DNA from: Terriglobus roseus
GTDB lineage: Bacteria > Acidobacteriota > Terriglobia > Terriglobales > Acidobacteriaceae
Direction of reading: 5' to 3'
Assembly (NCBI RefSeq): GCF_900105625.1
Contig: NZ_FNSD01000001.1
Span: forward strand, 3,844,001 to 3,908,000
Length of the DNA: 64,000 nucleotides
A program made the position numbers and the translations under genes. Under the pieces are notes generated by a model. The model saw only the letters and a program-made list of their open reading frames with translations. It was not told the DNA's origin and did not search any database. This document shows, one piece after another, positions 1-64,000 of this stretch. Numbering within the stretch: the first letter of the stretch is position 1; every line of letters begins with the position of its first letter.

Positions 1-294
1 GTGCCCTTTGCCAAGCGCCTGCTGGCTCCGTTGCCGTTTGGCCTGCTGCTGCTGAATATGTGTGGGAACCAGGTCTCATCTTCAATCGGCATCTACCTGC
101 GGGCACACAAGCAGGAGAAGCTGCTGATCACGTCTATTCTGGGTGCGGTTGTTATCGGCATTTCAACGGTCACGCTGGGGCGCTGGTACGGCGCGATTGG
201 CATGACGACCGGGCAGCTTGGTGCCACTCTCGTCATCGGCATCGGCATCAGCGGATACATATTCCAGAAGTACCGGAGAATTTGGCATGCCTGA
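1..294 (+). CDS. Polysaccharide flippase (Wzx/MATE-like), C-terminal fragment
   Basis: The reading frame is open from the first base of the window, so the 5' part of the gene lies outside it. The 97 visible residues are almost entirely hydrophobic, with about three membrane spans separated by a short basic loop (YLRAHKQEK) and a basic C-terminal tail (QKYRRIWHA). This fits the end of an O-antigen or exopolysaccharide lipid-linked oligosaccharide flippase. The assignment rests on membrane character and on the glycosyltransferase genes that follow, so it is an inference. The stop overlaps the start of the next gene by 8 bases, which suggests translational coupling. Confidence 0.6.
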   Translation: MPFAKRLLAPLPFGLLLLNMCGNQVSSSIGIYLRAHKQEKLLITSILGAVVIGISTVTLGRWYGAIGMTTGQLGATLVIGIGISGYIFQKYRRIWHA

Positions 295-1309
295 AGATGC
301 TCGGCCGCTGCTGACAATTGCGATTCCCACTTACAATCGCGCCGTTGAACTGAAGATGCTATTGGAATATCTCGCGCCTCAGTTAACGAACCGCAGAGAA
401 GTGGAGCTACTGATATTTGATAACGCGTCACCTGACGATACGCAGCAGGTAGTGGAAGCGTATCTCAAGGCTGGCCTGCAGTGCTCCTACATCCGAAGGC
501 CAGAGAACGTGGGGCCGGACGGTAATTTTTTGGATTGCTACGGGCAAGCGAAAGGTAAGTTCGTTTGGGTTTTTGGCGATGATGACGTAATTTTTCCTGG
601 CAGCATAGAGCGCATTCTGCAAGTGCTGAGGGTTCCGGATGTGGATCTGGTCTTCGTGCCGGCTGAGGGGTTCGTTGCGCGGCCAGATGAGCGCGTCAGA
701 CCGGACGCTGAAGCATCCGCAAGTCTGTATCGGTCGGCTTTGGATTTCATTACTGCGGTGAGTCATGTCGGTGATCTGGCACTTATCTCCGCAATCATTG
801 TGAATAAGGATCGCGTGGAGGACTTTCCCCATCGGGATTTCAGAGAAGGTGCAGGATCCTATTTGATCCAACTAGGTTGGACCTTCAGTTGCGTAAAGAA
901 TCTGCGGAGTGCTGTTGTCTTTTGCAAGGGCCTGATCGCCACCTGCGAGAAGGCAGCGTCGCGCCCGTTTGACATGGTTGAGGTTTTCGGAAAGCACTGG
1001 AAAGAGCAGGCGCAGCGCTTTTTGGGGGAGGGCACGCCGCTGTACGATGCCGTGATTCGTCGGCAATTGGACTCGTGGTTCGCGAATAACTGGATACGTC
1101 TTCGAGAACAGGGCTACGCTATGAATACCGCGGATCCTCCAGGCCAGATGCGTCAGGATTACGGAGATAGAGTTCTGTACTGGCTGATGATCTACCCACT
1201 GTTGGTGTGGCCTTTACCACTTGCAAGAGTGTGGAAGAAGGGGATTCGCGGCGTCCGCTACTTCAATCGGCGTTGGACCAACAGGAAGGCCACGGTCGTC
1301 CCCGTCTAG
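287..1309 (+). CDS. Family 2 glycosyltransferase (GT-A fold)
   Basis: This 340-residue protein has the GT2 signature: an N-terminal strand LTIAIPTYNRA (9-19), the nucleotide-binding FDNASPDDT (44-52) and the metal/UDP-sugar acidic motif GDDD (97-100). It probably transfers a sugar from an NDP donor to a lipid-linked or surface glycan on the cytoplasmic side of the membrane. A hydrophobic, proline-containing C-terminal stretch (YPLLVWPLPL) may sit at the membrane. ATG 287 is chosen because GGAGAA lies about 9 bases upstream and the protein then begins just before the GT core; a longer frame from 218 would extend far into the flippase. Donor and acceptor cannot be read from sequence. Confidence 0.85.
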   Translation: MPEDARPLLTIAIPTYNRAVELKMLLEYLAPQLTNRREVELLIFDNASPDDTQQVVEAYLKAGLQCSYIRRPENVGPDGNFLDCYGQAKGKFVWVFGDDDVIFPGSIERILQVLRVPDVDLVFVPAEGFVARPDERVRPDAEASASLYRSALDFITAVSHVGDLALISAIIVNKDRVEDFPHRDFREGAGSYLIQLGWTFSCVKNLRSAVVFCKGLIATCEKAASRPFDMVEVFGKHWKEQAQRFLGEGTPLYDAVIRRQLDSWFANNWIRLREQGYAMNTADPPGQMRQDYGDRVLYWLMIYPLLVWPLPLARVWKKGIRGVRYFNRRWTNRKATVVPV

Positions 1310-1461
1310 GTAACGCAGCGGATGCGTCCTGACGCGGCCAGCGTGGCGAAAGCGCCTGTACCGCATGGTTGTCATGCATCTGCGACTGAATGGACGTTTC
1401 CGCTGCCATTGCAGAAATCGAATTGTTCTAAGTCCGGCATTTGTCGAAGAGGAGAATTGAC

Positions 1462-2523
1462 ATGAGCGAGCATCGACCTCTTCTTACCATTGCGATTCCG
1501 ACGTTCAATCGGGCGGTATTCTTGCAGGAATTGCTCGAATTACTGGTGCCACAGTTAGAGAATGTGGCTGACATCGAGTTGATCGTCTGTAACAACGCAT
1601 CGACGGACAGTACGACGGAGGTCGTCGACGCTTATCTTCCAGCCGGGGATCAGCGGTTCCGCAGGATCGTGAACGAGAGCAATATCGGCTCTGACGCAAA
1701 CTTCGTAAAGTGCTTTCGCGAAGCGCGCGGAAAGTATTTCTGGCTCTTCGGGGACGACGACATCATTCGTCCTGGTGCCATCGCATGCATCATGGGACAC
1801 TTGCGCTCCGGCGAGTACGATCTTGTCTATTTCGAGCCACATGGCTTCCTGCAGGACTGGCGTGAGGAATTCGCGCCTGTCTCCGACGGGCGGACGTTCC
1901 AGGTCTTCCGTTCCGGCCGATCGATGGCACTGATCATGGGGACCATGGTTGCCTTCATCACAGCGACCTTGGTGAACCGTGACCGGGCACTTCAGGTGAT
2001 CGAGGAACAACCGGAAGACTTCATCGGAACAGCGCTTGTTCACCTCAGTTGGCTTTTCCCGTTGCTTGCCAATCATCGGCAGAGCCTGTGCCTTTGGGAG
2101 CGCTGGGTAACCGGTCGAAGCATGAACTCCATGTTTAACGTGGTGGAGATTTTCGGGCGGCGCTTCGGCCAGATCGCACGTCGTCTCCTTCGTCGCCGAC
2201 CGCAGCTTGCGCGTATCTTCATCAACGGTACGCTGCGCGGGTGGTTTCCGAGCATGATTCTGGAGATGCGGGCCTACCAGTTGAAGAATGACAACTATGG
2301 TCTTTCGGAGACAGAGATCGGGATGAAGCAGTTGTTTTGGAAGAACCCACGCTTCTGGCTTTTTGTTTATCCCGCGTTGAAGTTGCCTCTGCCCATAGCG
2401 TCGCGCGTCCTCGCGGCTCAGCAACGTCTAGAAGTTGTCACAACGACGATCCTTCGTCCCGGTAAGCTGGTCACAAAGATCCAGCGCATGGTCAGACAAC
2501 GCCGCGCCAACGCGTCGCGGTAG
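1462..2523 (+). CDS. Family 2 glycosyltransferase, paralogue of the preceding gene
   Basis: The 353-residue product matches the upstream glycosyltransferase along its whole length. It has LTIAIPTFNRA (8-18), NNASTDST (44-51) and GDDD (97-100) at nearly the same positions, and a similar YPALKLPLPIA stretch near the C-terminus. The pair therefore arose by duplication and probably adds related sugars to one glycan. ATG 1462 follows AGGAGAA at good spacing; an in-frame TTG at 1441 is less likely. A gap of about 150 bases separates it from the first copy, so it may be in the same transcript. Substrate is unknown. Confidence 0.85.
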   Translation: MSEHRPLLTIAIPTFNRAVFLQELLELLVPQLENVADIELIVCNNASTDSTTEVVDAYLPAGDQRFRRIVNESNIGSDANFVKCFREARGKYFWLFGDDDIIRPGAIACIMGHLRSGEYDLVYFEPHGFLQDWREEFAPVSDGRTFQVFRSGRSMALIMGTMVAFITATLVNRDRALQVIEEQPEDFIGTALVHLSWLFPLLANHRQSLCLWERWVTGRSMNSMFNVVEIFGRRFGQIARRLLRRRPQLARIFINGTLRGWFPSMILEMRAYQLKNDNYGLSETEIGMKQLFWKNPRFWLFVYPALKLPLPIASRVLAAQQRLEVVTTTILRPGKLVTKIQRMVRQRRANASR

Positions 2524-2539
2524 AGAACGGACGGGAAGA

Positions 2540-3400
2540 TCAGCCAGTCATCCGGACCTGCAGCGCGGCCTTCAGTGTGCGCCAGGCGAGCTGGAAGTGC
2601 CTGTGCCGGATGGCTGCGTTCGCGGTCGCACGTAGCAGTTTGCGGCGATACCACCGGAGTTCTTCGGGTGTGCCGTAGCGACGGTAGTAGAGCGCCTCTG
2701 CGGCAAGTCCGTTGGCGTGGCGTGCCAGGTAGGCCGGGCTGTTTGGCTCGGGTGCTGCGTTCGATGAGAGTGTGTGGAGGATGCTGGCGTTCATCAGGAA
2801 GACGCGTCCGCCGTGCTCGCGCAGAAGGTGGAAGACTGCGTGGTCCAGGTAGTCCAGCCAGAAGTCTTCCGGAAAACCGCCGATCGCGATCAGACTGCTG
2901 ACCCGCATCAAGGCGCCGGAGTTGTAGATGTGCTGCCCACGGTTCTCCAGCAGGCCACTGGCATTGAGCGGGAGCGGCGTCCATGTCTTCGTGCAGATGC
3001 CCATGTGCGGCGATTGCACCATGCCGTTCTCGACAAGTTTTGGCACGATGGCGACGACACCCTCGTCATCGGCGAGCTCTGCCGCGCGGCGACCGACCTC
3101 CTCGAAGTAGTCCGCCGTCAGGTGTGTGTCCTGGTCGAGCAGCATCAGCCACGTTGCACCGTTCTGGCTGGCGCGCTGCAGGGCAAGGTTGTAGCTCTTC
3201 GCCAGACCGGGATTTTCGGGCTGCGCGAGGTAGGGGCCCTGGAAGTCGGCGGGCGGCGCGCCTGGCGTACCGGGGGTGTTGTCGCAGACCATGAGGTCCG
3301 CCGTCGCACTGAAGCCGGCAGCGTTCCAGGCGTTATAGGTCCCGCTGTCCTGCAGACGCATTCGGTAGAGAACAAGGACGGCCTGGATCTGCTTAGACAT
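2540..3400 (-). CDS. Family 2 glycosyltransferase, rhamnosyltransferase-like
   Basis: The protein has 286 residues with an N-terminal Rossmann-like half and the donor/metal motif LLDQDT (87-92), typical of the WbbL/RfbF-type GT2 group that often moves rhamnose. A second conserved patch, GGFPEDFWLDYLDHAV, matches the acceptor-side motif of that group, whose members usually show an ED-x-D-W-type signature there. It is transcribed toward the two plus-strand glycosyltransferases and ends 17 bases from the second one. GAGGAAG precedes the ATG. The sugar specificity is an inference from family resemblance. Confidence 0.8.
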   Translation of the reverse strand: MSKQIQAVLVLYRMRLQDSGTYNAWNAAGFSATADLMVCDNTPGTPGAPPADFQGPYLAQPENPGLAKSYNLALQRASQNGATWLMLLDQDTHLTADYFEEVGRRAAELADDEGVVAIVPKLVENGMVQSPHMGICTKTWTPLPLNASGLLENRGQHIYNSGALMRVSSLIAIGGFPEDFWLDYLDHAVFHLLREHGGRVFLMNASILHTLSSNAAPEPNSPAYLARHANGLAAEALYYRRYGTPEELRWYRRKLLRATANAAIRHRHFQLAWRTLKAALQVRMTG

Positions 3401-3871
3401 CGCTTCCTCATCGTAAGGCAGTGATGCCTTTCGGGGCCGAAGCCTCTTTCGTTCGCTATGCGGCAGATCTCTGCTATACTAAGTCGCAGAGCAGAATGAT
3501 GCTCTGTACGTCGCGGGAACGGCCCAATGTGGATTCGGGCTGGCCAGAGACTGCGATGTTCTATCCCACCGCTGTATGCCATCCCTCGAACATATGAGAG
3601 GGAAGCGTTGGTTGCTCTGGCTTGAAGGTCACCTGAGCTCTTGGAATGAGGCTGCGCGAGCGGTTTCATGTGGGAGATACAGGATCGGGACCTCGCCCTT
3701 GCAGCAGCACAGCGCCCATACGACTTCCAAGTCACAACGGGTTCATGCTGAAAGCGATCCATGGTGTTGCGCCCCCGCCAAGGGAGCCGGAACACACCTG
3801 CATCACAGCATCGATTGGCAGGCAGGCCGCCCAATGACGGAGCGCGTCGCCGCATACATAAGAAAGATCCT
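3401..3871. other. Intergenic region between glycosyltransferase and RNA helicase, with probable helicase leader
   Basis: This 470-base stretch has no convincing gene. It holds a plausible plus-strand -10 box TATACT (3475-3480) and, a few bases later, a perfect 7-bp hairpin, CAGAGCA (3487-3493) with TGCTCTG (3500-3506). If transcription starts near 3487 the helicase mRNA would carry a leader of nearly 390 bases. A 99-codon frame (3576-3875) ends in TGA overlapping the proposed TTG start of the helicase; its sequence resembles no family I know. Long leaders are known for cold-shock DEAD-box helicases, but regulation here is only inferred. Confidence 0.4.
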
Positions 3872-5356
3872 TTGAATACTGGAAACACTGCAGTCGCTGA
3901 GAACAACGTTCCCGCCACCACCGCAGCTCCCACCACCCCTGAAGTTTTCTTCAACGATTTCGCGATCTCGCAACAGCTGAAGGATCGCCTGGCTGTCGCG
4001 AAGTACATCACGCCGACGCCCGTACAGGCGCGCGCAATCCCTCCGGCATTGGAAGGCCGCGACGTTCTTGCGACTGCCGCAACCGGCACCGGTAAGACCC
4101 TCAGCTTCCTGATCCCGATGATTCACCGCATGGACGTGAATCCCGCGCCGGCGCCGGTGCAGCAGGGCAAGCGCACCATCAAGCCCATCCGCTCGCTGAT
4201 CCTGCTGCCCACGCGCGAGCTGGCGATGCAGGTGCTTGAGAACTACTCCAAGATTCAACCCCAGGCGAAGCACGAATCTGTCCTCGTCTGCGGTGGCCTC
4301 AGCGAAGGCGCCCAGCTGGATGCGCTGCGCCGTGGACCCCGTCTTGTGGTCGCAACGCCCGGCCGTCTTGAGGATTACCTGAAGCGCGGTGAGATCAGCC
4401 TGCGCAACGTGGAGATGCTTGTTCTGGACGAAGTCGACCGCATGTTGGACATGGGCTTCCTGCCCGCGATCCGCCGCATTGTGGGCGCTCTGCCGAAGAC
4501 GCGCCAGACCATGTGCTACTCCGCAACGCTGGATGCAAATATCACCGAGATCGTTCGCGACTATGTGAACAAGCCGGTTCGCATCGAGGTTGGCACCACC
4601 TCCAAGCCGAACGAGCGTGTTGAGTTGCGTGCGCACATCGTCATGCAGGACCAGAAGCTGAGCCTGCTTGAGAAGATGCTGCAGGAAGAGGCCGGCACCT
4701 ACCTTGTGTTCTCGCGCACGAAGCATGGCGCTGACCGTATCGGCCGCAAGCTGGAAAAGCTGGGTCACGAGGTCAGCATCATCCACGGTGATCGTTCACA
4801 GTCGCAGCGTTCGGCTGCACTGAAGGCCTTCGCCACGGGTAAGAGCCGCGTTCTCGTCGCAACCGACGTTGCTGCTCGCGGTATCGACATCAAGCACATC
4901 GCGCACGTCGTCAACTACGACCTGCCGGGTGCCAGCGATGACTTCGTGCACCGCATCGGCCGTACGGGCCGCGCGTCTGCAACCGGTATCGCAACCACGT
5001 TCGTCATGCCCCAGGAGCGCAGCGATGCGCGCAAGATGGAGCGCGAACTGAAGATCCAGTTTGACTGGCGCGATACGGACAAGAACCTTGCCAAGGAAGA
5101 GCGCAACTCGCCCATCGACACAGGTCGTGCAGGCGACCTGATGACGCTGGAAACGCGTGCATGGAAGACCAGCCCTGATGGCAGCCACCTGCAGGACACG
5201 ACGGTCCCGTCGCGCTCGTCGCATGGCGGTGGACGTGGTGGTAACGGCGGTGGATCGTCCAACGGTGGCGGCTTCGGTCGTCGTCGCCCGGGCGGCAGCG
5301 GCGGTAGCAGCAATGGCGGCCGCAGCGGCGGCGGTGCTGGACGTCGCGGCCGCTAA
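3872..5356 (+). CDS. rhlE: DEAD-box ATP-dependent RNA helicase, RhlE type
   Basis: All core helicase motifs are present: a Q motif ending TPVQ, Walker A ATGTGKT (about 70-76), DEVD as the DEAD box (about 186-189), YSATLD (motif III) and HRIGRTGR (motif VI). The roughly 70-residue tail is almost only Gly, Ser, Arg and Asn, an RGG-like RNA-binding extension. It unwinds short RNA duplexes in ribosome assembly or RNA decay. Start choice is uncertain: the frame is open from ATG 3761, but its first 37 residues look non-native, and TTG 3872 puts the start just before the Q motif. A strong terminator follows the stop. Confidence 0.9.
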   Translation: MNTGNTAVAENNVPATTAAPTTPEVFFNDFAISQQLKDRLAVAKYITPTPVQARAIPPALEGRDVLATAATGTGKTLSFLIPMIHRMDVNPAPAPVQQGKRTIKPIRSLILLPTRELAMQVLENYSKIQPQAKHESVLVCGGLSEGAQLDALRRGPRLVVATPGRLEDYLKRGEISLRNVEMLVLDEVDRMLDMGFLPAIRRIVGALPKTRQTMCYSATLDANITEIVRDYVNKPVRIEVGTTSKPNERVELRAHIVMQDQKLSLLEKMLQEEAGTYLVFSRTKHGADRIGRKLEKLGHEVSIIHGDRSQSQRSAALKAFATGKSRVLVATDVAARGIDIKHIAHVVNYDLPGASDDFVHRIGRTGRASATGIATTFVMPQERSDARKMERELKIQFDWRDTDKNLAKEERNSPIDTGRAGDLMTLETRAWKTSPDGSHLQDTTVPSRSSHGGGRGGNGGGSSNGGGFGRRRPGGSGGSSNGGRSGGGAGRRGR

Positions 5357-5388
5357 CTGCCGGTAGCTTCGTTCGAATCTTTATGTAA

Positions 5389-5428
5389 AAGAGAAAGGCG
5401 CCCGCAAAAAGGGCGCTCTTCTCTTTTT
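5389..5428 (+). terminator. Rho-independent terminator after the RNA helicase gene
   Basis: GCGCCC and GGGCGC pair around the loop GCAAAAA, extended outward by AAGAGAA/TTCTCTT, and are followed by a run of five T. The position directly downstream of the helicase stop fits termination of that gene. Confidence 0.85.
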
Positions 5429-5516
5429 GTGGAGATGGTTTTCGTGTGATGGTTTGGCATACCCCCGCTGCGCTGCGGGATGCCAACGTCATGAAGAGAG
5501 AAGTCTGTCGACAGGC

Positions 5517-5969
5517 CTATTTGCTGTACATGTAGGTGCCGCAGAGCGAGGTGCTGGTGTTCAGATCCTCTGCTTTCATCTTGGGGACGGCCGATCCTGA
5601 GAAGAACGCAACCTGCAGATCCTTTCCTGTGCGGTAGGTCGCCATGTACTGCGTTGGTTCGGCACCGCAGAGCGTGTTCTTATGTAGGAAAGTCTTTTCG
5701 CCGGGGATGTTGAGCCGGTACAGGTTGCCACCGGATTCGGTGGCGTCTGCGTTGAAGACGCCGTTGATCTCGGCTGGTTCCAGCGTGCGAATCTGCGCGA
5801 TGGTAATGCCGGTGAAGTTCATGGTGAGGCGTTCGCCCCGCAGCACGATGTCGCCCGTGATCGATTTCGCGGTCTTGCTGGTGGCCTTCCAGTAGCCGTC
5901 GTCCTGGGCCATCGCCGGAAGGGCTGCTGCGAGCAGCAGGGTCATCGCGCTGAGATTTCTCAATGTCAT
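5517..5969 (-). CDS. Secreted protein of unknown function
   Basis: The 150-residue product begins with a signal peptide (MTLRNLSAMTLLLAAALPAMAQ) with an AMA-Q cleavage site, so it is exported. The mature part is polar, with two cysteines (in NTLCGAEP and TSLCGTY) that could form a disulfide, and ends CGTYMYSK. No enzymatic motif is visible and I do not recognise the family. ATG 5969 is preferred over an upstream in-frame start because it puts the signal sequence at the N-terminus. It lies 48 bases downstream of nothing co-directional; the next minus-strand gene ends at its 3' side only after the helicase terminator. Confidence 0.6.
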   Translation of the reverse strand: MTLRNLSAMTLLLAAALPAMAQDDGYWKATSKTAKSITGDIVLRGERLTMNFTGITIAQIRTLEPAEINGVFNADATESGGNLYRLNIPGEKTFLHKNTLCGAEPTQYMATYRTGKDLQVAFFSGSAVPKMKAEDLNTSTSLCGTYMYSK

Positions 5970-6017
5970 CGATTGAGCATGACATCCGCAGATGGTGCAG
6001 GGCAATGTCGCCGGGCC

Positions 6018-8237
6018 TTATGGCAGCGCGAAGGCGACATAACGCGCTCCCTGCTTCGCCTTTGGATTACGTGCGCTGCTGGTTGCGATCACTACGTATT
6101 GCTTGCCGTCGACCATGTAGGTAGCCGGCGTGGCGTTGCCGGCGAAGTCCATCGTGTACTCCCACAGCAGCCTGCCGGACTTCGCATCGAAGGCGCGCAT
6201 CTTGTTGTCGAAGTTGGTTGCGCCGATGAAGAGCAGGCCGCTGGCCGTCAGCACCGGGCCACCATAGTTCTCGCTGCCCGTGTCTTTCATCCCCTTCGCG
6301 GCAAGCTCCGGGTACTGGCCCAGGGGGACCTTCCAGAGGTACTTGCCGGTGTTCAGGTCCACGGCCGAGAACGTGCCCCACGGCCCTGCGATGGCCGGAT
6401 AGCCGTCGGGGTCCAGAAACTTCCTGTAGCCGGTGAAGCGGAACTTCGCGACGGGGCCGGTGGTTGAGCTGGAACCGGGTGGCAGCTCTTCCTTGTCGCT
6501 GCGGTCGGGGACAGGTAGCGGTTGGGCCGGTCCGGTAACGCCAATGGCGCGGCCCTCCGGCTCTTTGCCGGTGCGGACGAAGGCCAGCAGGGCCGTCAGG
6601 GTCTCGCCGCCCAGGCCAGAGAAGCTGGGCATGCGGCCACGGCCATCGTGGATGACCGTGGTCATCTGTTCGGGTGTCAAGGTTCTGCCTGCGTCGATCA
6701 GCGAAGGAAACGTCGGCGGCTGTCCTTTGCGGTCGGCACCGTGGCAGGCCGCGCACTGGCTGCCGTAGGTGGCGGCGCCCAGGCCTGCTGCCGTCACTTC
6801 TGTCAGACCGCCTGTCCAGGCAATGTCATTCGCGTTGAGGTACATCACGCCGGTTCGTGGGTCGGCAGCTTCACCGCCCCACTCTGCACCGCCGTCAAAG
6901 CCGGGGAAGATCACCGTCTGTCTGCCCACGCTGAGCGGTACAAACTGACCGTCGCTGATGAAGGTGCCAAACTCCTTTACGGCCCATGCATGGGCTTCGG
7001 GCGTTCGCTGGGTGAGCATGTCCGCGGTCAGGCGTTGACGCGCATAAGGCTCGATGGCGACAGACATAGGCTGCGTGGGCGAGGCAACTTCGCCGGGTGT
7101 GGTGCTGGCCGGGAAGGGCTTCTCTTCAATCGGAAAGAGCGGTTTTCCGGAGACTCGGTCGAAGACGAAAATCTGACCGTGCTTGGTGGTTTGCGCGATG
7201 GCGTCTACCATCTTGCCGTCGTGCTTCAGCGTCAGCAGCACGGGGGGCGCGGGGAAGTCGCGATCCCACAGGTCGTGGTGGACAGCCTGGAAGTGCCACA
7301 GCAGCTTGCCGGTGTTGGCATCGAGCGCAAGCAGCGAGTTGGCGTAGAGGTCATCGCCAATGCGGTCGGCTCCGTAGAAGTCCGTGACAGCAGAGCCGGT
7401 GGGCGCGTAAAAGATGCCGCGCTTCTCATCGAGCACGCCGCCCGTCCAGTTGTTTGCGCCGCCGGTGTACTTCCATGCGTCCTTCGGCCATGTCTCATAG
7501 CCGGGCTCACCGGGGTGCGGAATGGTGTGGAAGCTCCACCGCATGGCGCCGGTATGGACGTCGTAGGCGCGGATGTCGCCGTGGGGCGACGGCTCTGCTT
7601 CGCCTGTGCGAAAGCCCATGATGATCAGGTCTTTGTAGACAGTGCCGGGCGTGGTGATGGCGACGGTCCCTGCGGGCGACTCTGCACCGAGGTTGTTGCG
7701 GAGGTCGATGCAGCCCTTGTTGCCGAAGGTCTCGATGGGCTTGCCGGTATCGGGATTGAGCGCCCATAGCGCGTAGAGCGTTTGCGCGAAGAGGATCCTG
7801 CTCCTGCCGTCAACGCTGGTCCAGAAGCTGAAGCCACGGTCGGGCTGGCCGGTCCTGATGCCGGAGTCGAAGCTCCAGAGCTGCTTACCAGTCGCCGCGT
7901 CCAGTGCCACGACCTTCTGGCTGGGCGTGTACGCGAAGAGAGTGCGGCCGACGATAAGCGGGTGTGTCTGGAGGCCGGTCGTCTCGCCGGTGTCATACGT
8001 CCACGCTACCTGAAGTTTCTTCACATTCGCTGGAGTGATCTGCGTCAGCGGTGAGTACCTGTCGCCTGTCTTGCTGCCACCGTAGACCGGCCAATCGACG
8101 GTCTTCGTCGTCGCTGGGGCGCCAGCCAGCGCCGGCGTCGGTGGGTACGCGGTGACGGCCAGAATGGAGGCTGCAAGGACGGCGAAAGATGCTGCGAGGA
8201 GCGGACGTTTCGGAGCAGCCGGGAAGGGGAGACGCAT
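6018..8237 (-). CDS. PQQ-dependent dehydrogenase with inserted cytochrome c domain
   Basis: The 739-residue protein starts with a signal-anchor (about 10-30) and then a quinoprotein beta-propeller (DWPVYGGSKTGDRYSPLTQI; repeated LDANTGKLLWHF-type blades). A class I cytochrome c haem site, CAACH (Cys495, Cys498, His499), sits inside the propeller. After it the propeller resumes (AVDLNTGKYLWKVPLG). The family oxidises sugars or alcohols in the periplasm and passes electrons to the respiratory chain. Here a built-in haem could take electrons from PQQ. Its 5' neighbourhood is the divergent start region at 8238, and it is followed by the secreted unknown protein. Substrate is not determined; it resembles glucose dehydrogenase-like quinoproteins more than methanol dehydrogenase. 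Confidence 0.88.
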   Translation of the reverse strand: MRLPFPAAPKRPLLAASFAVLAASILAVTAYPPTPALAGAPATTKTVDWPVYGGSKTGDRYSPLTQITPANVKKLQVAWTYDTGETTGLQTHPLIVGRTLFAYTPSQKVVALDAATGKQLWSFDSGIRTGQPDRGFSFWTSVDGRSRILFAQTLYALWALNPDTGKPIETFGNKGCIDLRNNLGAESPAGTVAITTPGTVYKDLIIMGFRTGEAEPSPHGDIRAYDVHTGAMRWSFHTIPHPGEPGYETWPKDAWKYTGGANNWTGGVLDEKRGIFYAPTGSAVTDFYGADRIGDDLYANSLLALDANTGKLLWHFQAVHHDLWDRDFPAPPVLLTLKHDGKMVDAIAQTTKHGQIFVFDRVSGKPLFPIEEKPFPASTTPGEVASPTQPMSVAIEPYARQRLTADMLTQRTPEAHAWAVKEFGTFISDGQFVPLSVGRQTVIFPGFDGGAEWGGEAADPRTGVMYLNANDIAWTGGLTEVTAAGLGAATYGSQCAACHGADRKGQPPTFPSLIDAGRTLTPEQMTTVIHDGRGRMPSFSGLGGETLTALLAFVRTGKEPEGRAIGVTGPAQPLPVPDRSDKEELPPGSSSTTGPVAKFRFTGYRKFLDPDGYPAIAGPWGTFSAVDLNTGKYLWKVPLGQYPELAAKGMKDTGSENYGGPVLTASGLLFIGATNFDNKMRAFDAKSGRLLWEYTMDFAGNATPATYMVDGKQYVVIATSSARNPKAKQGARYVAFALP

Positions 8238-8275
8238 CGCGGCTTGATTGTATGCGTGACCGCGTGTCGCGTGCG

Positions 8276-9367
8276 TCAGGCTTTGACGCCTACCTGCAGC
8301 TCTGGTCCCCAGCCCATCTCCAATGCAAAGGAATTCCAGAGCGCAATGGGCAGCGCGCCGCCGCTTGCCTGGTCGTGCCCGCCGCCAAAGGTACCGTCGG
8401 CGCCTGCGGGCGTGTGCGCGCGAAGGAAGTGTACGAGGTTCACGGACTTTGGTGCCCGTCCGGCGAAGTGGACGTAGCCGGGCCGGAAGCCGACGTTCAC
8501 GCCGAAGACAACGGCCTTCGGGAAGCGTGGCCGCCAGATCTGCGCCACCAGTGGATGCACCTGGCAGGGCGTGTCAATGCGAACGGCGATGAGATCCGCA
8601 CCAAGCTCTTCGCGCCAGCGGCTGGAAAAGCGGGGCGGACTTTTACAGGCGATGGCGAGTGCTGCCGCCACTTCTGCCTTGGCGGTGCGCAGACTTGCCA
8701 GTTCTGCCGAAGGTTCTGCCAGGGCCTGCTTCGGCGTATCGACTCGCAGCAGCAAATCCATGGCAACGGTAGCGTCCCCCGCAGCTGTGCGTCGCGGTGC
8801 GTTCAGCAGGCTGGTAAGGTCTTTCAGAGCTGTTGCTCCGAATCGCTTTTTGCCTTCCGCAAGTTCAGCGAAGGGCGCCTTATCGCCAAGGTCTGACAAT
8901 AGCGAGATGGCGGCCATCCACTCCAGATCGGCAGCAACTGCAGGCGCAACGGCTTGCGCGCACCACAGAGCCAGCAGGCCGCTGGTCGCGGTTGGCTCGG
9001 TGCCGTAGCTGGTCAGCAGCGTTGCGCCAGGCGGCGTGCCGAAGGGAGCGTGATGATCGATCAGCAGCGTGGCCACGCCAGGCAGGATGGTGTCAGGACG
9101 TGCGCCAAGATCAACGATCAGCAACGCCTCGGGAGCGAGTCTGCGCAGTCGCTCGTGGACGGTGGGCATCCAGGCGTTCTCAAACTTGCCTCGTGTCTCG
9201 ACCGTCACGTTGAGATAGCCAGCGGCATGGAGAGAGCGCAGCAGCAGGGCTCCCGCTGGCAGACCGTCCGCATCGGCATCGGTGAAGATGTGCATGCGTG
9301 TCGCAAGGCCGAGCGGCAGTACATTCAGAAACTGCTTGAAGAGAGTGCCGGCCTGCTCGCGATCCAT
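8276..9367 (-). CDS. DHH-family phosphoesterase (RecJ/NrnA-like)
   Basis: The protein has 363 residues. The DHH domain metal ligands are visible: DADAD (30-34), VDLGA with Asp86, and DHH (104-106). A C-terminal DHHA1-type motif GGGHDQASGG follows. Such proteins hydrolyse phosphodiester bonds in single-stranded DNA, nanoRNA or cyclic dinucleotides; which applies is not clear because no OB-fold or other extra domain is evident. ATG 9367 is used because the frame upstream to 9436 overlaps the preceding lipoprotein gene and reads as non-native. It follows that lipoprotein gene by 37 bases, probably in one transcript, and precedes the PQQ dehydrogenase by 38 bases. Confidence 0.85.
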   Translation of the reverse strand: MDREQAGTLFKQFLNVLPLGLATRMHIFTDADADGLPAGALLLRSLHAAGYLNVTVETRGKFENAWMPTVHERLRRLAPEALLIVDLGARPDTILPGVATLLIDHHAPFGTPPGATLLTSYGTEPTATSGLLALWCAQAVAPAVAADLEWMAAISLLSDLGDKAPFAELAEGKKRFGATALKDLTSLLNAPRRTAAGDATVAMDLLLRVDTPKQALAEPSAELASLRTAKAEVAAALAIACKSPPRFSSRWREELGADLIAVRIDTPCQVHPLVAQIWRPRFPKAVVFGVNVGFRPGYVHFAGRAPKSVNLVHFLRAHTPAGADGTFGGGHDQASGGALPIALWNSFALEMGWGPELQVGVKA

Positions 9368-9404
9368 CCTGCGTAGGATGCGCGTGCCACAAATTCCGAG
9401 AGCC

Positions 9405-9740
9405 CTAGCGGACGTCGAAGGTGATCTCGCGCACAAGACCGTCGCCGGTCGTCGTCCACATCACATTGGTCTCCAGCGGTGCGCCCACACCGGAGCGGGA
9501 GACGACAGTGTCCGTCTGGCGTACCGGACAGGTGCTCGCCTTAATGGAACCCGTGGCATCGACATGGATATTGGTCGAACGATCTTCGCTCAGACCCGTG
9601 CACAGGATGCGCACGTGACCGTGAAAATCCGCCGGCACTTCGATCTGCACCTTACGAGCACAGCCCATCAGTACAACGCCGGTCAGGGCAAACGCAATAC
9701 AAGCATGGCGTGAACGAAATCTGGAGCGGGGAAGCATCAT
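9405..9740 (-). CDS. Small putative lipoprotein
   Basis: The 111-residue product has an arginine-rich N-region, a hydrophobic core and a lipobox ending LMGC, so a mature N-terminal lipidated Cys is expected. The rest is a compact beta-rich domain with one further Cys pair (ILCTG, STCPV). ATG 9740 has AAAGGTG six bases upstream and is preferred over the in-frame ATG at 9761. It heads a likely operon with the DHH phosphoesterase. No function is recognised. Confidence 0.6.
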   Translation of the reverse strand: MMLPRSRFRSRHACIAFALTGVVLMGCARKVQIEVPADFHGHVRILCTGLSEDRSTNIHVDATGSIKASTCPVRQTDTVVSRSGVGAPLETNVMWTTTGDGLVREITFDVR

Positions 9741-9800
9741 CGGCACCTTTAACGCTATCATGGCGGCATTAAAACTTCGGGCGTATCAGTGGGGTGCAGT

Positions 9801-10202
9801 GTGGCCGCAAGCAAAGGAAGAGTAACGGGCATCGGTGGGGTGTTTCTGCGCGCTCGCGATGCAAAGGCTTTGACGGACTGGTATCACCAACACCTGGGGC
9901 TCCCGGTGAGTGATTACGGCACCACGTTCCTTTGGACCGATGAGGTACCAGCGGGCACCGGAATGACCACGTGGAGCGCTTTCGCCGACAACACCGATTA
10001 CTTCGGGAAGGGCAGCCGCCAGGCCGTGATGATTAACTATCGCGTGGACAACCTGGATGCACTGCTGGAGAAGCTGCGCGCAGCGAAGGTCGACGTCGAT
10101 CCTCATCGTGAGGACTACAGCTACGGCCGCTTTGCCTGGATTACCGATCCAGAGGGCAATCGAGTTGAACTATGGCAGCCGATCGGCAAGTCTCAGGAAT
10201 AG
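9801..10202 (+). CDS. VOC-family (glyoxalase/dioxygenase fold) protein
   Basis: This 133-residue single-domain protein shows the vicinal oxygen chelate pattern: an opening strand GIGGVFLRARD, then ALTDWYHQHLGLPV, a central strand with the NY...DNLDALLEKLRAA helix and the closing WITDPEGNRVELWQP with the conserved metal-ligand Glu. It may act as a glyoxalase-like lyase, isomerase or resistance protein; the specific activity cannot be told. GTG 9801 is taken as start because GGGGTG lies just upstream; GTG 9789 is an alternative. The next gene begins 9 bases after its stop. Confidence 0.8.
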   Translation: MAASKGRVTGIGGVFLRARDAKALTDWYHQHLGLPVSDYGTTFLWTDEVPAGTGMTTWSAFADNTDYFGKGSRQAVMINYRVDNLDALLEKLRAAKVDVDPHREDYSYGRFAWITDPEGNRVELWQPIGKSQE

Positions 10203-10211
10203 AGGGCGACA

Positions 10212-10688
10212 TTGAACAAACTTTGTATTGCAGCGACGGCGCTCGCACTGGCGTCGCCACTGGTGTCGCAGACCGTACCGCCGAGTGAACTTGTCGATGC
10301 TGTCACGCTGCATTCGACAGGCGATGCGCTGCTGCAACAGGCCAGGACCGCCAAAGACGGCATCGCCTTTAAGGTACTGCTTTCCCGACCGGACGGGTCG
10401 GAACAACTTGCTGTCCGCGTTAAGAGCGGCCAGGGCGAGTGGCACCGTGACTTCGCGGATGTGTTGATTGTCCTGGAGGGCGAGGGCAAGGTCGTCACCG
10501 GAGGCGAAATCGAAAACGGCAAGCAGACAGCGCCGGGCGAGATACGCGGTGACGGCGTGAAGGGCGGGAAAGTTCAGTCGCTGCACGCGGGCGACACGAT
10601 CCGTGTCGAGGCCAGGGTGCCACACCAGTTCCTGCTGGAACCAGGACACACCATTCGCTATTTCGCCGTGAAGGTGAAGACGAAGTAG
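10212..10688 (+). CDS. Secreted cupin-domain protein
   Basis: The 158-residue product has a signal peptide (MNKLCIAATALALASPLVSQ) and a single beta-barrel domain with the cupin pattern: GQGEWHRDFADVLIVLEGEG in the first half and HAGDTIRVEARVPHQFLL in the second. Only some of the usual metal-binding His/Glu residues are visible (His in EWHRD and in VPHQF), so metal binding is possible but not assured. The start is TTG 10212 with GAGGGC just upstream. It follows the VOC gene closely, suggesting co-transcription. Physiological role is unknown. Confidence 0.7.
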   Translation: MNKLCIAATALALASPLVSQTVPPSELVDAVTLHSTGDALLQQARTAKDGIAFKVLLSRPDGSEQLAVRVKSGQGEWHRDFADVLIVLEGEGKVVTGGEIENGKQTAPGEIRGDGVKGGKVQSLHAGDTIRVEARVPHQFLLEPGHTIRYFAVKVKTK

Positions 10689-10750
10689 ACGGAGACGGTC
10701 GCGGATTTGGGCCCGCCTTTTTCACAAGCGCGAGCCGGTACGATATCCGA

Positions 10751-11398
10751 ATGCAACCAGTCGACAGCGGCTCAGACACGGCGCCGTGCGCAACTCCCGG
10801 TGTGTTGGAAGTCATCACGGGGCCCATGTTCTCCGGCAAGAGCGAAGAGCTCATCCGCCGGCTGAAGCGTGCGCGCATCGCACGGCAGCGTGTGGCGTGC
10901 TTCAAGCCGGATATCGATCTGCGCTATCACCGCACGGCAATCGCTTCGCACTCTGAGCAGACACATGAGGCCGCGGTTGTGACGCCGAACGCCGAGCGCC
11001 TGCGTGAGGAACTCTTCGCAACGCGTCTCGTCGATGACGTGGAAGTCATTGGCCTGGATGAGGTCCAGTTCTTCGATGAGGCGATCCAGCCGCTGGCTCT
11101 GGAGCTGGTAGGCATGGGGAAACGCGTGATCCTCGCCGGTCTGGACACGACGTTCGCAAACGAGCCCTTCGGCCCTGTTCCCGCGCTCATGGCGCTCGCC
11201 GACAAGGTGACAAAGTTGAATGCTGTCTGCATGACCTGCGGACTGCCGGCCATCCACACGCAGCGGTTGGGCCATTCGCAGGAGCTCGTGGTGGTGGGTG
11301 CAGCGGGGATGTATGAGGCGCGCTGCCGTGCGCACTTTCAGCCGTACGTGGAAGAGAGCGCGGAGCAGATGGACCTGCCCGTTGGTCCGACCGCTTAG
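10751..11398 (+). CDS. tdk: Thymidine kinase
   Basis: The 215-residue protein has the type II thymidine kinase layout: P-loop GPMFSGKS (24-31), the Walker B-like DEVQFF, the lasso-region CMTCG with later YEARCRAHF supplying zinc cysteines, and a normal family length plus a short N-terminal extension. It phosphorylates thymidine and deoxyuridine in nucleoside salvage in the cytoplasm. It runs convergently with riboflavin synthase and the two stop codons overlap by 4 bases. Confidence 0.95.
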   Translation: MQPVDSGSDTAPCATPGVLEVITGPMFSGKSEELIRRLKRARIARQRVACFKPDIDLRYHRTAIASHSEQTHEAAVVTPNAERLREELFATRLVDDVEVIGLDEVQFFDEAIQPLALELVGMGKRVILAGLDTTFANEPFGPVPALMALADKVTKLNAVCMTCGLPAIHTQRLGHSQELVVVGAAGMYEARCRAHFQPYVEESAEQMDLPVGPTA

Positions 11399-12063
11399 AA
11401 GCCCAGTTCGATCAGCGACAGTTCGGTGATGGTCTCGGTCTTCGGGGTGTGCGAGCGTTGCTCCGCGTACTTCGCCAGCACGTCCACCTCAAGATTGATA
11501 GGGTCGCCCGGCTGCAGCGTATGCAGGTTGGTGACGGCGTAGGTGTGGGGAATGATGGCGATGGTCACCAGCGCATCCCCGTGCTCCACGCGCTCTACAG
11601 CGGCCACGGTGAGCGAGATGCCATTGACGCTGAGCGAACCCTTCTCCACGATGTAGCGCGTGATCGTAGCGGGCGCAGTCAGCTTCAGCAGCCAGTCCGT
11701 CTCACTTTCGGTGCCCATCGTCACCGCGGTCAGAGAGACGAGTCGTCCCACGCCATCGACGTGTCCCTGCACCACGTGACCGCCCAATGGCGTGCCTGCG
11801 GGCGTCGGCAGCTCAAGGTTCACACTGCTGCCAGGTGCCAGCGCCTCCAGCGAGGTGCGGCGCAGCGTCTCATCCAGCAGATCTGCCTCGAAGCCCGTCG
11901 GCGTGATCGCGAGTGCAGTCAGGCAGACGCCGGAGACAGCGATGGAATCGCCCGTGTGCAGCTGCGTCGCCAACGTGGGTGCGGTGACGCGAAGGCGCGC
12001 GGCGCCGGACTTCTTTTCAAAGGAAATGATGGTGCCGGTCTCAGCAATCAGGCCAGTAAACAT
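11395..12063 (-). CDS. ribE: Riboflavin synthase alpha subunit
   Basis: This 222-residue protein shows the two tandem lumazine-binding repeats of riboflavin synthase. The N-terminus MFTGLIAETGTI is diagnostic, the second repeat opens GGHVVQGHVDGVG, and each carries a conserved serine/threonine loop. It dismutates two 6,7-dimethyl-8-ribityllumazine molecules to riboflavin and a pyrimidine product. It lies 9 bases downstream of ribD, in one minus-strand operon. No FMN riboswitch is seen, since there are only about 40 bases between ribD and the next gene. The 3' end overlaps the tdk stop. Confidence 0.95.
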   Translation of the reverse strand: MFTGLIAETGTIISFEKKSGAARLRVTAPTLATQLHTGDSIAVSGVCLTALAITPTGFEADLLDETLRRTSLEALAPGSSVNLELPTPAGTPLGGHVVQGHVDGVGRLVSLTAVTMGTESETDWLLKLTAPATITRYIVEKGSLSVNGISLTVAAVERVEHGDALVTIAIIPHTYAVTNLHTLQPGDPINLEVDVLAKYAEQRSHTPKTETITELSLIELGF

Positions 12064-12072
12064 AGTCTGATT

Positions 12073-13287
12073 TTATGCCGCGGAGGTCGGTGTGAGCGTG
12101 AAGGTCTCGGCCCATGGGTCGTGCAGCGTGCCGCGCACGCAGGCGTCGAGCTGACGTGCGCCGCTGGTGAGCTCACTGACAAAGTCGCAGCGATCGATGT
12201 TGCTGAGCTGCTCGATCAGCGCGAAGGGTGAAGGACCGCCGGTGGCAAAGGGGATGGCATCGTCGCCCAGTTCGGTTTCGCTGAAGAAGAGAACTGCCTT
12301 GTCGACCAGGCCGGCGTTGAGGAAGGCCGCGTTCAAGCCGGGACCGCTCTCCAGCAGCACGCTGAGCATGTCCATCTCGCCGAGCCGCTTCAGGATGGCT
12401 CGCAGATCAAGCTCAGGCTTCGTGCTCTGCGTGCCGCGCTGCGCGGGCGTGAGCGTCGACATGGTCTCCACGATGGCACCACGCTGACGGAGAGCGCGTT
12501 GGCGGTCGTTGGGTGCGGAGCGTGCGCAGAAGATGATGAGATCTTCATTGGCGCTTTCGACCAGCCGCGAGGTGAGCGGTGTGCGGCATTTGGTATCGAG
12601 CACAACCCGCATCAGCCGGCGGCGGCGTTGCAGGTTGCTGCGGTCGCTCATCAGGGGGTCGTCGGCCAGCACAGTCCCAATACCCGTGAGGATGACGTCG
12701 CTCGCATGACGAAAGCGGTGAACCTCTTCTCGCGCGGCCGTTCCGGTGAGCCAGAAGGGTGCGTTGGCCGTGCGTTGAATGGGGAGGGGTGCCAGCTTAC
12801 CGTCGACGCTGAGCGCGGACTTCAACGTGACCAGCGGCAGGCCAGTTAGGATGTGTCGCGCAAAGGCGTCGTTCATGGCGCGCGCTTCAGCCTGTAGCAG
12901 ACCATGTTCTGCGATCACGCCGCCGCTTTCAAGAATGGCCATGCCGCGCGTGGCGACCAGCGGATTCGGATCAAGCGTCGCGGCGACGACGCGCGCCACA
13001 CCCGCATCCAGCAGGGCATTGGCACACGGCCCGGTACGGCCATAGTGGGAGCACGGTTCCAGCGTGACATAGGCGGTAGCGCCCCGCGCCTGTTCCCCTG
13101 CCTGCTTCAGAGCTACCACTTCCGCATGATCGCGCAGGTCGAACCGATGCGCGCCCTCTCCAACAACGACGTTGTCCTGCGCGATGACACAGCCCACCTG
13201 CGGATTGGGCGAGGCAAGGCCAAGCGTCGCCCGCGCGAGTTCCAGCGCGCGCTGCATGTGTGCTAAATCCGTGGCAGAAAAGGGCAT
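12073..13287 (-). CDS. ribD: Bifunctional riboflavin biosynthesis protein RibD (deaminase-reductase)
   Basis: The protein has 404 residues. The N-terminal cytidine deaminase-like domain has the zinc site H54-A-E56 and PCSHYGRTGPC (Cys79, Cys88). The C-terminal half (from about 155) is the DHFR-like pyrimidine reductase, with LKSALSVDGKLA and an SGPGLNAAFL NADPH-site loop. It catalyses the second and third steps after GTP cyclohydrolase II. It is followed directly by ribE. At about 400 residues it is slightly longer than the E. coli enzyme, mainly in the C-terminal region. Confidence 0.93.
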   Translation of the reverse strand: MPFSATDLAHMQRALELARATLGLASPNPQVGCVIAQDNVVVGEGAHRFDLRDHAEVVALKQAGEQARGATAYVTLEPCSHYGRTGPCANALLDAGVARVVAATLDPNPLVATRGMAILESGGVIAEHGLLQAEARAMNDAFARHILTGLPLVTLKSALSVDGKLAPLPIQRTANAPFWLTGTAAREEVHRFRHASDVILTGIGTVLADDPLMSDRSNLQRRRRLMRVVLDTKCRTPLTSRLVESANEDLIIFCARSAPNDRQRALRQRGAIVETMSTLTPAQRGTQSTKPELDLRAILKRLGEMDMLSVLLESGPGLNAAFLNAGLVDKAVLFFSETELGDDAIPFATGGPSPFALIEQLSNIDRCDFVSELTSGARQLDACVRGTLHDPWAETFTLTPTSAA

Positions 13288-13330
13288 CTGTGCATTCAGA
13301 TGCGTTGCGGCAGCAAACCGATGGAGAAAG

Positions 13331-13738
13331 CTAGAGATCCTGTGCGATCGTCTGGATCTTCAGCCCAATCTGGTGGGAGGCCAGTTGGTACAGCACGAAG
13401 GGATGCAGCTGGACGGAGTGCGCCAGGTCAATCGATGGGGTCACCTTGAACGACAGAAGGATCTCCATGTGTGCATCGACATCGGCAAAGTCCGCCAGAA
13501 TGGAGCGGTGTGCTTCGACGTATTGGAGAAGTGCCGCCAAAGCTTGCTCGAAGTCGTGTGCCGTCTGCCCGCCGAAGAGCTGAGCATGCCACACACTCGT
13601 CTTTCGCACGGTGCTTCCAACGGCCTGCCCCGCCGTGAAGCAGAAGACCGGCTTCCGATCCAGCGCCTCCGACAGGAAATGGAGATCACGTTGAACATGA
13701 TGGATCTGGAAGCTGATGGTGAATGGGCCTTGAGACAT
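13331..13738 (-). CDS. Conserved small protein, possibly DUF4279
   Basis: This 135-residue soluble protein alternates beta strands and one long helix (FEQALAALLQYVEAHRSIL). The opening strand FTISFQIHH, the RKTSVWHAQLFG segment and the helix spacing recall the DUF4279 pattern, an uncharacterised family; this is a recollection of pattern, not a search result. It has a strong ribosome site (GGGGGAG) and lies between ftsY and ribD in the same direction, about 40 bases from each. No function can be proposed. Confidence 0.55.
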   Translation of the reverse strand: MSQGPFTISFQIHHVQRDLHFLSEALDRKPVFCFTAGQAVGSTVRKTSVWHAQLFGGQTAHDFEQALAALLQYVEAHRSILADFADVDAHMEILLSFKVTPSIDLAHSVQLHPFVLYQLASHQIGLKIQTIAQDL

Positions 13739-13779
13739 TCTCCCCCTTGGTCAGCCTTCTTCTTGCAGGTTGCTGAGAC

Positions 13780-15057
13780 CTAGCCCAGCAACGAATCCAG
13801 AAACGCGTCGGAATTGAACGGGATGATGTCTTCCATCTTTTCGCCCGTGCCCGCGAAAACAACGGGAAGGCGCAGCTCGCGTGCGATGGCGATGACAATG
13901 CCGCCTTTAGCTGTCCCGTCGAGTTTGGTGAGAACGATGCCGGTGACGCCGGCGCTTTCCGTGAAAAGGCGCGCCTGTTGCATGCCGTTCTGGCCGGTGG
14001 TTGCGTCCATCACCAGGAAGACCTGGTGCGGTGCGTTCGGCACCAGCTTCTGGGCCGTGCGCCGCATCTTGTCGAGTTCCGCCATCAGGCCGGCCTTGTT
14101 ATGCAGCCGGCCTGCGGTGTCGACGATGACAATGTCCACACCACGCGCCTTGCCCGCGGTCATGGCGTCGTAGAGCGCGGCCGACGGATCGCCGCCCTGC
14201 TTGGTCTTGATGATCTCCACATTCGAGCGCTTCGCCCATACCTCTAGCTGCTCGATGGCGGCAGCGCGGAAAGTATCCGCGGCACACAGGAGTGCCTTGC
14301 GGCCATGCGTGCCGTACAGAGCGGCCAGTTTGCCGCTGGTGGTCGTCTTGCCTGTGCCATTAACGCCAACCATCATGATGACTTCGGGCGGCTGTGGCGG
14401 GTGGTTCGTGGGCTGCTGAACGGAGTCGAGGATCGCTCGCAGCTCTTCCTTCAGCATGAGCTTCAGATCGTCGGTGGTCGCCTTCTCGCGCAGGGCGCGC
14501 TGGCGCAGGTTTCGAATGACCTCCTGCGTCGTCGTCGCGCCGATGTCGGCTGTCAGAAGGACGGCTTCGAGGTCGTCGAGGACATCGTCGTCAACGGTGC
14601 GGCCAAGCGCGAGGACGCTGTTAAGGGAATCGCCGAACTGATCCCGTGTGCGCTCGATGGCGGAACGCATCTTGTCGAGGAAGCCGGCCTCCTCTTCTTC
14701 CGCGCTGGCGTATCCGCCGAAGGAGAAGTTGGAGGTCATCGGCCTGAGGCCGAACTCGTTGCGCGTGAGGTCGGGTGCGGGGGGCGTGATCGTTACGGCC
14801 TCTGGGCCAAGCTCGCGCGCTACGGTCTCATCGGCAGCCTGCGCCAGGTCAGCAGGGGAGATCGTCTCAGGTTCGAGGATGGGCAGCGTGCCCGCGCCTT
14901 CGCGCTCCAGCAGTTCAAAGGGCGTTTGCGGCGCGCCGGTGTCGGTATCAGGCGTTGCGGGCGCGGGAGTGGTCTCGCCGGTGACGGCGTCGCGCATGCG
15001 CTGGAAGAAACTTGGCTTCTTCGGCTTGTCGCCGGAGTTAAAGAGCGAGATCGGCAT
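13780..15057 (-). CDS. ftsY: Signal recognition particle receptor FtsY
   Basis: The protein has 425 residues: an acidic, Pro/Ala-rich A domain (about 1-110), then the N domain and the SRP-GTPase G domain. G1 is GVNGTGKTT (about 229-237), followed by [13 protein letters not shown], the [10 protein letters not shown] (G4/insertion) and the closing [12 protein letters not shown]. It docks SRP-ribosome complexes at the inner membrane for cotranslational insertion. The start MPISLFNS lies close to the start of a short basic lead. Length and order are as expected for a FtsY with an extended acidic tail. Confidence 0.95.
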
Positions 15058-15308
15058 CGCTCTTTAGTCTACGACCGTTGTGGCGGTCGCCGCCCGCGTA
15101 TCGCACGAGCTGCGATTCCCAGGGGTTGGAGTGTATCTGAAAGATCTGCATCTCCGCTGGTTCTTCCGAAAAGTGCAGTTTAGAGGCATTCGGGACCATG
15201 GCGGACCGAACCACACGTTTTGGCGGCACAGGGGGATGCAGATCCTTCGACTTCGCTGCGATTCGCTCAGGATGACAAGTCCCACAGGACTTGTCATCCT
15301 CTGAGCGC
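15058..15308. other. Intergenic region between ftsY and a response-regulator gene
   Basis: No gene is seen here. The ftsY promoter must lie in the left part. The right part (15240-15300) carries a dispersed repeat with an inverted repeat, listed separately, which could end transcription of the response-regulator gene. Confidence 0.4.
15240..15300. repeat. Dispersed CTCAGGATGACA-type element with 13-bp inverted repeat
   Basis: The element reads into TTCGCTCAGGATGACA and then folds: AGGATGACAAGTC (15269-15281) pairs perfectly with GACTTGTCATCCT (15288-15300) around CCACAG. A related sequence, GCGCTCAGGATGACAAAG, occurs at 24681-24698. It sits just past the 3' end of the minus-strand response-regulator gene and may act as a terminator or as a mobile REP-like unit. 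Confidence 0.6.
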
Positions 15309-16025
15309 TTAGTCGATGGGGGCCACCAGCTTGTGAGAGATGGCGAAGAGCGCGAGCTCCAGCCGGGTGGAGACGCCGGTCTTGTCGAAGGTGTTCGACA
15401 GATGGCGCTTGACGGTCTCCTCGCTGATGGTGAACTGCTTCGCGATGTCCTTGTTGCTGCAGCCTTCCACGATGCACTGCACAACCTCAAGTTCACGCGG
15501 GGTGAGGCCGAAGGTCTTGCGCTCCGGGACTGCTGCGGCCTTCGCCATCAGGCCGTGGAGGGCCTGCAGCAGGTTCACAACACGCTCGCCACCAATCCAG
15601 TAGTCGCCGCTGGTAACCGCGCGGATGGACTCCGTGAGGTCGCCGACGACCGAGTCCTTCAGAACGATGCCGCGTGCGCCGATCTGCAGCGCTTCAATGA
15701 TCTGCTGGGTTGAGATGGTGCTGGTGAGCAGGATGATCTTAACGCGCGGTGACTTTGACATGATGGCGCGCATGGCCTCGAGACCAGGTAGGCGCGGCAT
15801 CTGCAGATCCAGCAGAAGCACATCGGGTTCGTGCTCCAGGGTCTGCGTGATGGCCTCTTCGCCATCCTCGGCTTCGGCAACGACCTCAAACCCGGGCTCG
15901 CTCATCAGCATGTTCTTCACGCCAAAGCGCACGACGGGATGATCATCCGCAACGACCAGGCGAACGGGTGGCATGCCGGTTGCTACGGGCCTACGGACAC
16001 TTGCTTCTGGTTCGGTTGACTTCAC
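15309..16025 (-). CDS. NarL/LuxR-family response regulator
   Basis: The 238-residue protein has a receiver domain with the acidic pair DD (27-28), phospho-acceptor Asp73 in LLDLQMP and Lys in VLKDS. A C-terminal LuxR-type helix-turn-helix follows (LTPRELEVVQCIVEG ... EETVKRHLSNTFDKTG). It should bind DNA as a phosphorylation-dependent transcription factor. Start is GTG 16025 with an upstream AAGG; ATG 15974 would also keep the receiver intact. The receiver-HPt gene lies 88 bases upstream on the same strand. No histidine kinase is nearby, so its kinase is unknown. Confidence 0.93.
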   Translation of the reverse strand: MKSTEPEASVRRPVATGMPPVRLVVADDHPVVRFGVKNMLMSEPGFEVVAEAEDGEEAITQTLEHEPDVLLLDLQMPRLPGLEAMRAIMSKSPRVKIILLTSTISTQQIIEALQIGARGIVLKDSVVGDLTESIRAVTSGDYWIGGERVVNLLQALHGLMAKAAAVPERKTFGLTPRELEVVQCIVEGCSNKDIAKQFTISEETVKRHLSNTFDKTGVSTRLELALFAISHKLVAPID

Positions 16026-16113
16026 GTTGCCTTCTCACCTTCATGCCCTTCACTGCGCTTCTAGACGCATGGGCAGAAATCGCTACTTCGTTGATTTATG
16101 CCGCACCGGATGC

Positions 16114-16872
16114 TCACGATGCACTGGGGAGGAGCGACTCCAGCATATGACGGATCGCCGTTAACTCTGCATGGAAATCTAAGAGGGGATTCAACTGGAT
16201 GACCGTTGACGCTGGCAGCCCCTCGTCTTCTGCCTTCGCGGCAAGTGTACGCAGACGCGCTGCGCCGACCATGCCGCAACTGCCTTTCAACGCGTGGGCC
16301 TCGCGTCGATAGGCCGCATCGTCTCCATTTGCCGTTGCGGCGGACATGCGAATGATTCGACTTTCCGCGTCCGAAAGCGCGAAGTCATACAGGTTGCGCA
16401 GTTGTGCGACAGGCATGGCGACCTTCATGCGGTCAAAGATTGCCGGCGCGATCGATGGTTCTGCAGGCTCGGCTTCAACGGACTTCGGAACGAAGGGGGC
16501 CTTGCCCTTCCATAATGCGTCGCAGCATTCACGCAGGTCGTTGGGAGTGAAGGGCTTTATCAACAAGGCATCGAAGCCTGCAGGAAGTCCGATCCTGTCA
16601 GTTGCAGTCATGGCAATCAGGAGCGGCTGACTTGCCTGCCTGGAGAGGCTGTTTCGCACTGCCGTGGCCATCGGCGAACCGCACAGTCCCGGCATGTGCA
16701 GATCGCTGAGGATCACGTCCGGTGGTGCGTTGGTGTCGCTGAGATTGCGAAGCGCCTCGTCACCGCTCGCAGCTGTTCCTACGTCCCAGCCCTCGCTGCC
16801 GAGCATGAGCGACAGCAGATCGCGGGTGGTTTCGTCGTCATCGATCAGCAGCAGGGAACGGCCGTCTCGCAT
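16114..16872 (-). CDS. Response regulator receiver fused to an HPt domain
   Basis: This 252-residue protein has an N-terminal receiver (DDD 11-13; phospho-acceptor Asp57 in LSDLHMP; Lys106 in LIKPF), a linker of about 30 residues, and a C-terminal histidine phosphotransfer helix with His193 in AHALKGSCGMVGAARL. It looks like the detached output half of a hybrid kinase phosphorelay. It may pass phosphate onward from a separate hybrid kinase, perhaps to the LuxR-type regulator encoded immediately downstream. That link is inferred from adjacency only. Confidence 0.88.
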   Translation of the reverse strand: MRDGRSLLLIDDDETTRDLLSLMLGSEGWDVGTAASGDEALRNLSDTNAPPDVILSDLHMPGLCGSPMATAVRNSLSRQASQPLLIAMTATDRIGLPAGFDALLIKPFTPNDLRECCDALWKGKAPFVPKSVEAEPAEPSIAPAIFDRMKVAMPVAQLRNLYDFALSDAESRIIRMSAATANGDDAAYRREAHALKGSCGMVGAARLRTLAAKAEDEGLPASTVIQLNPLLDFHAELTAIRHMLESLLPSAS

Positions 16873-16985
16873 GGTTTGCAGGGTACATCGTCCTGCGGCT
16901 CATGTGTGATGCCAGCCACGTCGATAGACCTGGCCGATACAATCGGCTGGTGTCGCACGCGAATTCCGGTGCGTCCGTTAAAACG

Positions 16986-17969
16986 ATGAAGATGCTTCTG
17001 CCCATCAGCGCTGCGGCACTGCTGTTCGTCCCGCTGCCTGCGAACTCCACTGGTCCGCTGGCACGCAGCCGATGGCAGCGTGTACTGATTGCGCCGCAAT
17101 CGATGTCGCAGGCCGAGCAGTGCGTGATTGTGGATGCGGATCTGTACGCACACGCCGCCCCGGGCCTGCGCGATGTGCGGCTGGTACAGGATGGCATCGA
17201 GATTCCCTACGCCACGGATGTCAGCTTCGACGACCGTACAGGAGACGCAGGCGCACCGCCTCCGGATGACCGCGCGCAGTATGAGACGGTGAAGATTCTG
17301 CCCTTGGTGCCAACCCAGGTAGCTGGTGCTTCGAATAGCGGCAGCTCCTTCGTTCCCGGATCGCTCTACCAGGAAGATCTGCTCTCAGCACACGTCCCTG
17401 TCGAACGCGTTCGGCTTGAGCCGGCGCCGTCCGGCGAGGCGCGCGTAAGTCTGCGTGCTGCGGCCCGCATGAACCTGGCGCAGGCCGAGGAGCTGCGGAC
17501 TACGCTTGGTCCTGGGCACGCAGCTGCGCCCTTCACCATCGGAGCGAACCTGCAGGATGAAGCCGACATCACGGTGATGGTGCAGGCTGCGGCGGCTCGT
17601 GCGAAGGCTGGGGTGAGTGGCGCGATCATCTCCCCGCGCGGCGCACCGCCTGCGGCGCAGTCCCTCGTGCTGGAGATGCGTCGCCGTGAGATCTGTTACC
17701 AGCCCTTGTCCTCTGCGCGCGTGCGGCTACTGCTCGGCGATGCGGAGGCCCCGCCGCCGCGCTACGACTATGCGCTGCATTATCAGCCAAAGGTTTCGCC
17801 ACTGCTGGCGACAATGGGGCCGATGCAGCCCAATCCTGACTATGTTGCGCCGGTGCGCGCGCAGCGATTCCGCATGACGGCGCGGCTACGTCTGGTCATC
17901 GCGTTCAGCGTTGCCATCGCGGCATTTTTCCTGACTGCGATCCCTCTGCTCAAGCTTACAAAGCGATAG
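16986..17969 (+). CDS. Exported membrane-anchored protein, DUF3999-like
   Basis: The 327-residue product has an N-terminal signal peptide and a single membrane span at the very C-terminus (about 300-322) followed by a short basic tail. The large extracytoplasmic part opens with strands (RSRWQRVLIAP, YAHAAPGLRDVRLVQDG) that recall DUF3999 family proteins. I cannot verify that by search. ATG 16986 is chosen because it begins the signal sequence. The gene is divergent from the receiver-HPt gene, and no catalytic motif is evident. Confidence 0.6.
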   Translation: MKMLLPISAAALLFVPLPANSTGPLARSRWQRVLIAPQSMSQAEQCVIVDADLYAHAAPGLRDVRLVQDGIEIPYATDVSFDDRTGDAGAPPPDDRAQYETVKILPLVPTQVAGASNSGSSFVPGSLYQEDLLSAHVPVERVRLEPAPSGEARVSLRAAARMNLAQAEELRTTLGPGHAAAPFTIGANLQDEADITVMVQAAAARAKAGVSGAIISPRGAPPAAQSLVLEMRRREICYQPLSSARVRLLLGDAEAPPPRYDYALHYQPKVSPLLATMGPMQPNPDYVAPVRAQRFRMTARLRLVIAFSVAIAAFFLTAIPLLKLTKR

Positions 17970-17976
17970 GCGCGGC

Positions 17977-18477
17977 TTATTTTGTGGGGGGTGCGGTGCA
18001 TCCACTGGGGTCGCGGCCGCTGTCGAGCTGTTCCTGGGCGGCCTTTGCCAGCACGATGATCTGGGTGTAGCTCGGGTCTTTGTCGACGCGGCCAAGGAAG
18101 TCCACCAGCGCGGCCTTTGCCTCGGGGAGTTTGCACTGCCGCATGAGGTATTGGGCGTGGTTGAAGTAGGGCGTGTAGCAGTAGGGCGCGGCCTTGATGG
18201 ACATCTGCGCGAGGCGCTCGACTTCGTTCCATTCGCCCCGGGCGCGGGCGCCTTCGATGGGCAGGATGAACTTGATTTTCGGGGAATTATCCGTATAAGC
18301 CGAGCCGGAATAGGCGTCGCTGATGCGCTGCACGCCGTCCGCGGTACACGCGTAATGAATCGTCTCAGTATTGTTCACAGGTTTGTTATTGTCGTCACCG
18401 CCGCGTCCCTGCGCGTGCAGTGCGTTGGCAGTGAGAACAACGATGGCGGCGACCGGCAGACGCAAGCGATTTCGCAT
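17977..18477 (-). CDS. Secreted TPR-like protein of unknown function
   Basis: The 166-residue product has a signal peptide (MRNRLRLPVAAIVVLTANALHAQ). The mature part has amphipathic helices reading like one or two tetratricopeptide repeats (YFNHAQYLMRQCKLPEAKAA, YTQIIVLAKAAQEQLD). The N-terminal mature region is N/D-rich, with a single YACTADG. ATG 18477 is chosen because it places the signal sequence at the N-terminus; the frame extends further upstream through the ftsK-side hairpin. Function unknown. Confidence 0.6.
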   Translation of the reverse strand: MRNRLRLPVAAIVVLTANALHAQGRGGDDNNKPVNNTETIHYACTADGVQRISDAYSGSAYTDNSPKIKFILPIEGARARGEWNEVERLAQMSIKAAPYCYTPYFNHAQYLMRQCKLPEAKAALVDFLGRVDKDPSYTQIIVLAKAAQEQLDSGRDPSGCTAPPTK

Positions 18478-18512
18478 GCGGAACAGCCTAGCAGTCCACA
18501 GGTACCGCTGCG

Positions 18513-18546
18513 AAGAGGGCCGCACCAATTGGTGCGGCCTCTCTTG
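18513..18546. terminator. Perfect palindrome downstream of ftsK, likely terminator
   Basis: A 22-bp perfect palindrome (GGCCGCACCAATTGGTGCGGCC at 18518-18539, with flanks GAAGAG/CTCTCTT) lies 20 bases past the ftsK stop on the minus strand. T-rich sequence on either side is modest, so termination is likely but not certain. Confidence 0.6.
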
Positions 18547-18566
18547 TTTCGTTGGTGCCATCATCG

Positions 18567-21260
18567 TTACCGGACGGCTTCGTCGACCTCGCGATAGAAG
18601 TCCTGCGACTTGAGGATCTCGCGGGGGCGGGATCCGTCTGCGGGACCGACGAGGCCGTCGCGTTCCATCATGTCGATCAGCGAAGCGGCACGGCCGTAGC
18701 CGATGCGCAGGCGGCGCTGCAGCAGGGAGGTGCTGGCCTTGCCGAACTCGTAGACGAGGCGGACTGCGTCGTCGAATAGCTCGTCGTTGTTGTTGTTTTC
18801 GCCGTCGTCGCCCATGTCGTTGCCCTTGTCGTCCTTGGGGCCTTCCAGGAAGCCTTCAACGTATTCGGCCTCGCCCTGTGCTTTCCAGAAAGCGACGACG
18901 TCGGAGATTTCCTTCTCCGTGACGAAAGGTGCGTGGACGCGCTGCAGGCGGCTGGTGCCGGGCGGCAGGAAGAGCATGTCACCGCGGCCCAGAAGGCTCT
19001 CTGCGCCGTTCGAGTCGATGATGGTGCGGCTGTCGACCTTGGTGGCGAGACGGAACGACATGCGCGTCGGGACGTTGGCCTTGATGAGGCCGGTGATGAC
19101 GTCGACGCTGGGTCGCTGCGTTGCCAGCACAAGGTGGATGCCCACAGCGCGTGCCATCTGCGCCAGGCGCGTGATGGACTCTTCGACGTTGGCCTTGTCG
19201 AGCATCATGAGGTCGGCGAGCTCGTCGATGATGATCATGATGTACGGCAGCGGCTGTTGCTCTTCACCGTCTTCGTTGAAGAGCTGTCCGCTCTCGAACA
19301 GCTTGTTGTACTGATCCAGGTTGCGGACGTGCCGCGAAGCGAGGAGCTTCAAGCGGCGTTCCATCTCGCGGACGGCGTTCTTCAGTGCGTTGGCCGCGAG
19401 CTTTGGCTCGGTGATGATTGGCGTGAAGAGGTGTGGAATGCCCTCGTACATGCCCAGCTCCACGCGTTTGGGATCGACCAGGATCATGCGGACTTCTTCC
19501 GGCGTTGCCTTGAAGAGAACACTCATGATCATGGCGTTGATGGCGACCGACTTACCCGAGCCGGTAGATCCGGCGATGAGCACGTGCGGCATAGCGGCGA
19601 GGTTCGCGGTGACGATGCGACCGTTGATGTCTTTGCCCATCGCCATTTCGACCTTGCTCTTGCTGTTGGCGAAGCCTTCGCTCTCGACCACGTCGCGCAG
19701 CCAGATGGTCTCGCGTTCGTGGTTGGGGACCTGGATGCCGACGGTGCTCTTGCCCGCCATGCGTTCGATGAGGATAGATTCGGCGGCCATGGCGAGGCAT
19801 AGGTCATCGGCCAGCCCGGTGACGCGGCTGTACTTCACGCCGGCGTCCGGACGGAACTCAAAGGTGGTGACGACAGGGCCTGGGTTGATCTGGGTGACTT
19901 GGCCGTCGACGCCGAACTCGCCACACTTTTCGACCAGCACCTTTGCTTCTTCGCGCAGAGCCTCTTCACGCACGGCGGCGTGCTCATCGCTGCGGTAGAG
20001 CAGGGAAGACGGCGGGAGCTTGTAGCCGTGAACGCTCTTCGTGGTGAGTGTGACGGTCTTCAGGCTGTCGTCTGCGCGCTTGCCGAAGGAGATTGTGTTT
20101 GCCGGGGGCGCTGGCATCGCTTCAGCACGCGTTGCGGAGACAGGGAAGGGCACGACCTCTGCTGTGCGTCCGGTGCGGACCGGAGCGGGGGACGCTTCGG
20201 TGCTCATCCAGTCGAAGGCAGCTTCGGGCTCGGCTTCAGTCGGCTGGTTCCAGTCGGAGAAGTTCTCCTGGGAACCGTGCAGGGGGGCATCCATCGTGCT
20301 GGCAAGGACGCCTTCGTGCATCAGATGTGCCTCGGCAGCGGCCTGCAGATGACCCGGCAGTGGAGCGAACTCCGGCTCAGGACCTGCGTCCACGATTGTG
20401 CGCGGCATCTGCGACCACATGCTGCGGGATGCAGGCAGATCACTGACTCCCGTGGTGTCCGGGTGAATGCCTTTGCGCCAGAAACCCCACTTGGCAAAGA
20501 GACCCGCTATGAGCGATCCGCTGGATGCGCGTTCGGCTGCTGCTGCGGCACGTGCGTTCTCCGCGTCCTGCTTGGCAACGATGCGTTCCCGGCGCGTCTC
20601 CAGCCGGTTCGCGGCGCGAGCGGACTTCAGATCGCCACGGTTGCCGCGCCATGCGATGTACCGTTCCCGGGCGCGATAGGCGAAGCCGAGACGCTGCCCT
20701 GCCCAGTCCTGGGCGGTGTTGAAGGTGAAAGTGGTGGAAAGGTAGATGCTGAGGACGAAGGCGATGCCGATGACCACACATGCGCCCGGGAAGTTGAGCA
20801 GGACGATGACCCCATCGGCAACCAGGCGGCCCAAAACTCCCTCAATGGGCAGCGCGCCGCGCCACAGCATGTGGATGGGAAAAAGGGCGAGCGCAGCGGG
20901 TGCAGCGAGAATCCAGAGCACGAGGCCGATGGTCTTCGCGGCGGGGGAACCCTGGGAGCGTGAACGGAGCCAGCAGACACCCAGGCGGGCAATCATCAAC
21001 GGGAAAGCCAGCGACGCGATGCCCACCAGCTGGAGCAGCAGGTCACTGACCGATGCGCCAAGGCGTCCGGCCCAGTTGTGCACGGGGTGAAGCGCGCCTC
21101 CACCGATCAGCCCGCCAACGGTATTCAGGGACGGATCTCCCGGCGTGTAGCTGACGAGTGCGAGCAGCAGCAGCACGGCAAGCGTCAGCAGCCCCAGGCC
21201 CAGAACTTCATTCAGGCGGCGGCTGCTGGTTGGGGTCATCTCCAGGCGTAAAGGCTTCAT
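18567..21260 (-). CDS. ftsK: DNA translocase FtsK/SpoIIIE
   Basis: The 897-residue protein has an N-terminal region with about four membrane spans (residues 15-200), an Ala/Pro/Glu-rich linker, and the FtsK motor: Walker A GSTGSGKS (about 562-569), Walker B IIIDELADL (about 673), and the C-terminal gamma winged helix (AVRLVYEFGKASTSLLQRRL) that reads KOPS-like sequences. It pumps chromosome termini through the septum and activates dimer resolution. Start 21260 has GGGAGACG at about 8 bases; an ATG at 21239 is possible. Neither kops sites nor xer genes are evident here. Confidence 0.93.
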   Translation of the reverse strand: MKPLRLEMTPTSSRRLNEVLGLGLLTLAVLLLLALVSYTPGDPSLNTVGGLIGGGALHPVHNWAGRLGASVSDLLLQLVGIASLAFPLMIARLGVCWLRSRSQGSPAAKTIGLVLWILAAPAALALFPIHMLWRGALPIEGVLGRLVADGVIVLLNFPGACVVIGIAFVLSIYLSTTFTFNTAQDWAGQRLGFAYRARERYIAWRGNRGDLKSARAANRLETRRERIVAKQDAENARAAAAAERASSGSLIAGLFAKWGFWRKGIHPDTTGVSDLPASRSMWSQMPRTIVDAGPEPEFAPLPGHLQAAAEAHLMHEGVLASTMDAPLHGSQENFSDWNQPTEAEPEAAFDWMSTEASPAPVRTGRTAEVVPFPVSATRAEAMPAPPANTISFGKRADDSLKTVTLTTKSVHGYKLPPSSLLYRSDEHAAVREEALREEAKVLVEKCGEFGVDGQVTQINPGPVVTTFEFRPDAGVKYSRVTGLADDLCLAMAAESILIERMAGKSTVGIQVPNHERETIWLRDVVESEGFANSKSKVEMAMGKDINGRIVTANLAAMPHVLIAGSTGSGKSVAINAMIMSVLFKATPEEVRMILVDPKRVELGMYEGIPHLFTPIITEPKLAANALKNAVREMERRLKLLASRHVRNLDQYNKLFESGQLFNEDGEEQQPLPYIMIIIDELADLMMLDKANVEESITRLAQMARAVGIHLVLATQRPSVDVITGLIKANVPTRMSFRLATKVDSRTIIDSNGAESLLGRGDMLFLPPGTSRLQRVHAPFVTEKEISDVVAFWKAQGEAEYVEGFLEGPKDDKGNDMGDDGENNNNDELFDDAVRLVYEFGKASTSLLQRRLRIGYGRAASLIDMMERDGLVGPADGSRPREILKSQDFYREVDEAVR

Positions 21261-21677
21261 GCAGGGCGTCTCCCAGCCCCCTGAGGGAGTGCAGTTATGC
21301 ACGCCACCGCACACTGCAACATCGCAGCGACACGCAGGGGATCATGCCCGATTCTCTACTGCTTGGAAGCCTGTGCGGCGCGCAATCTGCAGGAGGAACC
21401 CACACGGGCAACCCATGTGAGGCAGTCTGGCTCCTATGCGTTTGTAAGGCTGGCGACGTCAGCACCCAGCCCGCACGACGTATGTCTGTGGGACCTTTGT
21501 ACCAAGCGGTAAAGGGCGGTGGAGGGGGTTTTCGCGATTTCCTCCCCTTGCCTCCGGCGAAGGAGAATCGCACTGCAGCCGGGGGACACCGCCCTGATAC
21601 GCATTACCAAGTTTCCGGGCGATTCGCCCGTGGATTTTGCACCAAAGGGCTTCACCGCCCTATCCGAAAGGAACAAC
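21261..21677. other. Intergenic region between divergent ftsK and DUF2383-type gene
   Basis: This 417-base gap has no convincing gene. It contains the upstream regions of both flanking genes and a nested-helix element at 21368-21451 that is listed separately. A G-rich run (GGAGGGGG, 21521-21528) and a paired GGCGATTCGCC-type motif near 21617-21630 (GGGCGATTCGCCC) also occur; their role is unknown. Confidence 0.4.
21368..21451. ncRNA. Candidate structured RNA element, unassigned
   Basis: Four nested helices can be drawn by eye. AGCCT (21368-21372) pairs with AGGCT (21447-21451); CGCA (21381-21384) with TGCG (21437-21440); AGGAG (21391-21395) with CTCCT (21431-21435); and CACACGGG (21401-21408) with CCCATGTG (21412-21419), with one mismatch, around loop CAA. 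Internal loops separate them. It could be a small RNA or a leader of either flanking gene. It matches none of the riboswitch or housekeeping RNA consensus patterns I know, and strand is undetermined. Confidence 0.3.
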
Positions 21678-22130
21678 ATGGCAGAGCTGCTGAAGGATAC
21701 CGAGAGTGTTTTGAAGGACGTGATCACGTCCCTGATCGATAGCCAGGAAGGCTTCAAGGACATCGGCGAAAAGCTGAAGGACGAAACCCTGAAGCGCTAC
21801 TTCCTCGCAGAGAGCCTCAAGCGCGCCAGCTTCAAGGGCGAACTCGAGGACGTTTTGATCAAGGAAGGCGTTCACGACGCGTACAAAGAGACGGGCTCGG
21901 TTGCCGGCGCTCTGCATCGCACGTGGGGCGACTTGAAGGCCAAGCTGGGCGGCGATGACCACACGCTGCTGGAGACGGCAGAACAGGGCGAGGATGTCGC
22001 CAAGAAGGCCTATGCAGATGCACTGAAGCACAACCTGCCGCTGCCGGTTCACCAGTTGCTGAGCACCCAGGCCGCACACGTGCAGACCAGCCACGATTAC
22101 GTAAAGGCTGCTCGTGACTCGCGCAAGTAG
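21678..22130 (+). CDS. DUF2383/PA2169-type four-helix-bundle protein
   Basis: The 150-residue, highly helical protein follows the ferritin-like four-helix pattern of the PA2169/DUF2383 family: paired helices around DSQEGFKDIGEKLKDETLK and a C-terminal QTSHDYVKAARDSRK. It is rich in Lys, Asp and Glu, and has no signal peptide. Family members are linked to stress response, but no biochemical role is firmly established. ATG 21678 has AAAGGAAC seven bases upstream. A strong terminator follows. Confidence 0.75.
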   Translation: MAELLKDTESVLKDVITSLIDSQEGFKDIGEKLKDETLKRYFLAESLKRASFKGELEDVLIKEGVHDAYKETGSVAGALHRTWGDLKAKLGGDDHTLLETAEQGEDVAKKAYADALKHNLPLPVHQLLSTQAAHVQTSHDYVKAARDSRK

Positions 22131-22143
22131 TCCAGGATGTAAG

Positions 22144-22175
22144 AAAGGCCCCGCCTCGGCGGGGCCTTTTTCTTT
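22144..22175 (+). terminator. Rho-independent terminator after the DUF2383-type gene
   Basis: AGGCCCCGCC (22146-22155) pairs with GGCGGGGCCT (22158-22167), a nearly uninterrupted GC stem, followed by TTTTTCTTT. It ends the plus-strand transcript before the DoxX-like gene. Confidence 0.9.
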
Positions 22176-22189
22176 GCATCTGAAGAGGG

Positions 22190-22573
22190 ATGAGACAACC
22201 GCTACGAACCCTTGGCCTTATCGTGCAGTCGCTGGTTTACGTCGCGGCGGGTATCAATCATTTCTGGCACAGCGGAACGTACGTTGCAATCATGCCGCCG
22301 CATTACAGCAACCCGTTGTTGCTGGTGCAGTTGAGTGGCGCGGCGGAGATCCTTGGCGGGATCGGGCTGCTCATGCCGGTGACTCGGCGGTTTTCTGCGT
22401 GGGGCATCATTGCGATGCTGGTGATCTACTTCGATGTGCACCTGTACATGCTGATGCACGCGGACCGGTTTGCACAGATTCCGGTCTGGGCGCTCTATGT
22501 GCGGATCCTGCTGCAGTTTGTCCTGATTGCCTGGGCTTACGTCTACACACGGCCGATTCGGCCACGGGGATAG
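22190..22573 (+). CDS. DoxX-like inner-membrane protein
   Basis: The 127-residue protein has four predicted membrane spans with the DoxX-type pattern: an opening LIVQSLVYVAAGINHF, then SGAAEILGGIGLLMPVTRRFSAWG and a closing RILLQFVLIAWAY. DoxX-like proteins are small quinone- or redox-linked membrane proteins with varied roles; none can be assigned. AGAGGG sits just upstream of ATG 22190. Confidence 0.75.
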   Translation: MRQPLRTLGLIVQSLVYVAAGINHFWHSGTYVAIMPPHYSNPLLLVQLSGAAEILGGIGLLMPVTRRFSAWGIIAMLVIYFDVHLYMLMHADRFAQIPVWALYVRILLQFVLIAWAYVYTRPIRPRG

Positions 22574-22617
22574 GCCAGCCATCCTTTGCGCACTGCGACT
22601 CCGCCGCAAAGCAGAAA

Positions 22618-22640
22618 CCCCGTCTCAGTCTGAGACGGGG
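22618..22640. terminator. Bidirectional hairpin between DoxX-like gene and uppP
   Basis: CCCCGTCTCA (22618-22627) pairs perfectly with TGAGACGGGG (22631-22640) around GTC. It lies between two convergent genes and can serve as terminator for both; T-runs are short. Confidence 0.7.
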
Positions 22641-22657
22641 GCCTGTGTTTCTGTCCG

Positions 22658-23551
22658 TTACTTGATGGCTGCGGGATGCAGGTGGAGGTAGACCAGCAGG
22701 CCTGCGCCGAGGACGATGCGGTAGATGGCGAAGATGGTGAAACCACGCTTGCGCACCCAGCCCAGGAACCATGCCACGACCATGTACGCCACGATGAACG
22801 AGACGGCCATACCGATGATGAGGACTATCCAGCGCTCCGGGCCCATGACGAGCGGTGTGAGGGCTTCGGCGCCTTGTGCTGCGAGGTCCTTTGCGCTGGG
22901 GTGGATCGCCTTCAGGAGCGAATAGCCGGTCGCGGCGATCATCGTCGGGATCGAGACGAGGAACGAAAACTCCAGCGCGGAAGATCGGTCCATGCCGGCG
23001 ATCTGTCCGGCTGCGATGGTGGTCATGGAGCGTGACGTGCCGGGAATAACCGCGCTGAGGACCTGGCAGATACCGATCCAGATCGCCTCGCCAACGCCCA
23101 TCTGTTCTACGTGTGTAACGCGTGCCTCGCTGCGGCTGGCCCATGCGTCGACCACCCACATGACAATGCCACCGATCAGCAACGCGAGAGCGATTACGGT
23201 CAGGTTCTCAAGGTTCTCGCCGATCTTTTTGGTCAGCAGCTTGGCCGGGATGGCCGTGCAGACGAAGGCGATGAGCGTAAGCGACACCGGGTGGGTCAGC
23301 CACGTCTTGTTCCCGCGCTCACCGTGCGGAAAGGTGCGCAGGTAGCCGATGATGCGGATGGCGAAGAAGAGAAGCAGCGCGAGGATGGCGCCGAGCTGGA
23401 TGACGATGGTGTACATCTTCCAGAACGGGTCAGTGAGCGAGATATGCAGCAGAGCTTCGCTGAGGCGAAGGTGGGCTGTGGAGCTGACAGGTAAAAACTC
23501 CGTCAGGCCTTCCACAATGCCAAGGATGACGGACAGGATGTAGTCGTTCAA
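22658..23551 (-). CDS. uppP: Undecaprenyl-diphosphatase
   Basis: The 297-residue polytopic membrane protein has both signature regions of the BacA/UppP family: GIVEGLTEFLPVSSTAHL (11-28) and the PGTSRS motif midway, with about eight spans. It dephosphorylates undecaprenyl diphosphate to recycle the lipid carrier for peptidoglycan and O-antigen synthesis; bacitracin resistance is a known consequence in other bacteria. The start is TTG (23551) rather than ATG, preceded by GGTGAAG. Confidence 0.95.
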   Translation of the reverse strand: MNDYILSVILGIVEGLTEFLPVSSTAHLRLSEALLHISLTDPFWKMYTIVIQLGAILALLLFFAIRIIGYLRTFPHGERGNKTWLTHPVSLTLIAFVCTAIPAKLLTKKIGENLENLTVIALALLIGGIVMWVVDAWASRSEARVTHVEQMGVGEAIWIGICQVLSAVIPGTSRSMTTIAAGQIAGMDRSSALEFSFLVSIPTMIAATGYSLLKAIHPSAKDLAAQGAEALTPLVMGPERWIVLIIGMAVSFIVAYMVVAWFLGWVRKRGFTIFAIYRIVLGAGLLVYLHLHPAAIK

Positions 23552-23599
23552 AGCGGCTTCACCGGGCTTTCAATGAAATCTGTATTAAGAGGTTGCGAG

Positions 23600-24580
23600 C
23601 TAGTCGCGATCACTGCCGTAGATCGCGATGCCCTGCTCCACCCTGTATACCAGACTGACGGCGCGGGCTGTGTAGTCGCTTGCGGGGAAATGCTGCACCA
23701 TGGTGTCGCGCAGGACGTGTGCGCGCTGCGAAGCGGCATCGGCGCGCTTCTTATTCTCCTCTGTGGTGTACATGGTCACCAGCACTCCCTGGCGATAGAC
23801 CGCCTGCCACAGTGCCTGGGCCGTCTTCGGGCCGTCGGGGAAGGTGTCTGCATACTTTTGATAGAGATTGCTCTCCATCTCGGGACACTTGGGTAGTCCC
23901 TGCCAGTCGCCGCACAGCTTGCTGTCAAGCAGGTCATAGGCGGCAAGTGCGGGGTATTTACCCTCGCCGGTCTTCACAATCTTCTGCAGATCCTTCTGGT
24001 AGAGCGCCGGGCGCATATTTGCGTCCATGTCTTTTGCAGAGGGAAGCGTCGATGCGTCGAACTTCTCTTCCTGCCAGCGGATGTCTGCTGCGCGCCATTG
24101 CGCCTCCCCGGCGAGTGAAGAGGAGGGGAAGTACTCGGCAACGCGGCGGTAGAGCAGATGCGCGGCGCCCGCGGCGGATTTCGGTGCGTGCGGTTCGCCC
24201 GCTGCGGCTTCCATGCTGGCCGCTTCGCCGTAGATGAGCTTGTCGCCGTTGGGTGTCGTGGGACCGACGATTCCTTTGTCGCGGATCCAGCCGGAGCGCG
24301 GCAGAACGGCGGGGTCAACCGTGAACTCCGGTTCCTCTTCCGCTTTTTCCTCTTCGATGTCGGTATTTGCGAAGACCTTCACCCACGGTCCACTGCGCTC
24401 GACGATGAGCACTTCATGGCCAGGCGTGACAACGGAGACTCGTTGCGACTGTGCGTCGGGTGCGACGTAGACGTCGGCAACTTTCACCACGGTGGCACGC
24501 TGCGCGTCCGGCGGCGGTGCAGGCCGCTTTTGAGCGATAAGTGGGAGTGTCAGGAGGAAGATAGAGGCGAGCTTGCGCAT
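23600..24580 (-). CDS. Exported protein with SH3-like and helical repeat regions
   Basis: The 326-residue product has a signal peptide (MRKLASIFLLTLPLIAQ), then a bacterial SH3-like beta domain (ATVVKVADVYVAPDAQSQRV, WVKVFANTD), an acidic segment (EEEKAEEEPEF) and helical repeats that read like TPRs (LLYRRVAEYFPSSSLAGEAQ, SNLYQKYADTFPDGPKTAQA). This architecture suits a cell-wall or envelope scaffold, but no enzyme motif is seen. ATG 24580 is chosen because the signal sequence starts there. Function unknown. Confidence 0.65.
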   Translation of the reverse strand: MRKLASIFLLTLPLIAQKRPAPPPDAQRATVVKVADVYVAPDAQSQRVSVVTPGHEVLIVERSGPWVKVFANTDIEEEKAEEEPEFTVDPAVLPRSGWIRDKGIVGPTTPNGDKLIYGEAASMEAAAGEPHAPKSAAGAAHLLYRRVAEYFPSSSLAGEAQWRAADIRWQEEKFDASTLPSAKDMDANMRPALYQKDLQKIVKTGEGKYPALAAYDLLDSKLCGDWQGLPKCPEMESNLYQKYADTFPDGPKTAQALWQAVYRQGVLVTMYTTEENKKRADAASQRAHVLRDTMVQHFPASDYTARAVSLVYRVEQGIAIYGSDRD

Positions 24581-24649
24581 ACGGACATTAGACGGTGGTT
24601 TGAGGCGTGGTGTCACGCCGCCGGTTCGCTTGCCTCCCACATACTGTCT

Positions 24650-24698
24650 TCCTGAGCGAAGGGCAGCTACAGGCATTGCCCTGCGCTCAGGATGACAA
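24650..24698. repeat. Dispersed CTCAGGATGACA-type element, inverted repeat
   Basis: TCCTGAGCGAAGGGCA (24650-24665) is largely complementary to TGCCCTGCGCTCAGGA (24677-24692), giving a hairpin of about 16 bp with one mismatch, then TGACAAAG. The 3' part matches the element at 15240-15300. It lies between the threonine dehydratase stop and the envelope-protein start. Confidence 0.6.
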
Positions 24699-24710
24699 AG
24701 CCATTGGTGT

Positions 24711-25724
24711 CTATGCTTCGGCGGTCAGGAGTTCTTCGCGCAAGGTGGGGTCGATGTTGCCGCCGCTGACGACAACGACGACCTTTTTGGTGGTGGGAAG
24801 CTTATCCGCATGGAAGAGTGCAGCGGCCAGTGTAACGGCGCCGCTTGGTTCCGGCACAATGTCGGTTGCGAGCAGCAGAACCCGCGTGGCTTCGAGGATC
24901 TCTTCCTCAGTCACAGTAATGATGCCGTCGACGAACTTCAGAATGTGATGGAAGTTGCGCTCGCCCAGGCTTTGCGTGCGCAGGCCGTCGGCGATAGTGC
25001 GTGTCGTCTGGGTACCCTTCCATTCGACGAGGGTCCTGGTGCGAAAGCTTTCCTGCGCGTCAGCCGCGAGTTCGGGCTCGCAACCCCAGACCTGTGCCTT
25101 TGCGCCGGAGAGTTTCACCGCGGCTGCGACACCGCTGAGGAGACCTCCACCGCTGACGGGTGAGAGGACGAGGTCAGCATCGGGCGCCTGCTCCGTGATC
25201 TCGAGGCCGCACGTGGCCTGGCCCGCGATGATGAAGTCATCGTCGTAGGGAGGGACCATGACATAGCCGTGTTCGGCTACCAGTTCCTCAGCCTTCTGCT
25301 TGCGTTCGAGCGACGCGGGACCGACGAGCACAACGTCACCGCCGAGCGCGATGGTCGCTTCACGCTTGATGCGTGGAGCGGATTCCGGCATGACGATGAC
25401 AGCTTTGGCGCCCAGCGCACGTCCGGCGAAGGCAACGCCTTGCGCGTGATTGCCGCTGGAATAGGTGATGACACCGCGCTCCAGCTCGTCCGGCGAAAGC
25501 GATGCGATCTTGTTGTATGCGCCGCGCAGCTTGAAGCTGCCGATGGGCTGCTCGTTCTCAGCCTTCAGCCAGATCTCGGCGGTGGTGGGAACGTTGAATC
25601 CCGCCGCAATCATGCGCTGCGTGTCCAGCTTATAAAGGCCGGTCACAACCGCGGTTCCGGCGATACGCTCGCGCGCGGCGTGGATGTCTTCGAGGGTGAT
25701 CAGGGCTTCACTGGTGGTCGGCAT
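24711..25724 (-). CDS. Threonine/serine dehydratase (catabolic type)
   Basis: The 337-residue PLP enzyme has the family signature GSFKLRGAYN with the Schiff-base Lys65, the asparagine loop SSGNHAQGVAFA and the phosphate-binding SGGGL. It deaminates L-threonine to 2-oxobutanoate and probably also L-serine. Unlike biosynthetic IlvA there is no C-terminal ACT domain, so isoleucine feedback is not expected. Length is normal for the short class. It stands alone, with repeat elements and hairpins on either side. Confidence 0.9.
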   Translation of the reverse strand: MPTTSEALITLEDIHAARERIAGTAVVTGLYKLDTQRMIAAGFNVPTTAEIWLKAENEQPIGSFKLRGAYNKIASLSPDELERGVITYSSGNHAQGVAFAGRALGAKAVIVMPESAPRIKREATIALGGDVVLVGPASLERKQKAEELVAEHGYVMVPPYDDDFIIAGQATCGLEITEQAPDADLVLSPVSGGGLLSGVAAAVKLSGAKAQVWGCEPELAADAQESFRTRTLVEWKGTQTTRTIADGLRTQSLGERNFHHILKFVDGIITVTEEEILEATRVLLLATDIVPEPSGAVTLAAALFHADKLPTTKKVVVVVSGGNIDPTLREELLTAEA

Positions 25725-25801
25725 GTCTCTTATTGTCGCGCATGTGTTGCTCCTCCGCCGCTTCGTTACTGCACATGCTGAAGCCTGCGCCCATCAAAGG
25801 A

Positions 25802-25835
25802 AAGGCCCACGAATCTCGTGGGCCTTCCATTTTTG
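25802..25835. terminator. Hairpin terminator between two minus-strand genes
   Basis: AAGGCCCACGA (25802-25812) pairs perfectly with TCGTGGGCCTT (25816-25826), and a T-run follows on the plus strand (CCATTTTT). On the minus strand it lies just past the phosphoesterase stop and so may end the receptor-phosphoesterase transcript before the dehydratase promoter. Confidence 0.7.
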
Positions 25836-25853
25836 TCGTGTTGTGCTTCAGCT

Positions 25854-26825
25854 CTACGTGGCGCTGTAGGGTCTCGCGAAGTGTGTGGACCACTCCACGC
25901 GACGCTCATCGATCCATTCGATCTTGCCCTGCTTTGCATCGGCACGGAAGATCATGAAGGCGTTCGGGTCGTAGCGCGTCGCGGCGGTGACGGTGTGTTG
26001 CGGGCCGTAGGTGTGAGCGAAGTCGATCCACTTGTGCCAATGGCCAGCGATGACGATCTGGATGGTGTCTTTGTACTTCAGTAGCAGCGGGTGCAGGCCG
26101 AAGTCTTTAACCTCAGTCGGCGCCACGAGCCACAGCGGGTAGTGAATGAAGACCACCGTGGGCTTGCGTGCGGCGAACTGTGCCTCAGCCCACTGCAGCT
26201 GTTCCTCGCCCAGTGAGCCAAGGCGCTTATCGCCACCCGGCTCCCAGGTCTTACCCAGGAAGTTGTTGAGGATGACGAACCGGAAGCCGTTGTAGTCGAC
26301 TGCCGAGTAGGGATCGGACTTGAGCTTTTCCTTGAACAGGCGATTCGACATATCGATGGAGACGCCGGGCTTTGCGTGCTCGTCGTAATCGTGGTTGCCG
26401 AAGCCGAGATGCACCGGCGCGTGGAAGCCGTCGATGATCTTCTTTGCGATGTCGATGCGGGTTTCGTTCTTGAAGTAGAAGTCGTAATCGGCGGACGGAT
26501 AGTTGTGGAAGATGTCGCCCGGCATGAAGATGCTGTCGACTTTGCTGCCATCTTTGAAGCGGATGCCGTTGATGGTGTCACGGGCAGCGGCAAGGCGATC
26601 GTTTGCCTTCAGGATGCTTTCGTTGTCTTCGACTCCGTTCTCGGACCCGGGCTTGTAGAACTTGTCGATGACATGCGTGTCGGAGACGACGGCGAAGTGG
26701 AAGGGTTTGTCTGTCGCTGCGGTGGATGGTGCAGCGGCGGCGGTGGCTGGCAGCCACGAGGGCAGCATTGCTGCCCCCGCGGCCGTTACACCAAGTGCGT
26801 TGAAGTTGCGACGAGTGAGGATCAT
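25854..26825 (-). CDS. Tat-exported calcineurin-like metallophosphoesterase
   Basis: The protein has 323 residues. The twin-arginine signal is MILTRRNFNALGV, with hydrophobic core and an AAA cleavage region near 31. The two-metal phosphoesterase motifs follow: SDTHVID (Asp49, His51), MPGDIFHN, FGNHDYDEH, VVFIHYPLW and AGHWHKW. It hydrolyses a phosphomonoester or phosphodiester outside the cytoplasm; substrate unknown. Its ATG directly follows the stop of the TonB-dependent receptor (TAAATG), so the two are almost certainly one operon. A receptor-linked nutrient role, such as freeing phosphate before uptake, is an inference. Confidence 0.88.
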   Translation of the reverse strand: MILTRRNFNALGVTAAGAAMLPSWLPATAAAAPSTAATDKPFHFAVVSDTHVIDKFYKPGSENGVEDNESILKANDRLAAARDTINGIRFKDGSKVDSIFMPGDIFHNYPSADYDFYFKNETRIDIAKKIIDGFHAPVHLGFGNHDYDEHAKPGVSIDMSNRLFKEKLKSDPYSAVDYNGFRFVILNNFLGKTWEPGGDKRLGSLGEEQLQWAEAQFAARKPTVVFIHYPLWLVAPTEVKDFGLHPLLLKYKDTIQIVIAGHWHKWIDFAHTYGPQHTVTAATRYDPNAFMIFRADAKQGKIEWIDERRVEWSTHFARPYSAT

Positions 26826-29800
26826 TTAGAAGATGATCTTGCCGGCAAGCTGCAGCTGACGCGCGGGAGCGGCAGTTGTGATCTGACCGAAGCTGCTGCC
26901 GCCATACGTGCTGTTGGCTGCGCCGTAGTTCACCTTGTTGAGGACGTTGAAGGCCTCTGCGCGGAAGTCAAACTTCGACTGCTCGCTCCAGAGACCGAAT
27001 GCCTTGTGCAGGCCAAGATCGGCCTGGTAGAAGGCATCCGAGCGACCGAGGTTACGCGATGCTGTGCCGTTCGGGGTCGTTAGAGGAAGGCTGAAGGCTG
27101 CAGAGTTGAGGATGCCGTTGACCGAGGTCGCCGTCTTGGTGCGCGTGCTGCCGTAAATCGGCACACCCACGTTGCGGTTGGGGCGGTACGTGACGAGATC
27201 CGTGCCGTACAGGCCCGAGGAGCTCGACAGCGAGTAATTGATGTTGATGGGGGAGCCGCTGGTCATGGTGTTGATCAGCGTAAGCTGCCATCCACCAACA
27301 ACCTCGTTCAGGAAGTTGTTGCTGTTGGAGCCGAAGCGACGACCGTGACCATAGGGCAGGTCATAGACGACGGCAAGCGTGTCGGCCAGCGGCTGGTCGT
27401 AGCCCGAAGGACCGTAGCTCGCACCCGGGTTTGCGTAATCGACTCGGCTGTTATCGCCGTTCGCGGTCTCAAGGTGACCACCGGAAAGATCGAAGTCGCG
27501 GCTGTAGGTGAAGGAGTTGAGCAGGTACAGGCCCATGGCCGTGCGCTTCTCAACCTTTACCTGGAGCGAGTTGTAGTTGGTCGAACCGCCACCGAAGGCG
27601 ATTTCGATATCGCCGAAACCGGCAACCGGGCGACGGGAAGCCAGCGACGGGCAGCCAGTCGTTGTTGATGCATTGCAAGTAGCGGTAACGGGAGCGGGTG
27701 CGCCCTGGTTGTAATCGGCAAGGATCTGGTAGTGCGTTCCCTTGTTGCCGATGTAGCTCGCATCGAAGAGCCAGCCGTGGCCCAGGTCCTGCTGGACGCC
27801 GAGGAAGTAGCTCTGGAGATAGCCGGTCTTCGGATCCTTCGGGAGGTAACGCGAGGTGACGTTCGCGGGGTTGAAGTAAGCCGCTGAGGTCAATACGTTG
27901 CTGTAACCCTGCTGGGTCTGGCGGAAGCAGGCCGACTGCAGCTGTGTGTCATTGGCGCAAAGCAATGCCGCCGTAGGGTTCGAGGATTGAGTGATGGCTG
28001 CGTTCACGACGTTCGGACCGTTATAGGTGAGGTTGTTCTCACCACCGGCGCGGTTCCACTGGGTGTAACCGATACCGTAGCCGCCGCGCATGACCGTCTT
28101 CGGCGTCATCTGGTACGCGAAGCCGAGGCGGGGACCGACGTTGTTGTGCTTCGTGTTCACCAGCGCCTTGTTATAGGTGCTGCCGTTCGAGGCCTGGACC
28201 AGCGTCTTGGTGGTGGGGTCAAAGTTCGCCAGCTTGTTATCGCGCTCCCACTGCGGAGTCACGATCTCATAACGCAGACCGGCGTTGATCGTAAGCGAAG
28301 GGGTGACCTTGATGTCATCCTGCACGTACATGAAGTTGTAGCGTTGGCGCAGGTTCACGATCGCGTACGTGGTCAGCGAGTACGACGAGCGGTTGCCGAA
28401 GAGGAAGTCCGCCATGTTCCGTGCCTGCTGCAGCTGAGCGGCCAAGGTGGGTGCGCCTGCGGCAACCGTGGTGTTCGCCGGACTGCCGTTGGCCGAGTAA
28501 GTACCCGCGTAGTTGTCCTGGCCATAGCTCGGGTTGAAGTCATTCAGTTCCGTGTGGACTTCCTGGAACTCATAACCGAGCTTGACGCTGTGCTTACCCT
28601 TCAGGATGGTGTAGTTCACCTTCGGGTTGAAGATCATGGGGTTTTGGAACTGCGGATTCGACGACTGCGCACCGAACTGCGTGTAGCCGGTGACAGCCTG
28701 CGCATTCAGCGAACGGACGATGCGCGGATCGGTCGGGAGGCCGTCGGTGATACCGCTCTGCGTCAGGATGGAAGTCTGACCTACGTTGACCGGGAACTTC
28801 TGGCCCACGTTGCGCGACCAGCCGAAGCGGGCATCGAACAATTGATTGGGCGTGATGGCATACGTAACGCCGCCCGCGATGTTCTTGTTGCGGATGGTGA
28901 CGTTGCCGTTGCTGTTGCCACCGGCGAGGCCGGTGATGCCCGGCGGGTCAAAGATGTATCCGCGATGCTGGCTATACCGGGCGAAGATGGAGAGTTTCTG
29001 GTTGAAGGTATGGTCCAGGCGGAAATCGCCCTTGTCGTCATTGATGATGCCGCGGGGCGAGATGACGAAATTGTTGGACAGGCCAGCAGCATTCGGGGAG
29101 GGGAGCGCCGTGACAACATTACGAGCAAAGGTAGTCCACTGTGCCTGCGGAATGCTGCCGAGGAACGTCCGGCCCGAGATGGGATCGCGCAGCGGGATGG
29201 CGTTGGCAGGGTTCGAAGGGTCGTCGTTCAGGTAGAACAGACCATTCCGCTGGTTTGCCGTCAGGATCGTCGATGGCGTCGATGCGTTGTTGAAGATCTG
29301 GCGAACGGCTTCGTAATCACCGAAGAAGAAGGTGTGGTCCTTCCAGATGGGCCCGCCGATGGTGCCGCCGAACTGGTTCCGGATGAACTTGGGCTTGGTT
29401 GCGCCGGGCGCAAGGAAGGGACCGGTCGCGTTGAACACGGTGTTGCGGACGTAATCCCAGGCGCGGCCGTGGAACTGGTTCGTACCGCGACGGACTGCTG
29501 CGTTGATCACAGCGCCGACGTTACGGCCGAACTCTGCGGAGTAGTTGTTCGTCTCAACACGGAATTCGTCGATCGCATCGGGCGAGGGCGGAATGTTCTC
29601 GTTGGCGAAGCCCTGGTTCGATGTGCCGTAGTTGTTGTTGTCAAGACCGTCCAGCATGAAGTTGTTGAAGGCCGAACGGATACCGTTGACATTGAATGCG
29701 CCTTCACGGCTGCTGGTCGTGGTGTTTTCCAGGGCGGACTTGCGTACGCCGGTGGAGAGCAGCGTCAGGTCGGCATACGAACGGCCGTTGAGCGGCAGGT

Positions 29801-30233
29801 TCTCGACTTCGCGGGTGCCGATGAGCTGGCTGTGCGAGCTGTTCTCAGTCTCCAGCAGGGAGGCTGCGCTGGTCACGGTGACGGTGTCGTTCGCCGATCC
29901 GTTCTTCAGGCCCAGGTCGACGCGCTGGCGGGCATTTACGGAGAGTGAGAAGACGCCACTGTCGGACTTGGAGAAGCCGGCAGATTCGGCAGTGATCCGG
30001 TAGTCGCCGATACGGATGCTCGAGAACTCGAACTTGCCGTCCTTGTCGGCGGCCATCTGCTGAGTCACGCCGGTCTCGACGTTGGTCAGGGTTACGTTTG
30101 CACTTGGGATTGCCGCTCCCGAGGCGTCACGGACGTATCCGAGCACTGAGGCGGTATCGAACTGAGCACGCATGCTCAACGGACTTAACGACAGAACAAA
30201 GGGAATTGCGAGTAGTGCTGGGTGGCGTCTCAC
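26826..30233 (-). CDS. TonB-dependent receptor, Oar-like with carboxypeptidase-regulatory domain
   Basis: The 1135-residue outer-membrane protein has a signal peptide ending SMRAQ, then a carboxypeptidase-regulatory-like beta-sandwich (VRDASGAAIPSANVTLTN; FEFSSIRIGDYRITAES), a plug segment (VENLPLNGRSYADLTLLS), and a long beta-barrel with aromatic strand ends, closing LAGKIIF. The family imports large or complex substrates using TonB energy. GTG 30233 is chosen because GGAGAA lies about 6 bases upstream and the signal peptide starts there; an ATG 49 codons upstream gives an unlikely leader. The stop abuts the downstream phosphoesterase. It is divergent from a tail-anchored regulator. Confidence 0.9.
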   Translation of the reverse strand: MRRHPALLAIPFVLSLSPLSMRAQFDTASVLGYVRDASGAAIPSANVTLTNVETGVTQQMAADKDGKFEFSSIRIGDYRITAESAGFSKSDSGVFSLSVNARQRVDLGLKNGSANDTVTVTSAASLLETENSSHSQLIGTREVENLPLNGRSYADLTLLSTGVRKSALENTTTSSREGAFNVNGIRSAFNNFMLDGLDNNNYGTSNQGFANENIPPSPDAIDEFRVETNNYSAEFGRNVGAVINAAVRRGTNQFHGRAWDYVRNTVFNATGPFLAPGATKPKFIRNQFGGTIGGPIWKDHTFFFGDYEAVRQIFNNASTPSTILTANQRNGLFYLNDDPSNPANAIPLRDPISGRTFLGSIPQAQWTTFARNVVTALPSPNAAGLSNNFVISPRGIINDDKGDFRLDHTFNQKLSIFARYSQHRGYIFDPPGITGLAGGNSNGNVTIRNKNIAGGVTYAITPNQLFDARFGWSRNVGQKFPVNVGQTSILTQSGITDGLPTDPRIVRSLNAQAVTGYTQFGAQSSNPQFQNPMIFNPKVNYTILKGKHSVKLGYEFQEVHTELNDFNPSYGQDNYAGTYSANGSPANTTVAAGAPTLAAQLQQARNMADFLFGNRSSYSLTTYAIVNLRQRYNFMYVQDDIKVTPSLTINAGLRYEIVTPQWERDNKLANFDPTTKTLVQASNGSTYNKALVNTKHNNVGPRLGFAYQMTPKTVMRGGYGIGYTQWNRAGGENNLTYNGPNVVNAAITQSSNPTAALLCANDTQLQSACFRQTQQGYSNVLTSAAYFNPANVTSRYLPKDPKTGYLQSYFLGVQQDLGHGWLFDASYIGNKGTHYQILADYNQGAPAPVTATCNASTTTGCPSLASRRPVAGFGDIEIAFGGGSTNYNSLQVKVEKRTAMGLYLLNSFTYSRDFDLSGGHLETANGDNSRVDYANPGASYGPSGYDQPLADTLAVVYDLPYGHGRRFGSNSNNFLNEVVGGWQLTLINTMTSGSPININYSLSSSSGLYGTDLVTYRPNRNVGVPIYGSTRTKTATSVNGILNSAAFSLPLTTPNGTASRNLGRSDAFYQADLGLHKAFGLWSEQSKFDFRAEAFNVLNKVNYGAANSTYGGSSFGQITTAAPARQLQLAGKIIF

Positions 30234-30366
30234 TAGTTTCTCCAAAGAGGCAGCATGGCTGCGCACGGTCCGGGCTACGACGCTGCAACGGAGCGCAGCG
30301 CAAAGGACTTTCAGTTGCCCGGTGTAAACATGATGGCCGGGCAGGGCAAGGCATGTAAGGGGATAG

Positions 30367-30403
30367 CTGTAACCGGCCATTGCCGGTTACAGGGTGTACA
30401 CCC
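30367..30403. promoter_or_regulatory. Two adjacent inverted repeats in the receptor/regulator divergent promoter
   Basis: CTGTAACCGGC (30367-30377) pairs perfectly with GCCGGTTACAG (30382-30392) around CATT. Overlapping its edge, GGGTGTACACCC (30392-30403) is a separate perfect 12-bp palindrome. Both lie between the Oar-like receptor start (30233) and the winged-helix regulator start (30495). They are candidate operators, perhaps for the regulator itself; no footprinting-type evidence exists in the sequence. Confidence 0.5.
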
Positions 30404-30494
30404 CTGGACAGATGTTTTCGTTTCAACAGCTTGCGTGAAAAGAAAGCGCACCCACTTTACACAAAATTCACGAGACTGGCCTAGGGTTTTGCTT

Positions 30495-31178
30495 ATGCGA
30501 ACTCTTGAGCAAGACGCAGTGTCGCGCGATGCCCCCGAACACTCCGTAACGGCAGACGAGTGCGAGAGCTGGCGCGCCGCCCGCCTGGAGAACAATCCCG
30601 AAGTGGAGCTCTTCGCGCGCGAGGAGTGGAAGCTGGCGTGCCGCATCGCCACGAGCAAGGGCATGGCGAAATCTGAGCTCTTGCCACGCTTTTTGCTGCA
30701 TATCTGCGAGATGTCTCTGCGTGGCCGGAAAGAGGAGATCACCGAGCAGCGGATCGGCATGCTGATCTTTAATCGGCCCCTGGGCTACAACCCGGGCGAA
30801 GACAATATTGTGCGGAGTTACGCGCGGACCCTCCGCAAGCGGCTGGACGACTACTTCTTGCAGGATGGTCGGGATGAACCGCTGCGTATGACCATTCCGC
30901 GTGGCGGATACGTGCCGTTGTTTGCGCCGGCGCCGACCGGTGACCGGCGGAATGAAGATTCGGCTCCATCGATCGCCACGCCGCCGCAAAGCATCGTGGC
31001 GCCTTCCACTCGCGCAATGATCACGCGGGAGTCGCCCGGAACTGGAACGATTGCGGTCGTCGGAGATGCGGGCAACGACCGTCGCGTGTGGCTGGCGGCT
31101 GCGCTGGGCATGCTGTGCGGAGCCTTGATCGCCACCGCAATCTGGTTTGCTTCGGCCATGGCACACAGGGGCCAGTGA
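30495..31178 (+). CDS. Tail-anchored winged-helix regulator
   Basis: The 227-residue protein has a cytoplasmic N-terminal domain (about 35-145) with the pattern of acidobacterial winged-helix regulators: RIGMLIFNRPLGYNP, EDNIVRSYARTLRKRLDDYF, PLRMTIPRGGYVPLF. A low-complexity linker (about 146-195) and a single membrane span (about 199-221) ending MAHRGQ follow. There is no sensor domain. Such a layout suggests a membrane-bound transcription factor, perhaps released or signalled through partner proteins. It is divergent from the receptor/phosphoesterase operon and probably controls it; this is inferred from position. Confidence 0.6.
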   Translation: MRTLEQDAVSRDAPEHSVTADECESWRAARLENNPEVELFAREEWKLACRIATSKGMAKSELLPRFLLHICEMSLRGRKEEITEQRIGMLIFNRPLGYNPGEDNIVRSYARTLRKRLDDYFLQDGRDEPLRMTIPRGGYVPLFAPAPTGDRRNEDSAPSIATPPQSIVAPSTRAMITRESPGTGTIAVVGDAGNDRRVWLAAALGMLCGALIATAIWFASAMAHRGQ

Positions 31179-31220
31179 GACGAGCGGGCTGACCGGCTGC
31201 GGATGCCGGACGGAAACGCC

Positions 31221-31388
31221 CTAAAAGCGACTGACTACGAATGCGAAGAGCCCTGCGATACCAAGCAGAATGGTCGCCAGTGTGCCGGAGATGTAATAGG
31301 CGGCGCGGCGTTCCTGGCCTGCCTTTGGCCGTGTGATGCCTACGCTCCAGATGAAACTCTCGCTCACGATATCGGTTAGGCTTCTCAT
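31221..31388 (-). CDS. 55-residue single-span membrane protein
   Basis: The frame encodes MRSLTDIVSESFIWSVGITR, a basic segment (PKAGQERRAAYYISG), then one membrane span and VVSRF. A perfect AGGAGG lies 9 bases before ATG 31388, which argues for real translation despite the size. It is convergent with the winged-helix regulator gene and divergent from the AraC gene. Function unknown. Confidence 0.55.
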   Translation of the reverse strand: MRSLTDIVSESFIWSVGITRPKAGQERRAAYYISGTLATILLGIAGLFAFVVSRF

Positions 31389-31470
31389 GATGTGGTGCCT
31401 CCTGTACCTCTTCATTTGAGCCGTCACGAGGTTGGGCTGATATGCAAATGCTGCGAAAAACGTTCTTCCG

Positions 31471-32394
31471 ATGGTGAAGAAAGACACGGACGATGAGGGA
31501 TCTTCGCAGCGCGTCACAGTGCTTCGTAACGCCACCCTTGTTCCTCTGCTCGGCTCGCAGGAGGATCGCGATGCGCCGCGACGGCAGCCGTGGAAGGGTG
31601 TCGTCCTGGAGCGGCACGTCGTTCAGGCCGGCGAAATTCCAGAGCATGAGCACCCTACGTTGTGTCTCCACCTGCAACTCACCGGCACGCGAGATTTTGA
31701 GTGGTGGCAGGATGGTAAGAATGCCGTCGAGCGCACCGAGCCCGGGTCGCTGATCGTCATTCCACCCGGAACACGGGACCGTCTCCGATGGCAGGGCTGT
31801 TCCGAGCGGCTGATTCTCTCGATCCAGAACGATGCGATGGAAGAGATCGCTATCCAGCTCGGAGCACAACATGCCCTGGAGATCGTCGGCGGATGGTCGC
31901 TGCACAGCGCCTCGCTGCGGCTGTTACTTGCGGAGATGGGCAGGGAAGCGCAGGAGAGCTGGCCGCTTGGGAGCCTGTATGCCGATCTGCTCGCCCTTGG
32001 CCTGCAGACCAACCTGATCCGCAACCATGCCACACAGCCGATGGCTCTGCCCGTGCCAAAAGGTGGACTGAGCCTGCCACGCCTGAAGCAGGCGATGGAG
32101 TACATCTCGGACAATCTTGCGGAAGATATCGGCCTGGAAGAGATCGCGACCGCGATGGGATTAAGCGCTTCGCACTTTGCGCATGAGTTCCGAAGCTCGA
32201 CCGGCGCAACGCCGTATCAGTACCTGCTGCAACAGCGGTTGCAGCGGGCCAGGAGCCTGCTGATGAGTACAACCTTGCCGGTCCAAAATGTCAGCGCTCT
32301 CACGGGCTTTCAATATCCTGCGAACTTTGTGCGGACCTTCCGCCAGCGCATCGGCCAGTCACCGGAAGCCTGGCGCAGGGAGCATCGCTCGTAG
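31471..32394 (+). CDS. AraC-family transcriptional regulator with cupin sensor
   Basis: The 307-residue protein has an N-terminal cupin-like sensor (about 40-115; EIPEHEHPTLCLHLQL and GSLIVIPPGTRDRLRW) and a C-terminal AraC double helix-turn-helix: first IATAMGLSASHFAHEFRSST, then VQNVSALTGFQYPANFVRTF followed by GQSPEAWRR. It likely activates nearby genes in response to a small molecule. It has no strong ribosome site at ATG 31471. Targets are not evident; the small membrane protein is divergent from it. Confidence 0.88.
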   Translation: MVKKDTDDEGSSQRVTVLRNATLVPLLGSQEDRDAPRRQPWKGVVLERHVVQAGEIPEHEHPTLCLHLQLTGTRDFEWWQDGKNAVERTEPGSLIVIPPGTRDRLRWQGCSERLILSIQNDAMEEIAIQLGAQHALEIVGGWSLHSASLRLLLAEMGREAQESWPLGSLYADLLALGLQTNLIRNHATQPMALPVPKGGLSLPRLKQAMEYISDNLAEDIGLEEIATAMGLSASHFAHEFRSSTGATPYQYLLQQRLQRARSLLMSTTLPVQNVSALTGFQYPANFVRTFRQRIGQSPEAWRREHRS

Positions 32395-32436
32395 TGTTCA
32401 GGAGCCGGGAAAGGGTCGCGCCTTCAGACAAATCTT

Positions 32437-32463
32437 ATTCATGCGCATGGTGCGCGCATGAAT
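32437..32463. terminator. Inverted repeat between convergent araC-type and trxC genes
   Basis: ATTCATGCGC (32437-32446) pairs perfectly with GCGCATGAAT (32454-32463) around a 7-base loop. It lies between two convergent genes and may end both transcripts, though no clear T-run follows. Confidence 0.5.
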
Positions 32464-32500
32464 GGGGCGCCCGCTTTGCAGCCTTCTATCGAAGCCACGG

Positions 32501-32932
32501 TTACTGCGCGGTGCGGAGCCACTCGTTCATGGTGGTGTGGTCGACCAGCCCTGCCTGTTGGCGCACGAGTTTGCCCCCGGCGAAGACTGCGAAGTTGGGG
32601 ATGCCGCGCACGTTATAGCGGGCGGAGAGTTGCGGGTGCGCCTCGGTGTCGACTTTCAGTACGAGGGCGCGACCGGCCATCTCTGCGGCGGTCTTGGCGA
32701 CTTCGGGTGCGGCCATGCGGCAGGGGCCGCACCAGCTTGCCCAGAAGTCGACGAGCACGGGCACCGAGGAGTTCTGGATGGCCTCGTCAAAGAACGCGAC
32801 GTCTGCCGCGACTGGCTCGGCCTGTGGCGGCAGGTCCTTCTTGCAGGCACCGCAACGGCCGGTGTCGGCGAGGTGCTTTGCGGGAATGCGATTTTTTGTC
32901 TGGCAGTGCGGACAAGTTCGGATGACGGGCAT
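32501..32932 (-). CDS. trxC: Thioredoxin 2 (zinc-ribbon thioredoxin)
   Basis: The 143-residue protein has an N-terminal zinc ribbon (CPHC at 7-10 and CGAC at 27-30) and a thioredoxin fold with the active site WCGPC (Cys68, Cys71). The cis-proline loop GIPNF is present. This is the TrxC arrangement, linked to oxidative stress defence in other bacteria. ATG 32932 has AGGAGA upstream; the frame is open further back but would add non-native residues. It is divergent from the DUF305 gene. Confidence 0.93.
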   Translation of the reverse strand: MPVIRTCPHCQTKNRIPAKHLADTGRCGACKKDLPPQAEPVAADVAFFDEAIQNSSVPVLVDFWASWCGPCRMAAPEVAKTAAEMAGRALVLKVDTEAHPQLSARYNVRGIPNFAVFAGGKLVRQQAGLVDHTTMNEWLRTAQ

Positions 32933-33113
32933 GGGTTTCTCCTGCAGTGGTACAAGTCTTCGATGCCCGCACGTTGCACGTGGCTTCATGGTGCGGCTCG
33001 GGCGCCCGGGCGGCGAGTTTCGAATGTGAAGTAACTGTTGCTGGAAGTGCAGATGTACCCGATACTGGATCACCGCTACTTATCAAAGCCCCCACGTCTT
33101 CACGGAGATCGTC

Positions 33114-33887
33114 ATGACGTCCCGGTTGTTCTGTCGACATATCGCAGCGCTCTGCTTCGCTGCGTCCTTTGCCTGCGCGCAGCAGGCGCCAGTGATTGTG
33201 CAACCGGGCGCTCCAGGGCAGCCCAGCAAGACCCTCACTGAGATGACTGCCGTTTCCGTCGCGCGTCCGCCGTCGGAGGCGGATGTCCGCTTTATGCAGG
33301 ACATGATCATGCACCATGGCCAGGCTGTGGAGATGACCGAGCTGCTGAAGACACGCACCAGCAATCCGGAAGTGAAGGAACTGGGGCGCAAGATCGATGT
33401 CTCGCAGAGCGATGAGATCCGCTGGATGAAACAGTGGCTGTCCGAGCGCGGCATCGCGCCGGAGACGATGGACTCCATGCCCGGCATGGATCATTCGCCG
33501 ATGGCTGGCATGGATCATTCCCAGATGGCGGGTATGGATCACGGCAGCATGGCCGGCATGGACCACTCGAACATGGCTGGCATGGCTCCCACAACCAAGG
33601 CGGCAGCGTCCGGACCTGATCCGATGGATGTGGCCATGATGCCCGGCATGTTGACACCACGACAGATGGTGACGCTGCGGCAGTCGAATGGAGAGACGTT
33701 CGACAGACTCTTTCTCACAGGGATGATCCAGCACCATAGCGGCGCGCTACTGATGGTGAAGCAGCTTTTCGCCAGTCCCGGCGCAGGCCAGGACCCTCAA
33801 CTCTTCGACTTTGCAAATGACGTGGATAACACGCAGCTTGCGGAAATCGACATCATGAAGGGCATTCTCCGAAAGGTAAATCCATGA
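33114..33887 (+). CDS. DUF305 protein with His/Met repeat
   Basis: The 257-residue exported protein has a signal peptide (cleavage near CAQQ) and two DUF305 ferritin-like halves, each with a His pair: [12 protein letters not shown] (His67, His68) and [10 protein letters not shown] (about 205). Between them four tandem 8-residue units [32 protein letters not shown] (33483-33578) form a His/Met/Asp-rich linker that could bind copper or another soft metal. DUF305 genes often accompany copper-resistance loci, but no known copper gene is adjacent. The stop overlaps the next ATG (ATGA), so the LVIVD-like gene is translationally coupled. Confidence 0.85.
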
Positions 33888-35911
33888 ACCGGTTTGATCG
33901 TCTTTCCACGCTTCGCGTCTTCGCAGCGGCTGCTGCGGTGCTCGCAGGCCTTCCGTCCCACGCGCAGATGGATCATGACAAACCGTCGACAGTGGCGCCG
34001 ACCTCCACCGTCTTTGTGAACCCGCGCGCCGTGGACGATCCACGCATCGGTCTGAAGGCGGGCCTGTACAACGCGGGTGTTGCGGCGAAGGGGTTGGAGA
34101 TGATCACAACCATCGCCAAGCCGGCGGGTTTCGCGCCGGACGAGTCGAAGATTGCCGCGTGGGAGGCAGCTCCGGCTCCGACGCCACCCAAGCCCGGCCA
34201 GCCGCGCGTTGCTCCGGTGCCGGCCCCGTATGGCACCACCAACTCTGACCTGGCGTTTCAGGGCAAGTACGTCTTTGTGGGCAACTACTACGGTGTCAAC
34301 ACCTATGACGCCAGCGATCCGGCCAAGACCAAGCTGGTGACCAGCATGGTGTGTCCCGGCGGTCAGGGTGATGTTTCTGTCTACGGCCACCTGATGTTCA
34401 TGAGCGTTGAAGCAGCGAACGGCCGCGTGGATTGCGGCGTGCAGGGCTTCGCTTCGATGGAAGCAGCGGCTGCTGCTGCTGCGGCTGCTGCCGCCGCAGC
34501 TCCTCCACCCCCGCCCCGTGCGGAAGGTGCTCCACCGGCGGCGCGTCCCACGCCTCCTCCTGCACCGGCGGAAAAGGACCGCGTGCGTGGCATCCGCATC
34601 TTCGACATTACCGACGTGACCAAGCCTCGCCAGATTGCCGACGTGCAGACCTGCCGTGGGTCGCATACCCATACTTTGCTGGTCGATCCGAAGGATAAGG
34701 ACAATATCTACGTCTACATCTCCGGCTCGGCCGGAGTGCGGGACGAAAAGGAACTGCCTGGCTGCAGCGGCGCAGACCCGACCGTGAACCCGGATACGGC
34801 GCTGTTCACCATCGTGGTGATCAAGGTGCCGCTGGCGCATCCTGAGCTGGCGAAGATCGTCAGCAGCCCACGCATCTTTACCGATCCCGAAACCGGCGAC
34901 ATGAATGGCTTGTGGAAGGGTGGCAAGCATGGCGACGGCACACAGACCACCAGCGCAACGCGTGGCTGCCATGACATCACGGTGTACTCCGCCTATCACC
35001 TGGCGGCGGGCGCCTGCTCCGGCAACGGCATTCTGCTCGACATCAGTGACCCGGTGAACCCGAAGCGGCTGGACGCTGTCAGCGATCCGAACTATGCGTT
35101 CTGGCATTCGGCGAACTTCAGCAACGACGGTAAAGCTATTCTCTTCAGCGACGAGTGGGGCGGAGGCGGTCAGCCGCGCTGCCGTGCGACCGATCCCATG
35201 AACTGGGGTGCGGATGCCATCTTCAAGCTGGACGGCAACAACAAGATGACCCTGCAGTCGTACTACAAGATGCCGGCGGCGCAGACGGAGCAGGAAAACT
35301 GCGTGGCGCATAACGGGTCGGAGATTCCGGTCCCCGGCCGTGCGTTGCACGTGCAGAGCTGGTACCAGGGCGGCATCTCGATTGTGGACTGGACCGATCC
35401 TGCGCATCCCGTGGAGATCGGCTACTACGACCGCGGACCCATCAACGGCAACAAGTTTGCCATGGGCGGCCAGTGGTCGACGTACTGGTACAACGGCTAC
35501 ATCTACGGCTCGGAGATCGCGCGAGGCCTGGATGTGATGAAGCTCGTGCCGACCGAGTTCATGACGCAGAACGAGATCGACGCAGCCAACCAGATCAAAT
35601 TCACGGAGCTGAATGTGCAGAACCAGCCACAGATCGTGTGGCCTGCAACCTTCATCACGGCGAAGGCCTATCTGGATCAACTGGGACGCGGCGATAGTCT
35701 GCCCGCAGCCAAAATCGCGTCCCTACGCAGCGCCATCGAAAAGGCAGCTACCTCGAAGAAGGATGCAGCCAAGCTGAAGTCCATGGCACCGGAACTGGAG
35801 AAGGCGGCCACAACCGCAAAGACACCAGCCGACGCGAAACGCCTGCACGGCCTGGCAGAGATCATGACCAAGGGCGGCGATGCTGCTCCCATGTCAATCG
35901 CCAGCCTGTAA
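33884..35911 (+). CDS. Secreted LVIVD-like beta-propeller protein
   Basis: The 675-residue product has a signal peptide (cleavage near SHAQMDH) and propeller-like repeats ([61 protein letters not shown]) as in LVIVD-repeat surface proteins. A low-complexity insert of 13 Ala then 5 Pro (34463-34516) sits between blades, and the C-terminus is a helical [15 protein letters not shown] tail. The gene is coupled to DUF305 by an ATGA overlap. The role is unknown; the operon points to an envelope or metal-linked function. Confidence 0.75.
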
Positions 35912-35929
35912 GCAGAGAACTACTCACGC

Positions 35930-35967
35930 AAGAAGGCCGTCGCTCCTCGTGGGGCGACGGCCTTCTT
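35930..35967 (+). terminator. Rho-independent-like terminator after the LVIVD-like gene
   Basis: AAGAAGGCCGTCGC (35930-35943) pairs perfectly with GCGACGGCCTTCTT (35954-35967) around a 10-base loop. It lies just past the stop. The T-rich tail is short, but the 14-bp stem is strong. Confidence 0.75.
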
Positions 35968-36098
35968 GCGTTCATGCAGTCGATTGATCTTTGCAATCGT
36001 ACTCAGAACAGACGGAACCGGGCCGCGTTGCCGGTTCTCGCGTGTAAGGATTGATCTCTACATAGCGGTCACCATCCTAGTTGCAAAAGGGAATAGCA

Positions 36099-37019
36099 AT
36101 GCTCGGGCAGTCAATGGACAAACGTGTGGTCTTCGATTTCGAGATCGACTTCCTGAATGGTGGCGGCGTACAGGGCCAGGGTTTTCGCCTGGACGTCGAC
36201 AGCGAAGAGATCGACGACCGGGACTTGGGCGATGCAGTCGTGCGCGATCTGCGCCTGTTGATGGTGGGCGAAGTCCGCATCCTGAACAAGCAGATTATTC
36301 AGGAGCGCCACAAGCGCGGGTCTCGACCAGTCGCTGATGCGAATGGCTCGGTTGGACCCTTGTATGTGGATCTGAGTCACACGGTGTATGAGGGCCTTGT
36401 GACGTTGAAGGGATTTCCGGCGCCAATCATCTGTGACTTTCTAAGCCGCGAAGACTCGCGGAAGATCTACGATGCAGACACCAGGTTCCAGATTGGTCGA
36501 ATCGATATGGTGGCGAATACCGGCACCTACCTCGACAGCCCGTTCCATCGCTTCGAGCATGGGAAGGATCTTTCTGAGCTGGAGTTGGCTTCGCTGGTCG
36601 GTCTGGATGCCGTAGTGGCGCGGGTGACGGGACAGGCGCGACGGGCCGTGAGCCGCGAAGTCTTTCTCCCACTGGATGTGCGCGGTAAGGCGGTTCTTGT
36701 GGAAACCGGCTGGTCCCGTCATTGGGCCACGGAACAGTACTTCGAAGGACACAGCTTCCTCACACGCGATGCGGCCGAATATCTACGCGCTGAGGGGGCA
36801 GCGCTCGTCGGGATCGACTCCTACAACATCGACGACACCACCGATGGCGCGCGCCCTGTCCATACCATCCTGCTGGGGGCTGAGATCCCGATCGTGGAAC
36901 ACATGTGCCAGCTTGAGCGACTCCCAGCGAGCGGCTTCAGCTTCACCGCCGTGCCGGTGAAGGTGAAGGGCATGGGAACATTCCCGGTGAGAGCCTTTGC
37001 AACTTTGCGATCGGCATAA
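36099..37019 (+). CDS. Cyclase/kynurenine formamidase-family protein with fused N-terminal domain
   Basis: The 306-residue protein has two parts. Residues 7-75 (RVVFDFEIDFLNGGG ... DAVVRDLRLLMVGEVRIL ... HKRG) resemble a small protein I recall as encoded separately beside cyclase genes. Residues 85-306 form the cyclase-family fold (YVDLSHTVYEG; GIDSYNIDDT; PVHTILLGAEIPIVEHMC). The usual metal motif H-x-G-T-H-x-D-x-P-x-H here reads NTGTYLDSPFH (140-150), with Asn and Tyr in place of the first two histidines. Enzymatic activity may therefore differ. Start 36099 has AAAAGGGA upstream; 36081 and 36114 are alternatives. Confidence 0.75.
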   Translation: MLGQSMDKRVVFDFEIDFLNGGGVQGQGFRLDVDSEEIDDRDLGDAVVRDLRLLMVGEVRILNKQIIQERHKRGSRPVADANGSVGPLYVDLSHTVYEGLVTLKGFPAPIICDFLSREDSRKIYDADTRFQIGRIDMVANTGTYLDSPFHRFEHGKDLSELELASLVGLDAVVARVTGQARRAVSREVFLPLDVRGKAVLVETGWSRHWATEQYFEGHSFLTRDAAEYLRAEGAALVGIDSYNIDDTTDGARPVHTILLGAEIPIVEHMCQLERLPASGFSFTAVPVKVKGMGTFPVRAFATLRSA

Positions 37020-37091
37020 CGCACGCCCGGAATCTGCACGTCGCAGCTGATGGCGATACTGCTCCCGAAGAACAAAGTTAGGATGAGGAAA

Positions 37092-37514
37092 ATGCACGAG
37101 ACTGGCTTGAACGAAGAGGCGCAGAAAGCGGAAATCCGTCGTGCCCGAGAGGGTTCCAATCGCGCGATTGCACGACGGAATCTGGTCGGCGTTGGAGACT
37201 CACTTGGAGAGGACTACCTCGGAATCATTGGTGACGGCACCTTCGTCCGGTCGCGCGCCGAATATCTCCGGTTGTTTGAAGAAGGCTTTGACCATCCGAA
37301 GCAAAGCATGACGTACGTGCGCACGCCCGAGGTCATCACCGTGGCAGACGACTACACGCTTGCATCCGAACATGGCAGTTGGATCGCGACGCTCCCTTCT
37401 GGTTCCCTCGCGTATACCGGCACCTATGCCGCGATGTGGCGGCGAACCGTAAGCGGCTGGAAGATCAGATCAGAGATGTTTGTCACCCTTCATAGCGAAC
37501 CGTCACGGCCCTGA
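37092..37514 (+). CDS. NTF2/SnoaL-like protein (DUF4440-type)
   Basis: The 140-residue protein shows the NTF2-like alpha-beta pattern: an N-terminal helix (AQKAEIRRAREGSNRAIARR), then FVRSRAEYLRLFEEGF, and strands VADDYTLASEHGSW, YAAMWRRTVSGWKIRSEMFVTL ending in the cone fold. The family holds small enzymes and ligand-binding proteins; activity cannot be told. ATG 37092 with AGGA about 9 bases upstream is preferred over ATG 37083. It follows the cyclase gene by about 70 bases and may share its transcript. Confidence 0.75.
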   Translation: MHETGLNEEAQKAEIRRAREGSNRAIARRNLVGVGDSLGEDYLGIIGDGTFVRSRAEYLRLFEEGFDHPKQSMTYVRTPEVITVADDYTLASEHGSWIATLPSGSLAYTGTYAAMWRRTVSGWKIRSEMFVTLHSEPSRP

Positions 37515-37826
37515 ACTCTTCAGGCAATTGGGATCGGCCGGAGCCAGGCAGGTTCCTCATGTGAAGGGCGCTTTCAATACTTACCAAGCGTATGTACGAC
37601 CGGTCTCGATAAGTGCATTGGCATGTTGTGATCGCCAAGTTGAACCACGCTCGCATTAAGCTCGAGTTTGACGCGAGGGGTTGGGAGTAAGGCCGATGGC
37701 GTAAGAGTCAGGCGCATCTTCAGGTGAGCTTAAGTGAATGTTCATTGAGCCGAAACGCTCACTTCACAATCCGAGCATAGAGGCGAACTAAGGTCATCGA
37801 ATCACTCCTTCGAGGAAGACCTAAGT
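37515..37826. other. Intergenic promoter region of the second TonB-dependent receptor
   Basis: This 312-base stretch has no gene. GTGAGC near 37723 and GCTCAC near 37757 are inverted, and GAGGAAG precedes the receptor ATG. No clear terminator for the NTF2-like gene is visible. Confidence 0.35.
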
Positions 37827-40409
37827 ATGCTTCGTGCACGCTTTTATTTCGCTGTGATTTCCGCCGCCAGCATTCTCTCCGTAGCTCCGCTGTCGGCCCA
37901 ATCAGGCACGTCCGTCACTGGCACTGTCGTGGATAGTAAGGGCGAATTCGTCACACATGCGAAGATCGCGGTCCACTCGCCTGACAATAAGATCACTCGC
38001 AGCACCGTTTCCGACGAAGCTGGACGCTTCTTAATCAGCAATGTACCGGTAGGTACCTATATTCTCGACGCGGACGCGCCGGGCTTTGCGACCACACACG
38101 AGGCGAGCGTTACGGTTGATGCTGGCAAGGTTACGACGATGAACGTGACCCTGCGCATTGGGAATCTGGAACAGATGGTCGAAGTGCAGGCCGACGCCTC
38201 CAATTCCATTGCGGCACAGCAGGCGCCCATGGATGCCCGCCTCGATGCTCGTTCTGCGCGCACCGAAATTACGTCCCACTTCATTGAGAACTACACCTCA
38301 CCGGCTGCCGATAACACGGAGATGATTTTCTTCGCCCCGGGAACATTCTCCGTGAACTCGAACGGCAGCGGTCTTGGCGACTCCAAGAGTTTCTTCCGCG
38401 GATTCTCCGACGGAAATTACGACATCACCTTCGATGGAATTCCGTACGAGGACACGAATTCGCCCACGCATCACTCTTGGGCGTTTTTCCCCGCGCCCTT
38501 CATCGGCAGCATCGACTTTGATCGGTCGCCGGGTACTGCGTCGACTGTTGGTCCGACACCCTTCGGCGGCTCGATCAACATGCTCTCGAAGACTTTGCGC
38601 CAGAACCCGGACATCATAGGATCGGTTAGCTACGGAACGTGGAACACGATCCTCTCGGACTTCCAAGTTAACTCGGGCCCACTGGGCGCGAATAAGAAGA
38701 CGCACTTTCTGGCGGACTTCAACCATCTCACGTCAGACGGATTTCAAACCTTCAATGGGCAGATGCGTTCTGCCGGCGACGTAAAGGTGGAATACCGTTT
38801 CAATGATGAGAAGATTCTGACCGGATACAGCGGCGTCGGTATGCTCGACACCAACACGCCGAATATCAAAGGGCCCACACGTGCGCAGTACCAGGCGCAA
38901 TATAACTACCTGCTGCAAAACACCGATCCCACACGCGCTGACTATTCCGCGTACAACTATTACCACATTCCTTCTGATTTTGAGTATGTCGGCTTTGTGA
39001 TGCCACTTGGTAAGGGCTGGCACCTTGATACCAAGCAATACACGTACAGCTATTACAACCAACAGAATTATGCCTCGACACCAAAGACTGGTGTGATCTC
39101 TGCAGCAAACTGCCTGCCCGTGGGCAGTCAGAACTGCGGCACGGACAAGCTCAATAGTTACCGCAAGTACGGCGACATAACAACCGTAAGCCAGGTGTCG
39201 AAGTATGGCATCTTCCGGACCGGTCTCTGGTACGAGTGGGCTACGACGTCCCGTCACCAGATTCCACAAAACCCCGTCACGAAGGCCGATACCGTCGTGC
39301 CGAACTTCAACGAATTCTTCATCACCAACAGCTACCAGCCGTTTGCGGAATACGAGTGGCATCCCACGCTAAAACTCACGGTCACAGGCGGCGCAAAGTT
39401 TTCGCGCTACACGTTTGACCTCAAGCAGTTGTCCGACAACGGCGGTGCCGTTGGCACACTCCCAGCAGGGCAGGCTGCCGTCTATCACTATGCAACATTC
39501 AATACCGTGCTGCCGTCAGCAGACGTGAACTATCGCTTCCGCGAGAATTGGTCGGCTTACGCGCAATTTGGAACAGGGAGCCTCATTCCCCCATCAAGCG
39601 TTTTCGATGTTCCAAATGTTGTTGGTGGTGTACTGGTGAACCCTGTCACCGTGCTGCCGAAACAGACCAAGGCCTTTACGTATCAGGCAGGCTCAGTCTT
39701 GAAGCTCCGCCGCCTTACGCTTGACGGCGACTTCTACTATGTCCTGTTTGGTAACGGTTACACAGCATCTCCCGACCCGAATGCCGCGGGCGCGAACGAA
39801 TATCAGAGCTCGGGTAACTCCACGACGAAGGGTTTCGAGGGCGAAGCGAATGTGTCGCTCACGCATGGGCTGCTGCTCTACCTTAACGGAACCGTTGGTT
39901 CGGCACGTTACACCAGCCAGACCATCCTTACGGGTACGACCTCGGGTAACAAGTATTACATCAACCCAAACAACGGAAATGCTGTCGCTAGTACGCCCGG
40001 GAATACCGAGACCTGGGGGCTTACCTATAACGCACATAACGTCGACTTCGGTTGGTTTACCAAGCGCATTGGTCCCATGTGGAACGACAACAAGGCAACA
40101 GTCGCGTTGAAATATACCGATGGGACGACCTCGGCACCGACAAGCATCACGGCGAATCAAGTGATCCCGGTCGATGCATTCACTACCTCCAATCTGTTCA
40201 TGAATTACAACGTGCATCAGATTCCGCACTTTGGAGCTTCCAAGTTGCGATTGAGCCTGAACAATCTTTTCAATGCTCAAGGCATCACCGGTCTGACCGC
40301 AGCGAATGCTGGAACGACCTTTACGCCCGCCGCTGGAGACACGCTCACACTGCTTCCCGGCCGGAGTGTCACGCTTTCCTTCCAGCTTGGTCTTACACGC
40401 CGCGAGTAG
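37827..40409 (+). CDS. TonB-dependent receptor with carboxypeptidase-regulatory domain
   Basis: The 860-residue outer-membrane protein has a signal peptide (cleavage near LSAQS), a carboxypeptidase-regulatory domain (VVDSKGEFVTHAKIAVHSP; FLISNVPVGTYILDAD), a plug region (SKSFFRGFSDGNYDITFDGI; RSPGTASTVGPTPFGGSINM) and a barrel with repeated aromatic-rich strands, ending FQLGLTRRE. It should import a TonB-dependent substrate. GAGGAAG precedes ATG 37827. A PAP2 phosphatase gene follows after 70 bases in the same direction, recalling the receptor-phosphoesterase pair near 26 kb. Confidence 0.9.
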   Translation: MLRARFYFAVISAASILSVAPLSAQSGTSVTGTVVDSKGEFVTHAKIAVHSPDNKITRSTVSDEAGRFLISNVPVGTYILDADAPGFATTHEASVTVDAGKVTTMNVTLRIGNLEQMVEVQADASNSIAAQQAPMDARLDARSARTEITSHFIENYTSPAADNTEMIFFAPGTFSVNSNGSGLGDSKSFFRGFSDGNYDITFDGIPYEDTNSPTHHSWAFFPAPFIGSIDFDRSPGTASTVGPTPFGGSINMLSKTLRQNPDIIGSVSYGTWNTILSDFQVNSGPLGANKKTHFLADFNHLTSDGFQTFNGQMRSAGDVKVEYRFNDEKILTGYSGVGMLDTNTPNIKGPTRAQYQAQYNYLLQNTDPTRADYSAYNYYHIPSDFEYVGFVMPLGKGWHLDTKQYTYSYYNQQNYASTPKTGVISAANCLPVGSQNCGTDKLNSYRKYGDITTVSQVSKYGIFRTGLWYEWATTSRHQIPQNPVTKADTVVPNFNEFFITNSYQPFAEYEWHPTLKLTVTGGAKFSRYTFDLKQLSDNGGAVGTLPAGQAAVYHYATFNTVLPSADVNYRFRENWSAYAQFGTGSLIPPSSVFDVPNVVGGVLVNPVTVLPKQTKAFTYQAGSVLKLRRLTLDGDFYYVLFGNGYTASPDPNAAGANEYQSSGNSTTKGFEGEANVSLTHGLLLYLNGTVGSARYTSQTILTGTTSGNKYYINPNNGNAVASTPGNTETWGLTYNAHNVDFGWFTKRIGPMWNDNKATVALKYTDGTTSAPTSITANQVIPVDAFTTSNLFMNYNVHQIPHFGASKLRLSLNNLFNAQGITGLTAANAGTTFTPAAGDTLTLLPGRSVTLSFQLGLTRRE

Positions 40410-40479
40410 CTTTCGTTGCCAAAGGGCCGGATCGTTCGTTGCAGGCCTGTCACCTTACCTTCTCAGGAGTGGTTGAACC

Positions 40480-41301
40480 TTGCGATTGAATCTCTTCTTC
40501 TTTTTTGTGATGGCCGCTGCCGGCGCGCAACAAATTTCGCCTGCGCCGGTCGAGCGAACCAGTCCCTGGTTTAACGCGCGTACCATCGATTTCGTCGCGG
40601 CGACTCCGGCTCCTCCAGCAGCTGGTTCGAAGCTTGATCGGCAGGATATGCGCGAGGTCTTGCTGGCACAGCGCAATCGAACAACCGCGGAGATTCAGCA
40701 GGCACAAGCGGACGATAAAGAAGAAGACATCTTCATCTTTGCACCGGTGTTAGGCGCAAAGTTCAATGCGACCGAGCTGCCGCTCACGGCTGCTTTCTCG
40801 CAGCACCTGCGAGGTGCGTCGGCAGTGATCAATCGACCGCTCAAACTTCGCTTCGGGCGTCCACGTCCGTTCATCGCATCGGCACAAGTTCATCCCGTGT
40901 GCGAGAAGACATCGTCCAATTCTTTCCCGAGTGGACATGCGATGGTTGGAACGCTGGAGGCGCTGGCGCTTACCCAAATTGTTCCGGAGCGGTCGGCCAA
41001 GATACTTCATCGCCTAGATCAATACACGCACAACCGTGTCACGTGCGGCGTTCACTATCCTAGCGATGTCGATGCGTCACGGACCATCGCCTCGGCTCTC
41101 TTCGGTCTGATTGCCGCCTCGCCTGTCTTCCAGGAAGAACTTGCATCCGCACGCGCCGAAGTCCGGAACCATTTAGCTCTGCCGGAACGTTCTACAGACC
41201 ACGCAATGACAAACATTAGTTCGAAACCGGATGCTGTCCACCTCACATCTTCCGCTGCCAGTCCTAACGGGGAAGGTCATTCCCACGCGAACAGCGAATG
41301 A
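40480..41301 (+). CDS. Secreted PAP2/class A acid phosphatase
   Basis: The 273-residue exported protein has all three PAP2 phosphatase motifs: K122-x6-R129-P130 (LKLRFGRPRP), PSGH (150-153), and R186-x5-H192-x3-D196 (RVTCGVHYPSD), where the usual SR is NR. It hydrolyses phosphomonoesters in the periplasm. The start is TTG 40480 with AGGAG 10 bases upstream and a short hydrophobic leader (LNLFFFFVMAAAGAQQ). The C-terminus is extended and His/Ser-rich. It follows a TonB-dependent receptor, suggesting phosphate release coupled to uptake; this is inferred. Confidence 0.88.
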   Translation: MRLNLFFFFVMAAAGAQQISPAPVERTSPWFNARTIDFVAATPAPPAAGSKLDRQDMREVLLAQRNRTTAEIQQAQADDKEEDIFIFAPVLGAKFNATELPLTAAFSQHLRGASAVINRPLKLRFGRPRPFIASAQVHPVCEKTSSNSFPSGHAMVGTLEALALTQIVPERSAKILHRLDQYTHNRVTCGVHYPSDVDASRTIASALFGLIAASPVFQEELASARAEVRNHLALPERSTDHAMTNISSKPDAVHLTSSAASPNGEGHSHANSE

Positions 41302-41304
41302 CAT

Positions 41305-41352
41305 TGAGGCATTCGTGACCGTGAATCACGTGGCATGCCTCATCGTTGTTTT
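41305..41352 (+). terminator. Terminator hairpin after the PAP2 phosphatase gene
   Basis: TGAGGCAT (41305-41312) pairs with ATGCCTCA (41335-41342), enclosing a second stem CGTGA/TCACG (41314-41318, 41326-41330), then a T-rich stretch TCGTTGTTTT. It lies just past the stop. Confidence 0.7.
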
Positions 41353-41475
41353 CCGCTGGCTGTCAGTCGCGTTCCTTGTGTCTCCGATTGAAACGACAGC
41401 GCAGGAGGGGAGCCGCTCGCCTCTGCGTCGGCTAAGCTGACCAGCGCATCCTGATGATTTCCGGCGAAACGGCGT

Positions 41476-42459
41476 TCATCGGGACTGATCGTAGTTCTGT
41501 AATCCGCGTTTGAGATATTCCCCAGGATTCGCTCCAACCACCCGCTTGAACGCTTTACTGAACGCAGCATCTGATTCGTAGCCGACGGACCGAGCCACGT
41601 CAACGAGCTTCCTGTCACGCTGTTCGAGTAAGTGCATCGCTTTCTGCATGCGCCACTCGGTTACATATTCCAGCGGTGTTTGTCGAAGCAATTCTTTGAA
41701 GCGCACTGCGAACGCGGAACGAGACACGCCCGCCGATTCGGACAATGACTCGACGGTCCAGGGTGCTCCTACATTTGCGTGAAAGGCGGTCAGGGCAGTG
41801 CCGATCTGAGGATCGAAGACAGCGCGAAGCCATCCCTGGTTGCGTCCCGGCTCCGACGCAATATGCGCCCGAAGGATCTGGATGAAGAGAACCTCTGCGA
41901 GTCGAGTCGCGACGATATCAGACCCCGGAACCTGCTGGGACATCTCGGACGCCAACGCCTGCATGGTGTTGTGAAGAGCAAACGTGCGTGCCTGATCCGC
42001 CCTGATCAGGATGAAGCTCGGCAATAACTGGGTGATCGGTTTCAGGCTGGCACGGTCAAAACTAAGAGACCCACAGACGATGGTGGTCGGGGCGCCGCCA
42101 CCTCCACAGTGGGCGACGTTGCTCTTGGCCGTGGCCGCGACCTCACGGAAGCTCGACTTCGGGTGCGTTCGAGGGCTATCGCGCATGACGATCGAAGCAT
42201 CACGATCCAGCAGGATGCAGTCACCCCCGGTAAGTGGAATCGCCTCCGCGATGCCTTCAACGTTGAGCCAGCAATTGCCGCGTGACAGCATGGCGAAGTG
42301 CGCCAGATCTGTGGGTGGATTCTCTTTGCCCGCGTTCGGCGCTTTCACGTCGTCCTCCGCTCCGCCCCCTTTGAGTCCCCAGGGGGCAGTGGCTTCGAGC
42401 CTGTGTTGACCGAAGGCCGTTACATGCAGCGTTCGGAAGACATCTGTTATCGGGTCCAT
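41476..42459 (-). CDS. AraC-family regulator with Cupin_6-type sensor
   Basis: The 327-residue protein has an N-terminal cupin-like sensor (FAMLSRGNCWLNVEGI ... GGDCILLDRDASIVM) and a C-terminal AraC helix-turn-helix (VESLSESAGVSRSAFAVRFK ... VDVARSVGYESDAAFSKAF ... ANPGEYLKR). Such Cupin_6 AraC proteins often sit beside an SDR or oxidoreductase gene and control it. That is the case here: it is divergent from two SDR genes across a 118-base promoter with a 21-bp-phased direct repeat. ATG 42459 has AGAGAGG upstream. Confidence 0.9.
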   Translation of the reverse strand: MDPITDVFRTLHVTAFGQHRLEATAPWGLKGGGAEDDVKAPNAGKENPPTDLAHFAMLSRGNCWLNVEGIAEAIPLTGGDCILLDRDASIVMRDSPRTHPKSSFREVAATAKSNVAHCGGGGAPTTIVCGSLSFDRASLKPITQLLPSFILIRADQARTFALHNTMQALASEMSQQVPGSDIVATRLAEVLFIQILRAHIASEPGRNQGWLRAVFDPQIGTALTAFHANVGAPWTVESLSESAGVSRSAFAVRFKELLRQTPLEYVTEWRMQKAMHLLEQRDRKLVDVARSVGYESDAAFSKAFKRVVGANPGEYLKRGLQNYDQSR

Positions 42460-42470
42460 TTCAGCCTCTC

Positions 42471-42500
42471 TGTTTGGACGAATAGACAAAATGTTTGGAC
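42471..42500. promoter_or_regulatory. 21-bp-phased direct repeat in the AraC/SDR divergent promoter
   Basis: TGTTTGGAC occurs at 42471-42479 and again at 42492-42500, in the same orientation and 21 bp apart, two helical turns. That spacing and orientation match AraC-type operator half-sites. It lies between the regulator start (42459) and the first SDR start (42578). Confidence 0.6.
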
Positions 42501-42577
42501 TTTCGAGCAGTTCTCGTCCACTGCGCGGGGAATCTACCTGTGTAGTGGATGTAACACGGCTACGAAAAGGAGCAAGT

Positions 42578-43309
42578 ATGGGAAAGCTGGAAGGTAAGGT
42601 TGCAGTCATCACGGGTGGGTCGAGCGGTTTGGCGCTGGCGAGCGCGAAGCGCTTCGTAGAAGAAGGAGCTTATGTGTTCCTTACGGGCCGCAGGCAGGAG
42701 GCGCTTGATGAGGCCGTCAAGCTGATTGGCCGAAATGTGACCGGCGTACAGGGTGACGCTGCGAATCTGGACGACCTTGATCGCTTGTTCGATACGGTCA
42801 AGAAACAGAAGGGCAAATTCGACATCCTGTTCGCGAGCGCTGGTAAGGGCGAACCCGCTGTACTGGGCGACGTTACCGAGGAGCATTTCGATCGGGAGTT
42901 CGGCCTGATTGTGCGCGGCACGCTGTTCACGGCACAGAAGGCTCTGCCGCTCCTCAATGACGGAGGATCGATCATCCTGACGGGATCGGTCGCGTCGCTG
43001 AAGGGGTTCCCCGGCTTCGGGGTGTACGCGGCAAGCAAGGCGGCCTTACGTTCCTTCGCACGCACGTGGCTGAACGAATTGAAGGGCAGAAAGATCCGGG
43101 TCAACGTGCTGAGTCCGGGGCAGGTCGACACACCGGACTCCCAGCGTCTCGACCAAGCAACGAGGGAGATGTTCGAATCTCTGATCCCTCGCGGCAAGAT
43201 GGGGCGTCCTGAGGAGATTGCAGCGGCAGCGCTCTTCCTTGCTTCAGATGATTCGAGCTACGTGAACGGGATGGATTTCGCCGTTGACGGCGGCTTCTCG
43301 GCCGTCTGA
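42578..43309 (+). CDS. Short-chain dehydrogenase/reductase, first tandem copy
   Basis: The 243-residue classical SDR has a cofactor motif TGGSSGLALA (the last Gly of TGxxxGxG is Ala), NAG-equivalent ASAGKGEP, a catalytic Ser in ILTGSVAS and Y150-AAS-K154. It likely reduces or oxidises a small carbonyl or alcohol with NAD(P)H. AAAAGGAG precedes ATG 42578. The downstream gene is a close paralogue, and an AraC gene is divergent upstream with a probable operator between them. Confidence 0.92.
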   Translation: MGKLEGKVAVITGGSSGLALASAKRFVEEGAYVFLTGRRQEALDEAVKLIGRNVTGVQGDAANLDDLDRLFDTVKKQKGKFDILFASAGKGEPAVLGDVTEEHFDREFGLIVRGTLFTAQKALPLLNDGGSIILTGSVASLKGFPGFGVYAASKAALRSFARTWLNELKGRKIRVNVLSPGQVDTPDSQRLDQATREMFESLIPRGKMGRPEEIAAAALFLASDDSSYVNGMDFAVDGGFSAV

Positions 43310-43401
43310 CGTTGCGCCGAGACGCCGACGGTGGCTGATCTGAACACCACCGAATAAGAGCCTGATCGAACGAAAAACGCACTTCTATCAAAGGAAAAGT
43401 C

Positions 43402-44136
43402 ATGGGAAAGCTTCAAGGAAAAGTTGCAGTCATCACGGGCGGATCGAGCGGTATGGCACTGGCGAGCGCCAAGCGCTTCGTCGAAGAAGGTGCTTATGTC
43501 TTTATCACTGGACGCAGGCAAGAGCAGCTCGATGAGGCCGTCAAGGCGATTGGTCGGAACGTAACCAGCGTCCGCGGGGACGCAGCCAATCTGGACGATC
43601 TGGACCGCCTGTTCGAGACGGTCAAGCGCGAGAAGGGCAAGATCGACATCCTGTTCGCAAGTGCCGGTAAGGGGGAGCCGCTGCCGCTGGGCCAGATCAC
43701 CGAGGAGCACTTCGATGCGGCCTTCGATCTGAATGTGCGCGGCACACTGTTCACGGTGCAGAAGGCACTGCCGCTTCTCAGCGATGGCGGATCGATCATC
43801 ATGACCGGGTCCAATGCTTCAGCGAAGGGCTTCCCCGGATTTGGTGTGTATGCCGCGAGCAAATTGGCGCTGCGCTCCTTCGCACGCACCTGGGTCAATG
43901 AATTGAAAGACAGAAAAATCCGAGTGAACCTTCTGGTGCCCGGGGCTGTGACTTCGCCGATGCAGGAAGAAGTTCTCTCCAAGGAAGCGATTGCGTTCTT
44001 CGAGTCGCTGATCCCGCGGGGCAAGATGGGACAGCCTGAAGAGATTGCGACGGTTGCTCTCTTCCTTGCGTCCGACGACGCCAGCTACGTGAACGGCGTG
44101 GAATTGTTTGTCGATGGTGGCATGACGGCCGTTTGA
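43402..44136 (+). CDS. Short-chain dehydrogenase/reductase, second tandem copy
   Basis: This 244-residue SDR is a near-identical-length paralogue of the previous gene, sharing VAVITGGSSG, the RNVT...GDAANLDDLDRLF segment, the ASAGKGEPL region, the Ser in IMTGSNAS and YAASK. Differences concentrate in the substrate-side helices and in the C-terminal VPGAVTSPMQEEVLS segment, so substrates may differ. AAAGGAAAAG precedes ATG 43402. The pair is a tandem duplication, 92 bases apart, and probably part of one transcript with the F420-reductase-like gene. Confidence 0.92.
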   Translation: MGKLQGKVAVITGGSSGMALASAKRFVEEGAYVFITGRRQEQLDEAVKAIGRNVTSVRGDAANLDDLDRLFETVKREKGKIDILFASAGKGEPLPLGQITEEHFDAAFDLNVRGTLFTVQKALPLLSDGGSIIMTGSNASAKGFPGFGVYAASKLALRSFARTWVNELKDRKIRVNLLVPGAVTSPMQEEVLSKEAIAFFESLIPRGKMGQPEEIATVALFLASDDASYVNGVELFVDGGMTAV

Positions 44137-44225
44137 GGCCAATGGGCCCGGTGAGTCGATATAACGAACGCACTCGACGGGCCTCCATCAGCGGAAGACA
44201 CCACTAACAGATACGGGAGAAAACC

Positions 44226-44828
44226 ATGAGTTACGCAATTATCGGATTCGGCAAGATAGGCCAGGCGCTCGCCCGCGCCTTCGCTCGTAAGAACATGAAC
44301 GTCACCGTCGCAAGCCGCCGCCCGCCCGAGGAGCTGGCAGCGCGAGCCCAGGAGATTGGAGCTACGGTTGTCGCGAGGTCGTTGAAGGATGCACTCAAGG
44401 CCGACACGATCATCCTTGCGGTCCCGTTCGGAGAGCTTGGAGAGGTTGCGAAGGCCCTGCCGAGGTGGGAGGGCAAGACGATCATCGACACGACAAACGC
44501 CTTCGGAGTTTCACCAGAAGAGCTGGACGGCCTCCCATCCTCTGCCTTTGCCGCAAAGGCGTTCCCCGGTGCCCGATTCGTGAAAGGGTTTAATCACCTG
44601 ATCGCAGCCACGCTGGCGACCGATCCCGTAGCCGAAGGTGGTCATCGGGTCGTCTTTCTGTCGAGCAACGAGGAAGAAGCAGTCGCTCCCGTGGAGGAGC
44701 TGGCCAGACAGCTCGGATTCGCGCCAGTCAAGCTGGGAAAGCTGAATGAAGGCGGATGGCTGGTACACGCGCGCGGTCGCACCTGGGGGCAGCTCATATT
44801 TCAGGATGTCTTTAAGAAGCAGCAGTAA
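44226..44828 (+). CDS. NADPH-dependent F420 reductase-like protein
   Basis: The 200-residue protein has an N-terminal dinucleotide motif IIGFGKIGQALARAF, followed by NVTVASRRPPEE and VPFGELGEV, then TTNAFG and FNHLIAAT, the pattern of the NADP oxidoreductase/F420-dependent family (domain usually found in NADPH:F420 oxidoreductases). Bacteria without F420 also carry members, so the cofactor is uncertain. It follows the two SDRs in the same direction, 90 bases on, suggesting a common operon. Confidence 0.82.
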   Translation: MSYAIIGFGKIGQALARAFARKNMNVTVASRRPPEELAARAQEIGATVVARSLKDALKADTIILAVPFGELGEVAKALPRWEGKTIIDTTNAFGVSPEELDGLPSSAFAAKAFPGARFVKGFNHLIAATLATDPVAEGGHRVVFLSSNEEEAVAPVEELARQLGFAPVKLGKLNEGGWLVHARGRTWGQLIFQDVFKKQQ

Positions 44829-44942
44829 TCGGTGTGAGTCGCTGGGATACGATAAGTGCCGGGAGATCGGCCTGTCGGAGCCATCCCTCTGCTCCAGGCA
44901 CCTGACGCCAGAAAAAGCTTGAGGCTCGGAAGCAAGAAGAAC

Positions 44943-44970
44943 CCCGCCTGTATCAGGCGGGGCTCTTACT
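44943..44970. terminator. Terminator hairpin between the F420-reductase-like gene and RNase J
   Basis: CCCCGCCTG (44943-44951) pairs perfectly with CAGGCGGGG (44955-44963) around TAT. Minus-strand sequence past the RNase J stop is T-rich (TTCTTCTTGC), so it should terminate RNase J; it may also serve the plus-strand genes. Confidence 0.75.
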
Positions 44971-44996
44971 GTTGAGTCTTGTAACGCCTGGCTCGC

Positions 44997-46658
44997 TCAG
45001 ATCTCGAGGATGACTGGCATGATCATGGGGCGGCGCTGGGTGTTTTTCTGGATGTAGCGCTTCAGGTCGGCGCGGACCTTCTCCTTGATCAGCATCCAGT
45101 CGCGCTTTTCTTCGTTGCTGGATTGTTCCAGCGTCTGGCCGATGATGCGGCGGGCATCCTTGACCATGCCTTCTTCGTTGACGGCGAATCCGCGCGTGAC
45201 GATTTCGGGCTGCCCGGCGAGCTTGCCGCTCATCTTGTCGATGGTGATGATGGCGAGCACTAAGCCTGCTTCGGAAAGGTGACGGCGGTCGCGGATGATG
45301 ATGTCTTCGACGACGTCAGACGTGGAGCCCGAGTCGATGAGGATGCGGCCGCTGTTGACCTTGCCGGTCTTCTCGGCGGAGGTGGCGGTGAGTTCGAGCA
45401 CTTCGCCGTCTTCCAGCAGAACGCACTTCCCGGGGATGCCGGTTCCGGTGGCCACTTCAATGTGCTGCGTCAGGTGGCGGTAGTCGCCATGGACGGGCAC
45501 GAAGAACTTGGGACGCAGCAGGTTGATCATGAGCCGAAGCTCTTCCTGCGATGCGTGGCCGCTGACGTGGATCAGGCCACTCTTGCCGTCGTCGTGGATG
45601 ACCTTTGCCTTGCGGCGATAGAGGTGATCGATGACGTTATAGATGGCCTTCTCATTACCAGGGATGACGCGCGAGCTGAAGAGGACCGTGTCGCCTGCTT
45701 CGATGCGTGCGTGCTTGTGATTGTCCACGGCGGCACGGCTCAGGGCGGACATGGGCTCGCCCTGCGTGCCGCTGATCATGACGCAGACCTTCTCGGGAGG
45801 CAGGTCCTTGATGGCGCCTGAGTGCACAATGAGTCCCTGCGGCGGATCGATGTAGCCCAGGTCCATTGCGATCTCGGAGGCATTGTCCATGGAGCGGCCG
45901 ATGAGCGCGACCTTGCGGCCATGCTTGTGCGCCAGTTCCATGGCCAGCTTGATGCGGTGAATCGAAGACGAGAAGCAGGAGAAGAAGAGACGCTTCTCCG
46001 TCCGCGCGAAGATCTCATCGAGTCGCGGCTTTACTGCAAGCTCGCCGGGCGTGTAGCCCGTGCGATCGCAGTTGGTGCTGTCCTGCAGCAGCAGGAGGAC
46101 GCCTTCTTTTCCGAGCTCAGCAAAGCTGTGCAGGTCGAAGGGCTTGCCATCCGGCGAGGAGAGATCGATCTTGAAGTCGCCCGTGTGGACGATCGTACCC
46201 ACAGGGGTGCGGATCGCCAGGGCTACGCAGTCCACCAGCGAATGTGTCACGCGGATGGGCGAGATCTTGAAGACGCCCAGACTGAAGCTCTCGCCGGGCA
46301 GCATCTCAATCATGTCAGCATCGTCGAGCAGCTTGTGCTCTTCGAGCTTGCCTTCGAGCAGCGTCAGCGTGAACTCCGTACCGTAGACGGGCACGTTGAG
46401 CTGTGACAGGATGCGAGGCAGGCCGCCGATGTGATCCTCATGACCGTGCGTCAGGAGAATGCCGCGGACTTTCTCGCGGTTCTCAAGCAGGTAGGTGATG
46501 TCGGGGACTACGATGTCGACGCCGAGGAGATCGTCTTCGGGGAACATCAGGCCGGCGTCGATGACGACAATGTCGTCTTTCCACTGGATGGCCATGCAGT
46601 TCATACCGAACTCGCCCAGTCCACCCAGAGGGATGATTTTCAGTGTTTCATTACTCAT
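44997..46658 (-). CDS. rnj: Ribonuclease J
   Basis: The 553-residue protein shows the metallo-beta-lactamase/beta-CASP layout: HGHEDHIGG with His71, His73, Asp75 and His76, the beta-CASP loop (HVSGHASQEEL) and a C-terminal domain. It combines 5'-3' exonuclease and endonuclease activity in mRNA decay and rRNA maturation. Length and motif order are as expected for RnjA/J1. GAAGG precedes ATG 46658. It is preceded by the TMEM175-like gene, with a 10-bp inverted repeat between them. Confidence 0.94.
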   Translation of the reverse strand: MSNETLKIIPLGGLGEFGMNCMAIQWKDDIVVIDAGLMFPEDDLLGVDIVVPDITYLLENREKVRGILLTHGHEDHIGGLPRILSQLNVPVYGTEFTLTLLEGKLEEHKLLDDADMIEMLPGESFSLGVFKISPIRVTHSLVDCVALAIRTPVGTIVHTGDFKIDLSSPDGKPFDLHSFAELGKEGVLLLLQDSTNCDRTGYTPGELAVKPRLDEIFARTEKRLFFSCFSSSIHRIKLAMELAHKHGRKVALIGRSMDNASEIAMDLGYIDPPQGLIVHSGAIKDLPPEKVCVMISGTQGEPMSALSRAAVDNHKHARIEAGDTVLFSSRVIPGNEKAIYNVIDHLYRRKAKVIHDDGKSGLIHVSGHASQEELRLMINLLRPKFFVPVHGDYRHLTQHIEVATGTGIPGKCVLLEDGEVLELTATSAEKTGKVNSGRILIDSGSTSDVVEDIIIRDRRHLSEAGLVLAIITIDKMSGKLAGQPEIVTRGFAVNEEGMVKDARRIIGQTLEQSSNEEKRDWMLIKEKVRADLKRYIQKNTQRRPMIMPVILEI

Positions 46659-46683
46659 GGACCTTCAGGGTAGCACTTCTACC

Positions 46684-46717
46684 GGCCGGAACGCCGGTCC
46701 GTCATACCGTTCCGGCC
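46684..46717. repeat. 10-bp inverted repeat between TMEM175-like gene and RNase J
   Basis: GGCCGGAACG (46684-46693) pairs perfectly with CGTTCCGGCC (46708-46717) around a 14-base loop. It could be an RNase J regulatory element or a terminator for the TMEM175-like gene; no T-run is present. Confidence 0.45.
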
Positions 46718-46779
46718 CTCAGGGATGCGACCCGATAGGCGGGCGGGATGTCGCCTGGGCTGGTCAGGCGACTGCGGAT

Positions 46780-47523
46780 TCAGAGCGCGGCCGACGCATC
46801 CGGGCCAATGGCGTTTGCCTGTTCCGCCATGCGGCGTGCGATGCGACCGGATCGGGCGCCCATAAAGCTCTTCCAGACGCTGATGACGAGAAAAAGGAGG
46901 CAGGTTGCGCCTGCTTTATCAGGCGAGGCGATCGCCGCCAGCACACAGACCATGATGCCGACAGAGCCGGTGCCGGCCTCTTCCACGATGAAGTTGCGGG
47001 TCAGCATGCGTTCCACCGGTGTAAGTGCAAGTTTTTCGCGCTGGCGGTAGGCGTTGGCGTAGAGCGCTGAGAAGAGGAAGTAGATGGTGGCAAGGCCGGC
47101 CGAGAAGAGTTGAACGACCTCACGCATGTTGGTGCCGGTCATGACCACTTCATTCTGACCGAAGGAGGACAGGAAGAGGAACTTGAGCGGATAGACGTAG
47201 AACAGCACAACAAAGAGCAGCAGGCCGTTCAGCCACACGGTGCCCGGGTCATGCGTGCCAAAGCGGCGGAAGTAGGTGTAGTGGCCGTACCAGACGAGCA
47301 TCAGCAGGAGAAAGCTGATGCCGAAAGGCAGGAAGCCGGACCAGAGATGATGGAGCTCTTCGTAGTTCTTCGGAACTTCGAGCGAGACGACGAGAAGCGT
47401 CAGCGCGAAGCCGAAAACGACATCGGAGAAGGCGTCCAGCCGCGAAAAGCCCAGGCCGCGCAGACGAAAGCCATCGTTGTCGACGGGCTCGTGTTCGTTG
47501 TGCAGTAGGGCCTGGCGCAGCAT
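46780..47523 (-). CDS. TMEM175-family potassium channel (copy near RNase J)
   Basis: The 247-residue protein has the TMEM175 FSD motif (RLDAFSDVVFGFALTLLVVS), about six spans and a C-terminal cytoplasmic tail. Bacterial TMEM175 (DUF1211) channels conduct K+ and help set membrane potential. GGAGAA precedes ATG 47523. It lies 30 bases downstream of dapD on the same strand, so it is probably co-transcribed with it. A second TMEM175 gene occurs about 3 kb upstream in the same cluster. Confidence 0.88.
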   Translation of the reverse strand: MLRQALLHNEHEPVDNDGFRLRGLGFSRLDAFSDVVFGFALTLLVVSLEVPKNYEELHHLWSGFLPFGISFLLLMLVWYGHYTYFRRFGTHDPGTVWLNGLLLFVVLFYVYPLKFLFLSSFGQNEVVMTGTNMREVVQLFSAGLATIYFLFSALYANAYRQREKLALTPVERMLTRNFIVEEAGTGSVGIMVCVLAAIASPDKAGATCLLFLVISVWKSFMGARSGRIARRMAEQANAIGPDASAAL

Positions 47524-47552
47524 GGGCGGCTTCTCCGATGGTTTCTGTGACG

Positions 47553-48389
47553 TTACCGCAGAAGATCTTCGAGTGCCAGCGAGAGCTCCGTCTTCTCATC
47601 GCGATACTTCACGATGATGGGCGTATACACGCTAAGACCTTCGGCGCCGGGCTTGGTGATGGCGCGCGATCCCGGGACGACTACTGCTCCGGCGGGGATG
47701 ATGAGCGGCGTGTCTGCCGTGGCGCGGATGGTGACGTTGTTGACGACGTCATACACCGGTGTACCGCGGGTCAGGATGGTGCCTGCTGCGAGGACGGCCT
47801 TGCTGCGGACGATGGTTCCTTCATATACGCCAGTATTGCCGCCGACAAGGACGTCGTCCTCAATGATGACGGGCGTTGCGTTCACGGGCTCCAGGACGCC
47901 GCCAATCTGCGCTGCGGCCGAGAGGTGAACGCGCTTGCCGATCTGCGCGCAGGAGCCGACGAGCGCATGCGAGTCGATCATGGTGCCTTCATCGACGTAG
48001 GCGCCGACGTTGACGTAGGCGGGCGGCATCATGACAACGGACTTCGCCAGGAACGCACCGGCGCGGACGGAGGAGCCGCCGGGAACGATGCGGATGCCCT
48101 GCTCCGGCGTGAAGATGCGGGCGGGATAGGTGTGCTTGTCGACGAAGGCGCCGGAGCTCATGTCGACGAGGGTGCCGAGTCGGAAGCCGAGGAGGATGCC
48201 GCGCTTGACCCAGGCGTTGACCTTCCAGCCAATGGGGCTGGTGGCGTCCGGCTCGGCGGAGCGGAGGGTGCCGGCTTCGAGGGCGTCACGCAGTTCGTTG
48301 AAGGCATCGATAGACTCGCGCTCCGCAACTGCGGCGGCACCGAGCGAGAACGCATGCTCGATGCGTTGTTCCAGATCTTGAAAGGGCAT
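47553..48389 (-). CDS. dapD: Tetrahydrodipicolinate N-succinyltransferase
   Basis: The 278-residue protein shows the left-handed beta-helix hexapeptide repeats of DapD ([60 protein letters not shown]) and the N-terminal helical domain of the enzyme. It transfers succinyl from succinyl-CoA to tetrahydrodipicolinate in the succinylase branch of lysine and diaminopimelate synthesis. It follows dapA on the same strand after an unrelated plus-strand gene and precedes the TMEM175-like gene. Confidence 0.93.
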
Positions 48390-48429
48390 GTGGGAAGTTT
48401 ACCAAGCGCGTGTGTGCATCCGACTCTAA

Positions 48430-48774
48430 GTGCGAGAGAAACACAGTCCGCCGGTGACGCCCGATGGCCGCTACTTCGTGGTGCGGGGACGGCTTTGGCG
48501 ATGCTCGAACCCTGCGTTGAGTGCCGAGGAGCGCGAACGGTTGGTGCATGAACTGATGCAAGCGCGGAGTGCCAAGGGCAGAGCGTTGCGAGCGGGGGAC
48601 GCTGCGGCACGTGAAGCCGCGCGGAAACGCGTGGACGCGGCAAAGCATGCGCTGGGTGAGCGTGGGGCTGTGTGGTGGGACGATGGTGCGCCGGACTACA
48701 ACCGGCACATGGCGAAGAACACACCGTATGCCGACTGGCTTGCGTTGATCGAAGAAGAGAATCGCAAGAGGTAG
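48430..48774 (+). CDS. Small conserved protein of unknown function, likely acquired
   Basis: The 114-residue soluble protein reads VTPDGRYFVVRGRLWRCSNP, then ERERLVHELMQARSAKG, ...RGAVWWDDGAPDYNRHMAKNTP, ending DWLALIEEENRKR. I recall a close pattern in small proteins of proteobacteria, so horizontal transfer is plausible; this is memory, not a search. It has no clear ribosome site and sits alone on the plus strand within the minus-strand lysine cluster. Start GTG 48430 is a choice; GTG 48454 would also give an acceptable protein. Confidence 0.6.
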   Translation: MREKHSPPVTPDGRYFVVRGRLWRCSNPALSAEERERLVHELMQARSAKGRALRAGDAAAREAARKRVDAAKHALGERGAVWWDDGAPDYNRHMAKNTPYADWLALIEEENRKR

Positions 48775-49100
48775 TCATCGGCCGGGAGTAGGCATCGTCT
48801 TCGAGAACCGGCTTGCAATCGTTTAGAAAGTTCAACGGATTTCGGTTGGTCGGAAGGGCACGGCGTCGGCTTTGCCAAGAGCATTTCGAGGAGCATAGGC
48901 GAATGGTCCCGACCGAATCCAATCGTTCGAGCTGGGCCGATGTGAGCTCTCCAGAACCGGGCTTGGGCCCCTGAGGTCCGCTCTCTTCGATCAGCAAAAG
49001 AAAGCTGAACCTCAGCGGCTAAAGCCGACTCGCGGGAGAGGTGGTTGGCACAGCTGAAGCTGTGCCCTTCCGATCGAGGAGCGTAATGTGCGGCAGTAGA
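48775..49100. other. Intergenic region between small plus-strand gene and dapA
   Basis: This 326-base stretch has no convincing gene. Both minus-strand frames covering it read as low-quality composition. The right part (49015-49066) holds a palindrome doublet, listed separately, just past the dapA stop. Confidence 0.4.
49015..49066. repeat. Palindrome doublet downstream of dapA
   Basis: First palindrome CGGCTAAAGCCG (49015-49026), then, after 20 bases, GGCACAGCT-GA-AGCTGTGCC (49047-49066) with flank CCTTCC. Core GGCTNAAGCC-like with CCCTT edge matches the doublets at 51914-51964 and 52684-52737. Confidence 0.75.
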
Positions 49101-50003
49101 TCACTGCGGCATCAGTCCCAAGTCCGTCGCGACCGCGCGGAGCTTCTCCCGCGTCGCATCACTGACGGGCAGCATGGGCAGACGGAGGGTATCGCCTTCG
49201 ATCAGATCCATCATCGCGAGCACGGCTTTGGCAGGTGCCGGGTTTGGCTCAGAGAATAAGGCGTTGTTGACTGCATGCAGTTCTTTTGCGAACTCGCGTG
49301 CTGCGCCGAGGTCGTGTACGAGCGCAGCCTTGATGAGATCCGAGACGAGCTTCGGAGCGACATTCGATGCAACCGAGATGAGGCCCGCGCCGCCGCCCGC
49401 GATGATGGGTAGCGCGAGGTAGTCGTCGCCTGCGAAGACGGAGAAGTCTGCGGGCTTAAGGGCGAGGATTTCTCCGATCTGCGCGAGGTTGCCGCTGGAT
49501 TCCTTGATACCGACGACGTTGGGCAGTTGCGCGAGGCGCATGAGCGTTGCCGGTTCGAGGTTTGCGGCGGTGCGGCCCGGGATGTTGTAGAGCAGCAGCG
49601 GCAGCGGCGCGATGGCGTCTGCGATGGCCTTGAAGTGCAGGTACTGACCCTGCTGCGAGGGCTTGTTGTAGTACGGATTTGCGGTCAGGATGCCGCTGAG
49701 TCCGGGAATCTTTGCGATAGCTATGGAGCGGCGGACGGCTTCGCGCGTGCTGTTGTGCGTGCACCCGGCCATGACAGGGATGCGGCCCTGTGCTGCTTCA
49801 AGAACCGTGGTGATGACGGCGATGGTCTCGTCTTCAGAGAGCGTGCTGGCTTCGCCGGTGGACCCGCAGGCGACCAGGAAGTCGACGCCGCCAGCGATCT
49901 GCGCTTCGACGAGCTTGCGCAGCGAAGCGTGGTCCACGCTCTCGTCGGTGTGAAAGGGAGTGACGATTGCTGTGCCGAGTCCGTGAAAAATCGCAGGTTC
50001 CAT
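49101..50003 (-). CDS. dapA: 4-hydroxy-tetrahydrodipicolinate synthase
   Basis: The 300-residue aldolase has the DapA signature: CGSTGEASTLSEDE, Tyr139 in LLYNIPGR, and catalytic Lys167 in VVGIKESSG. It condenses pyruvate with aspartate semialdehyde, the first committed step to diaminopimelate and lysine. Family length is normal. ATG 50003 lies 31 bases after the TMEM175-like gene stop, so co-transcription is likely. Confidence 0.95.
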   Translation of the reverse strand: MEPAIFHGLGTAIVTPFHTDESVDHASLRKLVEAQIAGGVDFLVACGSTGEASTLSEDETIAVITTVLEAAQGRIPVMAGCTHNSTREAVRRSIAIAKIPGLSGILTANPYYNKPSQQGQYLHFKAIADAIAPLPLLLYNIPGRTAANLEPATLMRLAQLPNVVGIKESSGNLAQIGEILALKPADFSVFAGDDYLALPIIAGGGAGLISVASNVAPKLVSDLIKAALVHDLGAAREFAKELHAVNNALFSEPNPAPAKAVLAMMDLIEGDTLRLPMLPVSDATREKLRAVATDLGLMPQ

Positions 50004-50033
50004 GCCGTTGTTGAGTGTATCGCGGACGGGCCT

Positions 50034-50618
50034 TCAGGCGTCGCTGTGGGCTCGACGAACGCCAAGCTCCGGCGCGATCCAGATGAAGGTGACAAGCAAG
50101 TTGAGGAGCAACGAGAGGACGGGCTTGTAGTACGCAACAGGTAGCGCGGCAAGGTAAAGGACGATGCTGGTGACGTGCTTGATCGTCTCGGCGCGATCCT
50201 GCTTCGGCAGCGGCTCGCCGCGCAATTTGTGCAGCTGGTTCAATGCCAGTCGCAGCACGAGGAAGGCTCCACCGGAGGACATCATGACGATGGTGTAGAG
50301 CGAGACGGAGAAGGAGTCGAAGTGCTTTTCCTGCGCGTAGTCGGTAAAGAAGGGAACCAGCGACAGAAGGAAGAGGAAGAGCAGGTTCGCCCACAGGACG
50401 CGGTAGTTGATCTTCTCGCTTCGGCGGAGCAGTTCATGGTGATTGACCCAGTAGATGGCCACCATGAGGAAGCTGAGCGCGTAGATGCCCAGCTTCGGGA
50501 TGATCGTGAGGAAGCCCGGCAGACCGTTCGCCGCCGGGACGTGAAGTTCCAGCACCATGATGGTGATGATGACGGCGATGACACCGTCACTGAAGGCTTC
50601 GAGACGGGTTGACTTCAT
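50034..50618 (-). CDS. TMEM175-family potassium channel (copy upstream of dapA)
   Basis: The 194-residue protein carries the TMEM175 FSD motif RLEAFSDGVIAVIITIMVLE and the usual six-span layout, shorter than the copy near RNase J. ATG 50618 starts the typical MKSTRLEAFSD; a TTG at 50633 would also fit. It follows the M29 aminopeptidase closely and precedes dapA by 30 bases, so it lies inside the lysine transcript. Why a K+ channel is placed there is unknown. Confidence 0.88.
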   Translation of the reverse strand: MKSTRLEAFSDGVIAVIITIMVLELHVPAANGLPGFLTIIPKLGIYALSFLMVAIYWVNHHELLRRSEKINYRVLWANLLFLFLLSLVPFFTDYAQEKHFDSFSVSLYTIVMMSSGGAFLVLRLALNQLHKLRGEPLPKQDRAETIKHVTSIVLYLAALPVAYYKPVLSLLLNLLVTFIWIAPELGVRRAHSDA

Positions 50619-50634
50619 CTCGAGCGTAGACAAG

Positions 50635-51900
50635 CTACACCCACTCGCCGTTGCGCATTAAGGGTTCTTCCGTGCCGTCTTCGTAGACGCCGTCGACGTT
50701 CATCTGGCCGCTGCCGATCATCCAGTCGACGTGGATCAGGCTGGTGTTCGCGCCCTTGGCGTTCAGCGTTGCTTCGTCGAGCGTCTCGCCGTCCTTGATG
50801 CAGGTGGCGTAGGCCTGGCCGAGCGCAATGTGGCTCGCGGCATTTTCATCGAAGAGGGTGTTCCAGTAGAGCAGGCCACTCTGTGCGATGGGCGAGCCGT
50901 GCGGGACGAGGGCTACCTCGCCCAGGTGGCTGGCGCCTTCGTCGACCTTGATGAGCTTGCGAAGAGCCTCTTCGCCTGCGGTGGCGTGGGCTTCCACGAT
51001 CCTGCCGTTCTCGAAGCGCACGCTGATGTTTTCGATCAACGTGCCCTGGTGCGAGAGCGGCTTCGATGCGGTGACGGTACCGTCGACGCGATCTCTGTGC
51101 GGCGTGGTGAAGCACTCTTCCGTGGGAATGTTGGCATTGCAGAAGATGCCGTTGCCGCAGACGCCGCCACCGCCCGCCCACAGGTGATCGTCGGCCAGGC
51201 CGACGACGAGATCAGTCCCGGGGCTACGGAAGTGCAGGGAGTGAAAGCGCTTGTCATTCAGAATGGTGACGCGCTTGGCGATGTTAGCGCCATGGTCTTT
51301 CCAGTCCTGCACCGGGTCTGCGCCGGTGATGCGCGAGGCGTGGAAGATGGCGTCCCACTGCCGCGCGACGGCCTCGTTCTCCGGCACGTCCGGGAACATG
51401 AGCTTGGCCCATGCGGGCGTTGCGGCTGCGACTATGGTCCAGTTGATGGCGTGGCGTGTGACCAGTTCCATCGCCGGCTTGGAGGCCCTGGACATGGCAA
51501 CATTCACGCGGCTTACCTTGGCGGGGTCCTGATCCTTCAGCAGCGACGGATTTGCACCGGTGATGCCCATGCGAGCGGCTCCGCTGCGGTAGGCCTCGGC
51601 GATGCCCTCGGTGAGCCACTTGGGCACGGCATCGAAGCTGGCGTCGGGTGCGTACTTGTAGCGCGAGAGGGTTGCATCGTCGTCCGCGTACATCACCGTG
51701 ACGATGCTGGCGCCGGCCTTGTAAGCCTGCTCGACGACGCGGCGCACGAAAGGGACGTGGTCGAGCGACGCCGTGATGAGGAGTTCCTGACCTTCATGCA
51801 GGTTCAGGCCGACCCGGACGGCGACCAGGGCCATGCGGTCGAGCTTCTCTTCAAAGGTGAGGTCGGCGAAGGTACGGGGTGCTTCTGCGATGGCTGCCAT
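50635..51900 (-). CDS. M29-family aminopeptidase (AmpS-like)
   Basis: The 421-residue protein resembles M29 aminopeptidases: an N-terminal (about 1-190) domain with LNLHEGQELLITASLDHVPF and VTVMYADDDATLSRYK, and a C-terminal catalytic domain with ECFTTPHRDRVDGTV and HIALGQAY. The family cleaves N-terminal residues from small peptides, binding Co/Zn/Mn. AAGGGA precedes ATG 51900. It lies between dapB and the TMEM175-like gene in the lysine cluster; a direct role in lysine metabolism is not expected from the family. Confidence 0.85.
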   Translation of the reverse strand: MAAIAEAPRTFADLTFEEKLDRMALVAVRVGLNLHEGQELLITASLDHVPFVRRVVEQAYKAGASIVTVMYADDDATLSRYKYAPDASFDAVPKWLTEGIAEAYRSGAARMGITGANPSLLKDQDPAKVSRVNVAMSRASKPAMELVTRHAINWTIVAAATPAWAKLMFPDVPENEAVARQWDAIFHASRITGADPVQDWKDHGANIAKRVTILNDKRFHSLHFRSPGTDLVVGLADDHLWAGGGGVCGNGIFCNANIPTEECFTTPHRDRVDGTVTASKPLSHQGTLIENISVRFENGRIVEAHATAGEEALRKLIKVDEGASHLGEVALVPHGSPIAQSGLLYWNTLFDENAASHIALGQAYATCIKDGETLDEATLNAKGANTSLIHVDWMIGSGQMNVDGVYEDGTEEPLMRNGEWV

Positions 51901-51913
51901 AGTGATTCCCTTA

Positions 51914-51964
51914 GCGGCTGAAGCCGCCTTTGTTGCTAAACCTGGAATGGTAGGGCTAAGCCCT
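51914..51964. repeat. Palindrome doublet between dapB and the aminopeptidase gene
   Basis: GCGGCT-GA-AGCCGC (51914-51927) is followed, after 24 bases, by AGGGCT-A-AGCCCT (51952-51964), flanked by CCTT and GCCCCT. It matches the doublet architecture seen at 49015-49066 and 52684-52737. Confidence 0.75.
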
Positions 51965-51993
51965 GCCCCTCCAAACGTTTGCTGCGCGAGTCT

Positions 51994-52671
51994 CTACAAC
52001 TCGGTGAAGATGTCGCGGAAGTCGTAAACACCTTTGCGTGTGCTCAGCCATTCGGCTCCGCGCACCGCGCCTTCGGCAAATCCACGACGCCCGAAGGCTT
52101 CGTGGGTCAGCAGCAGACGGTCGGATCCGCTGACGGCCTCGATCACATGCAGGCCGGGAACATCGCCCTCGCGCAGCGAGGTGATGGGCACTTCACCCAC
52201 CTCGCTCAGCGACTGCTGCAGGCTGATGGCGGTGCCGCTGGGCGCGTCCAGCTTAGTGACGTGGTGCGTTTCTTCGATCTTGAACTCGTAGCCTGCCTTC
52301 CGCAGCGGTGCAGCCATCTGCTTTGCGAGCTGCAGCATGACCTGCACACCGATCGAATAGTTGGTGCCGTGCAGCAGGGCGCCTTCCTTGCGGGTGGCGA
52401 GACCGCTCATGTCGTGCAGACTTCCATACCAGCCGGTTGTACCTACGACGACCTTCGCCCCAACGGCCAGGCATGCGCGCAGGTTGGTCAGCACGGCTTC
52501 AGGCGTGGTGAAATCGATCACAACGTCGAACCCGGCAACAAAGGGAGCCGTAAGCGCTGCTCCGCGCGGGTTTTCCTTAGCATCCAGAACGTGTACGCCG
52601 TGGCCGCGTTCTGTCGCTACTTCCGCGACCAGCTTGCCTGTCTTGCCGTGACCCAGTACCAGCACTCGCAT
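51994..52671 (-). CDS. dapB: 4-hydroxy-tetrahydrodipicolinate reductase
   Basis: The 225-residue protein has the nucleotide-binding VLVLGHGKTGKLVAEVA, DFTTPEAV, GTTGW and the family active-site segment ETHHVTKLDAPSGTA. It reduces dihydrodipicolinate-type substrate to tetrahydrodipicolinate. It is shorter than the usual 240-270 residues, mainly in the N-domain, but all key residues are visible. Upstream (52672-52941) is a long interval from lysC that carries a palindrome doublet, an inverted repeat and a possible small ORF. Confidence 0.93.
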   Translation of the reverse strand: MRVLVLGHGKTGKLVAEVATERGHGVHVLDAKENPRGAALTAPFVAGFDVVIDFTTPEAVLTNLRACLAVGAKVVVGTTGWYGSLHDMSGLATRKEGALLHGTNYSIGVQVMLQLAKQMAAPLRKAGYEFKIEETHHVTKLDAPSGTAISLQQSLSEVGEVPITSLREGDVPGLHVIEAVSGSDRLLLTHEAFGRRGFAEGAVRGAEWLSTRKGVYDFRDIFTEL

Positions 52672-52683
52672 GGTTCAATCCCC

Positions 52684-52737
52684 GGGGCTGAAGCCCCTTA
52701 CTTCTAAACTGCCAATCGGCACGGCTGAAGCCGTGCC
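52684..52737. repeat. Palindrome doublet upstream of dapB
   Basis: GGGGCT-GA-AGCCCC (52684-52697) is followed after 20 bases by GGCACGGCT-GA-AGCCGTGCC (52718-52737), ending CCCTT. It is one of three doublets in the lysine region. Confidence 0.75.
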
Positions 52738-52761
52738 CTTACGATTCTTGCCTTCCCTTGA

Positions 52762-52778
52762 CGGTGAAACGTTCACCG
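52762..52778. promoter_or_regulatory. CGGTGAA-acg-TTCACCG inverted repeat upstream of dapB
   Basis: CGGTGAA (52762-52768) and TTCACCG (52772-52778) are perfect inverted repeats around ACG, 90 bases upstream of the dapB start, on the minus strand side of the lysC stop. The 17-bp dyad fits an operator, but its protein is unknown. No lysine riboswitch was recognised in this interval. Confidence 0.45.
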
Positions 52779-52838
52779 CAAACAGGGAGCTATAACTGCC
52801 CTTCGCACTATAAGAATTGCAACATGCGGAAGGAGCTT

Positions 52839-52925
52839 ATGTCTGCCTCCTGCAGGTGGAAGAACTTGGCCTGCAAGGATAGGAGCCAACCTTCGCACGA
52901 TTCGTACATCATCATGCGAAGGTGA
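52839..52925 (+). CDS. Possible 28-residue ORF with strong ribosome site
   Basis: The frame encodes MSASCRWKNLACKD, then RSQPSHDSYIIMRR, and a near-perfect AAGGAG precedes the ATG by 3 bases past the spacer. A hairpin, CCTTCGCA (52890-52897) with TGCGAAGG (52915-52922), falls inside the frame. Orientation is opposite to the lysine genes. Its small size and lack of known relatives leave real translation uncertain. Confidence 0.25.
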   Translation: MSASCRWKNLACKDRSQPSHDSYIIMRR

Positions 52926-52941
52926 CCACGAGGTGTGATGC

Positions 52942-54411
52942 TTACTGCACTACGACGGACGCAGATGCGCTAACTGGCGGTGCGCCGGTGGTGTTGGCGC
53001 GCGCATCCAGGTCGAAGATGTTGGCGTCCGGATCGGCGAAGAAGGTGCGGTGCAGCGACTGAATAGCCTCAGCCGCGTCGTCCTCTTCGATCATGAAGCT
53101 CATGTTGATCTCGCTTGCACCCTGCGAGATCATGCGGACGTTCACGTGTTCCACCGCGGTGAAGACCTTGCCCGCGATGCCGCTGTGGCCGCGAATGTCT
53201 TCGCCAACCAGGCAGATGAGCGCCTTGTTGCTCTCGTACTTCACGTCGGCGATCTTTGAGAGATCTTCCGCGATCAGCGGCAGACGGTCGCTTGTGTCCA
53301 CGGTCACCGAGATCGAAACTTCGCTGGTGGAGACCATATCGATGGCGACCTTGTGCTTATCGAAGACATCGAAGACGGCCTTCAGATAGCCGTGCGACAT
53401 CAGCATACGGCTGGCTACGATGTCGACGATGGTGAGCTTCTTCTTGACGGCGATGCTCTTGAAGGGCGAGCGGCAGGGCGGTGCGACTGCGCTGATACGT
53501 GTGCCTTCATTGGCAGCGTTGCGGCTGTTGAGCACCCAGACCGGAATGTTCTTCTGGACTGCAGGAAGAATGGTGGCGGGATGCAGCACCTTCGCGCCGA
53601 AGTAGGCGAGTTCGGCGGCCTCTTCGAACGAGATGGTCTTCACGCGCAGGGCGTCCGGGCAGATGCGCGGATCGGTCGTCATGATGCCGTTGACGTCGGT
53701 CCAGATCTCGATGGCGCCCGCGTGTAGCGCACCGCCGACAAGAGCAGCGGAGAAGTCGCTGCCACCGCGCCCAAGGGTGGTGGTGATGCCTGCTTCATTT
53801 GATGCGATGAAGCCACCCATAACCGGCGTGAGACCCTGCTCGACCAGCGGCAGAGCGTGCTGCTTCATGCGCTGCTCGATGAGTGCTTCCTGCGGGATGG
53901 CCTTGCCGTAACTGTCGTCGGTGATGACGCACAGGCGCGCGTCGAGATGCGTGCCGTTCAGACCGTTGGCGTCAAAGGCCGCAGCCACGATCTGGCTCGA
54001 AAGGCGTTCGCCAAAGCTGACAACAAGATCGGTGGTGCGCGGGGTCAACTCACCCACGGCTGCGATGCCGCGCAGCAGGTCGTCGAGTGCGTCGAAGTCA
54101 TGCTGGATGTGGTTCAGCAGGATCGAGAGTGCTGGTGGCTTGACCAGATCGGCTGCGGTCTCCAGGTGGCGTGAACGCAAACGTGCGCTCAGCGCAAGTG
54201 CGCCGGCCTTATCGCCGATGCCCGCGGCTGCCGCTGCTGCCAGCAGTTGATCGGTAACCTTGGCCATCGCGGAGACGACGACGATGGCTTCGAGACCCTT
54301 GTCGCGACGGCTGCGCACGACAGCGGCGGTGCGGCGGATGGCTGCGGCATCTTCGACGGAGGTACCGCCGAACTTCATGACAACGAGTTGGGGACGGGGC
54401 GCGGTGCTCAT
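52942..54411 (-). CDS. lysC: Aspartate kinase
   Basis: The 489-residue protein begins MSTAPRPQLVVMKFGGTSVE with the kinase signature KFGGTS (Lys13) and has the middle FRDDL-type substrate region followed by two C-terminal ACT-like domains (about 340-489; DIVASRMLMSHGYLKAVFDV, YESNKALICLVGEDI) that bind lysine or threonine for feedback control. It phosphorylates aspartate in the first step of the lysine, methionine and threonine route. Start 54411 overlaps the asd stop by 4 bases (ATGA). Confidence 0.95.
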   Translation of the reverse strand: MSTAPRPQLVVMKFGGTSVEDAAAIRRTAAVVRSRRDKGLEAIVVVSAMAKVTDQLLAAAAAAGIGDKAGALALSARLRSRHLETAADLVKPPALSILLNHIQHDFDALDDLLRGIAAVGELTPRTTDLVVSFGERLSSQIVAAAFDANGLNGTHLDARLCVITDDSYGKAIPQEALIEQRMKQHALPLVEQGLTPVMGGFIASNEAGITTTLGRGGSDFSAALVGGALHAGAIEIWTDVNGIMTTDPRICPDALRVKTISFEEAAELAYFGAKVLHPATILPAVQKNIPVWVLNSRNAANEGTRISAVAPPCRSPFKSIAVKKKLTIVDIVASRMLMSHGYLKAVFDVFDKHKVAIDMVSTSEVSISVTVDTSDRLPLIAEDLSKIADVKYESNKALICLVGEDIRGHSGIAGKVFTAVEHVNVRMISQGASEINMSFMIEEDDAAEAIQSLHRTFFADPDANIFDLDARANTTGAPPVSASASVVVQ

Positions 54412-55520
54412 GCGGTCACCAGCTCTCGACCCGCACCGGTCTGCGTGTGCTTTACCTGGCCGGGCAGCAGGTCCATCTTTGCCAGCACCTCCGCATTCAA
54501 CACGGCCGCGCCCGCAGCACCGCGGACGGTGTTGTGGCTTAGCAGGACGAACTTCCAGTCCAGCAGGGAACACTCCCGCAGACGACCGACGGTAGTGCTC
54601 ATGCCTTTGCCAGCGTTGACATCCAGGCGCGGCTGCGGGCGGTCGATGGACTCGTTGAAGATCACCGGGTTTTCCGGCGCAGAGGGCAGGTGATGCTGTG
54701 CCAGGGGCTGGAACTCGCTCCAAGCAGCAAGGATCTCCTCGCGCGTGGCGGCCTTGGTGAACTTGATGGAGACGCACTCCGTGTGGCCGTCGATGACGGC
54801 AACGCGGTTGCAGTGCGCGCTGACCTTGGCGGGCAGCATGTCAATCGCCTTACCGTTGAAGGAGCCAAGCAGCTTGTTGACTTCCTCCTGCAGCTTCTCC
54901 TCTTCGTTCTTGATGAAGGGAACGACGTTGCCGAGGATGTCGAGCGAGGGCACGCCGGGGTACCCTGCGCCACTGACGGCCTGCATGGTGCTGACGAACA
55001 TCGCTTCAATGCCGAAGCGCTCCTGCAGTGGAGCGAGTGCGAGCACAAGGCCGATAGCGCAGCAGTTGGGATTGGTGACGATGTAGCCGCCTTTACCGTT
55101 CTTGCAGCTCGTCTGGTGCAGCAGCAGCGGCAGGTGGTCGGCATTGACCTCGGGGATGACGAGCGGTACGTCGTGGGTCATGCGGAAGGCGCTGGAGTTG
55201 GAGATGACGGCGCAACCGGCTTCTGCGAAGGCCGGCTCGAGTTCTTTGGCAACGTCGGAGTCCAGAGCCGCGAAGATGATCCGTGGCACGTCTTCCGTGT
55301 TTGCCTCGGGCGTGTTGGGCTGCAGCACCATCTCTGCGACGCGCGCGGGCATCGGTGTGTCGAGCTTCCAGCGGCAGGCATCCGCGTAGCGTTTGCCGGC
55401 GGAGCGCTCGCTGGCGGCGAGCCATGTGATCTCAAACCACGGGTGGGACTCAAGCAGTTGAATGAAGCGCTGACCCACGGTGCCGGTCGCGCCCAGGATA
55501 CCCACCTTACGACGTTCCAT
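54408..55520 (-). CDS. asd: Aspartate-semialdehyde dehydrogenase
   Basis: The 370-residue protein has the N-terminal GATGTVGQRF, the catalytic cysteine in NPNC (Cys153 in PNCCAIG) and a C-terminal dimerisation domain. Its sequence is closer to the archaeal/fungal type of ASADH than to the E. coli enzyme. It makes aspartate semialdehyde, feeding both dapA and the homoserine branch. ATG 55520 has AAGGA upstream. It heads the lysine cluster, coupled to lysC by an ATGA overlap. Confidence 0.93.
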   Translation of the reverse strand: MERRKVGILGATGTVGQRFIQLLESHPWFEITWLAASERSAGKRYADACRWKLDTPMPARVAEMVLQPNTPEANTEDVPRIIFAALDSDVAKELEPAFAEAGCAVISNSSAFRMTHDVPLVIPEVNADHLPLLLHQTSCKNGKGGYIVTNPNCCAIGLVLALAPLQERFGIEAMFVSTMQAVSGAGYPGVPSLDILGNVVPFIKNEEEKLQEEVNKLLGSFNGKAIDMLPAKVSAHCNRVAVIDGHTECVSIKFTKAATREEILAAWSEFQPLAQHHLPSAPENPVIFNESIDRPQPRLDVNAGKGMSTTVGRLRECSLLDWKFVLLSHNTVRGAAGAAVLNAEVLAKMDLLPGQVKHTQTGAGRELVTA

Positions 55521-55640
55521 CTGATCCAGTCCTTGTCGTCTCGTACTTATCCGATAAGGATACCGAAAAGCGGCGAATGACGCTTGTTGTGGCGGCGCAT
55601 CCGGGCGTTTTCGAACAGGCGCGATTGGCCGAAATCGCAA

Positions 55641-55666
55641 AAGGGCATAGCCGAAGCCATGCCCTT
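55641..55666. repeat. Single palindrome upstream of asd
   Basis: AAGGGCATAGCC-GA-AGCCATGCCCTT (55641-55666) is imperfect in its inner stem but shares the CCCTT edges and AAGCC core with the doublets in the lysine region. Confidence 0.6.
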
Positions 55667-55709
55667 TCGTGATCCGTTTACCCGGCAGCGAATTCGCTTC
55701 TGCGTCGCC

Positions 55710-56003
55710 TTAAAGGTCGCTGCGCCGGCGACGGTAGACCGTGCGTCCGCCGGTGCCGCCCCATGCAATCACAAGAGCGACAGCGTGAATCAGGAACCAG
55801 ATGCTGAGGCCCTGTGCCGTGTAGATCCAGAAGAGGATCAGGATGCGCGGCACGAGTAGCGCGACCAGAACCGGAACCCACTGGATAACGTAGGTGCTGC
55901 CGGTGTGGCCCTGCAGATACAGCACCAGCATCGAGATACGTGGCAGAAACAGGCTGAGAACGAGGAACCAGAAGGGAAGCCCCATCGAGTGTAGGTCGGT
56001 CAT
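55710..56003 (-). CDS. Small integral membrane protein of unknown function
   Basis: The 97-residue protein has three predicted membrane spans (LPFWFLVLSLFLPRISML; VIQWVPVLVALLVPRILIL; SIWFLIHAVALVIAWG) and an Arg-rich tail (RTVYRRRRSDL). Its ATG overlaps the stop of the lipoprotein gene (ATGA), so the two are co-translated. Function unknown. Confidence 0.7.
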   Translation of the reverse strand: MTDLHSMGLPFWFLVLSLFLPRISMLVLYLQGHTGSTYVIQWVPVLVALLVPRILILFWIYTAQGLSIWFLIHAVALVIAWGGTGGRTVYRRRRSDL

Positions 56004-56200
56004 GGTTTTTGCACCTTGTTCAACGGCTGAGATTGGTCGGTTTTGGGCGGAATCACTACGGTCTTGCCAGGGTTCTTCTGCCCACTCGGCGTGCCAGTGG
56101 TGGAGTTGATGGTCGATCCATGCTCCACGGCGGCGTCGGGCTTGCAGCCCGACAGACCAAGGGGGAGTGTGGCAAGCAGCAGATAGCCTTCGAACCTCAT
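56000..56200 (-). CDS. Small lipoprotein, coupled to a membrane-protein gene
   Basis: The 66-residue product has a signal peptide with lipobox LSGC, then an Asn/Thr/Pro/Gln-rich mature part. ATG 56200 starts the signal sequence, with no strong ribosome site. The stop overlaps the downstream membrane-protein ATG. Function unknown. Confidence 0.6.
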   Translation of the reverse strand: MRFEGYLLLATLPLGLSGCKPDAAVEHGSTINSTTGTPSGQKNPGKTVVIPPKTDQSQPLNKVQKP

Positions 56201-56394
56201 CGCTGCTGTGATGCTGAGCGGGCCGATGTGGTTTGTGATGCCGCGGGAAACATTTTGACTGGCTGGTGTGAATGGGCCTTGTTCACGACCGGCGCACATC
56301 ATGAATGGAATACGGGATGCGCACGTCATCGCGCCCACGCGCAATAGCCCAATCATGCGCACGAATGGGCACCCTGCTCGTGATGCCTAAGAAC

Positions 56395-56868
56395 CTAGAC
56401 TGTAGGTTTGCGCGTTTTTCCGCCCAAAAGCTCTTCCAGCTCTGCTTTGAATTCGCGGACGTCCTTGAAGTCGCGATAGACCGAGGCAAAGCGGATGTAG
56501 GCGACAGTGTCCATCTCGCGCAGATGCGACATGATGAGCTCGCCGATCTCGCTGGTGGTGCGTTCGCGGTCGGGAGAGTCGACGACGAAAGCCTCGGTCT
56601 CATCAACGATCTTGCCCAGCTTACCTGTGGGCACGGGACGCTTTTCGCAGGCGTGCAGCAGACCGCTCAGGACCTTCTGGCGATCGAACTTCTCGCGGCG
56701 CCCATCCTTCTTCACAACCATGTACGGGATCTCGTCGATCCGCTCATAGGTGGTGAAGCGCTTGTTGCATTTTTCGCACTCGCGCCGGCGCCGGATGCTG
56801 TCGGCCTCCTTGCTCTCGCGTGAGTCGACAACTTTATCCTGGGCCCAGCCGCAAAACGGACATTTCAT
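56395..56868 (-). CDS. nrdR: NrdR transcriptional repressor
   Basis: The 157-residue protein has the NrdR layout: a zinc ribbon with Cys3, Cys6, Cys31 and Cys34 (MKCPFCGW ... ECEKC), the linker RRRRECEKCNKRFTTYERID, and an ATP-cone (KKDGRREKFDRQKVLSGLL). NrdR binds ribonucleotide-reductase promoters in response to ATP/dATP. Its ATG overlaps the stop of the UPF0104 gene by 4 bases (ATGA). No nrd gene is in the window. Confidence 0.95.
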   Translation of the reverse strand: MKCPFCGWAQDKVVDSRESKEADSIRRRRECEKCNKRFTTYERIDEIPYMVVKKDGRREKFDRQKVLSGLLHACEKRPVPTGKLGKIVDETEAFVVDSPDRERTTSEIGELIMSHLREMDTVAYIRFASVYRDFKDVREFKAELEELLGGKTRKPTV

Positions 56869-57935
56869 TTGAGGTCCAGTGTACTGTGCGGCACTTCGGA
56901 CTCTTCCGCTGCCTCATCGCTGGCATTGGCCAGGCCACGCAGAGAGACGTGTTCAAACTGTGCGAAGAGCACGCCAGCGGGGATGATGCTCATGGTGGTC
57001 ACGAGCCAGAGGATCATGCCGGCGCTGGTAGCGAGCTCGCCTGGAATGCCAAAGAGCTTGGTCAGCGCAGTGATGGACAACACCTGCGCGCCGCCGCCGA
57101 TACCCGGTAGCTGTACGACTCCACCCACCACGCTGAAGCCCATCAGCAGGACGGAATGCGCGATCGTAAGGTCATGCACGGGGGCGGGAAACGCACGCAT
57201 GATGACGACGTAGTCGACGGCCACAATGAGCCATGCGGCAAGGCTCAAGAGCGAGACTTTCAGGAAGTCCATCGCGCTGCCGATCGTGTTTAGACCGCCG
57301 CGGAACTGCAGGATTTTGGAAGCGATGGCATTGCCGGCGGTAGGGGAAAAGCGCCCGGCGAGGCCACCAAACATCCTTGCCACAGCACTACCCGCGATCC
57401 GTACCCCGAAGACAAAGAGGCACAGGAAAAGCGTGAGTCCAAAGATCGCGTAGCCGATGCGGTGGAAGTACTCGTGGTACGGCAACGTGGCTAACTGGGG
57501 CGAGAGTAGCAGATTCACGGAGAAAATCAGGGCGAACGCGCCAAGATCGAAGACACGCTCGACGGCGACAACTGCGACCTGCGAAGAGAACGACAGGCCA
57601 GTCCGCTTGCTGACAAGATATGGACGGATGAGCTCACCCACTCGTCCAAGCGCTGCGAGTCCTGCAAAGCCGATGAACTGCGAACCGAGGAGAGACCACC
57701 AAGGAACGCGCTGCCCGGCGGGAAGAGACGGCTTCAGGAAGATGGCCCATCGTGCCGCGCGGAAGATGTTCATGCTGTAGATGAGCAGCACGGCCACCAG
57801 CAGCATGCGCCAGTCAGCCGAGCGGCACGCCTGCCAGAAGCGCGCCCACTCAAAGTTCGAGGTGTGCAGCTTCCAAGCCAGCAGGGCCAGCACGAGTATT
57901 CCAACGCCCCAGACGATCGTTCTGCGCTTGTTCAT
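56865..57935 (-). CDS. UPF0104 (LPG synthase TM-domain-like) membrane protein
   Basis: The 356-residue polytopic protein has about eight spans and the family pattern (ARWAIFLKPSLPAGQRVPWW; SQFIGFAGLAALGRVGELIRP; VVGGVVQLPGIGGGAQVLSI). UPF0104 members relate to the flippase half of lysylphosphatidylglycerol synthase; activity here is unknown. No tRNA-synthetase or lysyl-transferase half is fused. It is coupled to nrdR at its 3' end and follows the transglycosylase by 2 bases. Confidence 0.75.
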   Translation of the reverse strand: MNKRRTIVWGVGILVLALLAWKLHTSNFEWARFWQACRSADWRMLLVAVLLIYSMNIFRAARWAIFLKPSLPAGQRVPWWSLLGSQFIGFAGLAALGRVGELIRPYLVSKRTGLSFSSQVAVVAVERVFDLGAFALIFSVNLLLSPQLATLPYHEYFHRIGYAIFGLTLFLCLFVFGVRIAGSAVARMFGGLAGRFSPTAGNAIASKILQFRGGLNTIGSAMDFLKVSLLSLAAWLIVAVDYVVIMRAFPAPVHDLTIAHSVLLMGFSVVGGVVQLPGIGGGAQVLSITALTKLFGIPGELATSAGMILWLVTTMSIIPAGVLFAQFEHVSLRGLANASDEAAEESEVPHSTLDLK

Positions 57936-57937
57936 AA

Positions 57938-58633
57938 CTAGCGTGCCGCCATCGTGGTGTTGCCTGCCTTGCCCTGCGCGATGCGTCGATTGAACTCGCG
58001 GATGACGCGTGCGACGTACGCCTGTGTTTCGCGGAAAGGGGGAATGCCGTGATAGCGGTCGACCGCACCGGGACCAGCATTGTATGCCGCCAGCGCCAGC
58101 GGCAGGTTGTCATGGTAGCGGGTGAGCAGGGCGTCCAGATAGGCGCTGCCACCGTTCACATTGCTTGCAGGATCGAAGGTGTTTCCTACGCCCAGCGCGG
58201 CGGCTGTGCCGGGCATTAATTGCATCAACCCTTGCGCGCCCGATCGCGAAACCGCACGGGCATTGCCCGCGCTTTCTGCATGAACGACTGCGGCCAGCAG
58301 TGCCACGTTGACGTTGTGGCGAGCGCCTGAGGTGGCAAGAATTTCAGCGGTGCCCACGGACCTTGTCTGCGTCGCAGTGACGGGAGCGGGAAGTTCGTCC
58401 GATGTCGTCTCCACGGTCGCGATGGATCCCGCCGGGACGTCCATGTAATTATCGGCATCGCCCGTCGAGCGCAGGTGCAGGCGGACGGTATCGGCTGAGA
58501 GCGGCTCGCGCGACGCACAGCGGATGGTGAAGCCGCTCTGAAGCGTCACAATCTCCGCGGCTCGTGCGCAGGGTGCCACCGCCACGAGGACAGCCAGAAG
58601 GCACAGTGTGACTCTGTGGGTGCAGGGTTGCAT
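57938..58633 (-). CDS. Soluble lytic transglycosylase (SLT domain)
   Basis: The 231-residue exported protein has a signal peptide (ending about ARA-AE), a small N-terminal domain and a C-terminal SLT domain with catalytic Glu120 in AAVVHAESAGN, followed by GAQGLMQLMPGTA and YNAGPGAVDRYHG. It cleaves peptidoglycan glycan strands with formation of anhydro-muramic acid. ATG 58633 is the first start. UPF0104 and nrdR genes follow at 2- and 4-base intervals, so a common operon is likely. Confidence 0.9.
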   Translation of the reverse strand: MQPCTHRVTLCLLAVLVAVAPCARAAEIVTLQSGFTIRCASREPLSADTVRLHLRSTGDADNYMDVPAGSIATVETTSDELPAPVTATQTRSVGTAEILATSGARHNVNVALLAAVVHAESAGNARAVSRSGAQGLMQLMPGTAAALGVGNTFDPASNVNGGSAYLDALLTRYHDNLPLALAAYNAGPGAVDRYHGIPPFRETQAYVARVIREFNRRIAQGKAGNTTMAAR

Positions 58634-58700
58634 TCGCTATTCAGCGTAGCACTGGACCCGAACACCTGCTTCGCAGGCGTACGGGCACCCGATTCTATCG

Positions 58701-59621
58701 CTAACGTCCTGAGAAGACCGGTGCGGGGAAGTAGAGGCTCATGGCTTCGCTGACGCCGTCCAGATCGTGTGAGCAGGTGATGGGCCAGCCCTGTTCCGTG
58801 GCGAGCTCCCGCAGCGTCTCGGGTGCGTTACCCATCAGCGCCGGCCAGCGGGCAAGCTCGAGCATGGGCATGTCATTCCAGTTATCGCCAATGGCCATGA
58901 GGTCGTCAGGCGTCAGGGCCTCGAGCGACAGCAGGCGGCGCAGACCTGATCCTTTGGAGCAGCCGCGCGGCAGAATGTCGACGATGCAGAGATCGCGACC
59001 GGGATACTCCGTGCGGTGCAGCGACACACGGTCGTCGTGCGTGGTGGCAATCTCGGCCATCGCGCGTTCCATGCGGTCCATGCTTCCGCACAGCATCGCC
59101 TGGATGGGCAGAGGGCCGGGATGACCATCCTCACCAAGCAGCGCGTCTTCGATCGGCACGATGCGGCGTATATAGGGGGCGTTCGCCTCCATCCATTTGC
59201 CGATGGAGCCGTGCAGCTCGTCGAGCTCTTCCAGCACCAGGGCGCCGGGCATGTCTTCGCCGTGAGCTCCAAGCTTGTCGAAAGTGAAGACGAAGGCGTT
59301 GCGGTATTCCCCAAGCTGCGTGCACAGCCACTCGGCGGTTGGAAGCGGCATCGTCTCGCGGAAGATGAGGTCGCCGCTGACCGTTCGCGCAACCGTCCCG
59401 TTGGAGCTGAGGACGATGTCGTCGGGCTGCATGCCGGCCGTGCGCAGGACCTTCATGGCGTAACTGTGACGGCGGCCTGTGGCAATAACGATACGAGCAC
59501 CCGCGTCTCGAGCGCGTTGCAGGGACGCCTGGTTGGCTTCCGAGACGGTGCCACCGGGATGCACAAGGGTGCCATCCATATCGATAGCGATCATCCGCGG
59601 CAATGCTTCGTGAATCGTCAT
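58701..59621 (-). CDS. HAD-superfamily phosphatase (Cof/YidA-like)
   Basis: The 306-residue protein has the Cof-type signature DMDGTLV (Asp14, Asp16), VIATGRRHSYAM (motif II region) and the closing AIGDNWNDMPML (motif IV). It hydrolyses a small phosphorylated metabolite such as a sugar phosphate or cofactor; substrate unknown. ATG 59621 is taken so that the nucleophile is near the start. It follows the EamA gene by 10 bases. Confidence 0.9.
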   Translation of the reverse strand: MTIHEALPRMIAIDMDGTLVHPGGTVSEANQASLQRARDAGARIVIATGRRHSYAMKVLRTAGMQPDDIVLSSNGTVARTVSGDLIFRETMPLPTAEWLCTQLGEYRNAFVFTFDKLGAHGEDMPGALVLEELDELHGSIGKWMEANAPYIRRIVPIEDALLGEDGHPGPLPIQAMLCGSMDRMERAMAEIATTHDDRVSLHRTEYPGRDLCIVDILPRGCSKGSGLRRLLSLEALTPDDLMAIGDNWNDMPMLELARWPALMGNAPETLRELATEQGWPITCSHDLDGVSEAMSLYFPAPVFSGR

Positions 59622-59631
59622 GCGTAGATTC

Positions 59632-60549
59632 TCATTCGACTTGCGCCATTGCCGCGGCCTCGGCACCTGCGGGGCTACGTGCAGTCAGAACCGCTGCGCT
59701 GCCCACGATGAGTGCGCCCCCCAGCCAGGCAAATACGCCAAGCTGCTCGTGAAAGACCAACACTCCCAGCAGCGATCCAATCACGGGCTCCATATTCAGG
59801 AAGATACCCGCCTGCGAGGCGGGCACCTGTGTCATGCCCCAGTTCCACAGCATGGTTGTTGATGCGGTACAAAGCAATCCGCTGGCGGCCAATGAGATCC
59901 ATGCTTTCGTGGAAATTCCGTGCACGGGAGGCGGTCCAAATTGCAGCCAGACCCATATCAGCATCATGACGGTACCTACCATCACACTTCGGGCGCTCAC
60001 TTCCAGGGTGCGGTGACGGTTCAGCAGATTTTTGTTGCCCAGGATCCAGACCAGGGCAATCAACAGCGAAGCCACGATGAGGAGGTCACCCTTCAGCGAC
60101 GACGCTCCACTTGCATGGCCTCCAAGTGCGATCAGGCATGCGCCCAGTGTCGATCCTGCAAGCGCGGTCCAGCCCACGTTGTCCATCCGTTCCTGCAGAA
60201 AGACGGCGGCCGCAAGCGCGAGGATTACCGGCATCGTGCCGATCATGAGTGCGGCGTGGCTGAGAGTGGTTAGCGACAACCCATAAAACTGGACCAGGAA
60301 CTGGAGCGGGATGCCGAAGAAAGCCGTAACGACGAGGATGGCCCAGTCGCGGTATGTCCAACGGTCCCCACGGCCACGCGCCAGCGGCAGCATCGGGATG
60401 ACTGCGAACAGGAAACGGTAGAGCACCATGTGACCGACGGACACTTCACGCAGTGCAATCTTGCCGAAGAAGAAGCCCGTGCCCCAAAGCGCACCGGCGG
60501 CACCGCACGCGGCAAAGCCCATGCTGCGTGATTTTGGCGGAAGGGACAT
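59632..60549 (-). CDS. EamA-type (DMT) transporter
   Basis: The 305-residue protein has ten predicted membrane spans and two EamA-like repeats (GFAACGAAGALWGTGFFFG ...; IALVWILGNKNLLNRH ...), ending in a repeat-like FLNMEPVIGSLLGVLVFHE. DMT transporters export amino acids, nucleosides or sugars. ATG 60549 is chosen because the first repeat starts there; the frame is open further. Substrate unknown. The HAD phosphatase gene follows by 10 bases. Confidence 0.9.
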   Translation of the reverse strand: MSLPPKSRSMGFAACGAAGALWGTGFFFGKIALREVSVGHMVLYRFLFAVIPMLPLARGRGDRWTYRDWAILVVTAFFGIPLQFLVQFYGLSLTTLSHAALMIGTMPVILALAAAVFLQERMDNVGWTALAGSTLGACLIALGGHASGASSLKGDLLIVASLLIALVWILGNKNLLNRHRTLEVSARSVMVGTVMMLIWVWLQFGPPPVHGISTKAWISLAASGLLCTASTTMLWNWGMTQVPASQAGIFLNMEPVIGSLLGVLVFHEQLGVFAWLGGALIVGSAAVLTARSPAGAEAAAMAQVE

Positions 60550-60657
60550 GCTTTCACTGTCGCACAATCCCAGGGTTCGATCTGGCGCACGGCTCGACGG
60601 CAAAGCTGCAGCTTTCGGCCCGGCGTTTCGTCTACGATAGGGAACACCTACGACGCC

Positions 60658-62013
60658 ATGCTGCTCACCGGTCGCACCCACACACGCCTGTTCGTCGCTG
60701 CAGTTGCCACGCTTTTGTGCCTGCCCGCTCTGCGTGCGGAGGATGTGACGGCGGCCAAGCCAGCACCAACACCGGCCATCACCCTGCCTCTGGACATCAT
60801 GGGCTACCGTCCCATCACAAGCTCTGCGTCCCTACGTGCCGGTTATACCAACGCAACAATAAACTTCATCGATTCGAAGCATCTGCTGCTTACCTACACG
60901 GCGAAGAAGTTGATCCCGCGCAGCGCGGAGCAGCGCGAGGGCGATGATGATCACTTTGTGCGAGCCGTTGTGATCTCACTGCCGGACGGCAAGGTTCTCC
61001 GCGAGGCAGAGTGGCGCGTGCATGATCGCGCTTCCTACCTGTGGCCCTTGGCGAACGGGCATTTTCTCCTGCGTATCCGAGGCGATTTTTATTCGCTGGA
61101 CCCGCTCGGATCCTTCAACAAGGAGCACCTTGGGCAGCGGACGCTGCTGGAGTCTGATGACGAGCTGCAGGCGCTCGAATTCAGTCCGGAGCGCGATCTG
61201 ATGCTGGTCGAGACATCGCCGCCGCTCAAGATTGGCGACGACCCCGCCGAGGCCAAGGATCGACCGGTGTCCGCCACGTTTTACCGGCTGGCCGTCGACG
61301 AGACAGGCGCGGTGCGACTTGGGAACCGCGGCAGGGCGATCTCAAAAGACCCGTTCTCGCTGGCATTCACGTCCATGGGGGTCCTGCAGACGGTGCGTGA
61401 AGACCGCACGCACTGGGGCTTTGACTTTCACACCTTTGCCGGCAAGAACATCGAGCTGGCCGGTTTCACCAGCACCTGCCGTCCACGCAGCATCTTCGTC
61501 AGCGACGCGGAATTTTACGCGTATGGCTGCCGTGGCGGGGAAGATCGCAAGCTGATGGGCGGTTTCAACCTTCTAGCCGAGGCGAAGTGGGTCTTCACGA
61601 CCGATGATGCGCCCCTGTGGCTAAGCGTGGACATGGCTCCCGATACAGGCCGCTTCGCCGTACGCAATACCCTCACAACGGTTGGAATGCAGGGCAGCGA
61701 CCGGCCGGACGCCGATGAGATCCGAGGCCAGGAGATACGTGTCTACAGCGGTCGTGCGGGCGAAGAGTTGCTGCGCGTCACAAGTTCTCCGGTGCAACGA
61801 CCCGGTGGCAATTTCGCGTTGTCGTCGGATGGACTGCAACTGGCGGTGCTGAACGGACTCCATGTTGAGATCTATCGCTTGCCACCGCTCTCCCCGGCGG
61901 ATGTGAAGCTGCACGAACGAGAGCGGGACGCGCTGGTGCCCATGCGCCCATCGGCCGATCTGAATGTGGCAGCGGCACTGACCCGAACGGTAGCGCCCTC
62001 TGACGACCACTGA
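60658..62013 (+). CDS. Secreted beta-propeller-like protein of unknown function
   Basis: The 451-residue protein has a signal peptide (cleavage near RAEDV) and repeated beta strands of the kind seen in WD/TolB-like propellers (FIDSKHLLLTYTAKKL; LQALEFSPERDLMLVET; FALSSDGLQLAVLNGLHVEI). It has two Cys in FTSTCRP and YGCRGGE that could be disulfide-linked. No enzyme motif was found. It is divergent from the EamA gene. Confidence 0.7.
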   Translation: MLLTGRTHTRLFVAAVATLLCLPALRAEDVTAAKPAPTPAITLPLDIMGYRPITSSASLRAGYTNATINFIDSKHLLLTYTAKKLIPRSAEQREGDDDHFVRAVVISLPDGKVLREAEWRVHDRASYLWPLANGHFLLRIRGDFYSLDPLGSFNKEHLGQRTLLESDDELQALEFSPERDLMLVETSPPLKIGDDPAEAKDRPVSATFYRLAVDETGAVRLGNRGRAISKDPFSLAFTSMGVLQTVREDRTHWGFDFHTFAGKNIELAGFTSTCRPRSIFVSDAEFYAYGCRGGEDRKLMGGFNLLAEAKWVFTTDDAPLWLSVDMAPDTGRFAVRNTLTTVGMQGSDRPDADEIRGQEIRVYSGRAGEELLRVTSSPVQRPGGNFALSSDGLQLAVLNGLHVEIYRLPPLSPADVKLHERERDALVPMRPSADLNVAAALTRTVAPSDDH

Positions 62014-62134
62014 TTTCTTCGCTGCGGCCCTTCGCCCGTATCAGTTTGCGTCGTCACTTCATCGCGAAGATGTCAGGTTCAAGGGGACCGCTATGAAAAA
62101 CAGGCACAGCGATTGCCCAAGACGAGTGCGATCA

Positions 62135-62656
62135 CTACTCGTCCATGCGTGTGCGGTCGAGCAGGAAGAAGATCGGCAGTGCCACTGCTGCGTTGATCGC
62201 CGCTCGCAGTAATTCATGGATCCAGCGCAGGGCGTAGGTGCTGTTGCCTAACAGGAATCGCTCGATCACAAAGAACAGTACGGATTGCAGCAGGCAGAAG
62301 CCGAAGTTCATCGCTGCTCGGGTGATCACGTTCTCCACATCGATCTTCAGTCCGATGGAGGCAGCAGCGTAGCCGATGATGGCCTTGGCCATGCCATTGA
62401 AGCCGATGTACTGGTTGCTGGGCAGGTCCTGCAACAGGCCGATAGCCGTGCCGATCAGCGTACCGGCAATGGGGGAGCGCCAGGAGACAGCGAAGTACAG
62501 CACCAGGATCAGCGGCAGGTCCAGTATGCCCAGCGGAGCCCATATATGAGGCAGATAGGCATGCAGGAACAGGGCGCCCAGCGGCACTGCGACAAGGACT
62601 GCCGGATGGAAGTGATGTTCTTCCAGCTCCCGCCGGTTCGTGAATCGCCTTGCCAT
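62135..62656 (-). CDS. mreD: Rod shape-determining protein MreD
   Basis: The 173-residue polytopic protein has about five spans (AVLVAVPLGALFLHAYLP; GILDLPLILVLYFAVSW; GTLIGTAIGLLQDLPS) and the family layout of MreD. It links MreC to the Rod complex for lateral wall growth. Its ATG (62656) abuts the mreC stop (62657-62659), so mreC and mreD are co-transcribed. Homology is by pattern; MreD is poorly conserved. Confidence 0.85.
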   Translation of the reverse strand: MARRFTNRRELEEHHFHPAVLVAVPLGALFLHAYLPHIWAPLGILDLPLILVLYFAVSWRSPIAGTLIGTAIGLLQDLPSNQYIGFNGMAKAIIGYAAASIGLKIDVENVITRAAMNFGFCLLQSVLFFVIERFLLGNSTYALRWIHELLRAAINAAVALPIFFLLDRTRMDE

Positions 62657-63787
62657 CTACCGGCCCTCCCCGGCCCTGGTCGGGCTTACCGGTGGACCGG
62701 ATTCCGTATTTGAGCCACCCGGTTGCAGCGACGTTGCGGAAGGGATTGCGCCCGGCGAGTAGCGATCCGAGTGAAGTGGCGGCGGCGGTTTCGGCAGAGT
62801 GGCCGTAGGCGCAGTCTCGCCGGGCTTCAATGGCGCAGTATTCGCCTCCTTGAGGCTCGGAAGGCGGTCGGCAACGACTTCGGCTGCCTTCTTGCCGGCT
62901 TCGTCTGCCTCCTCGTCGCCGGACTTATTTCGGGTAAGTTGCTCAGCCACGTCTGTGACGATCAGCACTTCTTCCAGGCGGTCGAGATTTGACGCGGGCT
63001 TGATAGAGATGAGGGCGTAGGGCTGATGCTCCGGGTCTGGCTTGCTGCTGATGACGTTCCCCACGGGAAGGCCGCGGGGAAAGACCAGGTCTCCACCGCT
63101 GGTGATCAGCTGCTCGCCCGGCTTGATCCGGTCATCCGGCATCAGGTTGGTGATGACGAGCGTGCCGCCCGGGCCACCACGCAGGATGCCGCGGGTTCTC
63201 GTCGTGAGCAAGAGGACACCGGCGCCCGAACTTGAATCGTTCAACAGCAGGATCTGGGCCGATTGCGCAAAGACATCGCGCACCTTACCGACGATGCCAT
63301 CCGGCGTGATGACAGCCATGTCCGGGCGAATGCCGTCCGCTGATCCCTTGTCGATGGTGGCGATGCGTGATCCATCTCCGCCGCCTGTGCCGATGATCTG
63401 CGCCGCGATGGTCTTGCCGATGTACTGCTGCTTGAACGCAAGCATGCGTTGCAGCCTCTGACCCTGGCGCGCGTCCTCTGCCAACGAAGCTTCCTGCAGT
63501 CGCAGCTGGTCAATCTGATATTGCAGGTCTTTGTCGTGCTGGCGCACGTGCCGCAGGTCGACATAGTTATGCCACAGACCGCGAATGCCTCCGCCAGAGT
63601 GCTTCAGAATCGATTCCATCGGGGAAACGGTGTACGCTGCCCACGCCCGCGCCAGGCGTACATGATGGCCGTCTTCCCGTGACCCGTACTGTGGCCGCTT
63701 CACCTGCGAGGCCAGACCGATCACCTGCGCCAGAAGCACAGCAAGCAGCACCAGGGCACTCTTGAAGCGGCTGAAGAAGGATTCCAT
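62657..63787 (-). CDS. mreC: Rod shape-determining protein MreC
   Basis: The 376-residue protein has one N-terminal membrane span (SALVLLAVLLAQVIGLAS), a coiled-coil (about 75-115; LQYQIDQLRLQEASLAED) and the MreC beta-domains (IIGTGGGDGSRIATIDKGSA; LITSGGDLVFPRGLPVGNV). An unusually long Pro/Thr/Ser-rich C-terminal tail (about 300-376) extends past the family core. MreC organises the elongation complex in the periplasm. mreD abuts downstream and mreB lies upstream. Confidence 0.92.
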   Translation of the reverse strand: MESFFSRFKSALVLLAVLLAQVIGLASQVKRPQYGSREDGHHVRLARAWAAYTVSPMESILKHSGGGIRGLWHNYVDLRHVRQHDKDLQYQIDQLRLQEASLAEDARQGQRLQRMLAFKQQYIGKTIAAQIIGTGGGDGSRIATIDKGSADGIRPDMAVITPDGIVGKVRDVFAQSAQILLLNDSSSGAGVLLLTTRTRGILRGGPGGTLVITNLMPDDRIKPGEQLITSGGDLVFPRGLPVGNVISSKPDPEHQPYALISIKPASNLDRLEEVLIVTDVAEQLTRNKSGDEEADEAGKKAAEVVADRLPSLKEANTAPLKPGETAPTATLPKPPPPLHSDRYSPGAIPSATSLQPGGSNTESGPPVSPTRAGEGR

Positions 63788-63877
63788 CGGCGTCAGGGTT
63801 GCGGTTCGTTTCTGCGATACGGTTTTGGCTTACGTTTCTGTTGGCACTTGCCGGGCGCTCTGCAGGCTGATGCTCGG

Positions 63878-63903
63878 AAGGGCATGGCGGATGCCATGCC
63901 CTT
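63878..63903. repeat. Palindrome between mreB and mreC
   Basis: AAGGGCATGGC (63878-63888) pairs perfectly with GCCATGCCCTT (63893-63903) around GGAT. It shares CCCTT edges with the palindromes of the lysine region. It lies between mreB and mreC on the minus strand. Confidence 0.65.
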
Positions 63904-63929
63904 CCCGATGCGCCGGCAGAGCGGACACC

Positions 63930-64000
63930 TTAGTCGATAGCAATCTTGCGCAGCAGGCCGAAGTCGGCAAGCATACGACCGGTGCCCAGCACCACGGAGG
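63930..64000 (-). CDS. mreB: Rod shape-determining protein MreB, C-terminal fragment
   Basis: The minus strand from the window edge encodes SVVLGTGRMLADFGLLRKI followed by AID and a stop (TAA, 63930-63932). This matches the usual MreB end, where VVLGTG-K-type sequence precedes a short helix. Only the last 22 residues are in the window. MreB is the actin-like filament of the elongation machinery, and mreC and mreD follow in the standard order about 140 bases downstream. Confidence 0.85.
   Translation of the reverse strand, partial: SVVLGTGRMLADFGLLRKIAID

What the first reader, a model, noticed from the sequence alone, without database searches (positions are those of the whole stretch)
25854..31178. 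Oar-like receptor abutting a Tat phosphoesterase, facing a tail-anchored regulator
The receptor and phosphoesterase join as TAA-ATG and run opposite to a winged-helix regulator that ends in a single membrane span and has no sensor domain. Two inverted repeats (30367-30392 and 30392-30403) sit in the shared promoter. This looks like a self-contained uptake module whose regulator sits in the membrane. A phosphate-scavenging role is inferred only from the enzyme families.
Basis: partly seen in the sequence, partly recalled or inferred. Interest (0 to 1): 0.6.

Follow-up and report, generated by a model that had tools for sequence, protein, structure and literature searches.

The report
Receptor-linked membrane regulator without its sensor
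In a soil acidobacterium, an outer-membrane import gene and a phosphate-cutting enzyme gene face a membrane-bound gene switch; the switch belongs to a large family, not found described, that normally carries an outside-facing domain, and this copy has lost that domain but kept its DNA-binding part and its probable target site.

Summary
In detail: receptor and Tat phosphoesterase abut as TAA-ATG, face a 227-aa regulator ending in one membrane helix, and both inverted repeats are exact. The regulator is the larger story. It has no Pfam match. 79 relatives are 420-549 aa: winged helix, one span, and a roughly 250-residue C-terminal domain with a BcsB-like predicted fold. 65 of 79 lie divergent from an Oar-like receptor within 900 bp. 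Their promoters share a palindrome, core GGTGTATACACC; held-out sites are about 50-fold denser there than elsewhere, in 36 of 65 loci. Eight other distinct loci carry the trio with a full-length regulator. In the window's receptor clade the three other loci have no regulator at the receptor promoter and no operator. So this copy looks like a sensorless, tail-anchored derivative, perhaps on the way to loss. Five related operons add a phosphoinositide phospholipase C, so inositol phosphates are a better guess than phosphate. Against: several trio promoters with a regulator score low too. No binding or expression data exist.

The parts
30495..31178 (+). Tail-anchored regulator, 227 aa: OmpR-type winged helix plus one C-terminal membrane span, no periplasmic domain
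   Evidence: short against 79 relatives of 420-549 aa and against 40 of 40 other rows found with the short protein itself (open frames 408-560 aa)
30618..30932 (+). Winged-helix domain, residues 42-146; best structure rows SaeR DNA-binding domain (Z 6.9), E. coli CadC DNA-binding domain further down (Z 5.3)
   Evidence: residues invariant in the family alignments are present
31077..31169 (+). C-terminal membrane helix, residues 195-225
   Evidence: model; mean hydropathy 2.2 over 19 residues
26826..30233 (-). Oar-like TonB-dependent receptor (CarboxypepD_reg, plug, PF25183 barrel), 1135 aa from GTG 30233
   Evidence: domains; start re-assigned by eye
25854..26825 (-). Twin-arginine calcineurin-like phosphoesterase, 323 aa; motifs DxH, GD, GNHD, H and GHxH present
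   Evidence: PF00149, 5.1e-11; alignment of 15 rows
30234..30494 (.). Shared intergenic promoter region, 261 bp
30389..30408 (.). Family-type operator, core palindrome GGGTGTACACCC at 30392-30403; best-scoring site in the 64-kb window (15.5; 14.7 with the window left out of training)
30367..30392 (.). Perfect 26-bp inverted repeat; its centre is 19 bp from the operator centre, near the 21-23 bp spacing of paired operators in relatives
   Evidence: role unknown
30317..30336 (.). Weaker operator-like site (score 11.5)

Best explanation
The locus is a TonB-receptor/phosphoesterase operon controlled by a divergent, membrane-anchored one-component regulator of a large acidobacterial family that I did not find described. 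In the normal form, an N-terminal OmpR-type winged helix binds palindromic operators, often paired, between regulator and receptor genes; a single span anchors it; and a C-terminal, presumably periplasmic alpha/beta domain with the predicted fold of the BcsB C-terminal domain senses something linked to the imported compound. In the window that domain is gone, while the DNA-binding domain, the membrane anchor and one good operator remain. The most likely behaviour is signal-independent regulation of its own promoter region by a tail-anchored protein, much as a laboratory version of VtrA (N-terminal domain plus span) still activates its target promoter. Shown here by computation: architecture, linkage, operator enrichment, missing domain. 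Inferred: DNA binding, direction of regulation, signal, and substrate (phospho-inositol compounds).
For: 65 of 79 relatives lie divergent from a receptor within 900 bp, 4 more tandem and 1 convergent, against about 64 receptors found in the 4.8-Mb own genome. Distances of regulators and receptors correlate (Mantel r 0.64, 0 of 1000 permutations, 59 pairs), and the window's eight nearest loci are the same by regulator and by receptor. Motif search on 66 promoters gave a log-likelihood of 231 against 34-46 in 8 resampled sets. Held-out test: 46 sites in 30.2 kb of promoters against 25 in 830 kb elsewhere, 36 of 65 loci with a site; 18 of 23 close site pairs lie 21-23 bp apart. The window site is top of 64 kb with the window left out of training. 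Three receptor-phosphoesterase loci without a regulator at the receptor promoter score 2.5, 2.4 and 1.5. Full-length model: 356 of 533 residues at pLDDT 90 or more; BcsB Z 12.1, 166 residues, 3.3 A. VtrA precedent: PMC5693285, passages read.
Against: No binding or expression data. 15 of the 66 promoters have no motif site above 6. Of the seven genome contigs trio loci only L101 scores high (16.1); L107 8.8, L112 8.4, L110 5.4, L105 4.9, L102 2.6, L103 -0.8, so L102 and L103, which have regulators, score no better than loci without one. They share CACCCC-rich repeats seen only by eye. Own-genome paralogue promoters: L013 -4.3, L015 -2.0, L014 0.0, L017 4.5, L018 5.4, L020 11.0. The short protein could be decaying. 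In the VtrA paper the same N-TM version did not restore cytotoxicity. A sensor role for the C-terminal domain rests on topology and fold alone.
Confidence: 0.55

Rival explanations
1. The regulator is a decaying remnant. Receptor and phosphoesterase are expressed without it, as in their closest relatives, and the short protein has little or no function.
For: In the receptor tree the window groups with L092, L096 and L097 (100/99), all without a regulator at the receptor promoter and without operator; the closest, L092 (83% receptor identity), has no regulator match in its 17 kb beyond chance (best E 0.6). Another regulator in that same relative's genome (L208) is frameshifted.
Against: Winged-helix residues invariant in the family are present, the domain is 72% identical to that of L101 over 111 columns, the operator scores high, and the ORF ends after a complete membrane span rather than inside a domain.
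Confidence: 0.27
2. A self-contained phosphate-scavenging module induced by phosphate limitation.
For: Tat-type phosphoesterase gene directly behind a receptor gene.
Against: Five related operons add a phosphoinositide phospholipase C. In the own genome a PI-PLC sits with a myo-inositol oxygenase and another regulator-receptor pair. The same regulator family serves receptors next to GH92 mannosidases and other enzymes. No Pho-box search was made.
Confidence: 0.1
3. The tail-anchored DNA-binding protein takes its signal from a separate membrane partner, for example by pairing with a full-length paralogue, as co-component systems of the ToxR/ToxS or VtrA/VtrC kind do.
For: Eleven other family members in the same genome, most with a C-terminal domain after the span; VtrA acts as an oligomer (PMC5693285, passages).
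Against: No match to the family's C-terminal domain in the window; no evidence of hetero-pairing.
Confidence: 0.08

Closest known systems
ToxR/CadC-like membrane-bound one-component regulators (E. coli CadC, V. cholerae ToxR, V. parahaemolyticus VtrA)
   Same: N-terminal OmpR-type winged helix, single span, in relatives a C-terminal domain beyond the span; structure look lists the CadC DNA-binding domain 5ju7 at Z 5.3
   Different: No Pfam hit for the window regulator and no family shared by two or more of 79 relatives; C-terminal domain aligns with BcsB; linked to TonB receptors; the window copy has no such domain
VtrA N-TM version of V. parahaemolyticus (PMC5693285)
   Same: Winged helix plus span without C-terminal domain; in that paper it induced the vtrB promoter as the full protein did, while the domain alone did not (passages read)
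   Different: A laboratory construct, and it did not restore cytotoxicity; the window protein is natural, in another family with different operators
BcsB, periplasmic subunit of cellulose synthase, C-terminal domain
   Same: Predicted fold of the relatives' C-terminal domain: Z 12.1, 166 residues, 3.3 A, 11% identity; next rows are N-terminal domains of GH67, GH84 and GH115 enzymes and an S-layer anchoring domain
   Different: No sequence match in solved structures; BcsB is not a regulator; a shared fold proves no sugar binding
Calcium-dependent phosphoinositide phospholipase C (PF16670) operons
   Same: Five loci with a homologous receptor-phosphoesterase pair carry it directly downstream
   Different: Absent from the window operon; the own-genome copy lies in another regulator-receptor cluster with MIOX and GH92

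Membership tests
ToxR/CadC-like membrane one-component regulator | OmpR/PhoB-type winged-helix DNA-binding domain at the N-terminus | tested here: met
   By fold, with middling scores: window model aligns with SaeR (6.9), RRA (6.2), RitR (5.8) and CadC (5.3) DNA-binding domains, but ScpB domains lie among them (5.5-5.7). By sequence: no Pfam hit; own paralogue L015:57-1358 passes the PF00486 cut-off (29.3 against 26.2 bits).
ToxR/CadC-like membrane one-component regulator | Single transmembrane span after the DNA-binding domain | tested here: met
   Hydropathy and modelled helix 195-225; membrane insertion not shown
ToxR/CadC-like membrane one-component regulator | C-terminal periplasmic sensor domain | tested here: not met
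   The window protein stops after the span and the window has no match to the relatives' domain. Relatives do have one.
ToxR/CadC-like membrane one-component regulator | Binds and regulates nearby promoters | not testable with these tools
   Operator enrichment supports it; no binding assay
The receptor-linked acidobacterial regulator family described here | Conserved winged helix, divergent TonB receptor, palindromic operator | tested here: met
The receptor-linked acidobacterial regulator family described here | C-terminal domain after the span | tested here: not met
Oar-like TonB-dependent receptor | CarboxypepD_reg domain, plug, large beta-barrel | tested here: met
   PF13620 (62.9 bits), PF25183 (5.8e-221); plug PF07715 just under its cut-off, 21.6 against 23.9 bits. 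TonB box not tested.
Tat-exported calcineurin-like phosphoesterase | Twin-arginine signal and metal-binding motifs | tested here: met
   RR at the N-terminus in 15 of 15 aligned rows (L098 and L112 are one locus) and motifs read from the same alignment; export and activity not shown
Pho-type phosphate starvation module | Pho-box or phosphate response | not tested
   No Pho-box search or expression data

The most novel reading that the evidence does not exclude
Acidobacteriaceae control many of their TonB-dependent receptors with a dedicated family of membrane-anchored one-component regulators (winged helix and C-terminal domain both without a Pfam model, BcsB-like predicted sensor fold, palindromic operators often paired 21-23 bp apart). 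These would take the place that sigma/anti-sigma pairs or hybrid two-component sensors hold elsewhere. The window holds a natural sensorless, tail-anchored member caught between regulated and regulator-free versions of the same operon.
Probability: 0.55. Interest if true: 0.72.

Novelty: new variant of a known kind. Interest (0 to 1): 0.6.

Why it matters
The own genome carries about 64 receptors of this class, and acidobacteria are abundant in soil, yet the literature searched here did not describe how such receptors are switched on. A regulator family that sits next to the receptors and has a recognisable operator gives a way to predict which receptors are regulated and how, and neighbouring enzymes then suggest substrates. 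The sensorless copy is a natural experiment on whether such regulators need their sensor.

Tried and rejected
Tried without result: a viral-contig scan for the regulator (0 relatives among 5 stretches). Sequence search of solved structures with the 79-row regulator profile (0 hits at E 1). Sigma-70 promoter scan of 30150-31350 (0 found). Foldseek with the window model (best E 1.1) and with the full-length model (best E 0.008, none at 0.001). Search for a remnant of the missing domain in the window (none at E 1).

Considered and not adopted: that the regulator was captured from an L101-like locus after the clade had lost it. The regulator tree puts it beside L101 (99/87, 95/88) while the receptor tree does not, but the AU test does not reject the full-length regulators as a clade without the window (p 0.224 and 0.155). 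That the truncation is unique: not claimed. The genome-contig scan keeps the best 80 of 130 against a full-length query, so it is biased against short forms. Searches with the short protein itself are not: 40 of 40 other rows have open frames of 408-560 aa (one with a stop inside the match) and 9 of 9 have 466-554 (the sets overlap). At phylum level (at most six candidates scored per genome) some rows are shorter. I fetched six of those and left out others, among them two under 225 aa with stops inside. Of the six, L204:5614-6282 is 222 aa with a marginal hydrophobic tail and no receptor match in its 12 kb; L208 is frameshifted; the other four run on for 289-372 aa.

Literature: searches listed no paper that describes this regulator family or its link to receptors, judged by titles and abstract starts and by passages of two papers. 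The library holds open-licence papers only.

Limits: genes were called as longest non-overlapping ORFs, so starts are approximate. The 79 loci contain near-duplicates (L164 and L166 have identical winged helices), some of which may fall on both sides of the held-out split, and the motif seed came from words found in the whole set. L098 and L112 are the same locus, as are L101 and L188, judged by equal contig lengths and coordinates. My regulator queries began one codon late (30498); and later use 30495.
Full report
What is there. Receptor and phosphoesterase join as TAA-ATG. The regulator is 30495-31178, 227 aa, with one C-terminal span. The receptor most likely starts at GTG 30233 and not at 30380, so both repeats lie in a 261-bp intergenic region (read by eye). 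The 26-bp repeat is beyond chance (3 of 1000 resampled promoters with an arm of 10 or more); the 12-bp palindrome by itself is not (88 of 1000).

The regulator is one of a family. It has no Pfam or NCBIfam match. The own genome has 12 members by a search with the window protein. In their surroundings, 7 of the 12 stand directly beside a receptor of class PF25183 (the window and L013, L014, the second member in L015, L017, L018, L020), 2 more have a receptor one or two genes away (the first member in L015, and L019), and 3 (L016, L021, L022) have none in the 15-19 kb read. The genome has about 64 such receptors: 73 match rows, nine of which I take as further pieces of a gene; 65 of 91 candidates were scored, so this is a lower bound.

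A genome-contig scan with ten full-length relatives gave 79 loci, the best of 130 confirmed; the titles name Acidobacteriota or an unnamed bacterium. The 79 regulators are 420-549 aa, and 76 show one central span by a simple hydropathy rule that missed it in L149, L154 and L173. 65 of 79 are divergent from a receptor within 900 bp, 4 tandem, 1 convergent, and 9 have no receptor that close, 2 of these at a contig edge. Regulator and receptor distances correlate (r 0.64, 0 of 1000 permutations, 59 pairs with long enough receptors); shared species history contributes to this. No Pfam family matches more than one of 79 members at E 0.01. In 247 genomes drawn from the phylum, 35 have a match at E 1e-10, with at most six candidates scored per genome.

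Architecture. The AlphaFold2 model of L112's regulator has confident blocks for a winged helix (about 79-199), a span (248-273) and an alpha/beta domain (284-530). The last aligns with the C-terminal domain of BcsB (Z 12.1, 166 residues, 3.3 A) and then with N-terminal domains of GH67, GH84 and GH115 enzymes (Z 7-9); Foldseek alone gave E 0.008 at best. The window protein was modelled by itself: its winged helix aligns with SaeR (Z 6.9) and CadC (Z 5.3) DNA-binding domains, with ScpB domains at 5.5-5.7 between them. These are middling scores.

Truncation. The window copy ends right after the span, and the domain that relatives have is not found in the window. Searches made with the short protein itself found only longer relatives: 40 of 40 other rows in 150 family genomes (open frames 408-560 aa) and 9 of 9 in 19 genus genomes (466-554 aa); the sets overlap. 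A more distant short member exists (L204, 222 aa, marginal tail).

Operator. From 65 divergent promoters plus the window, words such as GTATACAC and GTTTACCC were enriched, and a palindromic motif, core GGTGTATACACC, emerged with log-likelihood 231 against 34-46 in eight resampled sets. Trained on one half and tested on the other, sites above 12 number 46 in 30.2 kb of promoters and 25 in 830 kb elsewhere, about 50-fold; 36 of 65 loci have one. Of 23 close site pairs, 18 are 21-23 bp apart, two turns of the helix. In the own genome its 15-bp core occurs exactly once, with three sites at two mismatches. Against this: 15 of 66 promoters have no site above 6. Most other trio promoters score low (L101 16.1, L107 8.8, L112 8.4, L110 5.4, L105 4.9, L102 2.6, L103 -0.8; L099 8.0), although by eye they share CACCCC repeats. 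Five of six own-genome paralogue promoters tested score 5.4 or less.

The trio. A search with the phosphoesterase in 150 family genomes found 9 places in 8 genomes, the window included. I fetched the eight others. Five have a homologous receptor beside the phosphoesterase (L092, L096, L097, L098, L099); three (L093, L094, L095) do not (in L094 my ORF calling missed the phosphoesterase too). Of the five, two have a divergent full-length regulator (L098, L099). In the 79 loci, seven places show the trio, L112 being the same locus as L098. So there are eight distinct other trio loci. L099's receptor is of a different clade (29% identity).

History. In the receptor tree the window groups with L092, L096 and L097 (100/99), which have no regulator at the receptor promoter and no operator (best scores 2.5, 2.4, 1.5); seven loci with full-length regulators form a neighbouring clade (99/100), with L110 outside both. 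L096 does have a family member on the far side of its operon, one gene beyond the PI-PLC. The phosphoesterase tree agrees for L092 but puts L096 with the full-regulator loci (100/99), so the operon's parts have not all travelled together. The window regulator groups with that of L101 (99/87; 95/88). Vertical descent with several losses is not rejected (AU p 0.224).

Substrate. All 15 aligned phosphoesterase rows keep the twin-arginine signal and the metal motifs. In five loci (L092, L096, L102, L103, L105) the next gene is a PF16670 phosphoinositide phospholipase C; it is not seen in L097, L099, L107, L110 or L112, and L101 has too little sequence to tell. A search of the own genome with L092's PF16670 protein found one match, in a cluster with another regulator-receptor pair, a GH92 mannosidase and a myo-inositol oxygenase. 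Elsewhere in the family, genes just downstream of the receptor are varied: of 31 scanned (38 found, the 7 phosphoesterases left out), 4 GH92, 3 PF04185 phosphoesterases, 3 PHP and others. So the regulator family is general and the cargo specific; phospho-inositol compounds are my inference for this operon.

Mechanism. Shown by computation: architecture, linkage, operator enrichment, missing C-terminal domain. Inferred: binding, sign of regulation, signal. A functional precedent in print is VtrA: its N-terminal domain plus span induced the vtrB promoter as the full protein did, the domain alone did not, and the response to bile needed the C-terminal domain; the same short version did not restore cytotoxicity (PMC5693285, abstract and passages). 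I therefore expect signal-independent regulation, with decay as the main rival.

Literature. Eight searches listed nothing on this family; of the papers listed I saw passages of PMC3174227 (paralogue groups, no such link in the passages shown) and PMC5693285, and of the rest only titles and abstract starts.

Noticed in passing
L017 (own genome C1:959000-978000): Cluster with a regulator-receptor pair, GH92 mannosidase, PF16670 phosphoinositide phospholipase C, myo-inositol oxygenase, LacI regulator and sugar transporter: looks like use of phosphoinositide or GPI-type glycans.
   Followed up: partly
L208:5900-7172: In the window's nearest receptor relative (G095) a family regulator near a receptor operon has its winged helix in another frame than its span and C-terminal domain: frameshift or sequencing error.
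   Followed up: partly
L204:5614-6282: A second short family member, 222 aa, with a marginal hydrophobic tail and no receptor match in 12 kb.
   Followed up: partly
L015:57-1358 and 8306-9763: Two family regulators and two receptors within 13.3 kb of the own genome; the first regulator passes the Pfam cut-off for OmpR-type winged helices.
   Followed up: no
window 31471-32394: AraC-type regulator downstream of the tail-anchored regulator; relation to the module unknown.
   Followed up: no
window 33114-35911: A DUF305 protein gene overlaps by 4 bp with a large gene whose product has a weak LVIVD-repeat match under the cut-off, a possible secreted pair.
   Followed up: no
L209:4109-7348: Two adjacent genes with the same winged helix in another acidobacterial family, 372 and 704 aa, neither with a span by the simple hydropathy rule.
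   Followed up: no
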